Positions 1 to 64,000 of a stretch of 64,000 bases of DNA are shown one piece after another. The translations under genes and the position numbers were made by a program. The DNA comes from Blattabacterium cuenoti. GTDB taxonomy: Bacteria > Bacteroidota > Bacteroidia > Flavobacteriales > Blattabacteriaceae. How positions within the stretch are numbered: position 1 is the stretch's first letter; each line of letters opens with the position of its first letter. The notes under the pieces are model-generated. The model was given only the letters and a program-made list of their open reading frames with translations, was not told the DNA's origin and ran no database searches. The stretch lies in NCBI RefSeq assembly GCF_014251695.1, contig NZ_CP059195.1:418031-482030 (forward strand), read 5' to 3'.

Positions 1-164
1 TTTGGATTTCTAAAAAAAAAAATTAAAAAAAGATAAAAAGCGATCAAAAAAATTGATACGAAAATAAAAATTAATCTACACAATAAAAAGAAAAAAAATA
101 TCACTAATAATAGTATTATTACTAATGTGTATCCTAAAAATACAATTCCTTCTTTATGAATCAT
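1..164 (-). CDS. psd: phosphatidylserine decarboxylase, N-terminal part (runs off window)
   Basis: Only about 54 N-terminal codons are present, and the gene continues past the left edge. The minus strand opens with MIHKEGIVFLGYT, has two strongly hydrophobic stretches, and reaches FFFRNP at the edge. That HKEG start, membrane anchor and RNP motif are typical of the compact phosphatidylserine decarboxylase proenzyme. The family converts phosphatidylserine to phosphatidylethanolamine at the inner membrane and matures by self-cleavage at a C-terminal LGST-like site, which is outside this window. The gene lies 28 bases downstream of cdsA on the same strand, which supports a phospholipid role. A GTG six bases upstream is an alternative start. 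Confidence 0.72.
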   Translation of the reverse strand, partial: MIHKEGIVFLGYTLVIILLLVIFFFFLLCRLIFIFVSIFLIAFYLFLIFFFRNP

Positions 165-192
165 GATCACAAAATTATATTTTTTAATATAT

Positions 193-1017
193 TTAAAAAA
201 TATAAACCAAACTAGTTACGACAGTGGCTATAATAGGAATCACAAAAATAAAACTATCTAATCTATCTAAAAATCCACCATGACCAGGAAACAAAACTCC
301 GGAATTTTTAACACTGCAAGATCTTTTAATAGTAGATTCTACAAGATCTCCAATAGTAGAAAAAATAGGAATAGTGAAAGATAAAATAAACCAATATTTT
401 TCTCCCCATACTTTGTATAAAAAAAATCCTAATATTATACAAAAAAATAAACCAGCAATAACACCTTCTATTGATTTTTTAGGAGAAACAGATATAGCTA
501 TTTTTCTTTTCCCCCATTTTTTTCCTATTAAATAGGATAAAGAATCATTTGTCCATATTAAAATAAATATACCTAAAATTAATTGTTTTCCATTATGAAT
601 CATAGTATATATATAAGATGCTAAATAAAAAGGCATAATAATATACATTAATCCAAAAATTAGATGACTCGCTTGTATTATTTTTTCTTTATGAGAATAT
701 TTTTTAGAAAATAATTGAATCATAAGAAAAATTATAGAATAAGGGATGAAACAAATGATATATGAAATTAATCCTTTTTCTTTTCCTATAAAAATATCCA
801 TAATAATAGAAAGTAAAAAAAATAAAGAAGTAATTTTTATTAAAATAGTGTTTATTCTTAGTATTAATAAAAATTCAAACAAACAAAATAAAGATAATAT
901 CATCATTACTATTCGAAAAGTTTTTTCTCCTTTTTCAATAGAAAAAATAATTGAAATTACATAAATCAAACCGGTAATAAATCTTATTATAAAGTCTAAA
1001 TCTTTTTTTTTTTTCAT
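193..1017 (-). CDS. cdsA: phosphatidate cytidylyltransferase CdsA
   Basis: This 274-residue integral membrane protein makes CDP-diacylglycerol from phosphatidate and CTP, the entry to all bacterial phospholipids. It has about eight hydrophobic segments. The C-terminal family signature is visible around residues 228-254: STIKRS, then an FPGHGGFLDRLDS block with the conserved His, Gly-Gly, Asp-Arg and Asp. Length is normal. It follows ftsH by 24 bases and precedes psd, so it probably belongs to an rsfS-ftsH-cdsA-psd transcript. Codons 2-5 are an uninterrupted run of 12 A residues on the coding strand (1003-1014), a slippery tract that is currently in frame. Confidence 0.95.
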   Translation of the reverse strand: MKKKKDLDFIIRFITGLIYVISIIFSIEKGEKTFRIVMMILSLFCLFEFLLILRINTILIKITSLFFLLSIIMDIFIGKEKGLISYIICFIPYSIIFLMIQLFSKKYSHKEKIIQASHLIFGLMYIIMPFYLASYIYTMIHNGKQLILGIFILIWTNDSLSYLIGKKWGKRKIAISVSPKKSIEGVIAGLFFCIILGFFLYKVWGEKYWFILSFTIPIFSTIGDLVESTIKRSCSVKNSGVLFPGHGGFLDRLDSFIFVIPIIATVVTSLVYIF

Positions 1018-1041
1018 TTTATATTCAAATTCATTATCAAA

Positions 1042-2997
1042 TCAAGAAGAAGATATATTACTAACAGAACTTAACATATCACCGATTTCATCAGTATAAG
1101 GTCTCTCTCCAAATAGATTTTTTAAATCTTCTCTAAAAATAACTTCTTTTTCTAATAATTCGTTAGCCAATAACGACAATTTTTTTTCATTATTTTTCAA
1201 TATTTTTTTAGCTCTTTGATATTGTTCTGTTATAATTTTAGATATTTCTTCATCTATAATTTGAGCCGTTTTTTCACTGTAAGGTTTTGAAAAAGATAAT
1301 TCATTTTGTCCTGTAGAATCATAATAAGAAATGTTTCCAATTCTTTCATTCAATCCAAAAATTGCTACCATAGATTGAGCTTGTTTAGTAACTCTTTCTA
1401 AATCATTTAAGGCTCCAGTAGAAATAGATCTAAAAATAATTTCTTCGGCAGATCTTCCAGCTAATAATGCACATATTTCATCTTTCATTTGTTCTGGAGT
1501 GGTTAATTGTCTTTCCTCTGGAAGATACCATGCTGACCCCAATGATCTTCCTCTTGGAACTATAGTAACCTTTACTAAAGGGGCTGCATGTTCTAATAAC
1601 CAACTAATTATAGCATGCCCAGCTTCATGATAAGCAATTCGTTTTTTTTCATTTGGTTTTATAATTTTATTCTTTTTTTCTAAACCCCCAATAATACGAT
1701 CTATTGCGTCAAGAAAATCTTGATTTTCTATTTTAGATCTATCTTTTCTTGCTGCAATGAGAGCTGATTCATTACAAACATTAGCAATATCCGCTCCACT
1801 AAATCCTGGAGTTTGTCTTGCTAAAAAATCTATATCTACGTTATCAGATAATACTAATCTTTCAAGATGGACACAAAATATTTCTTTCCTTTCATTTAAT
1901 TCAGGTGGATCTACTAATATAGTACGGTCAAAACGACCTGGACGAAGTAAAGCTTTATCCAAAATATCGGATCTGTTAGTTGCAGCTAATACAATTACAT
2001 TAGTATGAGTTCCGAATCCATCCATTTCTGTTAAAAGTTGATTTAAAGTATTTTCTCTTTCATCATTTGATCCAGCTATACTGCTTTTTCCACGAGCTCT
2101 TCCTATAGCATCTATCTCATCAATGAATATAATGCATGGAGATTTTTCTTTTGCTTTTTCAAATAAATCTCTAACTCTAGATGCTCCTACTCCTACAAAC
2201 ATTTCTACAAAATCTGATCCTGATAAAGAAAAAAATGGGACCTTTGCTTCTCCAGCCACAGCTTTAGCTAATAAAGTCTTTCCTGTTCCTGGTGGACCTA
2301 TCAATAAAGCTCCTTTAGGAATTTTTCCTCCAAGTTTAGTATATTTTTGTGGACTTTTTAAAAATTCCACTATTTCTTGAACTTCTTCTTTAGCCCCTTC
2401 TAAACCTGCAACATCTTTAAACGTTATTTTTACATTATCATTTTCATCAAATAACTTAGCTCTGGATTTACCAATATTAAATATTTGACCTCCTGGGCCT
2501 CCACTAGGAGATCCTATTCTTCTAAATAAAAAAATCCAAAAAATAATTAATAATATAAAAAATATACCATAATCAAAGAAAAATTTAGTTATGGTATATT
2601 CTTGTTGATTTTTAAAATCAATAACAGTACTTAAATCATATTTTTTCTTATATTCTTCATATTTTTTTTGAAAAAACTGTAAATCTCCTATTTCAAATTC
2701 ATATTGTAATGGTTGTGTCATGAAACTTTTTTCAGATTCATTATTTTTAATAATATTTCGATTAGAATTATTAAATGGTAAAAATTCTTTTTTCAAATAA
2801 ACATATACTATTTCTCTATGTTTTACTATAATTTTTTGAACTTTTCCTTTCGATAAGATATGAAAAAAAGTATCTTGATCTATTTTTCTAGGATTAGAAA
2901 AAGAAGATTTAAAAAAAAATATACCTAAAAATATAGCAAATATAACTGCATATACCCAAAAAAAGTTATTTTTACTTTTTATTTTTTTATTTATCAT
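1042..2997 (-). CDS. ftsH: ATP-dependent zinc metalloprotease FtsH
   Basis: FtsH is the membrane-anchored hexameric AAA+ protease that removes misassembled membrane proteins and some soluble regulators. The 651-residue product has a membrane segment near residues 13-30, a periplasmic domain, and a second membrane segment near 139-158. The Walker A motif GPPGTGKT is at 234-241, followed by the [12 protein letters not shown] Walker B and a second region of homology ending in RPGRFDR. The zinc-binding HEAGH is at 457-461. All catalytic elements are intact and the length is normal for Bacteroidota. It lies between rsfS and cdsA on the same strand. Confidence 0.98.
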
Positions 2998-3044
2998 ATA
3001 GGTTTCTTCATTGCTTAATTTTAAATAAAAACCTTAGTTATATT

Positions 3045-3365
3045 TTATGTATTATGATTCCAAAGATTTTCTATGTCATAATAGAATCTTAACTGTTCTT
3101 GAAAAATATGAACAACAATAGAAACATAATCAACTAAAATCCACTCTCTATTTTTCAATCCTTCTACATGCCAAGGTTTTTTTTGTAATTTTTCAATTAT
3201 CATTTTTTCTATAGATTGAGAAATAGCATATACTTGATTATGAGAATCTCCATTACAAATAACAAAATAATCACAAACAAAATTATCTCTATTTTTTAAA
3301 TTTATAACAGATATATTTTTTCCTTTAACCATTTGGATCCCTTCTATGATTTTATCTAATAACAA
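3045..3365 (-). CDS. rsfS: ribosomal silencing factor RsfS
   Basis: RsfS (YbeB/Iojap family) binds protein L14 of the large ribosomal subunit and blocks subunit joining when nutrients are scarce. The 106-residue product shows family features: LLDKIIEGIQMVKGKNISVINL at the start, DYFVICNGDSHNQVYAIS in the core, then WHVEGLKNREWILVDY and VVHIFQEQLRFYYDIENLW at the end. The start chosen is TTG, since no in-frame ATG precedes the conserved region and a stop lies six codons upstream. It is the first gene of the minus-strand run into ftsH and is divergent from birA. Confidence 0.93.
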   Translation of the reverse strand: MLLDKIIEGIQMVKGKNISVINLKNRDNFVCDYFVICNGDSHNQVYAISQSIEKMIIEKLQKKPWHVEGLKNREWILVDYVSIVVHIFQEQLRFYYDIENLWNHNT

Positions 3366-3483
3366 AACACAAATTATTTTTTAATATTGTTAAATAAATA
3401 AACAAATTTTTATTTTATTAAATTTATTTCAAAAAACAAAAATAAGGTTTTCGTTTTAAAGAAGTTAAATTTTACAAAACATT

Positions 3484-4247
3484 TTGAAAAAACTTATTTG
3501 GCCTATAAATCTAATTATATTAAAAAAAATTAATTCTACAAATCAATATGCTAGAAAATATATTCATGAAAAATATAATTGGATAATCATTTGGACAATG
3601 AATCAAATCAAAGGAATAGGAATGGATCAAAATTTATGGCATGCAGAAAAAAAAAAAATTTAACTTTTAGTATTGTTTTTAAACCTATTAAAACTTTACA
3701 TACAAAAAAAATTTATATTATAAATGTTATTGTAAGTAATGCTATACATAAAATTTTATCTGAATATTATAATAAAAAAAATAAAGAAAAAATTTGGATT
3801 AAGTGGCCCAACGATATTATCGTAGATGATAAAAAAATAGGAGGAATTTTAATAGAGAATAGTCTTTTTTCAGGAAAAATTTATAATATTATTATTGGAA
3901 TAGGTTTAAATATTTATCAAAAAAAATTTCAAAAAAAATGGAATGCTTCTTCTTTAAAAGAAATATTTAATCTAAATTTTGATTTAGATTACCTTTTTTA
4001 CAATATTATATATTTTATTCAAAAAGAATACCTTCTTTTTATAATTTATGGAGAGAAATTTATACGAGAATATTACATCAATCATCTATACTTGAAAGAT
4101 AAAATCTCTATTTTTTATATTTATAAAACAAATAATTATATTCTAGGCATAATACGATCTATAACAGATAAAGGGTTTTTAGTCATTGAATCTAATAAAA
4201 AATTCTATTTTTTTTTTCATAAAGAAATAGAATTTTTTATTCTGTAG
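3484..4247 (+). CDS. birA: biotin-[acetyl-CoA carboxylase] ligase, frameshifted at a poly(A) run
   Basis: Biotin protein ligase attaches biotin to the carrier protein of acetyl-CoA carboxylase. The gene is split over two frames. The first, from TTG 3484, reads LIWPINLIILKKINSTNQYA, which matches the family start, and ends at a stop at 3661. The second reads KKKNLTFSIVFKP, then IKWPNDIIVDDKKIGGILIE and GIGLN, all conserved. The switch is at 12 A residues (3647-3658), and a 13th A would restore one product of about 254 residues. There is no helix-turn-helix domain, as in short ligases. The biotin-site GRGxxG motif reads GIGMDQ, so the key arginine appears lost. It could be a functional gene rescued by slippage or a young pseudogene. 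Confidence 0.85.
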
Positions 4248-4268
4248 TATTTTTATACCTTTTTCTTG

Positions 4269-6059
4269 CTATTTTTTTAATCCTATTTTTTTTATCATAT
4301 TTTTCCAATCATTACGTTTTATAATTTTTTTTTCTTGAATTTTTAAAAAAATTTCTTTTTCATCCAACATTAATTCTTTAATAAAAAAGAAAAATACAAT
4401 ATTAATTATATTAGACGTAAAATAATATAAAGATAAAGCGGAGGCATAACTATTTATGAAAAACAACATTATGACAGGCATTAAATATAATATAAAATTC
4501 ATATCAGGAATAGAAGAATCATTTTCATTTTGTGTAAAATCTTTTCTTCCATCATTACTCAATTTTGTATAAACTAACAACGCTAAAGAATATAATAAAG
4601 TTAGTAAACTTACATGATTTCCATAAAAAGGAATAAAAAAAGGTAATTTTAAAATTGAATCATATGAAGTAAGATCTTCCACCCATAAAAAAGATTTTCC
4701 TCTCAAATTAATTATAGTAGGAAAAAATTTAAATAAAGAATAGAAAATAGGAATCTGAAATAATGTAGAAATACATCCAGACATTGGATTAATCCCCACA
4801 TGATGATATAAGTCCATTATCGCTCTCTGTTTTTTAAAAACATCTCCTCTATATTTATGATTTAATTTTTCAATTTCTGGACGAATCAATTTCATCATAG
4901 CGCTCAATTTATATTGTTTATAAGTAATTGGAAATAATATAAATTTTACAACTACAGTCATCAAAATAATGATAATACCATAATTTAAATTTGTTTTTTC
5001 CAAAAATTGAAAAACTACTAAAAAAAAATATTTATTAATCCATTTTAGAACCCCCCATCCAAATGGAATAATATTTTCGAATCCATTTTGATATTTTTTT
5101 AATAATTTTAAATCCAAAGGACCAAAATAAAATCGAAAAGAAAGATGATGCTCCTCATATTTTCCCGTATTAATAAATGTTTTTAATTGAATTCTTTTTA
5201 AAAAAGATCCAGAAGATAAATTTTCAGATCTAATAAAAACATTTTTTAATATTTTTTTTGGAATAAATACAAAAGAAAAAAATTGTTGCTTATGAGCAAT
5301 CCAATTCGTTTCAGATATATTTTTATCTTCCGTTTTTTTTTCAGATAAATAGTTTACAGTATGGGAATTATTTGAATTTTTGTTAGAAACAGAATAATAT
5401 ACTTGAGTATAAGAATTCTCCCAATTTCTATCCTTTTCTAGAGACAAAATTTTATGCTCTAAATTGAGATAAAATCCATGTTTTTTATTCTCATCAAAAG
5501 AATCAAAATTTTTAATTCGAATAGAAAAACCAATATCATACTGATTTTTTTCTTCTATTGTATATATGTAATCTAAAAATCCTTTTCCATAAGGATTTTT
5601 AGCTCTCATGATAAGAGTTTTAATTCCAGAAGCTTTATTTTTTTCTAATAAAAAAGGTTTAAAATATAAAGTATTTGTGTCAATATTCAATCCTTTTTTA
5701 TAAAAAAAAGATAATTTATATAATAAACTATAATTTTTTATTAAATAAAGATTTTTAGTATGATATGATAATGAAGAATTATATGCTTTATATTTTTTTA
5801 AAATAACATCATCAATTCCTCCTCCTAAACTAGATATTTTAAGTTTTAAAACATCATTTTCTAATAAAAAAAAGTCATTTTTTTTTCTTTTTGTCGTAAG
5901 AAAAATATCTTCTTTTGTAAAAGATTCTTTATGGTTTAAACTTGGTTTTCTATTATAACCACTATGGTAGTTATTGTTAAAATAAGTAAAAATTATTAAA
6001 ACAAACAATATAAGAATAAATCCTATTATATAGCTATAATCTAAATTTTTCTCCTTCAT
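4269..6059 (-). CDS. yidC: membrane protein insertase YidC
   Basis: YidC inserts and folds inner-membrane proteins, alone or with SecYEG. The 596-residue product has the Gram-negative layout. A membrane anchor is at about residues 9-24, followed by a long periplasmic domain that includes the conserved NWIAHKQQFFSFVF stretch. The Oxa1-like insertase domain spans about 355-560, with five hydrophobic segments, the KQYKLSAMMK region and GCISTLFQIPIFYSLFKFF. Its ATG overlaps the stop of pyrG as ATGA, so the two genes are translationally coupled. Confidence 0.96.
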   Translation of the reverse strand: MKEKNLDYSYIIGFILILFVLIIFTYFNNNYHSGYNRKPSLNHKESFTKEDIFLTTKRKKNDFFLLENDVLKLKISSLGGGIDDVILKKYKAYNSSLSYHTKNLYLIKNYSLLYKLSFFYKKGLNIDTNTLYFKPFLLEKNKASGIKTLIMRAKNPYGKGFLDYIYTIEEKNQYDIGFSIRIKNFDSFDENKKHGFYLNLEHKILSLEKDRNWENSYTQVYYSVSNKNSNNSHTVNYLSEKKTEDKNISETNWIAHKQQFFSFVFIPKKILKNVFIRSENLSSGSFLKRIQLKTFINTGKYEEHHLSFRFYFGPLDLKLLKKYQNGFENIIPFGWGVLKWINKYFFLVVFQFLEKTNLNYGIIIILMTVVVKFILFPITYKQYKLSAMMKLIRPEIEKLNHKYRGDVFKKQRAIMDLYHHVGINPMSGCISTLFQIPIFYSLFKFFPTIINLRGKSFLWVEDLTSYDSILKLPFFIPFYGNHVSLLTLLYSLALLVYTKLSNDGRKDFTQNENDSSIPDMNFILYLMPVIMLFFINSYASALSLYYFTSNIINIVFFFFIKELMLDEKEIFLKIQEKKIIKRNDWKNMIKKIGLKK

Positions 6060-7684
6060 ATATAAGAAGAATTCTGAGAAACTATAATAGATACTTGTAT
6101 AAAATTAATAAATAAAGGATGTGGATTCGTTATTGTACTTTGATATTCTGGATGATATTGAACGCCTAAGAAAAAAATATGATTTTCTAATTCTAACGCT
6201 TCCACTAAACCTGTTTCTGGATTAATTCCAACTGCCTTCATTCCAGCATTAGAAAAACATTTCAAATAATCATTATTAAATTCATATCTATGACGATGTC
6301 TTTCAAAGACATCTTTTTTTTCTCCATAAATAGAAAATATTTTAGATCCTTTTACAAGAGAACATTTCCATGTTCCTAAACGCATTGTTCCTCCTGTATG
6401 AGTTAATGTTTTTTGTTTCTCCATTAAACTTATTACTGGATAAGATGTATTTGGATTTGTTTCATAACTTTCTGCTTTTGTTAATCCTAATACATTTCTA
6501 GCAAATTCTATTACGGCAATTTGCATCCCCAAACATATTCCAAAAAATGGGATTTGATTTTCTCTTGCATATTTTGCTGCAAGTATTTTTCCTTCTATTC
6601 CTCTATTTCCAAATCCTGGAGCAACTAAAATTCCTGAAATTCCTTTAAAATATTCATTTATATTTTTCTCTTTTATCATTTCTGAATAAATCCATTTTAT
6701 ATCAACATAAGTTTCATTTTTTGTTCCTGCATGAATTAAAGCTTCCGTAATTGATTTATAAGAATCATGTAAAGAAACATATTTTCCAACTAATGCTATT
6801 TTAATTTCATATTTTGGATTTTTATATTTTTTAATAAAAATTTTCCATTTATCCAAATCTGGAGTTGTAATGGTAGATAAATTTAAATGATTCAATACGA
6901 CTTCATCAAAATTTTGTAAATTTAATAAACAAGGAATTTCATATATAATTTTAGTATCTATTGATTCAATAACATGTTTTGGTTTAACATTACAAAATAA
7001 AGCCAATTTGTTTCTAATATTATCCGATATATGTTTTTCTGTTCTACAGACTATAATATCTGCTTGTATTCCATTTTCCATTAAATTTCGAACAGAATGT
7101 TGTGTTGGTTTTGTTTTAATTTCTCCAGTAACCGTAATATATGGAAGTAACGTCAAATGAATTACTAATCCATTAAATTTTCCTAATTCCCACTTTAATT
7201 GACGCACTGATTCAACGTAAGGTAAACTTTCTATATCGCCTACAGTTCCTCCTATTTCAGTAATAATAATATCATAATTTTGGGATTCTCCAAGTATTTT
7301 TATCCGTCTTTTAATTTCATCAGTAATATGTGGAATAACTTGTACTGTTTTTCCCAAATAGTTTCCTTTTCTTTCATTATCTATTACTGTTTTATATATA
7401 AAACCTGATGTTACATTATTTTCTTTAGTTGTAGCTTGATTTAAAAATCGTTCATAATGTCCTAAATCTAAATCTGTTTCTGCTCCATCTTTAGTCACAA
7501 AACATTCTCCATGTTCATAAGGATTTAAAGTTCCTGGATCTACGTTAAAATAAGGATCTAATTTTAATATCGAAATTTTATATCCCCTCGCTTTTAATAA
7601 CATACCTAACGAAGCTGAAACAATTCCTTTTCCTAAAGAAGAGCTGACTCCTCCTGTAACAAAAATATATTTTGTTTCCATCAA
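6056..7684 (-). CDS. pyrG: CTP synthase (glutamine-hydrolysing)
   Basis: CTP synthase aminates UTP to CTP using glutamine and ATP, in pyrimidine nucleotide synthesis. The 542-residue protein starts with KYIFVTGGVSSSLGKGI, the nucleotide-binding loop of the synthetase domain (about 1-270), including the DPYFNVDPGTLNPYEHGE block. A class I glutamine amidotransferase domain follows, with the nucleophile in FFGICLGMQIAV at Cys384 and the His-Glu pair in VQYHPEYQS near the end. Both domains are complete. The 5' side faces the SRP RNA gene across a region holding a perfect inverted repeat at 7710-7754. CTP also feeds the nearby CdsA reaction. Confidence 0.98.
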   Translation of the reverse strand: MMETKYIFVTGGVSSSLGKGIVSASLGMLLKARGYKISILKLDPYFNVDPGTLNPYEHGECFVTKDGAETDLDLGHYERFLNQATTKENNVTSGFIYKTVIDNERKGNYLGKTVQVIPHITDEIKRRIKILGESQNYDIIITEIGGTVGDIESLPYVESVRQLKWELGKFNGLVIHLTLLPYITVTGEIKTKPTQHSVRNLMENGIQADIIVCRTEKHISDNIRNKLALFCNVKPKHVIESIDTKIIYEIPCLLNLQNFDEVVLNHLNLSTITTPDLDKWKIFIKKYKNPKYEIKIALVGKYVSLHDSYKSITEALIHAGTKNETYVDIKWIYSEMIKEKNINEYFKGISGILVAPGFGNRGIEGKILAAKYARENQIPFFGICLGMQIAVIEFARNVLGLTKAESYETNPNTSYPVISLMEKQKTLTHTGGTMRLGTWKCSLVKGSKIFSIYGEKKDVFERHRHRYEFNNDYLKCFSNAGMKAVGINPETGLVEALELENHIFFLGVQYHPEYQSTITNPHPLFINFIQVSIIVSQNSSYI

Positions 7685-7709
7685 AATAAAAAATAAAACA
7701 AACTAAACA

Positions 7710-7754
7710 AATTTTTATTGAACTCTTCTGAAAAAGAAGAGTTCAATAAAAATT
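7710..7754. repeat. perfect 20-bp inverted repeat between pyrG and ffs
   Basis: The arms 7710-7729 and 7735-7754 are perfect reverse complements of 20 bases with a five-base loop (GAAAA). The GC-bearing core is GAACTCTTCT. Runs of T precede the core and runs of A follow it on either strand, the reverse of an intrinsic terminator, and both flanking genes point away. If pyrG transcription starts to the right of it, it would form a strong hairpin in the pyrG leader ending about 25 bases before the ATG. A cruciform or protein-binding role is an alternative. Confidence 0.8.
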
Positions 7755-7830
7755 GATCTATAAATTGGATAATAAATTCTAATTTAAAAAATGAGAATTT
7801 ATGATTTTTTTTTTATATTTACCAATATTT

Positions 7831-7930
7831 GGGGCAAGTTCTACACAATCAGCTCCCTATCAATCCTCCAGGGTGGGAACACAGCAAAGGGAATCAGGTT
7901 GTAGCGATGTGATGTAGTTAAGCTTGCCCC
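7831..7930 (+). ncRNA. ffs: signal recognition particle RNA (4.5S-type)
   Basis: The RNA component of the bacterial SRP binds Ffh and FtsY for co-translational membrane targeting. The ends pair (GGGGCAAG at 7831-7838 with CTTGCCCC at 7923-7930). The interior contains the hallmark domain IV: CAGG, then GUG, a GGAA tetraloop and CAC, then AGCA. This is exactly the symmetric loop and tetraloop that Ffh recognises. A run of six T follows at 7931-7936, consistent with termination on the plus strand. It lies 42 bases before clpX. Confidence 0.94.
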
Positions 7931-7972
7931 TTTTTTATCTCCCATTTCATAATAAAAAAAGAAAAGGAATTT

Positions 7973-9175
7973 ATGGAATATTTGTTAAAATGTAATTTTT
8001 GTGGAAGGAATAAAAATGATATCACTTTTCTTATATCAGGAATAAATGGACATATTTGTAACGACTGTGTCGAAAAAACTTACTCTATAGTTCATAAAAA
8101 ATTTTTATTAAAGAATACTCGTAATAAAAATAATAATGAATTTATAGAGATAAAAAAACCAAAAGAAATAAAATCTTTTTTAGATAAATATGTTGTGGGA
8201 CAAAATGAAGCCAAAAAAATTATATCCGTAGCTGTTTATAATCATTATAAACGCATAGAAAAACAAAATGAGACAAATATAGAAATAGAGAAATCTAATG
8301 TATTATTGATTGGGGAAACAGGAACAGGAAAAACTTTACTAGCAAAAACTATATCAAAACTTTTGAAAATCCCCTTTGCTATAGCTGATGCTACTACTCT
8401 AACTGAAGCAGGGTATGTAGGGGAAGACGTCGAATCTATTTTAAGTAAATTATTACAATCTGTTAATTATAATATAGATTATGCTGAAAAAGGAATCATT
8501 TTTTTGGATGAAATAGATAAAATTTCTAGAAAAAGTAATAATCCTTCTATTACTAGAGATGTATCTGGAGAAGGTGTACAACAAGCGTTACTAAAAATAT
8601 TGGAAGGATCCGTAATCAATGTTCCTCCACAAGGAGGAAGAAAGCATCCAGATCAAAAAATGATACAAATTAATACTGAAAATATACTATTTATAGCTGG
8701 AGGAACTTTTGATGGTATAGAAAAAATTATTTCGGATAGAACAGAAAAAATGTCTATAGGTTTTATGACTAAAGACAAAAGAAAAAAAAATATAGAAAAT
8801 AATTATCTAAAAAATATTCTTTCTGAAGATTTAAAAAATTTTGGATTAATTCCTGAAATTATAGGAAGATTCCCTGTTGTTACTTATTTAAATCCACTAA
8901 ACAAAAATACATTAAAACAAATTTTAATTGAACCAAAAAATGCTTTAATCAAACAATATAAAAAATTATTTGATATGGATCATATTTCTTTAAATATAAC
9001 AGATGACGCCTTAAATATTATAGTGGATCAAACTTTTCAATTAGGTTTAGGAGCCAGAGGCTTACGGACATTTTGTGAAAAAATATTTTTAGATTATATG
9101 TTTGATATAGAAAATGTTCAATCTACATTAAATATAGATCAAAATATAGTAAAACAAAAACTTTTTTATTCTTAA
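7973..9175 (+). CDS. clpX: ATP-dependent Clp protease ATP-binding subunit ClpX
   Basis: ClpX is the AAA+ unfoldase that feeds tagged proteins into the ClpP peptidase. The 400-residue product has the N-terminal zinc-binding domain with Cys7, Cys10, Cys29 and Cys32, Walker A GETGTGKT at about 114-121, and Walker [11 protein letters not shown] around 180. A conserved [14 protein letters not shown] and a sensor-2 GARGLR near the C terminus complete it. Length is normal. The stop directly abuts the end of the convergent obg gene. clpP is not in the window. Confidence 0.98.
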
Positions 9176-10162
9176 TCATTCTCTAATAAGTTTCCACAAT
9201 TTTTTGATCAATTCTGATAATCCTTCTTTTGTAAAAGAAGAAATCAAAATAATATTTTCTTTTAATTTAAAAAAAAATTCCTTTATTTCCTTTTTTTTTT
9301 CATCATTGATTAAATCCGATTTAGATATTGCCAATAAACGTTTTTTATTTAAAAGATTTGAATTAAATTTTTTCAATTCATTTAATAAAATAAAGTATTC
9401 TTTTTTTTTATCTATTGTTTCTGAAGAAATTAAAAATAACAAAACGGAATTTCTCTCTACATGTCTTAAAAAATGATGTCCTAAACCTTTACCTTCAGAC
9501 GCTCTTTCTATAATTCCAGGAATATCAGCCGCTAAAAAAGAATTGAAATCTACTTCTACCACTCCTATATTTGGAATTTTCGTTGTGAAAGCAAAATTTC
9601 CTATTTTAGGTTTAGCTTTTGTTATTATAGAAAGTAAAGTAGATTTTCCAGTATTAGGAAACCCTATAAATCCTACATCTGCTAATATTTTTAATTCTAA
9701 AAAAATCCAATTTCCTTTTGTTTTCATTCCCGATTGAGCATAGTCAGGAGACTGATAAATAGAATTTTTAAAAAAAGCATTTCCTTTTCCTCCTTTTCCT
9801 CCCTCAAATAAAATTTTTTTTTGAAGATTTTTGGTTATTTCCATTAAAATATTTTTTTTTTCATCTTTTACTACAGTTCCTACAGGTACTTCTATTAATA
9901 ACTCTTTTCCATTTGCCCCAGTTATGTTATTTCCTTTTCCTGGAAATCCGGACTTAGCTATCCAATGCTTATGATATCTTAAATGTAAAAAAGTATGAAT
10001 GTTAGAATTTCCTTTAATAATAATATTTCCTCCTTTTCCTCCTGTTCCCCCATCTGGGCCCCCTCTACTTATATGTCTATCCCTATAAAAATGAACGCAT
10101 CCACACCCTCCATCTCCACTTTTACAATAAATTTTTATAAAATCGACAAAAGAGTTTTTCAT
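9176..10162 (-). CDS. obgE: Obg family GTPase (ribosome assembly)
   Basis: Obg/CgtA is an essential GTPase acting in assembly of the large ribosomal subunit and in stress signalling. The 328-residue protein has the glycine-rich Obg fold at about 1-160, with GDGGCG, GGPDGGTGGKGG and GGKGGKGNAFF. A GTPase domain follows with G1 GFPNTGKST at about 167-175, a switch region ending in ADIPGI, and a SKSDL G4. No C-terminal extension is present, which is usual in Bacteroidota. It starts two bases after the adk stop, so the two are probably co-transcribed. Confidence 0.96.
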   Translation of the reverse strand: MKNSFVDFIKIYCKSGDGGCGCVHFYRDRHISRGGPDGGTGGKGGNIIIKGNSNIHTFLHLRYHKHWIAKSGFPGKGNNITGANGKELLIEVPVGTVVKDEKKNILMEITKNLQKKILFEGGKGGKGNAFFKNSIYQSPDYAQSGMKTKGNWIFLELKILADVGFIGFPNTGKSTLLSIITKAKPKIGNFAFTTKIPNIGVVEVDFNSFLAADIPGIIERASEGKGLGHHFLRHVERNSVLLFLISSETIDKKKEYFILLNELKKFNSNLLNKKRLLAISKSDLINDEKKKEIKEFFFKLKENIILISSFTKEGLSELIKKLWKLIRE

Positions 10163-10164
10163 AA

Positions 10165-10743
10165 TTATAATAGATTCATTATTTTTTTTTCTATAAAAAT
10201 AGAAATTTTTTCTACAGATAAAGAAGCGTTTAATTTTATTAAATTATGTTTACATTTATGATGATTCCATATCATAGATGTTTCTTTATCGTATTCTTTT
10301 ATTCTTCTTTGAACTGTGATAATATCCGTATCATCATCACGATAATCCGTTATTCTTCTTTTGAATAATCTATTGATTATCAAATCTTTTTGAATAAAAA
10401 AATAAAAAATAATATTAATTTTACCTAAACAAAATTCTGTTAATATTTTCTCTAAAGAAAATATTTGATTTTTGGTTCTAGGATATCCATCATAAATAAT
10501 ACCTTTAGCCTTACAATGTTTTTTTATTTCTATATTTAACATATTTGTGGTAATTACATCAGGGACTAATATTCCTTGATTTATATAATAACTCACTAGT
10601 TTTCCTAAATTCGTCTTCCTTTTCATATGATCTCTAAATATCATTCCAGTAGATAGGTGTATGAACCCAAATTTATTTGACATGATTTCAGCTTGAGTCC
10701 CTTTTCCAGAACCCGGTGGGCCAAACAATATAATATGTATCAT
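10165..10743 (-). CDS. adk: adenylate kinase
   Basis: Adenylate kinase interconverts ATP plus AMP with two ADP. From the preferred ATG at 10743 the product is 192 residues and begins MIHIILFGPPGSGKGTQ, the nucleotide-binding P-loop. HLSTGMIFRD contacts AMP and YDGYPRTKNQ is the conserved GFPR-like block, here with Tyr-Pro-Arg. The lid is short, of the non-zinc type, with the arginine-rich RLFKRR and RRIKEYD. A longer in-frame start at 10773 adds ten poorly conserved residues. It lies directly upstream of obg. Confidence 0.95.
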   Translation of the reverse strand: MIHIILFGPPGSGKGTQAEIMSNKFGFIHLSTGMIFRDHMKRKTNLGKLVSYYINQGILVPDVITTNMLNIEIKKHCKAKGIIYDGYPRTKNQIFSLEKILTEFCLGKINIIFYFFIQKDLIINRLFKRRITDYRDDDTDIITVQRRIKEYDKETSMIWNHHKCKHNLIKLNASLSVEKISIFIEKKIMNLL

Positions 10744-10843
10744 AAAATAATAAAAATTATGAATTTTATGCAAAAAAATACAATAGATATATAAATTAAA
10801 TATGTTATGTGTGGAAATATAGAAGAAGTAAGTATATTATTAA

Positions 10844-12244
10844 TTATAAATGAATGGCTTTTCCATAAGCATTAGCTATAGATTCTATAATAGATTCACT
10901 TAATGAAGGATGAGGATGTATACTTCCCAAAATTTCATAGCTTGTTGCTTCTAATTTTCTAGAAACTACCACTTCTGAAATTAAATCTGTAACATGATTC
11001 CCGATCATATGGCATCCTAACCATTCATCATATTTATCATCAAAAATTACTTTTACAAAACCATCAGTATTATTATCAGAAATAGATCTTCCTAAAGCAC
11101 TAAAAGGAAATTTTCCTACTTTTATTTGAAACCCCTTTTTTTTAGATTCTTTTTCTGTATAACCTACTGAAGCTATTTCAGGAAGAGAATAAACACATTT
11201 TGGAATATTATTGTAATCTATTTTTGGAAAATTTAAACCTTTTATATTTTCAATACAATTTATTGCCTCATGTGAGGCTACATGAGCTAAAGAAGGAGTT
11301 TGAATTACATCTCCAATAGCATAATATCCATCTACATTCGTACGATAATTTTCATCAACAACGATAAATCCTTTTTCTATTTGAATCCCTATCTCTTCCA
11401 ATCCAATATATTTAATATTTGGAACGACTCCTATAGCGTATAAAATAGTATCTACTTTTAATACAACATTTTTTTTCAATGATGTTTGAATATCAACTAT
11501 GACTTCACTCTTATCATTATTATAAGTGATTTTATTTATATTGGAAGATATATAATTTTTAATTCCTACTTTATCAAAAGATAATTTCAAATAATCAGAT
11601 ATATCATCATCTCCATTAGGAAATAACTTAGAACATATTTCTATAATTGTTACCTTCGTCCCCATAGAATGATAAAAATAAGCAAATTCCAATCCTATAG
11701 AACCAGAACCTATAATTACCATTTTTTTTGGTAATGAAGATAAGGATAATGCTTCTTTATATGTTATAATTTTTTTTCTATCATATTGAAATTTTGTATC
11801 AACTTTAGGAATTGCACCAGTAGCAATAATAATATGTGAAGCAGAATATTCTCCGATGCTTTTTTCATCTTTAAAAATTTCTATTTTTTTTCTTTTTTTT
11901 AACTGTGCATTTCCATAAATAACATGAATTCCATTTTTTTTCATTAAAAACGAAACTCCTTTTTTTATTTGATCAACGGTTCTTCTACTCTTATCAAGAA
12001 TTTTAGAATAATCTATTTCAAAATCTTTATTTTTTATCCCAAATAATTCTCCATTGTTTTTTATGGATTGTAAAATTTTTGCACTATTCAAAAGTGATTT
12101 GGTAGGAATACATCCCCAGTTTAAACAAACTCCCCCAAGTGAATCTTTTTCCACTACAGCTGTTTTCATTCCAAGTTGTGCAGCACGTATAGAAGCTACA
12201 TAACCTCCTGGTCCACTTCCTAAAATAATAATATCAAAATGCAT
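10844..12244 (-). CDS. lpdA: dihydrolipoyl dehydrogenase
   Basis: This E3 flavoprotein reoxidises dihydrolipoamide in the 2-oxo acid dehydrogenase complexes and the glycine cleavage system. The 466-residue product has the FAD motif GSGPGG at 9-14, the redox disulfide in GGVCLNWGCIPTKS (Cys40, Cys45), a second dinucleotide motif GSGSIGLEFA, the GYYAIGDV block, and the C-terminal HPHPSLSE holding the catalytic His. Length and motifs are intact. The glycine cleavage gene gcvT elsewhere in the window is a likely functional partner. It diverges from the transaldolase gene. Confidence 0.97.
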   Translation of the reverse strand: MHFDIIILGSGPGGYVASIRAAQLGMKTAVVEKDSLGGVCLNWGCIPTKSLLNSAKILQSIKNNGELFGIKNKDFEIDYSKILDKSRRTVDQIKKGVSFLMKKNGIHVIYGNAQLKKRKKIEIFKDEKSIGEYSASHIIIATGAIPKVDTKFQYDRKKIITYKEALSLSSLPKKMVIIGSGSIGLEFAYFYHSMGTKVTIIEICSKLFPNGDDDISDYLKLSFDKVGIKNYISSNINKITYNNDKSEVIVDIQTSLKKNVVLKVDTILYAIGVVPNIKYIGLEEIGIQIEKGFIVVDENYRTNVDGYYAIGDVIQTPSLAHVASHEAINCIENIKGLNFPKIDYNNIPKCVYSLPEIASVGYTEKESKKKGFQIKVGKFPFSALGRSISDNNTDGFVKVIFDDKYDEWLGCHMIGNHVTDLISEVVVSRKLEATSYEILGSIHPHPSLSESIIESIANAYGKAIHL

Positions 12245-12331
12245 AACCGTAATATAAATAAAACATTTAAATTTACAGATTTTTCTTATTTATAAATAAA
12301 AAAGTTATTCTTTTTATTAATGAAAATATTA

Positions 12332-12339
12332 TAAATTTG
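12332..12339 (+). promoter_or_regulatory. putative flavobacterial -7 box upstream of tal
   Basis: TAAATTTG fits the Bacteroidota -7 consensus TAnnTTTG and ends 20 bases before the transaldolase start codon. No clear -33 TTG box stands out in the A+T-rich background, so this is only a candidate. Confidence 0.4.
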
Positions 12340-12359
12340 TATACTATATAGTAGTAATT

Positions 12360-13022
12360 ATGAAGTTTTTTATAGATACAGCTAATTTAAAAGAAATTGA
12401 TGAAGCAAGATCATTAGGTATGTTAGACGGAGTTACAACAAATCCATCTTTAATATCAAAAGAATCTGTTTTCAATCAAAAAGACATTCAGAAACATTAT
12501 ATATCTATATGTCAACGTTTAAAAAATGAAGAAAATCTGAGCGCAGAAATTATTAGTACTGATTATAATAAAATGATTCAAGAAGGAGAAGAACTTTCTT
12601 TTCTACACCCAAAAATTGTGGTAAAAATTCCCATAACGAAAAATGGGATCAAGGCAATTAAATATTTTTCTAATAAAAAAATTAAAACAAATTGTACTCT
12701 AATTTTTTCTACAGGACAAGCTATCCTAGCAGCTAAAGCTGGAGCAAGCTATGTCTCCCCATTTTTAGGGAGATTAGATGATATATCTCATAACGGATTA
12801 AATTTAATCCGAGAAATAAAAAATATATATGAAAATTATCATTTTAAAACAAAAATATTAGCGGCTTCTATACGCCATCCTTTGCATATTATAGAATGTT
12901 CTAAAATTGGAATATATGCTACAACTTCTCCTATAAATGTCATTTATTCTTTATTAAATCATCCATTGACTGATATAGGATTAGATAAATTTATAAAAGA
13001 TTTTCATAGTAAAATAAAATAA
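12360..13022 (+). CDS. tal: transaldolase (small TalC/Fsa-type)
   Basis: The 220-residue protein belongs to the compact transaldolase family. It opens with MKFFIDTANLKEI and DGVTTNPSLISKE, carries the Schiff-base lysine in VVKIPIT (Lys89), and has NCTLIFSTGQAILAAKAGASYVSPF followed by GRLDD. These motifs are shared by transaldolases and fructose-6-phosphate aldolases, so the substrate cannot be settled from sequence alone. A transaldolase in the non-oxidative pentose phosphate pathway is most likely. It stands alone on the plus strand, and its stop abuts the end of rpoZ. Confidence 0.93.
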   Translation: MKFFIDTANLKEIDEARSLGMLDGVTTNPSLISKESVFNQKDIQKHYISICQRLKNEENLSAEIISTDYNKMIQEGEELSFLHPKIVVKIPITKNGIKAIKYFSNKKIKTNCTLIFSTGQAILAAKAGASYVSPFLGRLDDISHNGLNLIREIKNIYENYHFKTKILAASIRHPLHIIECSKIGIYATTSPINVIYSLLNHPLTDIGLDKFIKDFHSKIK

Positions 13023-13349
13023 TCAAATTTTTATTTTTCCATCTAATAAATATTGAATAGAAATAGATGTAGATTTTGGAAGTTTTTCATATAATTTTGA
13101 TAATTCGATTTGTTCTTTATTTTCAAAAATTTCTTCTAGATTATTTTTATTCATAAAATTGAATTCTTCTAATTTAGTATACAAATCTTCTTTAATTTTA
13201 TTGTTAATTTTTTGACTTATATTTTCTAATATACATATAGTTTCATATATATTTTTTCCCGATTTTTTTTCCATCTGAATACGATCTATAGTTTCCGTAT
13301 TTATTGGAGCATTAATATCTCTTAAAAAATTCATAGAATTTACAATCAT
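13023..13349 (-). CDS. rpoZ: DNA-directed RNA polymerase omega subunit (Bacteroidota type)
   Basis: The 108-residue protein matches the Bacteroidota RpoZ/K family. It has a variable N terminus, then GKNIYETICILENISQKIN, a charged helix, NLEEIFENKEQIELSKLYEKLPKS and a DGKIKI end. Omega helps beta-prime fold and join the RNA polymerase core, and rpoB and rpoC are also in this window. Its ATG overlaps the stop of the bamD remnant as ATGA. That coupling (bamD followed by rpoZ) is a familiar Bacteroidota arrangement and supports both calls. Confidence 0.85.
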   Translation of the reverse strand: MIVNSMNFLRDINAPINTETIDRIQMEKKSGKNIYETICILENISQKINNKIKEDLYTKLEEFNFMNKNNLEEIFENKEQIELSKLYEKLPKSTSISIQYLLDGKIKI

Positions 13350-13871
13350 TTTAATTTCTTATATAAAACCTTTAGTTTTTTTACATTAAAAGAATACGGA
13401 AAATTTTTCATATATTCTTCATATGATTTTATAAAATCTTTTTTTTTAGAAAGTTGATATTGATATACGCAAATTTTATACATAACTTTTTCTTTGAAAT
13501 GACTTTTTGGAAAATCATTAATAAGATCTTTAAAATAAATTAAAGAAGCTTGATATCTTTGCATTAAAAAATAAGAATTGGCTATACAATAATTTTTTTT
13601 CTCTATTTTTGTTAATAAATTATTAAGCAACCTATAAGCTTCTTTAGCTTTTATACTATCAGAATATTCTTTAATGAATTGATTAAATTCGTTAATTGCA
13701 ATATTTTTTTTTGTTTAAAATTTAAATAAAGACGAAAGATAACAACGTTTTTCAAATTCCTTTAATGCATCCTACTCTGATAAAACCGATTTTTTTTTCT
13801 ATAAAAAAAGAACATCCTTCAAAAAGAAAATTAATAAATAATGCTAATTTCAAAAAAAGAATTCTAATCAT
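13346..13871 (-). pseudogene. bamD: eroded outer-membrane assembly lipoprotein bamD
   Basis: BamD is the TPR lipoprotein partner of BamA in outer-membrane protein assembly. An intact C-terminal piece (13346-13630, TTG in frame) reads as TPR helices: KIEKKNYCIANSYFLMQRY, then YFKDLINDFPKSHFKEKVM and a final SYEEYMKNFP. The same frame extends upstream through INEFNQFIKEYSDSIKAKEAY but meets stops near 13720 and 13771. A separate 39-codon frame from ATG 13871 gives a lipoprotein-like leader ending FEGC. The whole region is about 525 bases against about 800 for a normal bamD, so an internal deletion plus stops is likely. Whether the C-terminal piece is still made is unknown. Confidence 0.62.
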
Positions 13872-14370
13872 AATTTTTTTTTTTATGAAAGTTTTTCATG
13901 TCTTTATCCAATAAATATAAACCTCCTTTATCTTCTCCTATTAATTCTATTTTATCTAAAATCATTTTACTTAAAGCCTCTTCTTCAATTTGTTCTTCAA
14001 TATACCATTGCAAAAAATGATATGTAAAAAAATCTTTTTCTTGTAAAGAAATTTCGACTAAAAAATTAATTTCTTTGGAAATTTTTTTTTCATGTTCAAA
14101 TAATTTTGTAAACAATTCTTTTAAAGATAGGGATGTTACATTTATCATTGATATATTATTCAAAATAACATTTCCTCCTCTTTTATTAATATATCTAATA
14201 ATTTTTAACATATGGATTCTTTCCTCATTAGAATGATCATATAAAAATTCAGAGATACCTTCGTAACCTTTTCTCTCTACCCAAGATGCCATAGATAAAT
14301 ATAATTGAGAAGATTCTGATTCTCTGTTTAACTGTCTAGTTAACCCTTTTTGTATTTTTTCACTTATCAT
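13864..14370 (-). CDS. ftnA: ferritin (non-haem, bacterial FtnA-type)
   Basis: Ferritin stores iron as a 24-subunit cage and oxidises ferrous iron at a di-iron centre. From ATG 14370 the product is 168 residues and starts MISEKIQKGLTRQLNRE. Ferroxidase ligands are visible: Glu in NRESESSQLYLSMASW, the Glu-Glu-x-x-His of SNEERIHMLK, and the QWYIEEQIEEEAL helix. A longer TTG start at 14379 would overlap dapA. The C terminus ends with HKKKNYD, encoded by an 11-base A run. Its 3' end overlaps the leader codons of the bamD remnant. Confidence 0.95.
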   Translation of the reverse strand: MISEKIQKGLTRQLNRESESSQLYLSMASWVERKGYEGISEFLYDHSNEERIHMLKIIRYINKRGGNVILNNISMINVTSLSLKELFTKLFEHEKKISKEINFLVEISLQEKDFFTYHFLQWYIEEQIEEEALSKMILDKIELIGEDKGGLYLLDKDMKNFHKKKNYD

Positions 14371-14375
14371 ATTTT

Positions 14376-15269
14376 TCAATCACTTATTTTATTAATTTGT
14401 TCTAAAAAATACAACATTTTTTCTCTTAAAATTTTAGTTCCAACTAATAATGGTAATCTAACATATGGATCACATATTCCTATTACATCTAAAAAAGTTT
14501 TAATCCCTGTAGGATTCCCTTCTTCATAAATAAGATCTATTATTTTAATAATTTTATAAAAAATAGAAAAAGCTTTTTTCACATTATTATCCCTTGCAAA
14601 AGATATCATCTTAGAAATTTTATCAGGAAATCCTTGAGCAATGACGGAAATCACACCTTCTCCTCCACCTAATATAACAGGCAAAGTTATAAAATCGTCT
14701 CCTGATATGACACTAAAATTTTCTGGTTTATGCTTAATAATTTTATAAGATTGTAAAATATTTCCAGAAGCTTCTTTTATCCCAATTATATTATTAAAAT
14801 CATAAGCTAAACGTAAAACAGTCTCCGGTATAATATTAGATCCTGTTCTTTTAGGAACATTATATAGAATAATATCTCCCTCTGTACAATTTACAATAGA
14901 TTTGAAATGTTGATATATTCCCTCCTGAGAGGGAGTATTATAATAAGGAGATACTGAAAGAATAGCATAAAAATCTGATAAGTTTTTTATGCTATTTATT
15001 TCTTTTATAACATCTTTCGTATTATTTCCTCCGATTCCCAATATTAAAGGAAGTTGTTTATAATTAGCATTTTGAATGCATTTTACAATATCACATCTTT
15101 CTTCATTGTTTAATGTAGCTGTTTCTGCTGTAGTCCCCAATGCAACCAGATAATCAACATTATTATCCAAAACATATTTTACAAGCCTTTGAAGTCCATT
15201 GAAGTCAACTTTTCCATCCTCTTTAAAAGGAGTAACTAACGCTACACCTGTTCCATATAATTTTTTCAT
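14376..15269 (-). CDS. dapA: 4-hydroxy-tetrahydrodipicolinate synthase
   Basis: DapA condenses aspartate semialdehyde with pyruvate, the first committed step to diaminopimelate and lysine. The 297-residue (beta/alpha)8 protein shows GTGVALVTPF at the start, LGTTAETATL, the catalytic Tyr in ILYNVPKRTGSNI, and the Schiff-base Lys165 in IGIKEASGN. GDDFITLPVILGGGEGVISV follows. All key residues are present. Retention fits peptidoglycan needs and amino-acid provisioning by a nutritional symbiont. Its upstream region (15289-15312) holds an A+T-rich dyad. Confidence 0.97.
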   Translation of the reverse strand: MKKLYGTGVALVTPFKEDGKVDFNGLQRLVKYVLDNNVDYLVALGTTAETATLNNEERCDIVKCIQNANYKQLPLILGIGGNNTKDVIKEINSIKNLSDFYAILSVSPYYNTPSQEGIYQHFKSIVNCTEGDIILYNVPKRTGSNIIPETVLRLAYDFNNIIGIKEASGNILQSYKIIKHKPENFSVISGDDFITLPVILGGGEGVISVIAQGFPDKISKMISFARDNNVKKAFSIFYKIIKIIDLIYEEGNPTGIKTFLDVIGICDPYVRLPLLVGTKILREKMLYFLEQINKISD

Positions 15270-15394
15270 AGATTAGTTTACTACATTTTATATTTATTAT
15301 ATGATAAATATAATTGTTATTTCATGTTTATTTAATCACAATATTGTAAAAAAAAATAAAAACAGATGTAAGCGCAATAAACACAAAACAAAGA

Positions 15395-15667
15395 CTAATA
15401 ATCTCTTTTTGCTCTCGGCCTAGCTGCAGATACAATAATATTTCTACCCATAAATTCTGTTCCATTCAATTTTTCTATAGCTTGTTTAGCGTTTTCTTCA
15501 TTAGACATCTCTATAAATCCAAATCCTTTACTTCTTCTGCTTGATGTAGATTCATCAAAAATTATCTTTGCATGAGTAACTTCTCCCACAGATTCAAAAT
15601 ATTTTTTCAATTCTTGTTCTGTCATATCATAAGATAAATTCCCTACGTATAGTTTCGTATTGTCCAT
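15395..15667 (-). CDS. RNA-binding protein with a single RRM domain
   Basis: From ATG 15667 the 90-residue product is one RNA recognition motif. RNP2 KLYVGNLSYD is at about 4-13 and RNP1 SKGFGFIEM at about 45-53, with the closing GRNIIVSAARPRAKRDY basic tail. Such small RRM proteins are common in Bacteroidota and cyanobacteria, often cold- or stress-linked, but the RNA target here is unknown. A longer in-frame start at 15739 lacks conservation. A TAAATTTG box lies 25 bases upstream of the chosen start. Confidence 0.9.
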   Translation of the reverse strand: MDNTKLYVGNLSYDMTEQELKKYFESVGEVTHAKIIFDESTSSRRSKGFGFIEMSNEENAKQAIEKLNGTEFMGRNIIVSAARPRAKRDY

Positions 15668-15691
15668 ATTAAAAATAAATTGTTTTAAAAG

Positions 15692-15699
15692 CAAATTTA
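15692..15699 (-). promoter_or_regulatory. putative -7 box for the RRM gene
   Basis: On the minus strand the bases read TAAATTTG, matching TAnnTTTG, with the start codon beginning 25 bases downstream of its last base. It is the same octamer as at the tal and lipoprotein genes. Confidence 0.42.
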
Positions 15700-15817
15700 T
15701 AGAAATATTTTTTCTAAAAAAGAAAAATATATTATTCAAACCTAAAAGAAATTTAAATAATGATTTTTTTTATTTAAAAAAAAAGACTTAAAAATAAAAT
15801 TTTTTGAATTTTTGTGT

Positions 15818-15825
15818 TAGATTTG
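15818..15825 (+). promoter_or_regulatory. putative -7 box for pncB
   Basis: TAGATTTG matches TAnnTTTG and lies 38 bases before the pncB start codon in the divergent region between the RRM gene and pncB. The same octamer precedes the DUF3276 gene. Confidence 0.4.
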
Positions 15826-15863
15826 AAAATTCTTTTTTTTAATAATTATAAAAAACACCTTTA

Positions 15864-17036
15864 ATGAATAATTTTTCTATTATATCATCATTATTGGATA
15901 ATGATTTTTATAAATTTACAATGCAAAATGCTGTAATTAAGTTATTTCCATTAGCAAAAGCTAAATATGAATTTATAAATAGAGGACAACATTCTTTTCC
16001 TAAAAATTTTGATAAAATTCTGAAAGAAAATTTAAATAAAATGGCTTATTTAAAACTTTCAAATGAAGAAAGGATTTTTTTAGAAAAAAATTGTCCTTAT
16101 TTAGATTCTTCTTATTTAGATTTTTTAAATAAATACCAATATAATCCAAAAGAAGTAAATATTTTTCAAAGAGGAGAAAATATACAAATGCATATAGAAG
16201 GACTATGGAGTCGGACTATATTATGGGAAGTTCCTTTGATGGCCATTATATCTGAATTATATTATAAATTAACAAAAAGACAGAAAATATCAGAAAAAAA
16301 AATTACAAGTATAACAAAAGAAAAATTAAATAAATATAAAAAATTACAAGTAAAAATTGGAGAATTTGGAACTAGAAGAAGATTTTCTTATAAAGTACAT
16401 AAATTAGTTCTAAAAACGTTAACAGAAGAAGGGACCCCATTTTTTATGGGAAGCAGTAATGTTCATCTTTCTCATATTTTTTCAAAAAAACCAATAGGGA
16501 CACAAGGACACGAATGGGTCATGTTTCATGCAGCAAAATATGGATTTCGTATAGCAGATCGCATAGCAATGGAAAATTGGTTTAATATTTATAAAGGGAA
16601 TTTAGGAATAGCTTTATCTGACACATATACTTCTCCAATTTTTTTCAAAAATTTTAATAAACAATTTTCAAATATTTTTAAGGGAATTAGACATGATAGT
16701 GGAGATCCCATTTTTTTCACTAAAGAAACAATAAAACATTACAAAAAATTTAAAATAAATCCTATAAGAAAAAAAATCATATTTTCAGATAATCTTGATC
16801 CATGTAAAGTCGCTTATATTTCTTCTTTCTGTAAAAATAAAATAAACACTTGTTTTGGTATAGGAACCAATTTTACTAATGATGTAGGTTTACCTTCTAT
16901 GAAAATTGTTATAAAAATGGTAAAAGCTCTTCCAGAAAAAAAATGGATATCAGTGGTAAAACTTTCAAATATAAAAGAAAAATCTACAGGAGAAAAAAAT
17001 ATGATTTGTTTTGCTAAAAAAATTCTTCATATATAA
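15864..17036 (+). CDS. pncB: nicotinate phosphoribosyltransferase
   Basis: PncB makes nicotinate mononucleotide from nicotinate and PRPP, a salvage entry to NAD. The 390-residue product begins with LLDNDFYKFTMQNAV, then YEFINRG, KIGEFGTRRRFSYKVH, SSNVHLSHIFSKKPIGTQGHEW (the regulatory His region) and KGIRHDSGDP. These are the ordered motifs of the PncB family at normal length. It is monocistronic or the first gene of a run continuing into miaB. The short gap after it contains a dyad shared with the groESL upstream region. Confidence 0.96.
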   Translation: MNNFSIISSLLDNDFYKFTMQNAVIKLFPLAKAKYEFINRGQHSFPKNFDKILKENLNKMAYLKLSNEERIFLEKNCPYLDSSYLDFLNKYQYNPKEVNIFQRGENIQMHIEGLWSRTILWEVPLMAIISELYYKLTKRQKISEKKITSITKEKLNKYKKLQVKIGEFGTRRRFSYKVHKLVLKTLTEEGTPFFMGSSNVHLSHIFSKKPIGTQGHEWVMFHAAKYGFRIADRIAMENWFNIYKGNLGIALSDTYTSPIFFKNFNKQFSNIFKGIRHDSGDPIFFTKETIKHYKKFKINPIRKKIIFSDNLDPCKVAYISSFCKNKINTCFGIGTNFTNDVGLPSMKIVIKMVKALPEKKWISVVKLSNIKEKSTGEKNMICFAKKILHI

Positions 17037-17058
17037 TGTATAAAATAGTTTTTTATTC

Positions 17059-17078
17059 ATGACATAATGACATTATGT
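17059..17078 (+). promoter_or_regulatory. dyad/direct-repeat motif in the miaB leader (copy A)
   Basis: ATGACATAATGACATT at 17059-17074 shares 14 of 16 bases with ATGTCATTATGACATT at 20468-20483 upstream of groES. Here the half-site ATGACAT occurs twice in direct order. ACATAATG and CATTATGT also form an 8-bp inverted repeat around position 17070. It may be a transcription-factor site, though a weak RNA hairpin is an alternative. Confidence 0.4.
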
Positions 17079-17102
17079 ATTTTTATTGTATATATTATGC
17101 AT

Positions 17103-18446
17103 ATGAAAAATAAAAGTTTTTATATTGAAAATTATGGTTGTCAAATGAATATAGCAGATAGTGATATTATCACTTATATTTTATTGAATAATGGTTTTAT
17201 TTTATCTGAAAATTTAAATCAAGCAAACATAATTTTGATAAACGCATGTTCTATTCGACAAAACGCTGAATTTACCTTAAAAAAAAGATTAGAACAATTA
17301 AAATTTATTAAAAAAAGAAGACCAATTTGGATTGGAATTGTAGGATGTTTTTCAAAAGAAATAAAAAAATTTTTTTTACAAAAAAAAATAGTAGATTTTT
17401 TTGTCAATCCAGATTCTTATAGAGAAATACCTAATTTTATTTATTATTCTATAATGGGGAAACAATATCCTTATGTTGCTAGAAAAAACAATGAAACTTA
17501 TGCGGATATAAGTTTTGTAAAAAAAATAAACCCAAATCATAAAAAAATAACAACTTTTTTAAGTATAACAAGAGGTTGTAATAACATGTGCACATTTTGT
17601 ATAGTCCCTTTTACCAGAGGAAGAGAAAGAAGTAGCGATCCATATTATATTATTGAGGAATGTAAACGTTTATATCATAATGGATTTAAAGAAATCACTC
17701 TTTTAGGACAAAATGTAGATTCTTATCTATGGATAGGAACAGATATGATGAAAAAAAATATTGTAGATTTTTCTAAACTTTTAGATCTTATAGCTAAAGA
17801 AATCCCTTTTATGAGAATTAGATTTTCTACATCAAACCCTCATGATATGTCTAATGAAGTCCTAAAAGTAATTTCTAAACATAGAAATATTTGCAAACAT
17901 ATTCATTTACCTGTACAATCTGGAAGTAATAAAATGCTAAAATTAATGAATAGAAAATATACACGGGAAAAATATCTTTTGTTGGTAAAAAAAATTAAAA
18001 GTATTATTCCAGAATGTTCTATTTCTCATGATATTATGACTGGATTTTGTAATGAAAATGAAGAAGATCATCAGAAAACTATAAGTTTAATGAATGAAAT
18101 CAAATATAATTATGGATATATGTTTTCTTATTCTCCTAGACCTGGAACTTATGCATATAGAAAATTAAAGGATAATGTTCCTGTCAATATCAAAAAAAGA
18201 CGATTAAAAGAAATTATTGATTTACAAAGAAATCATTCATTGTATAGAATGCAAGAGCATTTAGATAAAATAGAAGAAGTTTTAATAGAAGGAGAATCAA
18301 AAAAAAATAATCAATATTGGTATGGAAGAAATACACAAAATATAATAGTAGTTTTTCCTAAAAAATACTTAAATATTGGGGATTTAGTTTATGTAAAAAT
18401 AATAGATACCACATCTGCAACTTTAATAGGAAAACATTGCAAATGA
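17103..18446 (+). CDS. miaB: tRNA-2-methylthio-N6-dimethylallyladenosine synthase MiaB
   Basis: MiaB is a radical-SAM enzyme adding the methylthio group to i6A37 of tRNAs reading UNN codons. MiaA, which makes i6A, is also in this window. From ATG 17103 the product is 447 residues. The N-terminal iron-sulfur Cys residues lie in ENYGCQMN, NACSIRQNAE and VGCFSK. The radical SAM triad is in RGCNNMCTFCIVPF (Cys159, 163, 166), followed by LLGQNVDSY and a C-terminal TRAM domain. An in-frame ATG at 17097 is nearly as likely. Starts further upstream would run through the shared dyad. Confidence 0.96.
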   Translation: MKNKSFYIENYGCQMNIADSDIITYILLNNGFILSENLNQANIILINACSIRQNAEFTLKKRLEQLKFIKKRRPIWIGIVGCFSKEIKKFFLQKKIVDFFVNPDSYREIPNFIYYSIMGKQYPYVARKNNETYADISFVKKINPNHKKITTFLSITRGCNNMCTFCIVPFTRGRERSSDPYYIIEECKRLYHNGFKEITLLGQNVDSYLWIGTDMMKKNIVDFSKLLDLIAKEIPFMRIRFSTSNPHDMSNEVLKVISKHRNICKHIHLPVQSGSNKMLKLMNRKYTREKYLLLVKKIKSIIPECSISHDIMTGFCNENEEDHQKTISLMNEIKYNYGYMFSYSPRPGTYAYRKLKDNVPVNIKKRRLKEIIDLQRNHSLYRMQEHLDKIEEVLIEGESKKNNQYWYGRNTQNIIVVFPKKYLNIGDLVYVKIIDTTSATLIGKHCK

Positions 18447-18478
18447 TGTAAAAAAAAGATGTAAAAAAAAATAAAAAC

Positions 18479-19723
18479 ATGGAATCCGTCTTTATCCAAA
18501 ATATAAAACAAAAATTTGGAATCATTGGATATGATTATGCTTTACATAGAGCTTTAGAAAAAGCCATACAAGTTGCCCCTACTGATATTTCTGTATTAGT
18601 TCTTGGAGAAAGTGGAGTAGGGAAAGAATTTATACCAAAAATAATTCATCAATATTCTTCTCGAAAACATCATGCTTATATTGCAGTAAATTGTGGGGCT
18701 ATTCCAGAAGGAACTATTGATAGTGAACTATTCGGACATGAAAAAGGGTCTTTTACAGGAGCTACAAGCATGCGAAAAGGTTATTTTGAAGGAACAAATG
18801 GAGGAACTCTATTTTTAGATGAAGTAGGAGAGCTTCCTTTAACTACGCAAGTACGTCTTCTTAGAATATTGGAATCTGGAGAATTTATTAAAGTAGGATC
18901 TTCTAAAATTCAAAAAACTAATATACGTATTGTTGCTGCTACTAATTTGAACATGATAGAATCTGTCCAAAAAGGAAAATTCAGAGAAGATTTGTATTAT
19001 CGTCTAAATACAGTACAAATTAATGTTCCACCTTTGCGTTTTCGTAAAAATGATATTAAATTTTTATTTAAAAAATTTTCTAATGATTTTGCGGAAAAAT
19101 ATCATATGCCTCCAGTAACACTTACGGAAGAATCTTTAAAATATTTAAAAGATTATTCTTGGCCTGGAAACATAAGACAATTAAAAAATTTAATAGAACA
19201 AATTTCTGTAGTGGAAACTAAACGTGAAATTTCTGTAGAAAAATTTAAAGAATATATTCCAGAAAATATTCCATCAATATCTTTTTCTAATCATAATGGA
19301 ATAGAAACATCTTTTCATGATAGGGAAAGAGATTTTCTTTATAAAATTTTGTTTGATATGAAAAAAAATTTGAATGATTTAAAAAATATTACTTTTCAAT
19401 TAATTAAAAATAATTCTAATACTAGATTTATTGAAGAAAATCAACAACTTATGGAAAAAGTTTTTGGGAAAATGATTCATAATAGAGATGATTCAATATT
19501 TCAATTGGAAGATTCATCTAAATCTGATGAAGATTTAGATTATGAAGAAGTAGAAGAAGATTTATCCAAAAATGAGTTATCTTCTTTTTCTTTACAAAAA
19601 AAAGAAATAGAATTTATTCAAAAAGCTTTGAAAAAAAGTAATGGGAAAAGAAGAAAGGCTGCAAAAGAATTAGGAATTTCAGAAAGAACATTATATAGAA
19701 AAATTAAACAATATGGCTTATAA
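18479..19723 (+). CDS. sigma-54-dependent transcriptional activator (no receiver domain)
   Basis: The 414-residue protein has an AAA+ sigma-54 interaction domain starting almost at residue 1, so the usual receiver or sensor domain is absent. Walker A GESGVGKE is at 43-50. The sigma-54 contact loop reads GSFTGA at 90-95, where GAFTGA is usual, followed by GGTLFLDEVGELPL, RIVAATN, FREDLYYRLN and WPGNIRQLKNL. After an acidic linker rich in Asp and Glu, a Fis-type helix-turn-helix ends the protein (KRRKAAKELGISERTLYRKI). This protein would remodel RpoN holoenzyme at -24/-12 promoters. One candidate lies at groES, 0.8 kb downstream. RpoN itself is not in the window. Confidence 0.95.
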   Translation: MESVFIQNIKQKFGIIGYDYALHRALEKAIQVAPTDISVLVLGESGVGKEFIPKIIHQYSSRKHHAYIAVNCGAIPEGTIDSELFGHEKGSFTGATSMRKGYFEGTNGGTLFLDEVGELPLTTQVRLLRILESGEFIKVGSSKIQKTNIRIVAATNLNMIESVQKGKFREDLYYRLNTVQINVPPLRFRKNDIKFLFKKFSNDFAEKYHMPPVTLTEESLKYLKDYSWPGNIRQLKNLIEQISVVETKREISVEKFKEYIPENIPSISFSNHNGIETSFHDRERDFLYKILFDMKKNLNDLKNITFQLIKNNSNTRFIEENQQLMEKVFGKMIHNRDDSIFQLEDSSKSDEDLDYEEVEEDLSKNELSSFSLQKKEIEFIQKALKKSNGKRRKAAKELGISERTLYRKIKQYGL

Positions 19724-20207
19724 AAAAATTTTTTTTATTTTCACTTTCATATTTTTTATGATAGTTAGTTGTAATCATTCATCTATTTCATCATTTTTTG
19801 ATTTAAAAAAAACAATAGAAATAGGAGAAATTACAGAAGTAGTTAATATACCTGGAAGATCTATTTCCTTTGATTTTAAAAGAAGTATTGAAAATTATAT
19901 AATGAAACATAATCCTTCTAATTTAGTATTAAAAAATGGAGATGTTGTTTTAGAAGGTGTATTTTTAAGTTACGCAATTATTCCATTGGATAATTATCCG
20001 TTGAAAAAAATTAAAGTTACCGCAAAAATATCTTATCTAGATAAGATTGAACCAGAAAAAAATTGGGAAAAATGTTTTGTGGTATCGGAAGAATTTTATA
20101 ATAATAAGAAAAATCTTTTTTCAAAAGAAATTATTGATAAAATTATAGAAAAGTTGACAATTGAGGTATTTCGTAAAATATTTAATAATTCCAATAATGA
20201 TTGGTAA
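19713..20207 (+). CDS. lptE: LPS-assembly lipoprotein LptE-like
   Basis: The 164-residue product has a lipoprotein signal peptide ending in FFMIVSC, with the lipidated Cys at residue 20. The mature part has the pattern of Bacteroidota LptE: VNIPGRSISFDFKRSIENYI, then NLVLKNGDVVLEGVFLSYAIIP and a beta-rich stretch on KKIKVTAKISY. LptE plugs the LptD translocon that delivers LPS to the outer surface. The gene order activator-lptE-secG-groES also occurs in flavobacteria, which supports the call. It overlaps the activator gene by 11 bases. Sequence divergence is high, so the name rests partly on context. Confidence 0.72.
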   Translation: MAYKKIFFIFTFIFFMIVSCNHSSISSFFDLKKTIEIGEITEVVNIPGRSISFDFKRSIENYIMKHNPSNLVLKNGDVVLEGVFLSYAIIPLDNYPLKKIKVTAKISYLDKIEPEKNWEKCFVVSEEFYNNKKNLFSKEIIDKIIEKLTIEVFRKIFNNSNNDW

Positions 20208-20223
20208 ATAAAATAATAAATAA

Positions 20224-20466
20224 ATGGAAAATACATCCATAATTATATTTGGTTTTTTTATTATTGTAATATGTCTTTTACTTATGTTGGTAATATTAAT
20301 ACAAAATCCTAAAAAAGAAAGCATTCATCAATCTTTTATGGAAAAAAATTTTAGATTTTTTGGAATTAAAAGAACAAATACATTTTTGGAGAATATTACT
20401 TGGTTTTTATCCATTATTATATTTTTTTTAACTCTATTTTTCAATTTTTTACTAAAATCAAAATAA
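20224..20466 (+). CDS. secG: preprotein translocase subunit SecG
   Basis: SecG is the small auxiliary subunit of the SecYEG channel. The 80-residue protein has two hydrophobic segments (about 6-26 and 57-77) separated by a polar loop. The first helix ends LVILIQNPKKES, the typical SecG signature. The glycine-rich stretch usual in SecG is poor here, and the helix packing residues are replaced by Phe and Lys in line with A+T pressure. It lies between lptE and groES. Confidence 0.85.
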   Translation: MENTSIIIFGFFIIVICLLLMLVILIQNPKKESIHQSFMEKNFRFFGIKRTNTFLENITWFLSIIIFFLTLFFNFLLKSK

Positions 20467-20467
20467 T

Positions 20468-20483
20468 ATGTCATTATGACATT
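20468..20483 (+). promoter_or_regulatory. perfect 15-bp dyad upstream of groESL (copy B)
   Basis: ATGTCAT, one T, then ATGACAT forms a perfect inverted repeat beginning two bases after the secG stop and about 110 bases before the groES start. Fourteen of 16 bases match the site in the miaB leader. It sits about 40-55 bases upstream of the -24 element at 20523-20540, within the range where activators of sigma-54 holoenzyme bind. A secG 3' hairpin is an alternative, although no T run follows. Confidence 0.48.
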
Positions 20484-20522
20484 TAATATTGCTTAAATGA
20501 AAAAAAATTTGAATTTTTTTAT

Positions 20523-20540
20523 TTGGCATGTTTTTGGCTT
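20523..20540 (+). promoter_or_regulatory. sigma-54-like -24/-12 promoter for groESL
   Basis: TTGGCATGTTTTTGGCTT fits the RpoN consensus TGGCACG-N4-TTGC at 10 of the 11 fixed positions apart from one extra mismatch (C to T and T to G). The invariant GG at 20525-20526 and GC at 20537-20538 have the required 12-base register. Transcription would start near 20550, about 29 bases before groES. No CIRCE element (HrcA operator) and no TAnnTTTG box were seen in the gap, and a sigma-54 activator is encoded just upstream. Confidence 0.55.
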
Positions 20541-20578
20541 TGAACGATTAGAACTGTTAACCTTAAAATTATTTTAAT

Positions 20579-20857
20579 ATGGTGGAAGTAAAGATTAAAC
20601 CTTTGGCAGATCGTGTTCTTGTGCAACCTGATCCTGCTGAAACAAAAACCGCTTCAGGTATTATTATTCCTGATACAGCAAAAGAAAAACCACAAAAAGG
20701 GACTATAATAGCAGTAGGTCAAGGAAAAAAAGATGAACCTATGAATCTAAAAGAAGGGGATCGAGTTTTGTACGGTAAATATTCTGGAACAGAATTAAAA
20801 TGGGAAGGAGAAGAATATCTTATTATGCGAGAATCTGATGTTATAGCTATCATATGA
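20579..20857 (+). CDS. groES: co-chaperonin GroES
   Basis: GroES caps the GroEL ring during protein folding. The 92-residue protein has [34 protein letters not shown], which includes the mobile loop binding GroEL, then [29 protein letters not shown]. All conserved elements are present. It precedes groEL by 51 bases in a normal operon. The spacer before it contains a sigma-54-like promoter and a dyad. Confidence 0.98.
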
Positions 20858-20902
20858 TTCATATTTTACTTTATTAAATCAGGAAAATTTATTAAAATTT
20901 AA

Positions 20903-22552
<1,650 letters not shown>

Positions 22553-22570
22553 TTTTATATTAATGTTAAA

Positions 22571-22603
22571 AAAAAATAGTGTCTTATCAGACACTATTTT
22601 TTT
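22571..22603. terminator. bidirectional terminator between groEL and kdsC
   Basis: TAGTGTCT (22577-22584), loop TATC, and AGACACTA (22589-22596) form a perfect 8-bp stem, preceded by an A run and followed by seven T. The A and T runs extend the pairing and let it work for both the plus-strand groESL transcript and the minus-strand kdsC transcript that ends at 22611. Confidence 0.85.
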
Positions 22604-22610
22604 GATTAAT

Positions 22611-23111
22611 TTAAAACCAATTTTTCTGAATTTTCAAAGTTTGTTCAATAACATCTCTTACACATCCTTTTCCTCCTTTTTTTGGTGAAATATATTTAGA
22701 AATATCTTTGACCTCTTGAACTGCATCTATTGGAGAACAAGGTAAAGCTACAGATTTCATAATCTCAATATCAGGAATATCATCTCCCATATAGAGAATT
22801 TCTTTTTTAGTTATATTTAAAATTTTACAATATTCATCTAAATATTTTTTTTTATTATCTACTCCTTGATAAATATAAGGAATATTTAAACTTCTTAAAC
22901 GTCTAAAAACCATTAAATCTGATCCCCTTGTTATGATGCATAAATTATATCCTTTTTTTCTTGCCAATTGCATTGCATATCCATCTTTAACAAACATTTG
23001 CCTAACCATATTCCCATCTGGAAATAAATTTAAAGTACAGTTTGTCAATACTCCATCAACGTCAAATATGAAAGTATTAATCTTATTCATTATACTTATA
23101 TAACTCTCCAT
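22611..23111 (-). CDS. kdsC: 3-deoxy-D-manno-octulosonate 8-phosphate phosphatase (KdsC-type)
   Basis: KdsC releases phosphate from KDO-8-phosphate on the way to the LPS inner core. The 166-residue HAD-fold protein has the nucleophile motif FIFDVDGVLTNC, the FVKDGYAMQLARKKG block, motif II ITRGS, and motif IV MGDDIPDIEIM, then GKGCVRDVIEQ at the C terminus. Length fits the tetrameric KdsC family with no cap domain. An in-frame ATG at 23090 (MNKINTF) may be the true start. The presence of lptE supports retained LPS synthesis. Confidence 0.92.
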   Translation of the reverse strand: MESYISIMNKINTFIFDVDGVLTNCTLNLFPDGNMVRQMFVKDGYAMQLARKKGYNLCIITRGSDLMVFRRLRSLNIPYIYQGVDNKKKYLDEYCKILNITKKEILYMGDDIPDIEIMKSVALPCSPIDAVQEVKDISKYISPKKGGKGCVRDVIEQTLKIQKNWF

Positions 23112-23146
23112 TATATTCCATTAAACATAATAAAAACAACCGATCA

Positions 23147-23174
23147 TTGTTTATTATTACTTCGCAATAAACAA
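23147..23174. repeat. 9-bp inverted repeat between DUF3276 gene and kdsC
   Basis: TTGTTTATT (23147-23155) and AATAAACAA (23166-23174) are perfect complements around a ten-base loop. It lies in the 99-base gap downstream of the DUF3276 gene and upstream of kdsC. No T run follows on the minus strand, so it is not a classical terminator. It may stabilise or separate the two messages. Confidence 0.45.
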
Positions 23175-23210
23175 CTTAAAATAAAATTATAAACTCAACA
23201 ACATATAAAT

Positions 23211-23606
23211 TTAAATATCTTCAAAATTAATATTTGTAAAATTTTTTATATCCGATGTTTTTTTTTGTTGTCCATCCTTAATTTCTTGATTATATGTAGT
23301 ATGATTTTTAAAATCTTTTTGATGACGTTCTGAAATAACCTCTCTTCCTTTTTCATTAATAATAAATCGAATCATATCATCAAGTATACTTTGAAATTTT
23401 GAAAAATCTTCTTTGTATAAATAAATTTTATGTTTTTTATAAGTTATTTCTCCTGTTTCAGAAAAATTTTTTTTACTTTCAGTTATAGTCAAATAATAAT
23501 CACCAGCTCTTGTTTCTCTTGCATCGAAAAAATAAGTTCGACTACCAGTTTTTAGAGTTCGTGAACAAATTTCATTTCTTTCTTTTATATTTTCTTTTTC
23601 GTCCAT
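23211..23606 (-). CDS. DUF3276 (PUR-alpha-like) nucleic-acid-binding protein
   Basis: The 131-residue protein matches the Bacteroidota DUF3276 family. Its core is EICSRTLKTGSRTYFFDARETRAGDYYLTITESKK, then KHKIYLYKEDFSKFQSILDDMIRFI, and a polar disordered tail. Structures of the family resemble PUR-alpha repeats, which bind single-stranded nucleic acid, but the cellular role is not established. It is well conserved here despite genome reduction, suggesting a housekeeping task. Two TAnnTTTG matches precede it, at 23609-23616 and 23634-23641. Confidence 0.88.
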   Translation of the reverse strand: MDEKENIKERNEICSRTLKTGSRTYFFDARETRAGDYYLTITESKKNFSETGEITYKKHKIYLYKEDFSKFQSILDDMIRFIINEKGREVISERHQKDFKNHTTYNQEIKDGQQKKTSDIKNFTNINFEDI

Positions 23607-23633
23607 TTCAAAAATATTATAATCCTAATTCAG

Positions 23634-23641
23634 CAAATCTA
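23634..23641 (-). promoter_or_regulatory. putative -7 box for the DUF3276 gene
   Basis: On the minus strand this reads TAGATTTG, identical to the pncB candidate, with the start codon 28 bases downstream. A second match, TATTTTTG at 23609-23616, is too close to the ATG to leave more than a trivial leader. Confidence 0.4.
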
Positions 23642-23694
23642 AATAAAAAAAATGGTCCATACTATTTTTTTATTACAATTATTCAAAATTAATT

Positions 23695-25437
23695 TTATAA
23701 AGAAATATTATAATTTTTTATTTTTGATATTTTTCCATTTTTTAACACAATAAACAAATCAAAATCAGAAATATAAGAAGTATCATGAGTTATAATAATA
23801 ATAGTACTATATTTCATTTCCTCTTTAATATAATGAATAATTAATTTCCTAGTTTTTTGATCTATAGCAGAAAAACTATCATCAAATATAAGAATTTTTG
23901 GATTTCTTATGATAGCTCTAGCTATACATATTCTTTGTTTTTGCCCTCCAGATAAAGTAACTCCTCTTTCCCCTATAATTGTTTCATATCCATTTTTAAA
24001 ATTTAAAATATCATTTTCTATCATAGCAATCTTAGCAGCATCATATACTTTACATGGAGTAACTTTATTCAGACTTCCTAAAGCTATATTATTATAAATA
24101 GAATCTGAAAAAAGAAAAGACTCTTGAGGGACATAACCAATGCTTTTCCTTAAATCATATAAATTATGATCTCTTAAAGATAAATTATCTATTAAAATCT
24201 CTCCTTGATTCGGATCATATAAACGGGATATTAATCTACCTATAGTTGTTTTTCCTGATCCTGTTTCTCCTGTCAAAATTAAAGTTTTTCCTTTTATTAA
24301 AGTAAATGATATTTTACTAATTGTATGATTTAGATTTTCTTGTTTTATATTATTTTTATGATTATTCTGACAATAGAAAAAACTCACATTTTTAAATTTA
24401 ACTGTTCCAAAAATTTTTGTATTTATCAAATTATTATTCAATATTTTAGGTTTCTCTTTCAAAAATTCACTAATACGAATTTGCGAAACTTTAGCTCTTT
24501 CTAAAATAGAAACCACCCATCCTAATATAATAAAAGGAAAAATTAAAACATTTATATATGTAAAAAATTCAGCAATAGTTCCAATTTCTTTTATTTCTCC
24601 TTTAAAATATTTTTGACTTCCGAAAAAAAGAATTAATAAATGACAAGTTCCTATGAAAAATATAATAATAGAAGATAATATAGTATCAATTCTAGCTAAT
24701 TCTATATTTTTTTTATGATATTTTAATATAATTTTCCTATGTTTTTCTTGAAAAAAAGATTCTGATACAAATGATTTAATAATATGAATTCCTGAAAAAG
24801 TTTCTTGTACAAAAGAACATATAATAGACTGAAAATTTTGAACTTCTTCACTTTTATTAGTAATAAAAACGCTAATATAATAAATAGAAATAAAAAGAAT
24901 AGGAATGGGTAAAATAACATAAAAAGTCAGTATTTTATTAATACGTAACATTTGCATAAAAACCATAAAAAAAAGAACTATAAGATTCAAAAAATACATT
25001 ATTCCAGGACCTATATACTGTCTTATAAAAGAAACGTCTTCTGTAAGACGGTTCATCAAATCTCCTGTAGAATTATTTTTATAAAAAGACAAACTTAATT
25101 TTTGATAATGTGAAAAAATTTCATTTTTTATATCAAATTCTATCATTCTAGACGTAATAATTATACATTGTCGCATATGATATTTTACAAATCCACCTAT
25201 AATTGGAACTATCAATATAATACCGGTATAAATACAAATATCTCTTTTTAAAGAAAAAGAATTTGATGTATTTGAAAAGTTCGTAAATAGATTTTTTATG
25301 GTATTAACAGATTTACCTATATAAGGAATAGGAAGTAGAGTTAAAATATTTGATACTAAAATTAATAAAAATCCTATACACAAACGTAATTTGTACTTTT
25401 GACAATATCTTTTGCTAAAAGCAAATAAATCACCCAT
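23695..25437 (-). CDS. ABC transporter, fused permease and ATPase (MsbA/multidrug-like exporter)
   Basis: The 580-residue half-transporter has six hydrophobic segments in residues 10-310 and a nucleotide-binding domain after about 340. Walker A GETGSGKTTIGR is at about 390, then the Q-loop in IGYVPQESFLFS, the signature TLSGGQKQRICIARAI near 495, Walker B KILIFDDSFSAID and a switch His in IIITHDTS. The DDSFSAID form, instead of DEATSALD, suggests the second acidic base is Asp-Ser, a variant seen in heterodimeric exporters. The substrate is unknown, and lipid A or drug export are possible. A GTG start nine bases upstream would add MCY. Confidence 0.93.
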   Translation of the reverse strand: MGDLFAFSKRYCQKYKLRLCIGFLLILVSNILTLLPIPYIGKSVNTIKNLFTNFSNTSNSFSLKRDICIYTGIILIVPIIGGFVKYHMRQCIIITSRMIEFDIKNEIFSHYQKLSLSFYKNNSTGDLMNRLTEDVSFIRQYIGPGIMYFLNLIVLFFMVFMQMLRINKILTFYVILPIPILFISIYYISVFITNKSEEVQNFQSIICSFVQETFSGIHIIKSFVSESFFQEKHRKIILKYHKKNIELARIDTILSSIIIFFIGTCHLLILFFGSQKYFKGEIKEIGTIAEFFTYINVLIFPFIILGWVVSILERAKVSQIRISEFLKEKPKILNNNLINTKIFGTVKFKNVSFFYCQNNHKNNIKQENLNHTISKISFTLIKGKTLILTGETGSGKTTIGRLISRLYDPNQGEILIDNLSLRDHNLYDLRKSIGYVPQESFLFSDSIYNNIALGSLNKVTPCKVYDAAKIAMIENDILNFKNGYETIIGERGVTLSGGQKQRICIARAIIRNPKILIFDDSFSAIDQKTRKLIIHYIKEEMKYSTIIIITHDTSYISDFDLFIVLKNGKISKIKNYNISL

Positions 25438-25539
25438 ATAACACACAAAAATACAAACTTTTTAAGTTTAATTTTTTATTTATATAATTGTACGAAAAAT
25501 TTTGTCGTGCATAAAAAATCAACATTATTATAACACAAA

Positions 25540-26463
25540 ATGTCAATAAGACGACACTTTAGAATAAGAAGTTTACAATTTTTATATGCTCAACATTTAT
25601 CGAAGATGGATTCAAATAAAGTTGAAGAAAATATGCTTAAAAATATTGAAACATTGCATATTCTATATATCTTTTTTCTAAATTTAATTTTAAAAATTAG
25701 AGAAAATGCTATAAAAAATAATAATAATAAAACAGACATAATACAAAAGTTTGCATGTAATTCAGTAATAAAAATACTATCTAAAAATAAATATTTAATA
25801 GAGGAATATCGTTCTACAAAAAATTCTGGAAAAATTTTATGGAATCAACAGGACGAATATATTTTTATTTTATTACAAGAAATGCAAAAATCAAACTTTT
25901 TCAGTAAATTTTATAAAAAAGACTGTTCTTCTTTTGAAGAGGAAAAAAGATTTCTAATAAAATATTATAAAAATTTTATTATTCCAAATAAAAAATTAAT
26001 AGAATATATAGAAGATTTATATTATTTTAATGGAGAAGAAGATTTATACTTAGCTCATAATATGGTATGCAAAACTTTACGATTTATTAATCATTCCACT
26101 CCTCATAATTTTAAATTATATAATATTTACAAAAATAATGAAAATAAAAAATTTGTCATCAATTTATATCGAAATACAATTTTTCATAAAGAAGAATTCA
26201 ATAACTTAATTAATGATACATCAAATAATTGGGATATAAAAAGAATAGCAATTATAGATTTAATTATATTGCAAATGGCTATTTGCGAATTTTTATATTT
26301 TCCAAATATCCCTCCTAAAGCAACTATGAATGAATATATTGAAATTACAAAAATTTTTTGTATGGAAAAAAGTAAAATTTTTATTAATGGTATATTAGAT
26401 CAAATATTTAAATTTTTATACAAAAAAAATAAAATATTCAAAATAGGAAAAGGACTTATGTAA
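25540..26463 (+). CDS. nusB: transcription antitermination factor NusB (long Bacteroidota form)
   Basis: NusB pairs with S10 (NusE) in rRNA antitermination. At 307 residues it is about twice the length of the E. coli protein, as usual in Bacteroidota. It starts MSIRRHFRIRSLQFLYAQHL, and the conserved NusB fold is recovered at the C terminus in WDIKRIAIIDLIILQMAICEFLYFPNIPPKATMNEYIEI and KIFINGILDQI. The middle is lysine- and asparagine-rich and poorly conserved. It opens a plus-strand run with yajC and coaE. Confidence 0.92.
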   Translation: MSIRRHFRIRSLQFLYAQHLSKMDSNKVEENMLKNIETLHILYIFFLNLILKIRENAIKNNNNKTDIIQKFACNSVIKILSKNKYLIEEYRSTKNSGKILWNQQDEYIFILLQEMQKSNFFSKFYKKDCSSFEEEKRFLIKYYKNFIIPNKKLIEYIEDLYYFNGEEDLYLAHNMVCKTLRFINHSTPHNFKLYNIYKNNENKKFVINLYRNTIFHKEEFNNLINDTSNNWDIKRIAIIDLIILQMAICEFLYFPNIPPKATMNEYIEITKIFCMEKSKIFINGILDQIFKFLYKKNKIFKIGKGLM

Positions 26464-26485
26464 GTATATTAAAATATTATATTTT

Positions 26486-26824
26486 ATGTTTTTTTCATTA
26501 CAACAAAATTCTATTGCAAGCACTATTTGGATGTTTGTATTGATTTTCATTATATTTTATTTTTTTATGATCCGTCCTCAAATAAAAAAACAAAAAATTG
26601 AAAAAAAGTTTCAAGAAAATTTACAAATAGGAAATTATATAGTAACAAATTCAGGAATGCATGGTAAAATTATAGATATTACAGATCATTTTTGTATACT
26701 AGAAACTATTACAGGAAAAGTAAAACTTGAAAAAAATACAATTTCAAAAGAATTAACTCAATTACGTTATAATAATAGTAACAATAATAATATTATAAAT
26801 TATGATAAAAAAAATAAAGAATAG
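26486..26824 (+). CDS. yajC: preprotein translocase accessory subunit YajC
   Basis: YajC is a small inner-membrane protein associated with SecDF-YidC. The 112-residue product has one membrane helix (about 11-29), followed by FFMIRPQIKKQKIEKKFQENLQIGNYIVTNSGMHGKIIDI, the family's RPQ-K-K hallmark and beta domain. The C-terminal tail is Asn- and Lys-rich. It overlaps the start of coaE by 23 bases. Confidence 0.92.
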   Translation: MFFSLQQNSIASTIWMFVLIFIIFYFFMIRPQIKKQKIEKKFQENLQIGNYIVTNSGMHGKIIDITDHFCILETITGKVKLEKNTISKELTQLRYNNSNNNNIINYDKKNKE

Positions 26825-27430
26825 GAAAATAAAATTGATAGGAATAACGGGAAAAATGGGATCTGGAAAAAGTTTATTTTCTTCTTTCTTTAAAAAAAAA
26901 GGAATTCCGGTTTATTATTCAGATAAAAGAGGGAAAGTATTGATGAATAAAATAGAAATCATAAAACAAAACATTATAAAATATTTTGGAAAAAATTCTT
27001 ATCAAAAAAATAAAATAAATAAAACTCATCTATCTAAAATTGTATTTCAAAATTCTATGGCATTAAAATTATTATGTCATATTGTACATCCATGGATGTT
27101 ACTTGATTTTAAACAGTGGATGTCTTCTATAATAAAAAAAAAACTATTTATGTAATAAAGGAATCGGCTATATTATTTGAAAGTAAAAATTATAAAGAAT
27201 GTGATTTCATTATAAGTATAATTTCAAAAAAAATAAATATGATCGAAAGAATAATAAAAAGAGATAATTTAAATGAAAATCAAATTATAGATCGTTTAAA
27301 AAATCAAATATCTAATAAAAAAAGAAAAAAAAAATCAAATTTTATAATTCAAAATGATTTATCCACATACCATTTACAACAAGAAGCAGATAGAATACAT
27401 CAACTATTAAAAACATTAATTATAACATAA
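26802..27430 (+). CDS. coaE: dephospho-CoA kinase, frameshifted at a poly(A) run
   Basis: CoaE phosphorylates dephospho-CoA in the last step of coenzyme A synthesis. The first frame (to 27155) has the P-loop GITGKMGSGKS, GIPVYYSDKRGK and HPWMLLDFKQWM. It then reads through ten A (27134-27143) into KKKLFM and a stop. The second frame continues exactly where the family should: KKKTIYVIKESAILFESKNYKECDFIISI, then RDNLNENQIIDRLKNQ and a C-terminal helix. One extra A would give a single protein of about 209 residues, the normal length. Both halves look well conserved, which argues for function by slippage. It could still be a young pseudogene. Confidence 0.88.
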
Positions 27431-27540
27431 CATGGAAAAAAGAGAGAAAAAAACTAGAAAAGGCAAAATATGAAATAAAACCTATTGAACCCTACGTAAA
27501 AATCCTATTATAAATGATAAAAAAAATAATTAACTCAAGG

Positions 27541-28233
27541 CTATTCATCTTTTTTTCCAGTTAAAAAAGATAAAAAATATATTAATTGAGCCAAACTTCC
27601 CAAAGCAGAAATAACGTAAGTCATTGCCGCCCAGTTTAGTGATTCTTTTGCTTTATGATATTCTTGATAATTTACCACATTTTTATTTCGTAACCAAGTT
27701 AACGCTCTATTACTTGCGTCAAATTCTATGGGTAATGTGAGAAAAGAAAAAATTACAACTAAAAAAAATAATCCTATCCCAAATTTTAGAATTAAAGAAT
27801 CTTTTCCTCCTGAACTATAAAAAATAGTTAATCCAGACATAATTGCTATATTAATAAATTTCGAACTAAAATTTAGAATAGGAACTAAATGATTTCGTAA
27901 TTTTAATAGATTATAACCTAATCTATGTTGCAATGCATGACCACACTCATGAGCGGCCACTGCAACTGAAGCTGCCGTTCTATCGTTATAAACTTTTTCA
28001 CTTAAATTAATTGTTTTATTTATAGGATTATAATGATCAGTCAATTCTCCTTCAACAGAAAGAACATTAACATCATATATACCATGGTCTGTTAACATTT
28101 TTTCTGCTATTTCTTTTCCACTCATATGTGAATGTAAATAAAGTTTAGAATAAATTCTAAACTTATTTTTTAATATTGCATTAACAATAACACTAACTAA
28201 AAAAATAGTTCCTACAATGAAATAGTAATTCAT
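27541..28233 (-). CDS. membrane zinc metallopeptidase (YugP-like)
   Basis: The 230-residue protein starts with a hydrophobic segment and carries the gluzincin motif AAHECGHALQH (HExxH at 95-99). ASNRALTWL farther on lies about where the third zinc ligand region is expected, and two or three membrane segments follow in the C-terminal half. It belongs to the neutral zinc metallopeptidase family (DUF2268/YugP type), common in Bacteroidota and of unknown substrate. It stands alone between coaE and the divergent ndh. A TATTTTTG box is 20 bases upstream of the start. Confidence 0.88.
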   Translation of the reverse strand: MNYYFIVGTIFLVSVIVNAILKNKFRIYSKLYLHSHMSGKEIAEKMLTDHGIYDVNVLSVEGELTDHYNPINKTINLSEKVYNDRTAASVAVAAHECGHALQHRLGYNLLKLRNHLVPILNFSSKFINIAIMSGLTIFYSSGGKDSLILKFGIGLFFLVVIFSFLTLPIEFDASNRALTWLRNKNVVNYQEYHKAKESLNWAAMTYVISALGSLAQLIYFLSFLTGKKDE

Positions 28234-28252
28234 AAAAATCTTTTTTTTTGAA

Positions 28253-28260
28253 CAAAAATA
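28253..28260 (-). promoter_or_regulatory. putative -7 box for the zinc peptidase gene
   Basis: The minus strand reads TATTTTTG, matching TAnnTTTG, 20 bases before the start codon. The predicted leader would be only about 13 bases. Confidence 0.35.
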
Positions 28261-28305
28261 TTAATTTATCAATTAAAATGAAAATATATATAAATTAGCT
28301 TATAT

Positions 28306-28319
28306 GTCAAACTTTTGAC
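28306..28319. promoter_or_regulatory. 6-bp dyad at the ndh start
   Basis: GTCAAA, CT, TTTGAC is a perfect inverted repeat ending one base before the ATG of ndh at 28321. Its placement next to a respiratory gene suggests an operator or a translation-start hairpin. It does not match the FNR (TTGAT-N4-ATCAA) or Rex consensus. Confidence 0.35.
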
Positions 28320-28320
28320 T

Positions 28321-29607
28321 ATGAATATACCAAGAGTAAACAGTCTAAAAAGAGTCGTTATTATTGGTGCTGGATTTGCCGGATTACAAGTAGCAAAAAA
28401 ATTAAGAAGAGACAAATTTCAAGTGGTTCTTATAGATAAAAATAATTATCATACTTTCCAACCTTTATTATATCAAGTGGCTACAGCAGGTTTAGAACCA
28501 GATTCAATAGCACATTCTATTAGAAATATTATTAAAAAAACAAAAAATTTTTTTTTCAGATTAGCTATCGTTCATTATATCAATACAAAAAAACAAAAAA
28601 TATACACAAATGTAGGATATATATCCTATGACTATTTAGTTATAGCTACAGGATCTGTTACTAATTATTTTGGAAATAAAAATATCGAGTCTTTTGCTTT
28701 ACCTATGAAATCTATTCCAGAAGCTTTAAATTTAAGAAGTCTAATTTTACAAGATTTTGAATCTGCTTTATTAACAAAAAATGAAAAGGAAAAAGAAAGA
28801 CTTATGACTTTTGTCATTGTAGGAGGAGGGCCAACGGGAGTTGAATTAGCTGGAGCTTTAGCTGAAATGAAAAAATATGTATTACCACATGATTATCCAG
28901 ATTTAGATATACAATATATGAATATTCATTTATTACAAGCTACTTCTAGATTATTGGATGGAATGTCTGAACAATCAGCTAAACAAGCTTATAAAAATTT
29001 GAAAGAATTAGGTGTTATAATTTGGTTGAATTGTTTAGTGAAAGATTATAATGGGGAAATAGTTTTTATGGAAAAAAATAAAAAGATAGAATCTTCTAAC
29101 GTGATATGGGCGGCAGGAGTAAAAGGTTCTATTATAAAGGGATTTTTAAAAGAAGATATAGAGGGTAATAGAATTTTAGTAGATAATAATCTTAAAACTA
29201 TTAGATATAAAAATATTTTTGCGATTGGTGATGTCGCTTCTATGAAGAAAAACAAACATTATCCTAATGGTCATCCTATGATAGCTCAACCTGCTATACA
29301 ACAAGGTAATTATTTAGCTAAAAATTTGAATTGTTTTTTAGATTATTCAAATATAAAACCTTTTGTTTATAAAAATTTAGGTTCTATGGCTACCATTGGG
29401 AGAAATAAAGCAGTATGTGATTTTCCCTATTTAAAATTAAAAGGTTTTTTAGCATGGATTGTTTGGATGTTTGTTCATTTAGTCAATTTAGTAGGGTTCA
29501 GAAATCGAGCAATAGCTTTAACAAATTGGATAATTCAATATTTTCATTATAATAAAAGTGTACGTCTAATTATAAGGCCATTTCATAGAAAAAAAAAAAT
29601 TATTTAA
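28321..29607 (+). CDS. ndh: type II NADH dehydrogenase (NDH-2)
   Basis: NDH-2 is a single-subunit flavoprotein that passes electrons from NADH to quinone without pumping protons. From ATG 28321 the product is 428 residues and begins with the FAD motif VVIIGAGFAGLQ. A second dinucleotide motif is FVIVGGGPTGVELAGALAEM, followed by AIGDVAS and QPAIQQGNYLAKN, the C-terminal flavin contacts. A hydrophobic C-terminal part (GFLAWIVWMFVHLVNLVGFRN) is the membrane anchor. menF and menI, for the quinone acceptor, follow on the other strand. It overlaps the end of menF by eight bases. Confidence 0.95.
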   Translation: MNIPRVNSLKRVVIIGAGFAGLQVAKKLRRDKFQVVLIDKNNYHTFQPLLYQVATAGLEPDSIAHSIRNIIKKTKNFFFRLAIVHYINTKKQKIYTNVGYISYDYLVIATGSVTNYFGNKNIESFALPMKSIPEALNLRSLILQDFESALLTKNEKEKERLMTFVIVGGGPTGVELAGALAEMKKYVLPHDYPDLDIQYMNIHLLQATSRLLDGMSEQSAKQAYKNLKELGVIIWLNCLVKDYNGEIVFMEKNKKIESSNVIWAAGVKGSIIKGFLKEDIEGNRILVDNNLKTIRYKNIFAIGDVASMKKNKHYPNGHPMIAQPAIQQGNYLAKNLNCFLDYSNIKPFVYKNLGSMATIGRNKAVCDFPYLKLKGFLAWIVWMFVHLVNLVGFRNRAIALTNWIIQYFHYNKSVRLIIRPFHRKKKII

Positions 29608-30655
29608 AAATAAGTTGAGAAAGAATATTTTTCATTTTATTTTCTGTTTCTATATACTCTTGATCTATGTTGCTATCTATGGTAATTCCACTCCCTGCAT
29701 ATAAAGTTATTTCTTTTTTATCTTCTTTAATTCTTAGACATCTTAAATTAAGATATAACTCCATCTTTTTTTTATTAACTATTCCAATATATCCTGTATA
29801 AAAATTTCTTTGATATCCTTCATTTTTATGAATAAAATCTAAAGATTCTTTTTTTGGAAAACCACATATAGAAGGAGTTGGGTGTAAGCGATTTAATATT
29901 TCATAATAATCAGGTCCCTCATAAAAAGAAAAAAAAATTGAAGTTTCTAAATGTTTTAAATGTCCTATTTTTATAATTTTAGTTTTTTTTATAAAAAAAG
30001 TACCTTTATCTTTATATGATTTTAATAAGTCAAGAATATATTTTATTACAATTTTATGTTCTTTTATTTCTTTTTTTTTCCAATTATTAGATCCCCAAAT
30101 AGTTCCTGCTAAAGCTGAAATTTTCAATTTTTTATTATGACATTTCATTAAAAGTTCTGGAGTACACCCTATCCAAAATCCATGATGTAAATCGTACCAA
30201 AGATTAATAAAAGCATTTGGATAAGAATAAATTAATTTTATAAATGTGTTTTTGAAATCAAAATTTCGAAAAGGAATTTTTATAGATCTGGATAAAACCG
30301 CTTTTTTAAAAAATCCTTTTTTTATATTTTCAATAGCTTTTTTTATTAAATTTTTATATTCGAAAGAATACGTTAAAAAGGAAGAATTTTTTTCATAAAA
30401 TATAGGATATTTATTTTTTTTTCTCTGAAATTCTTGTATATACACATAATAAATTTTTTTTGGATATATTTTTACGGTATAATCGTGATTAAAGTTTTTT
30501 ATTAAAAATAATTCTTCCCCAACAGAATGATGGTGTGAATAAAAAAATACTTTTTTATCATAAGGTTTTTTAAAAATAACAAAATTATTGTGTTTAGAAT
30601 AATTTTTTATAATTTTTTTATATAAAGAATAAGGACTAATTTTTTCTATTAACAT
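29600..30655 (-). CDS. menF: isochorismate synthase (menaquinone pathway)
   Basis: MenF converts chorismate to isochorismate, the first step to menaquinone. The 351-residue protein has the chorismate-binding enzyme motifs: KAVLSRSIKIPF, WIGCTPELLMKC, ISALAGTIWGS, HLETSIFFSF, LHPTPSICGFPKKES and the C-terminal YAGSGITIDS with the metal-binding Glu in TENKMKN. EntC uses the same chemistry for siderophores, but a menaquinone role is favoured by the downstream DHNA-CoA thioesterase-like gene two bases away. AroC, which makes chorismate, lies at 36.5 kb. Confidence 0.92.
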   Translation of the reverse strand: MLIEKISPYSLYKKIIKNYSKHNNFVIFKKPYDKKVFFYSHHHSVGEELFLIKNFNHDYTVKIYPKKIYYVYIQEFQRKKNKYPIFYEKNSSFLTYSFEYKNLIKKAIENIKKGFFKKAVLSRSIKIPFRNFDFKNTFIKLIYSYPNAFINLWYDLHHGFWIGCTPELLMKCHNKKLKISALAGTIWGSNNWKKKEIKEHKIVIKYILDLLKSYKDKGTFFIKKTKIIKIGHLKHLETSIFFSFYEGPDYYEILNRLHPTPSICGFPKKESLDFIHKNEGYQRNFYTGYIGIVNKKKMELYLNLRCLRIKEDKKEITLYAGSGITIDSNIDQEYIETENKMKNILSQLIFK

Positions 30656-30657
30656 AT

Positions 30658-31086
30658 TTATTTTTTAGGAATTATAATATTAGTTAGTTTACAAAAACTA
30701 ATAATATTTTTTTTTTCATCGTAAACATGAACTTGAATAAAATGTAAAGTATTTCCTTTATGAACAATTTGAGCTTTGGCCAATAAAATTCCTTTTTTTA
30801 TGGATCTAACGTGATTTGCAGAAATTTCAATACTAAAAATATTTTTTCTTTCATTTTTAATATTTATAAAAGAAATAGAACTTCCAACACTTTCAGCTAA
30901 AATCATAGTAGCTCCTCCATGTAGATAACCAAAAGGTTGACAAACCTTATGATTTATGGGCATTTTCGCTATCAACGTGTCCAATTTTTTGGATAAAAAA
31001 ATAAATTGAATTTGCATTATGTTTATCAATGTGTTTTTTTTTAAATCATTTAATTCATTTAATAATTTTTGAATTATTTTCATCAT
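30658..31086 (-). CDS. menI: hotdog-fold thioesterase, probably DHNA-CoA thioesterase MenI
   Basis: The 142-residue protein has the PaaI-type hotdog fold with the active-site loop QPFGYLHGGATMILAESVGS and a closing beta sheet ISANHVRSIKKGILLAKAQIVHKG. The family hydrolyses aromatic or acyl CoA thioesters. Placement two bases before menF on the same strand points to hydrolysis of 1,4-dihydroxy-2-naphthoyl-CoA in menaquinone synthesis. A general acyl-CoA thioesterase cannot be excluded. The first half is unusually rich in Asn and Lys. Confidence 0.82.
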   Translation of the reverse strand: MMKIIQKLLNELNDLKKNTLINIMQIQFIFLSKKLDTLIAKMPINHKVCQPFGYLHGGATMILAESVGSSISFINIKNERKNIFSIEISANHVRSIKKGILLAKAQIVHKGNTLHFIQVHVYDEKKNIISFCKLTNIIIPKK

Positions 31087-31183
31087 AACAAAAAAATAAA
31101 CAATACAAAATATGGATTAATTTACATTACATTATATTATTTTATATGTATTTTTTAAAAAAACATATTTTAAATTAGTAAAT

Positions 31184-31729
31184 ATGGAAATAAAAAAACA
31201 AGATGATAAAGATCTTATTCCATTAATAGGAATGAAAAATAAAATTGTTGGATTTGATAAAAAAGAAAAAATTCATATAGAAGGATTATTACATAGCGCT
31301 GTTTCTGTTTTTATTTTTAATTTAGAAAACGATTTAATGTTGCAAAGAAGATCTTCAAAAAAATATCATTCTTCTTCACTTTGGACAAATACTTGTTGCA
31401 GTCATCCTAGAAAAAATGAATCCATTTTAAATGCAGCACATCGTTGTTTGATAGAAGAAATGGGTTTTGATTGTTTTTTAGAAAAAAAATTTAGCTTTAC
31501 TTATCATGAATTTTTAAGTAATGGATTAATAGAAAATGAATTAGATCATGTTTTTGTCGGATCTTACGAAGAATCTCCAATTATAAATTTTAAAGAAGTG
31601 GATAATTGGAAATGGATTTCATTAAATGAATTAATTGAAAATATTCATGATTGTCCAAATTCCTATACCATTTGGTTACAAATTATTATTAAAAATTATT
31701 TAAATCAATTAAAATGTATTAAAGTATGA
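31184..31729 (+). CDS. idi: isopentenyl-diphosphate delta-isomerase type 1
   Basis: Idi interconverts isopentenyl and dimethylallyl diphosphate for isoprenoids such as menaquinone side chains and undecaprenyl phosphate. The product is a 181-residue Nudix-fold enzyme with the catalytic Cys in WTNTCCSHPRKNES and the Nudix-like AAHRCLIEEMGFDC. The Glu-bearing ENELDHVFVG and NWKWISLNELIENI follow. Dimethylallyl diphosphate is also the substrate of MiaA, encoded 6 kb downstream. Its stop overlaps the queD start as ATGA. Confidence 0.96.
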   Translation: MEIKKQDDKDLIPLIGMKNKIVGFDKKEKIHIEGLLHSAVSVFIFNLENDLMLQRRSSKKYHSSSLWTNTCCSHPRKNESILNAAHRCLIEEMGFDCFLEKKFSFTYHEFLSNGLIENELDHVFVGSYEESPIINFKEVDNWKWISLNELIENIHDCPNSYTIWLQIIIKNYLNQLKCIKV

Positions 31730-32136
31730 TAGCTACTATAAGTAGAAAAGGATATTTTAGTGCGGCACATAGACTTTACAATAATAATTGGGATTATAAA
31801 AAAAATATTGAGACATTTGGGAAATGTGCTCATTTAAATTATCATGGACATAATTACAAATATATTGTAAGTATTACAGGAGAGATAGATCCGGAAACGG
31901 GATTTATTTTTAATTTACAAAAATTGAAATATATTCTTTATGATGAAATAGAAAAGCTTTTTGATCACAAAAATATTAATTTAGATATTAAAGAATTTTC
32001 ATCTATAAACCCTACTATAGAAAATATAGTGATTTTTATGTGGAGTAAAATAAAAAAAAAAATATCTTCTAACTTAGATTTAAAAATAACTTTGTACGAA
32101 ACGGAAAATAATTTTGTTGAATATGATGGAAAATAA
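31726..32136 (+). CDS. queD: 6-pyruvoyl-tetrahydropterin synthase / QueD family protein
   Basis: The 136-residue protein has the three zinc His of the family: FSAAHRLYN, then CAHLNYHGHNYK, with the Cys in GKCAH as the probable catalytic residue. FDHKNINLDI, PTIENIVIFMWSKI and YETENNFVEY complete the fold. It may make carboxy-tetrahydropterin for queuosine or act in pterin synthesis, and the sequence does not decide which. It is translationally coupled to idi and overlaps gcvT. Confidence 0.9.
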   Translation: MIATISRKGYFSAAHRLYNNNWDYKKNIETFGKCAHLNYHGHNYKYIVSITGEIDPETGFIFNLQKLKYILYDEIEKLFDHKNINLDIKEFSSINPTIENIVIFMWSKIKKKISSNLDLKITLYETENNFVEYDGK

Positions 32137-33244
32137 AAAAAAAAATTTTATTAAAAAGACTATTTTATATGATAATCATATCCGTTTAGGAGCAAAAATG
32201 ATTAACTATTCTGGATTTTACATGCCCCTTCAATATACTTCTTCTTTAATGGAGCATATGTATGTTAGAAATTATGCTGGAATTTTTGATATTAGTCATA
32301 TGGGGAAATTTATTTTAAAAGGTAGAAAATCTGAAGATTTAATTCAATATCTAACTACAAATGATCTCTCTAAAATAACAATTGGACAAGCTCAATATAC
32401 TTGTTTAATTAACAATAAAGGAGGAATTATAGATGATTTAGTTATTTATAAAATTTCGGAAAACAATTTTTTACTTATAGTCAATGCTGCTAATATTGAA
32501 AAAAATAAAAAATGGATAAATGGTCATATAAAAAAACATGAATATAGCAATATAGAATTCATAGATTATTCTTTAGAATATTCTTTTATTTCCATACAAG
32601 GTCCATTATCTTTATATTATACTCAAAAATTAACAAATATTCCATTAAATGAAATTCCTTTTTATCATTTCAAAATAGGAAAATTTTCAGGCATAAAAAA
32701 TGTATTAATTTCTAGAACAGGATATACAGGATCTAAAGGAATAGAAATTTATGTTTCCAATGAAAATTCAGAAAGAATATGGAATGATATTCTAAGAGTA
32801 AATAAAGACAAAATAATTCCTTGCGGAATAGCAAGTAGAAATTCGTTGAGATTAGAAATGGGATACCGATTACATGGACAAGATATTTCTGAAGAAATAA
32901 CACCTATAGAAGCTGGTTTATCTTGGATAATTAAATTTAAAAAAAAATTTATAGCAAAAGAAATATTACAAAAACAAAAAAAAGAGGAAAAATATAAAAA
33001 ATTTATATCCTTTCTTATTGAAGAAAAAAATAAAATACCGAGAAAAGGGCATTTATTAATAGATAAAAATAAAATAACTATTGGTTATGTTACTTCTGGT
33101 GTTTATTCTCCAGTTCTAAAAAAAGGCATTGGATTAGGATATTTAACAAATCAAGAAGGAAATAATTCTATATTTGTTTTGATAAGGAAAAATAAAATCC
33201 CCATTAGAATAGTGAAATTACCTTTTATCAGAATACAAAGCTGA
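32123..33244 (+). CDS. gcvT: glycine cleavage system T protein (aminomethyltransferase)
   Basis: GcvT transfers the aminomethyl carbon of glycine to tetrahydrofolate. From ATG 32123 the product is 373 residues with FDISHMGKF near the start. YTCLINNKGGIIDDLVIYK, FISIQGPLS, ISRTGYTGSKGIEIYV and CGIASRNSLRLEMGYRLHG are the folate-binding and core motifs, followed by the C-terminal barrel domain. It overlaps queD by 14 bases. LpdA (lpdA at 10.8 kb) is the system's E3 component. The P and H proteins lie outside the window. Confidence 0.95.
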   Translation: MMENKKKNFIKKTILYDNHIRLGAKMINYSGFYMPLQYTSSLMEHMYVRNYAGIFDISHMGKFILKGRKSEDLIQYLTTNDLSKITIGQAQYTCLINNKGGIIDDLVIYKISENNFLLIVNAANIEKNKKWINGHIKKHEYSNIEFIDYSLEYSFISIQGPLSLYYTQKLTNIPLNEIPFYHFKIGKFSGIKNVLISRTGYTGSKGIEIYVSNENSERIWNDILRVNKDKIIPCGIASRNSLRLEMGYRLHGQDISEEITPIEAGLSWIIKFKKKFIAKEILQKQKKEEKYKKFISFLIEEKNKIPRKGHLLIDKNKITIGYVTSGVYSPVLKKGIGLGYLTNQEGNNSIFVLIRKNKIPIRIVKLPFIRIQS

Positions 33245-34639
33245 ATGTTTGATTTTATCAAACTTATTGAAAAAGAAAGAAAATCATTATTCTATAAAAA
33301 AAAAAGCATAATATATTTAAAACATATTAAAGAAAATTTTTTGTTAGCTATTCCTATATTTTTTACTCAATTAGGTGTAATATGTATAGGATTATCTGAT
33401 AATATAATGGTTGGTCTTTTAGGAAAAAAAGCTTTAGCTTCAGTTTCGTTAGCTAATGCTATTTTTTTTATTATGATCATTTTTGGATTGGGAATATCTG
33501 CAGCTATTTCTTCTTTAATAGCATCCATAGATGTAAAACAAGAATATGAAAAAGGTGCTATTATTTTCCATCATGGATTAATTTTAAATTTTTTTTTATC
33601 TGTCCTTATGTACGGACTAATACATGTATTTTGTTACATTTTTCCTTATTTAGGACAACCTGTAGAAATATTAAATGAAACCATATCGTTTTTAAAAATA
33701 GTATCCATTTCTTTTATTCCTTGGATGATATTTGAAATTTTCAGAAAATTCTCAGAAGGAATATCTTTAGTATTCCCTGGGTTAATTGCAACTTGGATTT
33801 CTGCTTTTATTAATATTATACTAAATTATATATTTCTACACGGAATATACGGTTTTCCTAAGTTAGGGATTGTAGGTGTAGCTTATGCAACTTTAATATC
33901 TCGCACTATTATGCTAATAGGTATTTTAATTTTGTTGTATAAATACAAAAAAGTACATAATTACTATAATCAATTAAAATATTTTCCTTTTCAAAAAAAA
34001 TATATAAAAAAAATATTAAAAATAGGAATTCCTTCTGGATTACATATGTTATTTGAAATGAGTGCTTTTGCCATTTCTTCTTTTATATCAGGAAAATGTG
34101 GGATAAAAGTATTAGCTGCCCATCAAATAGTTATAAGTTTAGTTTCATCTACTTTTCTACTTAGTACAGGTTTTTCTGTAGCTGCTACAATAAGAATAGG
34201 AAACCAACTGGCTCTAAAAAATTATTTAGAATTAAGAAGAATAGGGAAGTCTATTTTTTTTATGGGTTTTATTTTTATGTTGATATGTAATTTTTTATTT
34301 TTTTTCTTTCGAAGTGACATTCCTTATTTTTATATAAAAAATGATCATGAAGTTATTCAACTTGCAGAAAAAATGATTGTTATTGCCAGTTTTTTTCAAT
34401 TATCTGATGGATTACAAGGAATGATTCTAGGAGCATTAAGAGGATTACAAGATGTGCATATCCCCATGTGGATTAGTTTTTTTTCTTATTGTATTATTGC
34501 AATACCTACAGCATGGTTTTTATCCATTAAAATGGGAGGAATAGGAGTGTGGATTGGATTAGGATTAGGATTAACTATATCAGCTATCTTACTTTTTATA
34601 AGATATCAAACTATAATTAAAAGACTCATATACTCATAA
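33245..34639 (+). CDS. MATE family multidrug/cation efflux transporter
   Basis: The 464-residue protein has about twelve hydrophobic segments in two similar halves, as in the MATE exporters. The halves start at about residues 25 and 260. The second half begins with KKILKIGIPSGLHMLFEMSAFAISSF, the equivalent of the first-half AIPIFFTQLGVICIGLSDNIMVG. Such pumps extrude drugs or organic cations using Na+ or H+. The substrate is unknown. Its start directly follows the gcvT stop, so it is cotranscribed. Confidence 0.92.
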   Translation: MFDFIKLIEKERKSLFYKKKSIIYLKHIKENFLLAIPIFFTQLGVICIGLSDNIMVGLLGKKALASVSLANAIFFIMIIFGLGISAAISSLIASIDVKQEYEKGAIIFHHGLILNFFLSVLMYGLIHVFCYIFPYLGQPVEILNETISFLKIVSISFIPWMIFEIFRKFSEGISLVFPGLIATWISAFINIILNYIFLHGIYGFPKLGIVGVAYATLISRTIMLIGILILLYKYKKVHNYYNQLKYFPFQKKYIKKILKIGIPSGLHMLFEMSAFAISSFISGKCGIKVLAAHQIVISLVSSTFLLSTGFSVAATIRIGNQLALKNYLELRRIGKSIFFMGFIFMLICNFLFFFFRSDIPYFYIKNDHEVIQLAEKMIVIASFFQLSDGLQGMILGALRGLQDVHIPMWISFFSYCIIAIPTAWFLSIKMGGIGVWIGLGLGLTISAILLFIRYQTIIKRLIYS

Positions 34640-34708
34640 AAAAAATTCAATAAATATTTAATATTCAACTAAATAATTATAAAATATTATAATTCGTATT
34701 TAAATATA

Positions 34709-34716
34709 TATATTTG
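34709..34716 (+). promoter_or_regulatory. putative -7 box for the DEAD-box helicase gene
   Basis: TATATTTG matches TAnnTTTG, 50 bases before the start codon. Right after it TGTC-ATTC-GACA forms a small dyad at about 34716-34727, close to the expected transcription start. Confidence 0.38.
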
Positions 34717-34766
34717 TCATTCGACATATAATACTAAAATTTTAATAGTATTTTTACCATTCTTTT

Positions 34767-36491
34767 ATGAAAACATTTCAAGAATACAATTTTTTTAACG
34801 ATAATATAATTCAAGCTATAGAAGCTATTGGGTTTAAGTATCCAACCCCAATACAAGAAAAAGTTATTCCTTTTTTGTTATCTTCAGAAAAAGATGTCAT
34901 AGCATTAGCACAAACTGGAACAGGAAAAACAGCGGCTTTTGGACTTCCAATTATTCAAAAAATGAATTTTGAATCAACTTTTCCTCAAGCTTTAATTCTG
35001 TGTCCTACAAGAGAATTATGTATACAAATAACACGTGATCTTTGTCGTTTTTCAAAATTTTCATCATTTATAAAAATTGTTTCTTTATATGGAGGAGCTA
35101 ATATCAATTCTCAAATAAAATCCTTAAAAAATAAAACTCACATTATAGTAGGAACGCCAGGAAGAATCATTGATTTAATTAAAAGAAAAAAATTATTTTT
35201 TGACAAAATTCAATATTTAGTTCTTGATGAAGCAGATGAAATGCTAAATATGGGATTTAAAGATGAATTAGATTCTATAATAGAAAAATTACCAAAAAAA
35301 AGACAAAGTCTATTGTTTTCGGCAACAATGTCTAGATATATAAATATGATAGCTCACAAATATTTAATAGATCCTATAGAAATTATTACAGGAAAAAGGA
35401 ATATAGGACCTGATGATGTGAAACACGTTTATTATATGATAGAAAATACGAGAAAAAAATATTTAGCTTTAAAAAGAATTGTAGATATAAATCCTGATAT
35501 TTATGGTATTATATTTTGTAGTACAAAAAAAGAAACTAAAGAAATAGCAGAATTTTTAATTAAAGATGGGTATAATGCTGATGCTTTACATGGAGATCTT
35601 TCACAAACACAACGTGAATTTGTTATGAATAGATTTAGAAACAGAAATTTACAATTTCTTGTAGCTACAGATGTAGCTGCTCGTGGATTAGATGTGAACA
35701 ACATTACTCATGTAATTAATTATAATCTTCCAAAAGAAAGTGAAATTTATGTCCATAGAAGTGGACGTACTGGTAGAGCTGGAAATACAGGAATTTCTGT
35801 TTGTATTATTCAAACTAAAGAAATTAGAAATTTAAGAGAATTTGAAAAAAAAATTGGAAAAAATTTTGATCGTGTTATGGTTCCTACTGGAGAAGAAATA
35901 TGCGAAAAACAACTATTCTATTTTATAGAAAAAGTAAAAAAAGTAGTAGTAGATGACAAATTAATGAATAAATTTCTTCCTGAAATACAAAAAAATTTAG
36001 AATTTATTGAGAAAAAAGAATTAATAAAACGTTTTTCCTGGATTGAATTCAATCATTTTATGAATTATTATAAGAATTCGCAAGATTTAAATCCTATTTT
36101 TTATAATAAAAATTATAATCCATCATACAATAAAAAAAGAATTTTTTCAAATTCAAAAACAAAAAAATTAAAAAAAGAATCTTTTTCAAATTCAAAAACA
36201 AAAAAATTAAAAAAAGAATCTTTTTCAAATTCAAAAACAAAAAAATTAAAAAAAGAATCTTTTTCAAAACTTTTTTTAAATCTAGGATATAAAGATAATT
36301 TAACAAAATTAGGATTAATAAACTTGATCAATCAAGCCGTTAATAATTCTCGTATTAATATTGGTCATATAGAAATTTTATCCAACTTTTCATTATTTGA
36401 AGTTGAGAAACGTTATAGAAATAAAATATTAATAGGAATGAGTAGAATAAATCATCTAGGAAGACCTATTTCAATAGAAATTAAAAACTAA
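34767..36491 (+). CDS. deaD: DEAD-box ATP-dependent RNA helicase with C-terminal DbpA-like RNA-binding domain
   Basis: The 574-residue protein has the Q motif (FKYPTPIQEKVIP), Walker A AQTGTGKTAAF, PTRELCIQI, VGTPGRIIDL, VLDEADEMLNMGF, SATM and the C-terminal helicase lobe with ARGLDVNNITHVINY and HRSGRTGRAGN. A basic linker contains three 13-residue repeats (about 459-497), and a folded tail resembling the DbpA RNA-binding domain ends the protein. It probably acts in ribosome assembly or RNA turnover. The repeat unit is a 39-bp tandem array (36142-36258). Confidence 0.94.
   Translation: MKTFQEYNFFNDNIIQAIEAIGFKYPTPIQEKVIPFLLSSEKDVIALAQTGTGKTAAFGLPIIQKMNFESTFPQALILCPTRELCIQITRDLCRFSKFSSFIKIVSLYGGANINSQIKSLKNKTHIIVGTPGRIIDLIKRKKLFFDKIQYLVLDEADEMLNMGFKDELDSIIEKLPKKRQSLLFSATMSRYINMIAHKYLIDPIEIITGKRNIGPDDVKHVYYMIENTRKKYLALKRIVDINPDIYGIIFCSTKKETKEIAEFLIKDGYNADALHGDLSQTQREFVMNRFRNRNLQFLVATDVAARGLDVNNITHVINYNLPKESEIYVHRSGRTGRAGNTGISVCIIQTKEIRNLREFEKKIGKNFDRVMVPTGEEICEKQLFYFIEKVKKVVVDDKLMNKFLPEIQKNLEFIEKKELIKRFSWIEFNHFMNYYKNSQDLNPIFYNKNYNPSYNKKRIFSNSKTKKLKKESFSNSKTKKLKKESFSNSKTKKLKKESFSKLFLNLGYKDNLTKLGLINLINQAVNNSRINIGHIEILSNFSLFEVEKRYRNKILIGMSRINHLGRPISIEIKN
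36142..36258 (+). repeat. three 39-bp tandem repeats within the helicase gene
   Basis: Units 36142-36180, 36181-36219 and 36220-36258 are identical except for the first base of the first unit (T in place of C). They encode Ser-Phe-Ser-Asn-Ser-Lys-Thr-Lys-Lys-Leu-Lys-Lys-Glu three times. A partial fourth unit starts at 36259 (ctttttcaaa). The near identity means recent expansion or ongoing homogenisation. Confidence 0.95.
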
Positions 36492-36503
36492 AACTTTTTC
36501 GTT

Positions 36504-37589
36504 ATGGCAGGGAATACTTTTGGAAAGTTATTTAGAGTCAGTACTTTTGGAGAAAGTCATGGAACAGCATTAGGTGGGGTAATTGATGGATGTCCAGCAG
36601 GAATAGAACTAAATTTTAAAGAAATTCAATATGAATTAAATAGAAGAAAACCTGGACAATCATCTATAGTTACTCAAAGAAATGAACCTGATGAAATCAA
36701 TTTTTTATCTGGAATTATTGATAATAAAACTACAGGAACTCCTATTGGTTTTATTATTTATAACAAAAACCATAAATCAGATGATTATAATCATATTCGA
36801 GAAGTTTATCGTCCGTCACATTCAGATTTTACATATGAAAAAAAATATGGAATAAGAGATTATAGAGGAGGTGGACGTTCTTCTGCAAGAGAAACAATAT
36901 GCCGAGTAGTAGCTGGTGCTATTGCTAAACAATTAATAAAAGATATTACAATTACATCTTATGTTTCTTCTGTTGGAGATATATATATAAATAAACCTTA
37001 TCAAAAATTAGATTTATCTAGAGAATCAATAGAAAAAAATCCTATAAGATGTCCTGATTCAGATATTGCAGAAAAAATGATATCTAAAATTAGAAAAATA
37101 AAAAATCAAGGTGATACAATCGGAGGGATTATTACTTGTATCATTAAAAATATTCCAATAGGAATTGGAGAACCTGTTTTTGAAAAATTACATGCTGAAC
37201 TAGGAAAAGCTATGCTTTCAATTAATGCGGTAAAAGGATTTGAATATGGAAGTGGGTTTCATGGAACTGAATTAACTGGATCTCAACATAATGATCTATT
37301 TCAAAAAGATGGAAGTACCAAAACAAATTTATCCGGAGGGATACAAGGGGGGATTTCAAATGGAATGGATATTTATTTTAGAATAGCATTTAAACCTGTA
37401 GCCACAATAATGAAAAAACAAAAAACTATAGATAAATATGGAAATTTTATTCTTATGAAAGGAAAAGGAAGACACGATCCTTGCGTTCTCCCTCGTGCTA
37501 TTCCTATTGTAGAATCTATGACCGCTTTAGTTTTGGTAGATTATTTGATGTATAATAAATTATCTAAATATTCTTCAATTATAAATTGA
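36504..37589 (+). CDS. aroC: chorismate synthase
   Basis: AroC converts EPSP to chorismate, the branch point for aromatic amino acids, folate and menaquinone. The 361-residue protein opens with [18 protein letters not shown], then [41 protein letters not shown], and the flavin-binding end [18 protein letters not shown]. All signature regions are intact. It sits 12 bases after the helicase stop, and its stop overlaps the miaA start codon TTG. Confidence 0.97.
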
Positions 37590-38521
37590 ATCAAAAATTT
37601 CTCATTTTTATTTTAGGTCCTACTTGTGTAGGAAAAACTTATCTTTCCTTGTTTTTAGCTGAAAAATTTCAATCTGAAATTTTATCTTGCGATTCTAGAC
37701 AATTTTATAAGGAATTAAAAATAGGAACTTCTATGCCTACTGTAGAAGAATTATCTCGTGTTCCTCATCATTTTATCGGGCATTTAAGTATTCATCAGGA
37801 TTATAACGCAAAATTATTTGAAATAGATTCCTTAAAAAAAATTTCAAAATTATTTTCTAAACATTCCATATTGATTATGGTAGGAGGATCTAGCTTATAT
37901 GAAAAAGCAATAACAGAAGGATTATCTGAATTTCCTAAAATTAATTTTGAGATTAGAAATCATTTGATTTATTTTTTTAAAAAAAAAGGAATTTCCTTTT
38001 TACAGGAGCAATTTTTTAAAAAAAAAAAAACAGGTGAGTCAATAGACATTTCTAATCCTAGGCGCTTAATTCGATATTTAGAAATAGTTGAATCTACAGG
38101 AAAAAGTCCTTCTTTTTTTTATAAAAAGAAAAAAAGAAATTTTATAATTTTAAAAATAGGATTAATAATGCCCAGATATGAAATCTATTCTAAAATAAAT
38201 AATAGAGTAGATAATATGATAAAAAAAGGTTTATTAGATGAAGCTCGCCTATATTATCATTATAGAAATTTAAACAGTTTACAAACTATAGGATATAAAG
38301 AGATATTTGAGTTTTTTTCCGAAAAAAAAAATAATTTAAATGAAAGTGTAGAAAAAATAAAAAAAAACACTAGAAAATACGCAAAAAGACAATTGACCTG
38401 GTATAAAAAAGATCCATCAATTATATGGTTTCATCCCAAAGAAAAAGATAAAATTTTAAATTTCATTTTATTAAAAATAATGGGCAATACTGGATTCGAA
38501 CCAGTGACCCCCTGCTTGTAA
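37586..38521 (+). CDS. miaA: tRNA dimethylallyltransferase MiaA
   Basis: MiaA adds the dimethylallyl group to A37 of tRNAs reading UNN codons, before MiaB. The 311-residue frame begins at TTG, overlapping the aroC TGA, and has the P-loop [13 protein letters not shown], then [41 protein letters not shown] and [13 protein letters not shown]. The last 12 or so residues ([12 protein letters not shown]) are antisense tRNA-Val sequence, so the gene ends inside the tRNA gene. An in-frame run of 13 A residues lies at 38018-38030. The core is conserved, so it is probably active. Confidence 0.94.
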
Positions 38522-38556
38522 AACAGATGCTCTAAACCGAACTGAGCTAATTGCCC
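38481..38556 (-). tRNA. tRNA-Val (anticodon UAC)
   Basis: The minus strand folds as a complete cloverleaf with acceptor GGGCAAT pairing ATTGCCC, D-arm GCTC...GAGC, and anticodon stem TCTGT/GCAGG around the loop TTTACAA. The anticodon TAC reads valine GUA codons. The T arm ACTGG-TTCGAAT-CCAGT is intact. The discriminator is A and no CCA is encoded. The 3' end overlaps the miaA reading frame in antisense by 41 bases. Confidence 0.94.
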
Positions 38557-38570
38557 TATTTTTTTATAAC

Positions 38571-39845
38571 TTATTTATTCAAATGTAAATAAAAATTTTT
38601 ATAATATAATAAGATCTCAGATACAACAAATGTGCTTCCACTTATTAAAATCAAATCATTTTGATTGGCTTTATTTTTAGCGGATAAAAAAGCCTTCTTA
38701 ACAGAAGGGTAAAAATTTATTTTTTCACGATTTTTAAATATCTTATTGACTAATATTCTCAAATCATAAATAGAATATTTTCTATCTATATTAGGTTCAC
38801 AAAAATAATAAAAAGATTCAATAGGGAAAAATTTTAATAAATTATCTACTTTTTTTTCTTTTACGAAACCTAAAACTAGGTGTAATTTTTCATATGATTC
38901 TTTCTTTAACTGTTTACTAATCACATATGCCCCCTCTTCATTATGAGCTATATCACAAATAATTTTTGGATTTTTTTGTTGTAAAATATGCCAACGTCCT
39001 TTAAAATTAGTATTTTTTATGACATTTTTTAATCCTTTTTTTATTGATTGATTAGATACTATGATATTTTTTCTACAATGTAAGATACTTATAGTTTTTA
39101 ATACTAAACTTAGATTAAGATTTTGATAATCTGCTTTAAAAGGAATTTTATATTGAGAATCTTTTTTAGATTTTACAGAAAAATAAATTGGAGCATTTTT
39201 TTTTATAGCTTCTTTAAGAAAAAGAGATCGAATATTTTTCAATACTTTTCTTCCTATTATTACTGATACGTTTTTTTTTATAATTCCAGCTTTTTCTAAA
39301 GCAATTTTTAATTGATCCTTTCCAAGGATTTCTGTATGATCTACGCTAATATTTGTAATTACAGATATTTCTGGAGTGATCAAATTAGTAGAATCCAACC
39401 GTCCTCCCATTCCTACTTCAATAATTGCTATATTTACTTTTTTTTTCTTAAAATATTGAAAAGCTAAAGCCGTATTCATTTCGAAAAATGAAATTTTTTC
39501 TTTTTCTATAAATTTTTTATTTTCATTTATAAAATCTACAATAAAATCTTCTTCTATAAAAAGACCATTATAGGTAATTCTTTCTCTAAAATCTATTAAA
39601 TGAGGAGAAGTAAAAAGTCCTATTTTATATTTTTCTTCTTGTAAAATAGAAGATAACATATGTACAGTGGATCCTTTCCCATTTGTTCCTCCTACATGGA
39701 TACTTTTAAAAAAATTTTGGGGGTTTCCTAAATGAGAACAAAAATTTTGTATTCTCTTTAAACCTGGTTTATATGATATCAATCCTGTTTTTTGATAGAT
39801 TGGAAGACGTTTAAAAATCCATTGAACTGTTTCTATATAATTCAA
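38571..39845 (-). CDS. folC: bifunctional folylpolyglutamate synthase / dihydrofolate synthase
   Basis: FolC adds glutamate to dihydropteroate and then to folates. From the preferred TTG 39845 the product is 424 residues, starting MNYIETVQWIFKRLPIYQK as in flavobacterial FolC. The P-loop is IHVGGTNGKGSTVHMLSSIL, followed by GLFTSPHLIDFRERI, the VGMGGRLDSTN motif, ISVDHTEILG and GRWHIL. An upstream TTG at 39872 adds nine residues. No ATG is available, so the start is uncertain. It lies alone between tRNA-Val and the divergent glnS. Confidence 0.94.
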   Translation of the reverse strand: MNYIETVQWIFKRLPIYQKTGLISYKPGLKRIQNFCSHLGNPQNFFKSIHVGGTNGKGSTVHMLSSILQEEKYKIGLFTSPHLIDFRERITYNGLFIEEDFIVDFINENKKFIEKEKISFFEMNTALAFQYFKKKKVNIAIIEVGMGGRLDSTNLITPEISVITNISVDHTEILGKDQLKIALEKAGIIKKNVSVIIGRKVLKNIRSLFLKEAIKKNAPIYFSVKSKKDSQYKIPFKADYQNLNLSLVLKTISILHCRKNIIVSNQSIKKGLKNVIKNTNFKGRWHILQQKNPKIICDIAHNEEGAYVISKQLKKESYEKLHLVLGFVKEKKVDNLLKFFPIESFYYFCEPNIDRKYSIYDLRILVNKIFKNREKINFYPSVKKAFLSAKNKANQNDLILISGSTFVVSEILLYYKNFYLHLNK

Positions 39846-39927
39846 ATTCCAACTGTTAAAATAACATAGCAAAAATATATTTTTTTAAAAAAATTGGTTA
39901 TATTAGTACAAGAATTGATTTATAATT

Positions 39928-41601
39928 ATTATAGAATCACATTTACATTTTATTGAAAAAATTATAGAAGAAGACATAAAAAATGGATTTTCTGTAAAAA
40001 AAATTAGATTTCGTTTTCCTCCTGAACCTAATGGACTTCTTCATATTGGACATATTAAGGCTATATGTTTAAATTTTGAATTAGGTAAAAAATATAAATC
40101 TCCAATTATTTTGAGATTTGATGATACTAATCCTATAGGAGAGAATAAAAATTTTATAGATTCTATAAAAAAAGATATTCTTTTTTTAGGTTTCCGTTGG
40201 AATAATGAAAGTTATGCTTCTGATTATTTTCCTAAACTTTACGAATGGGCTATAAAATTAATTAAAAAAAATAAAGCTTATGTAGATGATCAACCTCAAA
40301 ATATCATACAACTTCAAAGAAAAAATCCTTTTGAAATTGGAATTGATAGTGATTATAGAAATAGATCTATAGAAGAAAATCTATTCCTATTCGATAAAAT
40401 GAAAAATGGGTCTTTTGAAGAAGGGTCTTGTGTTTTAAGAGCTAAAATTAATATGAGTTCTTCAAATATGAATATGCGAGATCCAATCATGTATAGGATT
40501 TTACGAAAAAAACATCATAGAACTGGATATAAATGGTGTATTTATCCTACTTATGATTGGACACATGGTTTATGTGATTATATAGAACAAATATCTCATT
40601 CTTTATGTTCTTTAGAGTTTGAAAATAGACGTCCATTATATAACTGGTATATAGATCAAATATATATTGAAAATACAAATCAAATAAAACCCAAACAAAT
40701 AGAATTTTCCAGATTAAATATAAGTCATACTATAACTAGTAAAAGAAAAATTCAATACTTAATTGAAAAAAAAGTTATTCAATCTTGGGATGATCCACGT
40801 ATTTTAACAATATCTGGATTGCGTCGTAAAGGATACACTTCACTTTCGTTAAAAAATTTTATTCACAATATAGGGATCACAAAAAGAAATAATATCATAG
40901 ATATATCTTTGATGGAATTTTGGATTAGAGAACATTTGAATAAAATAACTCCTAGAGTTATGGTAGTATTACATCCAATTAAATTAATTATTGACAATTA
41001 CTTAAATGAAACTGAATGGGTAGAAGCAGAAAATAATCCAGAAAATTTTAAGGATGGAAATCGAAAAGTCCCCTTTTCAAAATTTATATATATTGAAGAA
41101 GATGATTTTTTAGAAAAAGAAAAAAAAAATTTTTTTCGTCTTTGTATTGGAAAAGAAGTAAGACTTAAAAACGCATATATCATAAAAGCAAATTATGTAA
41201 TAAAAAATTATGAAGGAAAAATAAAGGAAATACATTGCACTTATGATTCAAAAAGTAAATCCGGAAAAAAAAACAAAATTGAAGAAAAAGGAAGAGTTAA
41301 AAGCACTTTACACTGGGTGTCTGTAAAACATTCTTTTCCCATAAAAATTAATTTATATAATCCTCTTTTTCTAAATAGAAATCCAGATATAGATTTTCAT
41401 AAATATATTAATCCTAAATCAAAAAATGAAATAATTGGTTATGCAGAGCCTTCCTTAAAAAAAGCAAAAAAAGGAAATCATTTTCAATTTCAGAGAATTG
41501 GTTATTTTTATGTAGATAGTGAAATTAAAAACGGAAAAGATCAGATTATTTTTAATCAAACGGTATCTATAAAAAACCAATGGAAAAAAAATTCTTTATA
41601 A
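39928..41601 (+). CDS. glnS: glutaminyl-tRNA synthetase, with no ATG/GTG/TTG start
   Basis: GlnRS charges tRNA-Gln. The frame is open from after the stop at 39916, and the catalytic core starts at once: [35 protein letters not shown], with HIGH at about residues 39-42. [21 protein letters not shown], the KMSKS-like TSKRK and the GLRRKGYT motif follow, then the anticodon-binding beta domains. Length (557) is normal. There is no ATG, GTG or TTG upstream of the conserved core, so the start is probably ATT at 39925 or 39928. The first ordinary start codon (TTG 40111) would cut off the HIGH motif. It overlaps the 3' end of rpoC by six bases. Confidence 0.93.
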
Positions 41602-44600
41602 TTGAATATCTGGTAAAATATTTTCATATTCTCTTAATCCAGTTCCTGCAGGAATTTTATGTCCGACGATTACATTTTCCTTTAATCCGTGTAAATAATC
41701 AATTTTACTACTTATAGCTGCTTCACTTAAAACCTTTGTTGTTTCTTGAAATGAAGCTGCAGATATAAAAGATTTAGTTTGTAACGCTGCTCTTGTTATT
41801 CCTTGTAATATAGGTCTTGCTGTAGCAGGAATAGCATTTCTGACTTTTATTAATTTTTTTTTCTTATATTTTAAAACTGCATTTTCATTTCTAAAATCCC
41901 TATTATTCATAATATCTCCATTTTTAAATATTTCAGAACCTCCAGAATCTTCAACCACTTTCATTTGAGATATTTTATCATTTTCTTCTATAAAATCATC
42001 TTTATATTCTATATTTCCTTCCAAAAACTTGGTATCTCCTATATCTATAACTTCAACTTTCCTCATCATTTGTAAAACAATAACTTCAAAATGTTTATCA
42101 TTAATTTTAACTCCCTGCAAACGATATACCTCTTGTATTTCTCTTATTAAATATTCTTGTACTGCCCTAGGTCCTCTTATATTTAAAATATCATTAGGAG
42201 TAACAGCTCCATCTGATAAAGGCATTCCTGCTTTAACGTAATCATTTTCCTGAACAAGGATTTGATTAGATAACTTAACAAGATATTTTCTTATTTCTCC
42301 TGTTTTAGATTCTACAATAATTTCTCTATTTCCTCTTTTTATTTTTCCATGACTAACGATTCCATCCATTTCTGATACTACAGCTGGATTAGACGGATTA
42401 CGTGCTTCAAATAATTCAGATAGACGAGGTAACCCTCCTGTAATATCTCCTGATTTAGCCGTTCTTCTTGGAACCTTCACTAATATCTTTCCTACATCTA
42501 TTTTTTCTTCATCTTCTACCATTAAATGAGCACCTACTGGTAGATTATATACTTTTAATTCTTCATTTTTTTCATTAATAATTTTTAATGTTGGTATTAA
42601 ATTTTTGTTTTTTACCTCTGTTATTACTTTTTCTTGAAATCCAGTTTGTTCATCTATTTCTACTTGAAAAGTAATACCTTGTTCTAAATGTTGATAAGAT
42701 ATTATACCAGAAAATTCCGCAACAATAACTGCATTATACAGATCCCATTTACAAATCATATCTCCTACTTTTAGTACATCTCCATGTTTTACATATAAAG
42801 AAGCGCCATAAGGAATATTATTTACCATTAAAACAGATGATTTTTCTAGGTTAAAAATTTTCATTTCTGTAGATCTAGAAACTACTATTCCTATCTGATC
42901 AGAATTTTGTTTTGTTTTTACAAATTTTAAATCTTCAAATTCCACAATTCCATTATATTTTGCTTTTATTTGTGAAGATTCTGTAATATTACCTGCTGTC
43001 CCTCCAACATGAAAAGTTCGTAAAGTCAATTGAGTTCCTGGTTCTCCAATTGACTGTGCTGCAATAACTCCAACGGCTTCGCCTTTTTTAACTATTTCTC
43101 CTGTAGATAAATTACGACCGTAACATTTAGAACAAATCCCCATTTGTGCTTCACAAGACAAAGGAGATCTAACTTCTACTATTTCTATTCCAGATTTTTC
43201 AATAATCTCTGCTATTTTTTCATCAATCATTTCCCCTGCGGAAATTATTAATTCATTATCTTTATAAATATCATTTAAAGATACACGTCCTAAAATTCTA
43301 TCAAACAAAGTTTCTACGATCTCTTCATTTTTTTTCAATGCAGAAATTTCTAATCCACGTAAAGTTTTACAATCTTCCATTTTTATAATAACATCTTGAG
43401 CCGCATCTACTAAACGTCTTGTAAGATATCCAGCATCTGCTGTTTTTAATGCAGTATCTGCTAATCCTTTTCTAGCTCCATGAGTAGATATAAAATATTC
43501 TAAAATAGAAAGCCCTTCTCTAAAATTGGATAAAATAGGATTTTCAATAATCTCACCTCCAGAAGATCCTGCTTTTTGAGGTTTAGCCATCAATCCACGC
43601 ATTCCTGATAGTTGACGGATTTGCTCTTTAGAACCTCTTGCTCCAGAATCTAACATCATATATACGGGATTAAATCCTTGTCTATCTTCACGCATATATT
43701 TCATTACTTTTTCCGTAAGCATAGCGTTGGTATTTGTCCATATATCAATTACTTGATTATAACGTTCATTATTCGTGATTAATCCCATATTATAATTCAT
43801 TTTTACATTATCTACTTGTTTAATTGCATGATTGACCATTTTTTTCTTATTATCAGGAATAATAATATCTCCCAATCCAAAAGATAAACCACCTTTAAAT
43901 GCGTTATAAAAACCTAATTCTTTAATATCATCTAGAAAATTAGCAGCAGTAGGAACATTTGTAAAATGTAATATTTTACCTATAATTTCTCTAAGAGATT
44001 TTTTTGTAAGAGATTCATTAATAAATCCCACTTTTTTAGGGACTACTTGATTAAATAAAACTCTTCCTACAGTAGTTTTTATTATTCTATTGATAAATTT
44101 TTCTTCATCACGAAGATGAACTTTAACTTTAATCAAAGCATGCAAATCTACTACACCTTGATTGTATGCTATTTCAACTTCTTCTGGAGAATAAAAAACA
44201 AGTCCTTCTCCTTTCACTTTTCTTTTTGAATCTGATAGCAAAGGTTTAGTCATATAATATAATCCTAATACCATATCTTGAGAAGGAACTGTAATAGGAG
44301 AACCATTAGCAGGATTTAATATGTTTTGAGAAGCTAACATTAAAAGTTGAGCTTCTAATATAGCTCCATGAGATAATGGTAAATGAACAGCCATTTGATC
44401 TCCATCAAAATCTGCATTAAAAGCAGCACAAACTAAAGGATGTAATTGAATTGCTTTTCCCTCTATTAATTTAGGTTGAAAAGCTTGAATTCCTAACCTA
44501 TGTAACGTAGGAGCCCTATTTAACAATATAGGATGTCCTTTTAAAACATTTTCTAAAATATCCCATATCATGGGCTCTCTTTTATCAATAATCTTCTTGG

Positions 44601-45837
44601 AAGATTTTACTGTTTTTACTATTCCTCTTTCAATTAATTTTCGTATAATAAAAGGTTTATAAAGTTCCGCAGCCATATCTTTAGGTAATCCACATTCATG
44701 TAATTTCAAGTGCGGACCTACCACGATAACAGATCTTGCAGAATAATCGACTCTTTTTCCAAGAAGATTCTGTCTAAAACGACCTTGTTTTCCTTTTAAT
44801 GCATCAGATAAAGATTTTAAAGGACGATTAGCTTCTGATTTTACGGCAGAAACTTTTCTTGAATTATCAAAAAGAGAATCTACTGCTTCTTGAAGCATTC
44901 TTTTTTCATTTCTTAAAATGACTTCAGGTGCTTTAATTTCTATAAGTCTTTTTAAACGATTATTTCTTATAAGTACTCTACGGTATAAATCAGTCATGTC
45001 AGAAGCTGCATAACGTCCTCCATCCAAAGGAACTAAAGGACGTAATTCAGGAGGAATAACAGATAATACATGAATAATCATCCAAGATGGATTTCCTCCA
45101 TTTTTTTTCCCTTCTCTAAAAGACTCAACAACCTGTAAACGTTTCAATGCTTCAGTACGCCTTTGTTTAGAAGTTTCATTATGAGCTTGATTTCTTAGTT
45201 CCATAGATAATAAATCCAAATCTACTCGATTTAAAAAATCCTCTATACATTCTGCTCCCATTTTAGCAATAAACTTATTCGGATCAGAATCTTCTAATTG
45301 CTGATTTCCTTTCGGAAGTTTATTTAAAGCTTGTAAATATTCTTCTTCGGTAAGAAAATCTCCTTTATTAAAATGAGATCCATCTATACGTAAACTTAAA
45401 CCTCCTTGAATCACAACATATCGTTCATAATAAATAATCATTTCCAGTTTTTTAGAAGGAAAACCTAATAAGTATCCAATTTTATTAGGAGAAGATCGGA
45501 AACACCAAATATGAACAACTGGAACGACAAGACTTATATGCCCCATACGTTCTCTTCTCACTTTTTTTTCAGTAACTTCAACTCCACATCTATCACAAAC
45601 AATCCCTTTATAACGAATTCTTTTATATTTTCCACAAGCACATTCGTAATCTTTGACTGGACCAAAAATTCTTTCACAAAAAAGGCCATCTCTTTCTGGT
45701 TTATGAGTCCTATAATTGATTGTTTCTGGTTTTAATACTTCTCCATGAGATTCCTTTAGAATAATTTCTGGAGAAGCTAATCGAATAGTTACTTTATTAA
45801 AGTTATTATCTTTTTTTCTATTCATTTTTTTTATCAT
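41596..45837 (-). CDS. rpoC: DNA-directed RNA polymerase beta-prime subunit
   Basis: The largest core polymerase subunit, 1413 residues, starts with the zinc finger [20 protein letters not shown]. The catalytic magnesium site NADFDGDQM is at about 474-480. A second zinc site near [15 protein letters not shown], the trigger loop after [13 protein letters not shown] and the C-terminal [16 protein letters not shown] are present. Length matches Bacteroidota RpoC. It follows rpoB by 27 bases. The C-terminal end overlaps the convergent glnS end. Confidence 0.98.
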
Positions 45838-45864
45838 ATAAAAAAAATATGAAATAACAAAAAT

Positions 45865-48800
45865 TCATTCTTCTAAACGTATATCTAATCCCAATCCTTT
45901 TAATTCGTAACAAAGTACATTAAAAGATTCTGGATTGTTAGGTTCAGGCATTGATTCTCCTTTTACTATAGATTCATAAGTTTTAGCTCTTCCAGCAACA
46001 TCATCTGATTTTACAGTTAAAATTTCACGTAAAATATTAGAAGCTCCAAAAGCTTCTAAAGCCCAAACTTCCATTTCTCCAAAACGTTGACCTCCAAATT
46101 GAGCTTTCCCTCCTAAAGGTTGTTGGGTTATTAAAGAATAAGGGCCTATTGAACGTGCATGCATTTTATCATCTACCATATGACCTAACTTTAACATATA
46201 TATTACTCCTACAGTAGCAGGTTGATCAAACTTTTCTCCTGTTCCTCCATCAAATAAATAAGTGGTCCCAAAACGAGGAATTTTTGCTTTATCTGTATAT
46301 TTGCAAATTTCTTCTATAGTTGCTCCATCAAATATAGGCGTTGAAAATTTCATATTTAATTTATGTCCGGCCCATCCCAATACAGTTTCATATATTTGTC
46401 CTATATTCATTCTGGAGGGGACTCCTAAAGGATTTAGAACAATGTCTACAGGACTTCCATCTTCTAAAAAAGGCATGTCTTCTTCTCTTAAGATTCTAGC
46501 AACTACTCCTTTATTTCCATGTCTTCCTGCCATTTTATCTCCTACTTTTAATTTTCTTTTCTTAGCAATATATACTTTCGCCATTTTTATAATTCCTGAA
46601 GGTAATTCATCTCCAACAGTAATAGAAAATTTTTTATGTTTAAAAATACTATTTAAATCATTTACCGCTATTTTATAATTATGTAAAATTTCTGATACTA
46701 AATTATTAATTTTAATATCATTAGTCCAATCCGAAGAATAAATTTCTATATAATCCTGTTTATTTATATTATTAAGTATTTTCATAGTGAATTTTATCCC
46801 TTTTTTTATAATTTCTTGTTTTTTTTCATTAAAAACAGAATTATGACATAATTTTCCATCTAAAATAGATTGCAATTTTTTAATCAATAAGTTTTTTAAA
46901 AAAAATAATTTTTTCTCATATTCTTTTTCTAAACGTACTATTTTCATTTTATCCTGAGTTCTAGATATTTTATCTTTTATACTTCTAGTAAAAAGTTTTG
47001 TATCTATAACAACTCCAAATAATGAGGGTTCAGCCCTTAAAGAAGCATCTTTTACATTTCCTGCTTTATCTCCAAAAATAGCTCTTAATAATTTTTCTTC
47101 TGGTGTTGGGTCAGATTCTCCTTTGGGAGTTATTTTGCCAATAAGAATATCACCAGGTTTTACTTCTGCTCCAACTCTTATAATTCCATTTTCATCTAAA
47201 TCTTTGGTAGCTTCTTCACTAACATTAGGAATGTCATTAGTTAATTCTTCCATCCCTAATTTTGTATCACGAACATCTAAAGAATATTCATCTATATGTA
47301 TAGAAGTAAACCAATCTTCACTTACAACTTTTTCAGAAATTAAAACAGCATCTTCAAAATTATAACCGTTACACGGAATAAAAGCCGCTTTTAAATTTTT
47401 TCCTAAAGCTAATTCTCCATTTTCTGTAGCATAACCTTCACATAAAATTTGTCCTTTAATCACTTTCATCCCTTTTCTTACAATAGGTTTTAAAGTAATA
47501 CATGTATTTTGATTTGTTTTTCTAAATTTTATCAAATCATAAACCTGAACTTTAGAATCAAAATTCACTAAATCTTCTTTATCTGTTTTATCATAACGAA
47601 TAATTATTTTTTTTGCATCAACATATTCTACAAATCCATCCTTTTTTGCATTCATCAATATACGAGAATCTCTAGCTACTTGTTCCTCTAATCCAGTTCC
47701 TATTATGGGGGCATCAGGCTTTAACAATGGAACTGCTTGACGCATCATGTTAGATCCCATTAAAGCTCTATTTGCATCATCATGTTCTAAAAAAGGGATG
47801 AGAGATGCAGATATAGAAGCAATTTGATTCGGAGCTACATCTATATAATTTACTTGATTAGGATTCACTATAGGAAAATCTCCATCTTCACGAGCTATAA
47901 TTCTATCATATAAAAAATTTCCATATCTATCAATAGCATTAGCTTGTGCTATAATTTTTCCTTCTTCTTCTTCCGCACTTAAATATTTTACTTTCAATTT
48001 TAAATCTACTCTTTGATTAGATACAATTCGATAAGGAGTTTCAACAAATCCCATATTATTAATTTTGGCGAATACAGAAAGAGAAGATATTAATCCTATA
48101 TTAGGTCCTTCCGGAGTTTCTATAGGACATAATCTTCCATAATGAGAATAATTTACATCTCTTACTTCAAAACCTGCTCTTTCTCTAGATAATCCTCCAG
48201 GACCTAATGCTGAAAGTCTTCTTTTATGAGTGATCTCAGATAAAGGATTCGTTTGATCCATAAATTGAGATAATTGATTTGTTCCAAAAAAAGTGTTTAT
48301 TACGGATGATAAAGTTTTAGCATTAATAAGATCTACTGGCATGAAAACTTCATTATCACGAACATTCATTCTTTCTCTTATAGTTCTAGCCATTCTAGCT
48401 AATCCAATACTGAATTGAGCATAAAGTTGTTCTCCAACTGTTCTTACTCGTCTATTAGATAAATGATCAATATCATCTACTTCTCTTTTAGAATTAAATA
48501 AAGCATTCAAGTGTTCTACTATTGCAATAATATCTTTTTTAGTTAAAACTAAATAATCAGGATTTATATTTAGACCAAGACGTTTATTCAAACGATATCT
48601 TCCCACAGGCCCTAAACTGTATCGAGTATCAGAAAAAAAAAGTTTATCTATAACTCCTCTAGCAGTTTCTTCATCAGGAGGTTCAGTATTTCTTAATTGT
48701 CTGTAAATATATTCTACTGCTTCTTTTTCAGAATTAGTTGGGTCTTTATGTAAAGTATTATAAATTATAGAATAATCTTTTTTTCTTTCTCCTTCTTTAT

Positions 48801-49680
48801 GTAATAAAATAGTTTTTATTTCATTATGAATCAAAAGATTAATATGTTCTTCTTTCAAAAGAATATTTCTTTCTAGAAGAATCTCATTTTGTTCTATAGA
48901 TAAAACTTCCCCTGTATCTTCGTCAACAAAATCCTCATGCCAAATTTTCAATACTCTAGCCGCTAAAATTCTATTTATAATATTTTTTTCGTTCCCTTTT
49001 ATTTCTATCTCCTCAGCTAAATCAAATATTTCCAATATATCTTTATCTCTTTCATATCCTATCGCACGTAATAAAGTTGTCATAGGTAACTTTTTCTTTC
49101 TATCAATATATGCATACATTACATTATTAATATCTGTTGCGAACTCTATCCATGACCCTTTAAATGGAATAATTCTAGCGGAATAAAGTTTGGTTCCATT
49201 AGCATGATGGGATTGACCAAAAAAAACACCGGGAGAACGATGTAATTGAGAAACAATTACTCTTTCAGATCCATTAAAAATAAAAGATCCGGATGGAGTC
49301 ATATAAGGACATGTTCCTAAATAAACATCTTGATACACAGTTTCAAAGTCTTCATGTTCAGGATCAGTACAATATAATTTTAATTTTGCTTTTAAAGGAA
49401 CACTATAAGTTAACCCTCTTTCTATGCACTCTTCTATTGAATATCTAGGAGAATCTATGGAATAACCTTTAAATTCTAAAACAAAAGAATTTCGAGCATC
49501 AGAAATCGGAAAATTTTCTGCAAAAGCTTTGAATAATCCTTCATTTTTTCTATCTTCTGGCTTTGCATCTAATTGAAAAAATTCTTTAAATGATTTAATT
49601 TGAATATCCAAAAAATCAGGATATTCTACTTGTTTTGCTACTGAGGCAAAAGTGATTCTTTTTTTTTCTGTATTCACCAA
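45865..49680 (-). CDS. rpoB: DNA-directed RNA polymerase beta subunit
   Basis: The 1271-residue beta subunit carries the expected ordered blocks. The fork loop and rifampicin-region motifs are at [32 protein letters not shown]. Downstream are [21 protein letters not shown]-type [40 protein letters not shown], and the C-terminal [21 protein letters not shown]. It lies between rplL and rpoC in the conserved rplKAJL-rpoBC cluster. Confidence 0.98.
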
Positions 49681-49725
49681 TTTTAATTTAATGGATAATT
49701 TTTCAAAAAAATGTAAGTAAATTAT

Positions 49726-50100
49726 CTATTTTAATTCCACTTCAGCACCTATTTCTTCAAATTTATTTTTTAAATCTTCTGCTTCTTTTTTATTTACAGA
49801 TTCTTTAATAATACTGGGTATGTTGTCTACTAAATCTTTAGCTTCCTTCAGCCCCTTTCCAGTAATTTCTTTAACTAATTTTACTACAGATAATTTAGAA
49901 TTTCCTGATGATTTTAAAATTATGTTAAAAATACTTTTTTCCTCTTTCTCATAGGTTTTTTCTTTTTGAGATGAATGAGTATTTTCCACTTTATCTGAAA
50001 TATGCGGTTCTATTCCATATTCTTTTTTTAAAAGAGTAGCTAATTCATTAACTTGTTTTACGGTTAGATTCACTAATTGTTCTGCTAGCTTTTCTATCAT
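49726..50100 (-). CDS. rplL: 50S ribosomal protein L7/L12
   Basis: L7/L12 forms the flexible ribosomal stalk that recruits translation GTPases. The 124-residue product has the dimerising N-terminal helices ([26 protein letters not shown]), a charged hinge and the C-terminal domain [32 protein letters not shown]. The hinge is Lys- and Glu-rich rather than Ala-rich, reflecting base composition. It lies downstream of rplJ, its docking partner. Confidence 0.96.
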
Positions 50101-50142
50101 TTTATTATTTATTTTAAAAATATTAGAAGGAGACTTTGATTT

Positions 50143-50688
50143 TCATTTTTTCATCTTTTTTTGATAAGATAAGGATTTTAAAATTTCACATACTTTATAT
50201 TTGGTTGAATATAAAAAAGATGAAAAAATATTCTTTATTGAAAATTGAAGTATATTTAAAATTTCCGCAATGATATCTTCCTTAGATTTTATACGGAGCA
50301 ATACATTTAAATCTTTGTTCCCACCAAAATAAAAAGATTTTTGAGCATAAGCTCCTTTTAAGCAAGGTTTATCAGTTTTCTCTTGAGTATGAAAATTTTT
50401 TATAATTTTTGAAGTAACATTTGCAACATTCAAATTTGAAAATAATAGTGTTGTATTTCCATTTAAAATCGGAAAAAAAGAATTGAATTTTTTATTTTTT
50501 ATTATAGCTTTTTTCAACAACGTATTTTTAACCACTCTCATTCTAATACTATGTTCATAAAAATTCTTTCTAAGAATAGATATTTGACTAGAATTTAAAT
50601 CGGATATATCAATCAAATATAATGTTTCATTATTAGATAATATAGAAATTAATTCCAATAGTTCTTTTTTTTTATTTTTTTTATTCAT
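50143..50688 (-). CDS. rplJ: 50S ribosomal protein L10
   Basis: L10 is the base of the ribosomal stalk and in many bacteria represses its own operon. The 181-residue protein shows YLIDISDLNSSQISILRKNFYEHSIRMRVVKNTLLKKAI and the C-terminal helix that binds L7/L12 dimers. It overlaps the rplA stop as ATGA and precedes rplL. No L10 leader structure was examined in detail. Confidence 0.95.
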   Translation of the reverse strand: MNKKNKKKELLELISILSNNETLYLIDISDLNSSQISILRKNFYEHSIRMRVVKNTLLKKAIIKNKKFNSFFPILNGNTTLLFSNLNVANVTSKIIKNFHTQEKTDKPCLKGAYAQKSFYFGGNKDLNVLLRIKSKEDIIAEILNILQFSIKNIFSSFLYSTKYKVCEILKSLSYQKKMKK

Positions 50689-51380
50689 TTGTTCACGAAA
50701 CTTTTAAAATCTAATGGAAGACCATAACTCATGGTACTAGATAAATAAATACTTTTTATATAGGAACCTTTAGATGCAGACGGTTTGTTACGAATAATTA
50801 TTTTCATAAATTCTACGATATTATCTAATAAATATTGATGTGAAAATGAAACTCTTCCTACTGAAGCATGAATAATTCCATAACGATCTGCTTTAAAAGC
50901 AATTTTTCCAGATTTAATTTCTTTAATAGATTTTTCTGGATTTACAGAAACGGTTTCCATTTTAGGATTGGGCATTAATCCCTTAGGACCTAATATCTTT
51001 CCTATACTTCCTAATTGATTCATAACAGAAGGAGTGGCAACAATAACATCAATCTTTGTCCATCCAGATTTAATTTTTTCAATATAATTTAATCCAACAT
51101 AATCAGCCCCTGCTTTTTTGGATTCTGATTCTTTATCTTTAGGAACTAAAGCTAATATGCAAATATTTTTACCTGTCCCATGAGGTAATGAAACCGTTCC
51201 TCTTACCATTTGATTAGGAAAACGGATATCTATACCAAGATGAACAGAAATATCAACAGATGCATCAAATTTTACAAAATTAATTTCTTTTATAAGAAGT
51301 ATTGCTTTTTCTAAAGAATACTTTTTTTTCGAAATTTTTTCTATAACTTTTTTTTTATTTTTAGTTAATTTTTTTGACAT
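50685..51380 (-). CDS. rplA: 50S ribosomal protein L1
   Basis: L1 binds 23S rRNA near the E site. The 231-residue product has the family motifs KFDASVDISVHLGID, RGTVSLPHGTGK, IDVIVATPSVMNQLGSIGKILGPKGLMPNPKM and GIIHASVGRVSF. Length is normal. It sits between rplK and rplJ in the standard order. Confidence 0.97.
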   Translation of the reverse strand: MSKKLTKNKKKVIEKISKKKYSLEKAILLIKEINFVKFDASVDISVHLGIDIRFPNQMVRGTVSLPHGTGKNICILALVPKDKESESKKAGADYVGLNYIEKIKSGWTKIDVIVATPSVMNQLGSIGKILGPKGLMPNPKMETVSVNPEKSIKEIKSGKIAFKADRYGIIHASVGRVSFSHQYLLDNIVEFMKIIIRNKPSASKGSYIKSIYLSSTMSYGLPLDFKSFVNK

Positions 51381-51399
51381 AATGAATGAAATGTTTTAA

Positions 51400-51837
51400 C
51401 TAACTATCAATTTCTATTCCCATAGATCTAGCCGTACCGGAAATCATGGATATAGCAGACTCAATCGAAAAACAATTAAAATCTTCCATTTTATTTTTCG
51501 CTATTATTTTGATTTCATTTAAACTTATTCTTCCTATTTTCGAACGATTAGATTCTTTAGATCCTTTTTCTTTTTTTATTGCACTCAACAACTGAATAGA
51601 AACTGGAGGTCTTTTGATCAAAAAAGAAAATGATTTATCTTCATACACAGTTATTACGACGGGACATTTTTCTCCTATTTTATTTTGAGTAAGAGAATTA
51701 TATTGTTTACAAAATTCCATAATATTAACTCCAGAACTCCCCAAAATAGGACCTATAGGAGGGGCTGGACTCGCTTTTCCTCCATTAATATTCTGTATTT
51801 TAATTTTTTTTATCGCTTTTTTTCTTATTTTGATCAT
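51400..51837 (-). CDS. rplK: 50S ribosomal protein L11
   Basis: L11 binds the GTPase-associated centre of 23S rRNA. The 145-residue protein shows GKASPAPPIGPILGSSGVNIMEFCKQYN, then VVITVYEDKSFSFLIKRPPVS and the C-terminal RNA-binding MISGTARSMGIEI. All hallmarks are present. It follows nusG by seven bases. Confidence 0.97.
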   Translation of the reverse strand: MIKIRKKAIKKIKIQNINGGKASPAPPIGPILGSSGVNIMEFCKQYNSLTQNKIGEKCPVVITVYEDKSFSFLIKRPPVSIQLLSAIKKEKGSKESNRSKIGRISLNEIKIIAKNKMEDFNCFSIESAISMISGTARSMGIEIDS

Positions 51838-51844
51838 GATTTAC

Positions 51845-52399
51845 TTAGATTTTTTCTATCTGTGTAAAATTTAATTCTAATGGAGTTTTTCTTCCAAAAA
51901 TTAAAACGGCTAATTCTAATTTTCTTTTTTCTTCATTTATTTTTTCAATCGTTCCATTAAATCCTGTAAAAGGACCGTCTATAACTTTAATTGTTTCTCC
52001 TACTAAAAAAGGAATACTAATATTTTCATAACTTTCAGAAAGTTGATCTATTTTTCCTAACATTTTATTTACTTCTTCTGTTCTCATAGGGATAGGAATG
52101 GCGGAAGCTCCTTTTCCTTCACTTAAAAAAGTTATAACTCCTGGAACGTTTTTTATCGCATGTGCAGCTTCTCCTTCTAAATTTGCTTCTACCATAACAT
52201 ATCCAGGATAATGAACTTTTTCTCTATGAATTTTTTTCCCTTTTCTCATTTGTATAACTTTTTCAATAGGGACTAATACTTTTCCTATATATTCTTGAAA
52301 TCCATTATCTCTAACTTCATTCTCAATATATGATTTCACTTTATTTTCTTGTCCACTCATGGTTTTTATTACATACCATTTTCTTTCTAAATCACTCAT
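51845..52399 (-). CDS. nusG: transcription termination/antitermination factor NusG
   Basis: NusG binds beta-prime and suppresses pausing, linking transcription with translation or Rho. The 184-residue product has the NGN domain (KWYVIKTMSGQENKVKSYIE, HYPGYVMVEANL, VPGVITFLSEG) and the C-terminal KOW domain (GETIKVIDGPFTGFNGTIEKINEEKRKLELAVLIFGR). Motifs and length are normal. It is 12 bases downstream of secE. Confidence 0.97.
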   Translation of the reverse strand: MSDLERKWYVIKTMSGQENKVKSYIENEVRDNGFQEYIGKVLVPIEKVIQMRKGKKIHREKVHYPGYVMVEANLEGEAAHAIKNVPGVITFLSEGKGASAIPIPMRTEEVNKMLGKIDQLSESYENISIPFLVGETIKVIDGPFTGFNGTIEKINEEKRKLELAVLIFGRKTPLELNFTQIEKI

Positions 52400-52411
52400 T
52401 AATATATAATT

Positions 52412-52597
52412 TTATAAAGAAAATAATTTTTTAATCACAAAAATGAAAAAACCATCCACCCCATATAAAAATATGGATAGAAATATGGAAAAAAAAAACA
52501 CAATCATTGTTGTTGATTGTAAATCCTCCCATTTAGGCCATGTAATACAATAAAAAAATTCGTTATAAATTTCTAATAAAAAATTATTTGTTTTCAT
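52412..52597 (-). CDS. secE: preprotein translocase subunit SecE
   Basis: SecE clamps the two halves of SecY. The 61-residue protein has the cytoplasmic amphipathic region (LEIYNEFFYCITWPKWEDLQSTTMIVFFF), with the WP-W pattern that precedes the single C-terminal membrane helix. This one-helix form is the usual minimal SecE. It lies between tRNA-Trp and nusG in a conserved cluster. Confidence 0.92.
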   Translation of the reverse strand: MKTNNFLLEIYNEFFYCITWPKWEDLQSTTMIVFFFSIFLSIFLYGVDGFFIFVIKKLFSL

Positions 52598-52613
52598 ACA
52601 CGAATAATCAATG

Positions 52614-52686
52614 CACGGACGGTAAGGATCGAACTTACGACCTTCGGTTTTGGAGACCGATGCTCTACCAACTGAGCTACATCCGT
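52614..52686 (-). tRNA. tRNA-Trp (anticodon CCA)
   Basis: The acceptor ACGGATG pairs with CGTCCGT, the D arm is GCTC...GAGC, and the anticodon stem TCGGT/ACCGA holds the loop CTCCAAA with anticodon CCA. The T arm is GTAAG-TTCGATC-CTTAC. The discriminator is G, followed by an encoded CA. Position between tufA and secE matches Bacteroidota. Confidence 0.95.
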
Positions 52687-52712
52687 TTTAAAATTATATT
52701 ATAGTGTTAAAA

Positions 52713-53900
52713 TTAATCCATTATATGAATAACTTGTCCCGCTCCTACCGTTTTTCCCCCTTCACGAATAGCAAAACGTAAATTCTCACTTAATGCTATA
52801 GGTTGATGCAGATCAACCTCCATAGAAACATTATCTCCAGGCATTACCATTTCTATTCCATCTAATAAGTGAATTTCTCCTGTAACATCTGTTGTTCTTA
52901 AATAAAACTGAGGACGATATTTATTATGAAAAGGAGTATGTCTTCCTCCCTCTTCTTTTGTAAGAATATATACTTCTGCCTTAAATTTTTTATGAGGTTT
53001 CACCGATCCTGGTTCCCCAACTACCATTCCTCTTTTAATATCTTTTTTTTCTATTCCACGTAACAATAAACCTACATTATCTCCTGCTTGACCTTTATCT
53101 AAAATTTTTCTAAACATTTCAACTCCTGTTACTGTAGATGATAATTTGTTTTCTCCCATTCCAATTATATCAACTAAATCTCCTGTATTAATCATTCCAC
53201 TCTCAATACGACCTGTGGCTACTGTTCCTCTTCCTGTTATAGTAAAAACATCCTCTACAGGCATCAAAAAGGGTTTATCCATTTCACGAATAGGTTCAGG
53301 AATATAAGTATCTAATACTTCCATTAAATTTTTTATTTTTTCTACCCATTTCTTTTCTCCATTTAAAGCTCCTAATGCGGATCCCTGTATGATAGGGATA
53401 TTTTCTCCATCATACTCATATTTCGAAAGTAATTCTCTAATTTCTATTTCTACTAACTCTAATAATTCTGGATCATCCACTTGATCTACTTTATTCATAA
53501 ATACAACAATTTTTGGAACTCCTACTTGACGTGATAATAAGATATGTTCTCTAGTTTGAGGCATTGGTCCATCTGTAGCAGCTACAACTAGAATAGCTCC
53601 ATCCATTTGAGCTGCCCCTGTAATCATGTTTTTAACATAATCTGCATGTCCAGGGCAATCAACATGTGCATAATGTCTTTTTTCTGTTTCATATTCTACA
53701 TGAGATGTATTAATAGTAATTCCTCTTTCCTTTTCTTCAGGAGCATTATCTATTGCATCAAAACTTTTTTCTTCTGCTAACCCAATTTCTGATAATACTT
53801 TTGTAATTGCAGCAGTTAAAGTTGTTTTCCCATGGTCTACATGACCTGTGGTTCCTATATTTACATGTGGTTTGTCTCGTTTAAATTTTTCTTTTGCCAT
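52713..53900 (-). CDS. tufA: elongation factor Tu
   Basis: EF-Tu delivers aminoacyl-tRNA to the ribosome. The 395-residue protein has [14 protein letters not shown] (G1), the switch-[31 protein letters not shown] (G3), [15 protein letters not shown] (G4) and the GSALGAL G5 region, then two beta barrels. Less A+T-biased codon use than its neighbours indicates high expression. It follows the tRNA cluster directly and leads into tRNA-Trp and secE. Confidence 0.98.
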
Positions 53901-53926
53901 GATAAAATTATTAAAAGTTAAAAAAA

Positions 53927-53998
<72 letters not shown>

Positions 53999-54021
53999 CA
54001 TATATGGTAATATTATTCTCA

Positions 54022-54097
54022 TGGAGCGGAAGACGGGATTCGAACCCGCGACATTCAACTTGGAAGGCTGATGCTCTACCAACTGAGCTACTTCCGC
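54022..54097 (-). tRNA. tRNA-Gly (anticodon UCC)
   Basis: Acceptor GCGGAAG / CTTCCGC, anticodon stem TCAGC/GTTGA with loop CTTCCAA (anticodon TCC), T arm GCGGG-TTCGAAT-CCCGT. The discriminator T is followed by an encoded CCA. Third in the cluster. Confidence 0.95.
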
Positions 54098-54108
54098 CAT
54101 ATAATATA

Positions 54109-54192
54109 TGGGGAGAGCAGGATTCGAACCTGCGAAGGCAATGCCAACAGATTTACAGTCTGTCCTCGTTAACCGGACTTGAGTATCTCCCC
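54109..54192 (-). tRNA. tRNA-Tyr (anticodon GUA)
   Basis: Acceptor GGGGAGA / TCTCCCC, anticodon stem ACAGA/TCTGT with loop CTGTAAA (anticodon GTA). There is a long variable arm (about 13 bases), as for bacterial tyrosine tRNAs, and the T arm is GCAGG-TTCGAAT-CCTGC. Second in the cluster. Confidence 0.95.
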
Positions 54193-54195
54193 AAA

Positions 54196-54269
54196 AGCCG
54201 ATGGAGGGATTCGAACCCACGACCCCGAGATTACAAATCACGTGCTCTGACCAACTGAGCTACACCGGC
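54196..54269 (-). tRNA. tRNA-Thr (anticodon UGU)
   Basis: Acceptor GCCGGTG / CATCGGC, anticodon stem CGTGA/TCTCG with loop TTTGTAA (anticodon TGT), T arm GTGGG-TTCGAAT-CCCTC with one weak pair. It is the promoter-proximal tRNA of the Thr-Tyr-Gly-Thr-tufA series. Confidence 0.94.
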
Positions 54270-54353
54270 TACTCAAATTTTATTTGTAATAATGAAAATC
54301 AAGAAAATACAAATCTATAGAGATTTTTATAATTCTCAAAAAAATAATAAACC

Positions 54354-55010
54354 TTATAAAACTTTTACATTTTTAATTTTACGGTGAAATATAAATAATG
54401 AAAACACTCCAATGAATATCACAACATCGGATAAATTAAAAATGGGTTTAAAAAATTGAAAATTATAACCTCCAATAAATGGGAGCCAATCAGGAAAATT
54501 AGTATCTATTATAGGAAAATAAAACATATCTACAACACATCCTTCCAGAAAGGAAGCATATCCTCCTGCATTTTTTTTTTCAAAAAAAGAAGAATTTATT
54601 TTAGATATTCCAAAATAAGGAATCCATTTTTTTGCTTCTTGGCTATAAATTGTTCCTGTATCGAATAATAATCCATATAAAGCGCTATCCAAAAAATTTC
54701 CCATAGCTCCAGATAAAATTAAACTAATAGGAATAGTCAAATATTTAGAATTCCCTTTTTTTATATTCTTGTAAAGAAAAATAGAAATAAAAAAAACAAA
54801 AAAAAACCGAAAAATGCTTAACAGTATTTTTCCATGATATCCTGTCCAAAAATTTACCCCATAAGCCATACCTGGATTTTCTACAAAAAAAATACGAAAA
54901 AAAGAAAGGATGTAAACTCCGCCTCCTAATTCAAAATGAGTTTTAATATAAATTTTTAAAATTTGATCTATTGATAAAATAGATAAAATCATTAAAATAA
55001 ATTTTTTCAA
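54354..55010 (-). CDS. lspA: lipoprotein signal peptidase LspA
   Basis: LspA (signal peptidase II) cleaves prolipoproteins after lipidation and is needed here for LptE-like and other lipoproteins. The 218-residue membrane protein has four helices. The aspartate motifs are SGAMGNFLDSALYG and FNLSDVVIFIGVF. An insertion of about 45 residues lies between them, making it longer than the 160-residue E. coli enzyme, typical for Bacteroidota. It is downstream of the DksA-like gene. Confidence 0.93.
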   Translation of the reverse strand: MKKFILMILSILSIDQILKIYIKTHFELGGGVYILSFFRIFFVENPGMAYGVNFWTGYHGKILLSIFRFFFVFFISIFLYKNIKKGNSKYLTIPISLILSGAMGNFLDSALYGLLFDTGTIYSQEAKKWIPYFGISKINSSFFEKKNAGGYASFLEGCVVDMFYFPIIDTNFPDWLPFIGGYNFQFFKPIFNLSDVVIFIGVFSLFIFHRKIKNVKVL

Positions 55011-55016
55011 AAAAAT

Positions 55017-55409
55017 TTATTTATTTTTTTCTACCAATCTTTTCCCTTCAATACTAAAAGTAGTATGAGGAACTGCCATAAGACGTTCTTTAGGAATTAA
55101 TTTTTTAGTAATACGACAAATTCCATAATCTTTATTTCCCACTCTAATCAAAGCCGCATTTAAACTTCTTATAAACATTTGTAAATGTTCCACAATTTTA
55201 GCGTTTTGTTCCTTACTTAAGGTTTCTGATCCTTCCTCAAAAGCTTTAAAAGTAGGATAAGTATCATCTGTTCCATTGTTTTTATCATTATAAAATGATT
55301 CCTTAAAAATTAATAAATCCTTTTTTGCTTTTTTCAATTTATCAAGTATAAGTTTACGAAACTCTTTTCTTTCTTCCATAGAATATCTTTGTTTCACTAG
55401 TCCTTTCAT
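55017..55409 (-). CDS. DksA/TraR-family zinc-finger-type regulator
   Basis: The 130-residue protein has the coiled-coil N-terminal region (FRKLILDKLKKAKKDLLIFKESF) and the C-terminal DKDYGICRITKKLIPKERLMAVPHTTFSI. In the canonical family that end holds four zinc Cys, whereas here only the first remains, a form common in Bacteroidota. DksA-like proteins enter the secondary channel of RNA polymerase. Whether this one binds ppGpp is unknown. It overlaps ileS as ATGA. Confidence 0.88.
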   Translation of the reverse strand: MKGLVKQRYSMEERKEFRKLILDKLKKAKKDLLIFKESFYNDKNNGTDDTYPTFKAFEEGSETLSKEQNAKIVEHLQMFIRSLNAALIRVGNKDYGICRITKKLIPKERLMAVPHTTFSIEGKRLVEKNK

Positions 55410-58400
55410 TCTTTTACATTTTCAGATTTTCGAATCTGCATATATAATATGAATTTTTCTTCAAAATATATTTTTTCTTCCTCTTCTTCATATTTTGTTA
55501 CATTTTCTTGTAAAAAAACATCTATAGCAAGAGTTTCTTTACAAATAAAATCTTTTTTTTTTTGCAAAAAAATTTGTACTTTATTTCGATATATATCATT
55601 TCCTTTTATACTTATATATACAAATATTTTTTCAATTACATCATATTTACGATCTTTTCTAATTTTTTGTATATGTCTAATTAATTCTCTAAGAAAACCT
55701 TCTTTCCAAAGAGAATCTGTAATACGTAAGTCTAATGCTATCGTTAATTTTGAATCAAATAAAACCGACCAACCTTTAATATATTCAGTAATAATTTTTA
55801 CATCTTCTAAAAAAATATGAATTTTTTCTTCTTTAAGAAAAAAAACGCATTTTTTATTTTCTTCTATTTCTCTAATTTCTTTTTGACTAAATTTTTTTAT
55901 AATATTAGAAATACTTTGAGTTTTATTTCCAAATTTAGGCCCCAAAGATTGATAATTAGGCTTAATATGTTTGATTAATTCAAGATTTTTGTAAGAGGAA
56001 AGAAATTCTATTTTTTTTACATTAGCTTCTTGAAATATAATTTCAGACGATTGTTCCAATTGTAAACGCATTTTTTCATCAGAAATAAGAATTAGCAACC
56101 TTTGCAAAGGTTGACGAATTTTTATTTTATTTTTTTTTCTTATAGAAAAAACCATTGCTATTATTTTCTGAATCCAAAGCATCCTATTTTCCAATTTTTT
56201 ATTAATTAAATTAGAATCATAAATAGGATAACTTGTCATATGAACACTTTTGAAATTTTCTTTTTCAGTAACAGAATTTAAATCCACATATAATCTTTCA
56301 GAAAAAAATGGAGCAATGGGAGAAATTAACTTAGCTACAACAATTAAACATTTATAAAGAATTTGATATGCAGATATTTTATTTTTTGTATATTTTTCTT
56401 TCCAAAATCTTCTTCTACATAATCTAACATACCAATTACTTAATTTATCTAAAACGAAAGATGAAATCAAACGAGCAACTTTACTTGGATTGTAATTGGC
56501 ATAATAATTATCTGTTTCTTTAATAAGAGTATTTAATTCAGAAAGAATCCAAAAATCTAATCCTGTATAATAATTTAAAGACTCTTCTTCTTTTTCTTTA
56601 TAAGAAAAACCATCAATATTAGCATATAAAACAAAAAAAGAATAGATATTATACAAGGTTCCAAAAAATTTATTTATAACAGTATGAACCTCATTTATAT
56701 TAAATTTTAAATTCTCCCAAGGCTCAGAATTAAATATAATATACCAACGTATAGCATCAGGGCCATAATTGTCTATTAAATCAAAAGGATTTATAGAATT
56801 TCCTTTACTTTTTGACATTTTACGACCATTTTTATCTAAAACCAATCCTGTTGATACAACATTTTTATATGCTATAGAATCAAATAATAAACTGCTAATA
56901 GTATGCAAAGTAAAAAACCATCCTCTTGTCTGATCTATCCCTTCCGAAATAAAATCAGCGGGAAATAATAAATTTTTATCTATATATTCTTTATTTTCAA
57001 ATGGATAATGAAATTGAGCATATGGCATAGCACCAGAATCAAACCACACATCAATTAAATCCGGTTCTCTTTTCATAGGGGTCCCTTTGGAAGAAGTCAA
57101 TATGATCCCATCCAAAATATGTTTATGCAAATCTATTTTATCATAATTATTGTCACTCATATCATCTAATATAAAATCTTCAAATACATTATGTGACATA
57201 AAACCATATTTAATAGATTTTTGAATTTCAAAAAATAACTCTTTAATTGATCCTACTACAATTTCCTCATCTCCTTTTTCGGTTCTCCAAATAGGAAGTG
57301 GGGTCCCCCAATATCTAGAACGTGAAAGATTCCAATCTTTTGTATTTTTTAGCCAAGAATCAAAACGTTTTTTCCCTGTAAAATCAGGATACCATTGAAT
57401 TTTTTGATTCAAAGTAATCATTTTCTCTTTTATATCTGTAGTTTTTATAAACCATGAATTTAATAGATAATAAAGTATTGGTTTTTCTGTTCTCCAACAG
57501 TGTGGATAAAAATGAATATATTTTTCCGTTCTAAATATTTTATGTTCTTTTTCTAGAAAAAAAATTATTTCTTTATCTACTGAAAAAAATTTTTTTTGAT
57601 TTGTATTGAATTCATCTTTAACATATTTCTCTGAAAATCCGTAAGGAAAATTTTTTATAAATTTTCCTTGAAAATCAACTAAAGGAACAGGTATATTTTC
57701 TTCATTTAAAACTAACATTGGAGGAATATTATATTTTTTAGACACCATAAAATCATCCATTCCAAATGTTGGAGAAATATGAACAATTCCTGTTCCTTCA
57801 TTGACATTAACAAAATCTCCTATTACGATCTGAAAGGCATTCTTTTCGTTATAATAAGGTTTGAACCAAGGTAACAATTGTTCATATTTACTGAATATTA
57901 ATTCTTTTCCTTTAAATTTTTCTACTATAAAATAAGGGATTTTATGGTTTTTTTTTATATTATTAATATCTAACTCAATGTTACTTGACACAGAATAAAA
58001 TTGATTTGATAACAATATTTTATGAATTAATTTTTCAGAAAAAACAATACTTTCTTTTAAAAACGTATATGTATTATAGGTTGTCACTAATACATAGTCT
58101 ATGTCAAAACCAATAGCTAATGCTGTATTTGAAGGAATAGTCCAAGGAGCCGTTGTCCATGATATAAAATATATATCACCTAAAATATTTTGAAATCTTT
58201 CAGGTAAAGTATTTTTAATTGCCTTAAATTTTAAAAAAGGAGATAATTGCTTCACTTCCTTATAAGTTTCCGGCATATTCAATTCATGATAACTTAATCC
58301 TGTTCCTGCAGCCGGAGAATAAGGTTGAATTGTAAAACCTTTATAAATAAGATTTTTATTATATAACTTTTTGATTAACCACCATATACTTTCTATATAT

Positions 58401-58873
58401 TTTGTATTATAAGTAATAAAGGAATTATCTAAATCTATAAAATATCCTATTTTATCTGTAAATGATTGCCATTTTTTTAATGATTTATTGACAAAATTTT
58501 TACAAAAATTATTATATTGTTTTACACTAATTTTTTTTCCTATATCATTTTTAGTAATTCCCATATTCTTTTCCACATTTAATTCTACTGGAAGGCCATG
58601 GGCATCCCAACCTGCTTTTCTAAATACTTTTTTACCTTTAAGTGTGTGATATCTACAAAAAATATCCTTTATAGTTCTAGTTAGAATATGATGAATTCCA
58701 GGATTACCATTTAAAGATGGAGGCCCTTCATATAAAACATATAAAAGGGGATTTTTTTTATTACAAAAATTAGAATTACTTTGAAAAAAATTATGTTTTT
58801 TCCAAAATTGAGAGATTTCTATGGTTATCTGACTAAGATTCAATTTTTTATATTCTATAAATATTCTTGACAT
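55406..58873 (-). CDS. ileS: isoleucyl-tRNA synthetase
   Basis: IleRS charges tRNA-Ile and edits misacylated valine. The 1155-residue product has the HIGH region as PPSLNGNPGIHHILTR, the editing-domain block ending WTTAPWTIPSN, EPDLIDVWFDSGAMPYAQ, and KMSKS at 684-688 in KNGRKMSKSKGN. WYVRLCRRRFW starts the anticodon domain, and the long C-terminal region is of the Bacteroidota/eukaryote-like class. No zinc-binding Cys cluster was seen. It diverges from mutS. Confidence 0.97.
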   Translation of the reverse strand: MSRIFIEYKKLNLSQITIEISQFWKKHNFFQSNSNFCNKKNPLLYVLYEGPPSLNGNPGIHHILTRTIKDIFCRYHTLKGKKVFRKAGWDAHGLPVELNVEKNMGITKNDIGKKISVKQYNNFCKNFVNKSLKKWQSFTDKIGYFIDLDNSFITYNTKYIESIWWLIKKLYNKNLIYKGFTIQPYSPAAGTGLSYHELNMPETYKEVKQLSPFLKFKAIKNTLPERFQNILGDIYFISWTTAPWTIPSNTALAIGFDIDYVLVTTYNTYTFLKESIVFSEKLIHKILLSNQFYSVSSNIELDINNIKKNHKIPYFIVEKFKGKELIFSKYEQLLPWFKPYYNEKNAFQIVIGDFVNVNEGTGIVHISPTFGMDDFMVSKKYNIPPMLVLNEENIPVPLVDFQGKFIKNFPYGFSEKYVKDEFNTNQKKFFSVDKEIIFFLEKEHKIFRTEKYIHFYPHCWRTEKPILYYLLNSWFIKTTDIKEKMITLNQKIQWYPDFTGKKRFDSWLKNTKDWNLSRSRYWGTPLPIWRTEKGDEEIVVGSIKELFFEIQKSIKYGFMSHNVFEDFILDDMSDNNYDKIDLHKHILDGIILTSSKGTPMKREPDLIDVWFDSGAMPYAQFHYPFENKEYIDKNLLFPADFISEGIDQTRGWFFTLHTISSLLFDSIAYKNVVSTGLVLDKNGRKMSKSKGNSINPFDLIDNYGPDAIRWYIIFNSEPWENLKFNINEVHTVINKFFGTLYNIYSFFVLYANIDGFSYKEKEEESLNYYTGLDFWILSELNTLIKETDNYYANYNPSKVARLISSFVLDKLSNWYVRLCRRRFWKEKYTKNKISAYQILYKCLIVVAKLISPIAPFFSERLYVDLNSVTEKENFKSVHMTSYPIYDSNLINKKLENRMLWIQKIIAMVFSIRKKNKIKIRQPLQRLLILISDEKMRLQLEQSSEIIFQEANVKKIEFLSSYKNLELIKHIKPNYQSLGPKFGNKTQSISNIIKKFSQKEIREIEENKKCVFFLKEEKIHIFLEDVKIITEYIKGWSVLFDSKLTIALDLRITDSLWKEGFLRELIRHIQKIRKDRKYDVIEKIFVYISIKGNDIYRNKVQIFLQKKKDFICKETLAIDVFLQENVTKYEEEEEKIYFEEKFILYMQIRKSENVKE

Positions 58874-58925
58874 AAAGCTATAATGATAAATTAATAATCT
58901 TCTATTTTAATAATTATACTTTTAT

Positions 58926-61499
58926 ATGAATAAAAATGAAACCTTTTCTTGCAAAAAAAAAGAAGAAACTCCATTAATAAAGCAATATAATAATATAAAA
59001 ACTAAATATCCAGATACAATTTTATTATTTCAAGTTGGAGATTTTTATGAAACTTTTGGAGAAGATGCCATTAAATGTTCTAAAACATTAAATATCGTTT
59101 TAACCAAACGATCTCATATACATTTAGCAGGTTTTCCTTGCCATTCTTTAAGTACTTATTTACCAAAATTGATACGTTCAGGATTTCGTGTAGCTATTTG
59201 TAATCAATTAGAAGAACCAAAAAAAGGTAAAAATATTGTAAAAAGAGGAGTAACAGAACTTATTACTCCAGGAGTAACCATAAATGAAAATATTATACCT
59301 CCTAAATCAAACAATTTTTTAGCTTCTATTCACGTAGAAAAAAATAAATATTTTGGTTTAAGTTTTTTAGATATTTCTACTGGTGAATTTTTTGTAACAG
59401 AAGATACAAAAAATAATATTTTACAATATTTAAAACATTTTCATCCTAGTGAAATTCTTTTTCAAAAAAAGGAAAAAAAATTCTTCGATCAATTGTTAAA
59501 AGGAAAATACTATACTTTTATTATGGAAGATTGGATGTTTGATTATTCATTGGCATATGAAAAATTAACATCACACTTTAAAATAAATTCATTAAAAGGC
59601 TTTGGAATAAATGATTTAAAATTAGGTATTATTTCTTGTGGAGCCGTTTTATCTTACTTACATAATACTCTACATTTAAACATAAAACATATTTCTAATA
59701 TACGAAGAATCAAAAGGAAAGAATACATGTGGATAGACGATTTTACTTTTCGAAATTTAGAAATATTTTATCCATTACATAAAGAAGGAGTTTCTTTAAT
59801 AAAGATACTAGATTATACTATCACTCCTATGGGGGGAAGGTTATTGAAGAATTGGATTCTTTTTCCTTTAAAAAATTTATTTTATATACAAAAACGTCAT
59901 CAAATAGTACAAGAATTATGCACTAATAATATGATACGTACTTTTATCAAAACAAAACTAAAAAATGTTTATGATATAGAAAGAATAATTTCAAAAATCG
60001 CTGTTGGAAAAATTTCTCCACGTGAAATGTATACATTATATAAATCTTTAATTTCCATAACCAAAATACAAAAAAAATTTCTATCTCAAGAATCTAAAAT
60101 TCTTACAAATATTGGAAGTTCTTTTCAAGATTGTAATTTTATATGTGAAAAAATTGCTAATACGATACAAGAAAACCCTCCACATCAAATTGAAAAAGGA
60201 AAAGGAAATGTTATCATTAAAGGTTTTTCTAAGGAATTAGATGAAATTCGTATGATGTACTTTTCTCAAAAAGAATATTTAGAAAAACTTTGTTCAATCG
60301 AACAATTAAAAACAGGAATTAATAATCTAAAAATTGGATTTAATAATATTTTTGGATATTTTTTTGAAGTTAAAATTTCTAAAATAGAAAAAGTCCCATC
60401 TCACTGGATGCAAAAACAAACATTGACGAATTCAGTTCGGTATATTACTGAAGAGTTAAAAAATTATGAACTAAAAATATTTAATGCCGAACAAAAAATA
60501 TTTTCTTTGGAAAAAGAGATATTTAATAATCTAACAAATCAAATATTAGAAATAATAAAACCCTTACAAAAAAATGCAAAAATAATTGCAAAATTAGATG
60601 TATTATGTTCTTTTTCTAATTTAGCATTAGAAAATAATTATGTTAAACCAAACATAAACGATTCCTTAAAAATATCAATAATAAAAGGACGACATCCAGT
60701 CATTGAAAGACAATTCATTGCTAAAACTTCTTACATCCCTAATGATATTATTTTAAATAAATCAAATCAACAAATATTAATCATAACAGGACCTAATATG
60801 GCAGGAAAATCGGCTATTTTACGTCAAACTGCTATTATTATACTGATGGCTCACATTGGTAGTTTTGTTCCTGCTAAATATGCAAAAATAGGATTAATAG
60901 ACAAAATATTCAGTAGAGTTGGAGCATCCGATAACATTTCTTTAGGAGAATCGACTTTTATGGTAGAAATGAATGAAACAGCAAATATATTAAATAATAT
61001 TTCCAGAAGAAGTTTTATCATTTTAGATGAAATAGGAAGAGGAACTAGTACTTATGATGGAATTTCAATAGCAAAATCGATCATTGAATTTTTACATGAA
61101 AAAAATGTACGTCCTCTAACCTTATTTGCCACACATTATCATGAATTAAATGAAATGAGTCTTTTTTTTAAAAGAATAAAAAACTATCATGTATCTGTAA
61201 AAAAAACAGATGATAACATTATTTTTATGCGAAAACTAATAATTGGAGAAAGTAAAGATAGTTTTGGAATTTATGTAGCGAAAATATCGGGTATGCCTGT
61301 AGAAATTATTGAAAAAGCGAAAAAAATATTAAATACATTAAAATCAAAAAAAAATAAAACGGAAATGAATAAAAAAAAAATTTTTTATTTATTAAAAAAA
61401 ATAATTTTTTCTATAAAAACAATAAAAAATATTGATTCTTTATCAGTGCAAGATGCAGCTATTAAAATTCATGAGATTAAAAATTTATTGGATTATTAA
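58926..61499 (+). CDS. mutS: DNA mismatch repair protein MutS
   Basis: MutS recognises mismatches and small loops, including slips at homopolymers. The 857-residue protein starts with the mismatch-reading motif LFQVGDFYETFGEDA, has clamp and connector domains, and carries the ATPase GPNMAGKSAILRQTA at 622-629. ILDEIGRGTSTYDGISIAKSI (Walker B) and the ATHYHEL His follow. Only about 90 C-terminal residues are less conserved. It is intact in a genome with many A runs. mutL is not in the window. Confidence 0.97.
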   Translation: MNKNETFSCKKKEETPLIKQYNNIKTKYPDTILLFQVGDFYETFGEDAIKCSKTLNIVLTKRSHIHLAGFPCHSLSTYLPKLIRSGFRVAICNQLEEPKKGKNIVKRGVTELITPGVTINENIIPPKSNNFLASIHVEKNKYFGLSFLDISTGEFFVTEDTKNNILQYLKHFHPSEILFQKKEKKFFDQLLKGKYYTFIMEDWMFDYSLAYEKLTSHFKINSLKGFGINDLKLGIISCGAVLSYLHNTLHLNIKHISNIRRIKRKEYMWIDDFTFRNLEIFYPLHKEGVSLIKILDYTITPMGGRLLKNWILFPLKNLFYIQKRHQIVQELCTNNMIRTFIKTKLKNVYDIERIISKIAVGKISPREMYTLYKSLISITKIQKKFLSQESKILTNIGSSFQDCNFICEKIANTIQENPPHQIEKGKGNVIIKGFSKELDEIRMMYFSQKEYLEKLCSIEQLKTGINNLKIGFNNIFGYFFEVKISKIEKVPSHWMQKQTLTNSVRYITEELKNYELKIFNAEQKIFSLEKEIFNNLTNQILEIIKPLQKNAKIIAKLDVLCSFSNLALENNYVKPNINDSLKISIIKGRHPVIERQFIAKTSYIPNDIILNKSNQQILIITGPNMAGKSAILRQTAIIILMAHIGSFVPAKYAKIGLIDKIFSRVGASDNISLGESTFMVEMNETANILNNISRRSFIILDEIGRGTSTYDGISIAKSIIEFLHEKNVRPLTLFATHYHELNEMSLFFKRIKNYHVSVKKTDDNIIFMRKLIIGESKDSFGIYVAKISGMPVEIIEKAKKILNTLKSKKNKTEMNKKKIFYLLKKIIFSIKTIKNIDSLSVQDAAIKIHEIKNLLDY

Positions 61500-61548
61500 A
61501 ATTTGCTATATATATAAAGTGTATTTAAATTAGTCATTTCAAATCTGT

Positions 61549-61621
<73 letters not shown>

Positions 61622-61629
61622 TTTTAAGC

Positions 61630-61714
61630 ACCCGGATGGTGGAATTGGTAGACACACAGGACTTAAAATCCTGTGATCATTGTGATCGTACGGGTTCAAA
61701 TCCCGTTCCGGGTA
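61630..61714 (+). tRNA. tRNA-Leu (anticodon UAA)
   Basis: Acceptor ACCCGGA / TCCGGGT with discriminator A, anticodon stem CAGGA/TCCTG with loop CTTAAAA (anticodon TAA), a long variable arm TGATCATTGTGATC and T arm ending TTCAAAT-CCCGT. UUA is expected to be the dominant leucine codon here. Its 3' end is five bases from the guaB stop. Confidence 0.95.
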
Positions 61715-61718
61715 TTTT

Positions 61719-63185
61719 TTACTGACTATAATTAAAATAATTCGGTGATTCTTTAGTTATATTTACACTATGTGGATGGTTTTCTTTTAATCCTGAATTA
61801 GTGATTCTCACAAATTTACCTGTTTTCATCAGTTCTATAATTGAGGAAACTCCACAATATCCCATTCCGGAACGCAATCCTCCACAAATTTGATAAATTA
61901 CATCTTTCATTTTCCCTTTATAGGGAACTATTGCTTCTATTCCTTCCGGAACAGATTTCTCGTTAAATTGAAAATAACGATCTTTACTTCCTCTTTTCAT
62001 TGCTATTAATGACCCCATCCCTACATAAGTTTTAAATTTTCTTCCTTGAAAAATAACTTCTTCTCCTGGAGCTTCATCTGTTCCTGCAAATAAACTTCCA
62101 ATCATAACAGAACTAGCTCCAGCAGCAATCGCTTTGACCACATCTCCTGAATATCTGATCCCTCCATCAGAAATAACGCTCACATTTCTTTTTTTAGCAT
62201 ATTCATATACATCATTAATAGCCGTTATTTGTGGCATCCCTACTCCAGCTATGACTCTCGTTGTACAGATAGACCCAGATCCAATGCCTACTTTTAAAAC
62301 AGTTGACCCGGCATCTATCAAATCTTTAGCCCCCTCCATGGTCACTACATTTCCTGTTAATAATGTTATTTTTGGAAAAGAATGTCTAATCAATTTTATT
62401 GTTTTTAATATTTTAGAAGAATGACCATGCGCTGAATCTATAGTTATAATATCCGCACCTATCTTCACTAAAGATTCTACTCTTTCTAATGTTCTTTCAT
62501 CTATTCCAATAGCCGCACCTACACGTAAACGACCCCTAGAATCTTTGCAAGCGTTAGGATATTCAATTAGATTATCAATATCTCTAATCGTGATTAATCC
62601 TACTAATTTATTACAATCATCTACAATAGGCAATTTTTCTATTCTTTCTTTCAATAAAATATTTTTGGCTTCTTCTAGAGTTATATTTTTATTAGATGTA
62701 ATTAACTTTTCTTTTGTCATCACTTCTTCAACTAAAGAATCTAAATCAATACGATATTTTATATCTCTTCTGGTAATAATTCCTACTAATGAATAATCTT
62801 TTTCTATAACAGGTAATCCAGAAATTTTAAACTTTTTCATAAGATATTGAGCATATCTTAATGTTGAATTTCTAGAAAGAGTAATAGGATCATCTATCAT
62901 TCCACTTTCACTTCTTTTAACTCTATAAACCTCTTCAGATTGGTTTTCTATATTCATATTTTTATGAATAATTCCTATTCCTCCTTCTCTAGCTATGGAT
63001 ATAGCTAAAGAGGATCCTGTCACTGTATCCATAGCTGCACTTAATATAGGAATATTCATAGTAATATCAAGTGTTAGAGAAATTTTAAGAGAAACTTCTG
63101 ATGGGAGAATTGAAGAATAAGAAGGAACAAGTAAAACATCATCAAAAGTAAGAGCTTCTTTTAAAATCTTTTTATTTAAAGACAT
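61719..63185 (-). CDS. guaB: inosine-5'-monophosphate dehydrogenase
   Basis: GuaB oxidises IMP to XMP in guanine nucleotide synthesis. The 488-residue product begins [20 protein letters not shown], has two CBS domains at about 96-205 and the catalytic loop [15 protein letters not shown] with Cys307. [22 protein letters not shown] and the mobile flap (GSKDRYFQ) complete it. All are intact. It ends next to tRNA-Leu and diverges from the lipoprotein gene. Confidence 0.97.
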
Positions 63186-63329
63186 AATTTTTATTTTTAA
63201 AATATATAAACGATTTATAAAGACATAATATTCTTATTTTCAAACTAAAGAGAAAAATTAAAATTTAGTTGTCCTTTCTTTTAAAAGGATTACAAATAAT
63301 GATATATTTTTTCATTCCAAATTTTTATA

Positions 63330-63337
63330 TAAATTTG
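63330..63337 (+). promoter_or_regulatory. putative -7 box for the small lipoprotein gene
   Basis: TAAATTTG matches TAnnTTTG and ends 34 bases before the ATG. Upstream at 63272-63289, TCCTTT and AAAGGA form a 6-bp dyad around a six-base loop. Confidence 0.45.
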
Positions 63338-63371
63338 CCCAGAATATGTAATAACTGAAATACTATCGATT

Positions 63372-63641
63372 ATGATGAAAAAATTAAGAATTACAGTCAC
63401 TACGATTTTGTTAGCAATATTTTTATTTACTATTAGTTGTAACAACAAAAATAAAAATGAAAGTAACTCTACTACAACAGAAGAGGAAAAAACAACTAAT
63501 AATAATGAAAATCAAACAGATTCTACTAACACAAATACACCTCCTGCAACTGGGGAGGATTCCTCCAAAAATCATAATGAGGAAAACAACAATGAAAAAG
63601 ACAAAGTAACAACTGAAGAAAACGATAAAAGTAATAAATAG
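63372..63641 (+). CDS. small low-complexity lipoprotein of unknown function
   Basis: The 89-residue product has a clear lipoprotein signal (KKLRITVTTILLAIFLFTISC) with the lipidated Cys at residue 23. The mature part of 66 residues is nearly all Asn, Thr, Glu, Lys, Ser and Asp, so it is probably disordered and strongly hydrophilic. No domain is recognised. It has its own promoter-like box and a strong palindromic terminator, indicating it is expressed. A surface-exposed or periplasmic spacer role is possible, but function is unknown. Confidence 0.72.
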   Translation: MMKKLRITVTTILLAIFLFTISCNNKNKNESNSTTTEEEKTTNNNENQTDSTNTNTPPATGEDSSKNHNEENNNEKDKVTTEENDKSNK

Positions 63642-63677
63642 TACTTCAGAATTAAGAATAAGAAAGTGAATAAGTAT

Positions 63678-63713
63678 AAACGAAAAAAAGAGTATATACT
63701 CTTTTTTTCGTTT
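63678..63713. terminator. 36-bp perfect palindrome, bidirectional terminator
   Basis: AAACG, seven A, GAGTAT is followed directly by its exact complement ATACTC, seven T, CGTTT. With a TATA loop the A-run and T-run flank a short stem, giving termination in both directions between the lipoprotein gene and convergent rplS. Confidence 0.85.
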
Positions 63714-63714
63714 A

Positions 63715-64000
63715 TTAACTTTTTACTCTTGCCTTTTTCCCTCTTAGAGATCTAAAATAATAAATTTTAGATCTTCTAACTTTTCCTTTTTTGTTTACTT
63801 CTATTTTTCGTATGTTAGGCTGATTAAAGATGAATATGCGTTCTATTCCTATCCCTGCACTTATTTTACGAATAGTAAATGTTTTAGTTAATCCTTTTCC
63901 TTGTTTTTTTATAACCACACCTTTGAAAGATTGAACTCTTTTTTTTTCTCCTTCTTTAATTTCGAAAAAAATAGTGATTGTATCTCCTGAATAAAACAAT
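63715..64000 (-). CDS. rplS: 50S ribosomal protein L19 (N-terminal codons outside window)
   Basis: L19 sits at the interface of the two ribosomal subunits. The visible 95 or so codons read YSGDTITIFFEIKEGEKKRVQSFKGVVIKKQGKG, then TFTIRKISAGIGIERIFIFNQPNI and the basic end KGKVRRSKIYYFRSLRGKKARV, the full conserved body of L19. About 20 N-terminal residues are cut by the window's right edge, and the TTG at 63999 is internal, not the start. It converges with the lipoprotein gene across a palindrome. Confidence 0.95.
   Translation of the reverse strand, partial: LFYSGDTITIFFEIKEGEKKRVQSFKGVVIKKQGKGLTKTFTIRKISAGIGIERIFIFNQPNIRKIEVNKKGKVRRSKIYYFRSLRGKKARVKS

Follow-up and report, generated by a model that had tools for sequence, protein, structure and literature searches.

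Sigma-54 control of chaperone genes in described systems

PspF of Escherichia coli is an orphan bEBP that consists of an AAA+ domain and a Fis-type helix-turn-helix (HTH), without an N-terminal domain. The groESL3 operon of Bradyrhizobium, one of several groESL copies, is linked to nitrogen fixation and is controlled by NifA, that is, by sigma-54 together with a bEBP. The locus described here, from Blattabacterium cuenoti, can be compared with both. Its sigma-54 activator resembles PspF in having AAA+ and Fis-type HTH domains but no sensory domain, and the self-repression via its own sites that we propose below would be a further likeness. However, it does not belong to the PspF family, as its score against the PspF model TIGR02974 (273.6 bits) lies below the cut-off of 443.55; it also differs in carrying about 100 residues, including a conserved helix, between the AAA+ lid and the HTH, and in its inferred targets, which are chaperone genes. 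With Bradyrhizobium groESL3 the locus has sigma-54 and a bEBP in common, but groESL is present in a single copy in Blattabacterium, and the activator is a different, dedicated one.

In Flavobacterium psychrophilum, sigma-54 starts (motif SM4) have been mapped at groESL, dnaK, grpE-dnaJ, htpG, lon and clpB, in a regulon that also covers gliding genes (PMC9723704). In the available portions of that report, three possible activators are mentioned and none is assigned, no binding site is given, and the activator-lptE pair has its own start, of the non-sigma-54 type SM5 (PMC9723704). The idea of a sigma-54 promoter for groESL is thus not itself new, and the view of the initial annotation of this DNA, that such control would be unusual, does not hold for this phylum, given the mapped F. 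psychrophilum starts. The SM4 regulon shares groESL and grpE-dnaJ as targets with Blattabacterium but is much larger, whereas Blattabacterium is left with only three of the dyads introduced below.

A second study, using in silico promoter matrices, predicted GroEL, GroES, GrpE, DnaJ and DnaK as sigma-54 targets in Bacteroidota, and an enrichment of chaperones in the sigma-54 regulons of Bacteroidota and Planctomycetota; its accessible sections mention neither a cognate activator nor an upstream site where the chaperone genes are concerned (PMC12316311). Our literature search found no report of the cognate activator, of its site, of a three-site regulon with probable autorepression, or of a link to the retention of rpoN.

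A sigma-54-type element in front of groESL

The window that we analysed is a 64-kb stretch (G000:C1:418031-482030) of a genome of 630,624 bases, whose size and genes agree with Blattabacterium, a flavobacterial symbiont of cockroaches. It contains, in this order, miaB, a sigma-54 activator gene, an lptE-like gene, secG, groES and groEL. The features are as follows, in window positions:

17067-18446, + strand: miaB, tRNA methylthiotransferase (Pfam UPF0004, Radical_SAM, TRAM)
18479-19723, + strand: sigma-54 activator (bEBP) with AAA+ domain, GSFTGA loop, lid, linker and Fis-type HTH
19713-20207, + strand: probable lptE, lipoprotein-like, named from its position
20224-20466, + strand: secG (Pfam PF03840, TIGR00810)
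20524-20538, + strand: sigma-54 type -24/-12 promoter element of groESL, TGGCATGTTTTTGGC, assigned from sequence and conservation
20550, + strand: predicted transcription start, placed 12 nt beyond the -12 C by the sigma-54 register
20579-20857, + strand: groES
20909-22552, + strand: groEL (TIGR02348)

The probable lptE gene has no Pfam or NCBIfam match; in F. psychrophilum, an activator and LptE are likewise listed as a pair. The listed start of miaB, the first ATG at 17067, overlaps one of the dyads, so the real start is probably 17103.

Within TGGCATGTTTTTGGC, GG (20525-20526) and GC (20537-20538) are spaced as GG-N10-GC, which is the -24/-12 register, and eight of the ten specified positions of TGGCAC-N5-TTGC agree. 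The element lies 55 bp upstream of the groES ATG at 20579, and transcription from 20550 would produce a leader of 29 nt. By chance, about 1.6% of 112-nt spacers matched in composition would hold an equally good site, and the pattern TGGCAYR-N6-GC has two matches genome-wide (the second within 16S rRNA), a count that is not above that of the reversed control. The single sequence therefore gives modest evidence only. A perfect-looking sigma-54 site found in most congeners, TGGCACGGAGTTTGC at G000:C1:357104, was rejected because it sits in 16S rRNA.

There is no exact match to TAnnTTTG on the + strand between 20252 and 20578, the CIRCE/HrcA operator TTAGCACTC-N9-GAGTGCTAA is absent from the 64-kb window with up to three mismatches allowed, and a search of the secG-groES interval for a GC-stem terminator gave none. 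The initial annotation had reported a sigma-54-type element with GG and GC in the proper register before groESL, and neither a TAnnTTTG box nor an HrcA site; both observations stand.

The spacer also contains an inverted repeat composed only of A and T, TAAATGAAAAAA ... TTTTTTTATTTG (20494-20525), which overlaps the -24 element. This repeat is perfect in many congeners, and both arms are changed in a few (L091, L096, L104). The corresponding hairpin might terminate transcription of the secG operon, and could also be noise of base composition.

Conservation of the element and its correlation with rpoN

All 49 Blattabacterium genomes have groES, and the GG and GC of the element are kept in every one of them, so that the comparison of relatives proposed in the initial annotation came out in its favour. 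All 15 bases are identical in 46 of the 49, while the spacer is variable on both sides of the element. This conservation places the groES element far beyond chance. In G009 the site seemed to have been lost, a reading that we rejected: both the site and the dyad are undamaged, some 196 bp upstream of groES, and the added distance is due to an inserted A/T-rich segment of about 140 bp (L163, G009:C1:415800-416400). The smallest genome, G015 (511 kb; L164/L129), has a degraded site, TGGTATGTTATTAGC, and has lost the dyad, while rpoN and the activator remain; its chaperone regulon is possibly in decay.

Seventeen other symbionts of the family have groES, six with rpoN and eleven without. The element is recognisable in four of the six rpoN-containing symbionts and in none of the eleven that lack rpoN (Fisher p = 0.006 by genome); counted by genus, the correlation is 4/6 versus 0/3 (p = 0.12). 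Several rpoN-less genomes have a miaB-like reading frame directly upstream of groES, so that the activator no longer occupies this position. Two symbionts, G066 (L201) and G067 (L202), have kept rpoN and the activator but show no recognisable site before groES.

One alternative is that groESL is transcribed mainly via the primary sigma factor, from a degenerate TAnnTTTG box or by read-through from secG, with the likeness to a -24/-12 promoter being inherited or incidental. In its favour, G066, G067 and the symbionts that lack rpoN have to express groESL in some way that does not need the site. The absence of a GC-rich terminator from the secG-groES interval fits read-through, and TGGCTTTG at 20535-20542, overlapping the -12 element, is one mismatch away from TAnnTTTG. 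However, the spacer has no exact TAnnTTTG, and the TTTG that follows the -12 GC is unconserved across the genus, unlike the invariant GG and GC. In addition, the G009 site has survived despite its upstream displacement by the insertion, the site tracks rpoN, and in F. psychrophilum transcription of groESL has been mapped to a sigma-54 start (PMC9723704). We therefore regard transcription mainly through the primary sigma factor as improbable, and a sigma-54 promoter as the better reading of the element. A weak sigma-A promoter, or some transcription running on from secG, may still play a part.

RpoN, the probable activator and its candidate sites

Both proteins that such a promoter calls for are encoded in the genome. 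RpoN is complete, with its activator-interacting, core-binding and DNA-binding domains (three Pfam families) and a TIGR02395 score above the cut-off, and rpoN is present in all 49 congeners; this, too, was a check named in the initial annotation, and it speaks for the sigma-54 reading. The receiver-less sigma-54 activator that had been noticed upstream of groESL (18479-19723) proved to be the only strong activator match in the genome. Exactly one strong PF00158 match per genome is found in each of the 49 congeners (E <= 1.3e-64); beyond these, PF00158 has only weak matches, with E about 1e-10 at best and most of them in frames some 690-930 residues long, which are presumably other AAA+ proteins.

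The AAA+ domain of the activator spans residues 15-181, with the Walker A sequence GESGVGKE and GSFTGA as its GAFTGA-type loop, and its nearest solved relatives are the AAA+ domains of NtrC-family proteins, FleQ, ZraR and PspF. There is no N-terminal sensory domain, and orthologous frames add at most eight residues before the AAA+ match. In an AlphaFold2 model, the AAA+ core and the HTH are confident, a helix at residues 279-310 is moderately so, and an acidic stretch has low confidence. This helix, located between the AAA+ lid and the HTH, has many invariant residues (E283, R284, L287, Y288, K289, L291, F292 and M294) across 32 Bacteroidota orthologues, and is a candidate for the point of signal input.

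Two dyads in the window are candidate sites for the activator, neither with an assigned strand:

17060-17072: TGACATAATGACA, a second dyad, which precedes the miaB-activator-lptE-secG operon and is proposed to serve autoregulation
20469-20481: candidate UAS, the dyad TGTCATTATGACA, separated by 42 bp from the -24 element of groES; retained in 48 of the 49 congeners

The whole genome contains just three dyads that fit TGNCA-N3-TGNCA, one each before groES, grpE-dnaJ and the miaB-activator operon, compared with one per strand in the reversed control. Dyads of the form TGNCATNATGNCA mostly number two to four per congener. The grpE-dnaJ dyad is identical to that of groES and lies 13 bp from a -24/-12 element, TGGCAAATCTTTTGC. 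In the 20 genomes examined, TGGCAAATMTTTTGC or a sequence very similar to it stands 11-13 bp beyond the grpE dyad, with a gap of 21 bp where two dyads overlap; one region in this comparison, L170, proved to be a different locus. The dyad at the front of the miaB-activator operon has no -24/-12 element but is followed, about 10 bp downstream, by a T-rich box resembling TAnnTTTA, so the likeliest action of a protein bound there would be repression of a sigma-A promoter.

Before groES, the distance from dyad to promoter falls into three classes (42-46, 32-35 or 12 bp), and on a tree of the secG-groES region the class has changed six times or more. The steps between classes are consistent with roughly one turn of the helix or several, in a phasing window that was chosen post hoc.

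The arrangement across Bacteroidota

Of 80 groES loci in other Bacteroidota, 75 have TGGCAY-N7-G no more than 150 bp from the gene, against about one expected from first-order Markov shuffles; a downstream control stretch also gave one. At positions -13/-12 these 75 loci have GA (46), GC (21) or GT (8). The invariance of the GC that the initial annotation had proposed is therefore true of Blattabacterium, but not of the phylum, where the -12 C is often A or T. A strict GG-N10-GC search was abandoned because the frequent A at -12 made it miss most free-living sites. Sigma-54 control of groESL appears to be the rule in Bacteroidota.

Activator orthologues of free-living Bacteroidota, likewise without a sensory domain, lie upstream of groES in 38 of 80 loci, and TGTCA/TGACA half-sites number 147 upstream of groES in the 75 loci, against 16 expected. 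A blind search of 18 Bacteroidota genomes for TGTCA-N3-TGNCA followed, after 12-42 bases, by TGGCAY returned eight places. Six of these precede chaperone genes, namely groES (three times) and genes that we take, from their translated sequences, to be dnaK, htpG and hsp20; the other two precede no evident gene. The chaperone hits are in line with the sigma-54 starts mapped in F. psychrophilum. Although matches were expected in all 18 free-living genomes, only six had any, because the spacing of the half-sites varies. In free-living flavobacteria, the half-site arrangement departs from the simple dyad. In some free-living loci, for example L015, L031 and L034, a hairpin after secG, AATGCCAGC...GCTGGCATTTTTT, holds TGCCA/TGGCA half-sites, so that terminator and activator site may overlap there.

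As dyad symmetry is typical of repressor operators too, the promoter could be of the sigma-54 type while a different regulator, such as one that represses chaperone genes, binds the dyad. We consider this improbable as well. The dyad is found at sigma-54 promoters and before the activator's own operon, its distance to the promoter shifts in steps of approximately one helical turn, and the neighbouring gene encodes the sole strong sigma-54 activator match in the genome. Moreover, the recognition region of this activator, LGISERTLYRKIK, is nearly invariant across Bacteroidota orthologues, in the same phylum in which the half-sites are widespread. The possibility that the element has no promoter function, being A/T-rich sequence of chance or merely structural origin, to which the 1.6% rate of equal matches in a single genome and the adjoining A/T hairpin might point, is negligible in view of the invariant GG and GC in 49 genomes and the 75 of 80 loci in other Bacteroidota.

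Proposed mechanism

We consider it very probable, judging from sequence comparisons, that groESL has its own sigma-54 promoter, opened by the neighbouring activator via TGTCATTATGACA, and that it belongs to a remnant of a Bacteroidota chaperone regulon. The comparisons show the elements and their conservation, the presence of rpoN and the activator, the co-occurrence with chaperone genes and the correlation with rpoN loss; binding, transcription, autorepression and the inducing signal are inferred. RNA polymerase with RpoN would occupy the -24/-12 element (20524-20538) as an inactive closed complex. The activator, encoded three genes upstream, would bind the dyad at 20469-20481 with its Fis-type HTH and form an AAA+ ring, which, using ATP and the GSFTGA loop, would open the complex, and transcription would begin near 20550. 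The grpE-dnaJ genes are probably switched on by the same activator through the identical dyad and their own -24/-12 element. At 17060-17072, where the dyad lies over a sigma-A-like promoter, the activator would probably repress its own operon. The Blattabacterium set would then be a shrunken remnant of the chaperone (heat-shock) regulon of Bacteroidota.

Implications for the retention of rpoN

That Blattabacterium, Walczuchella and Uzinura retain RpoN has been described as unusual among insect endosymbionts; in Walczuchella its retention was tentatively tied to nitrogen assimilation (PMC3971599). In Blattabacterium, recognisable activator dyads occur only at groESL, grpE-dnaJ and the activator operon, which points to chaperone control instead; this control may explain why Blattabacterium retains rpoN. 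More broadly, sigma-54 control of chaperones seems to be an ancient form of heat-shock regulation common to the entire phylum, for whose chaperone regulon a candidate activator and site are now named. It seems to us fairly likely that heat shock in Bacteroidota is governed by sigma-54 and one dedicated sensor-less activator, which is often encoded beside groESL, recognises TGTCA/TGACA and represses itself, and that in the reduced insect symbionts it is chaperone control, not nitrogen regulation, that retains rpoN.
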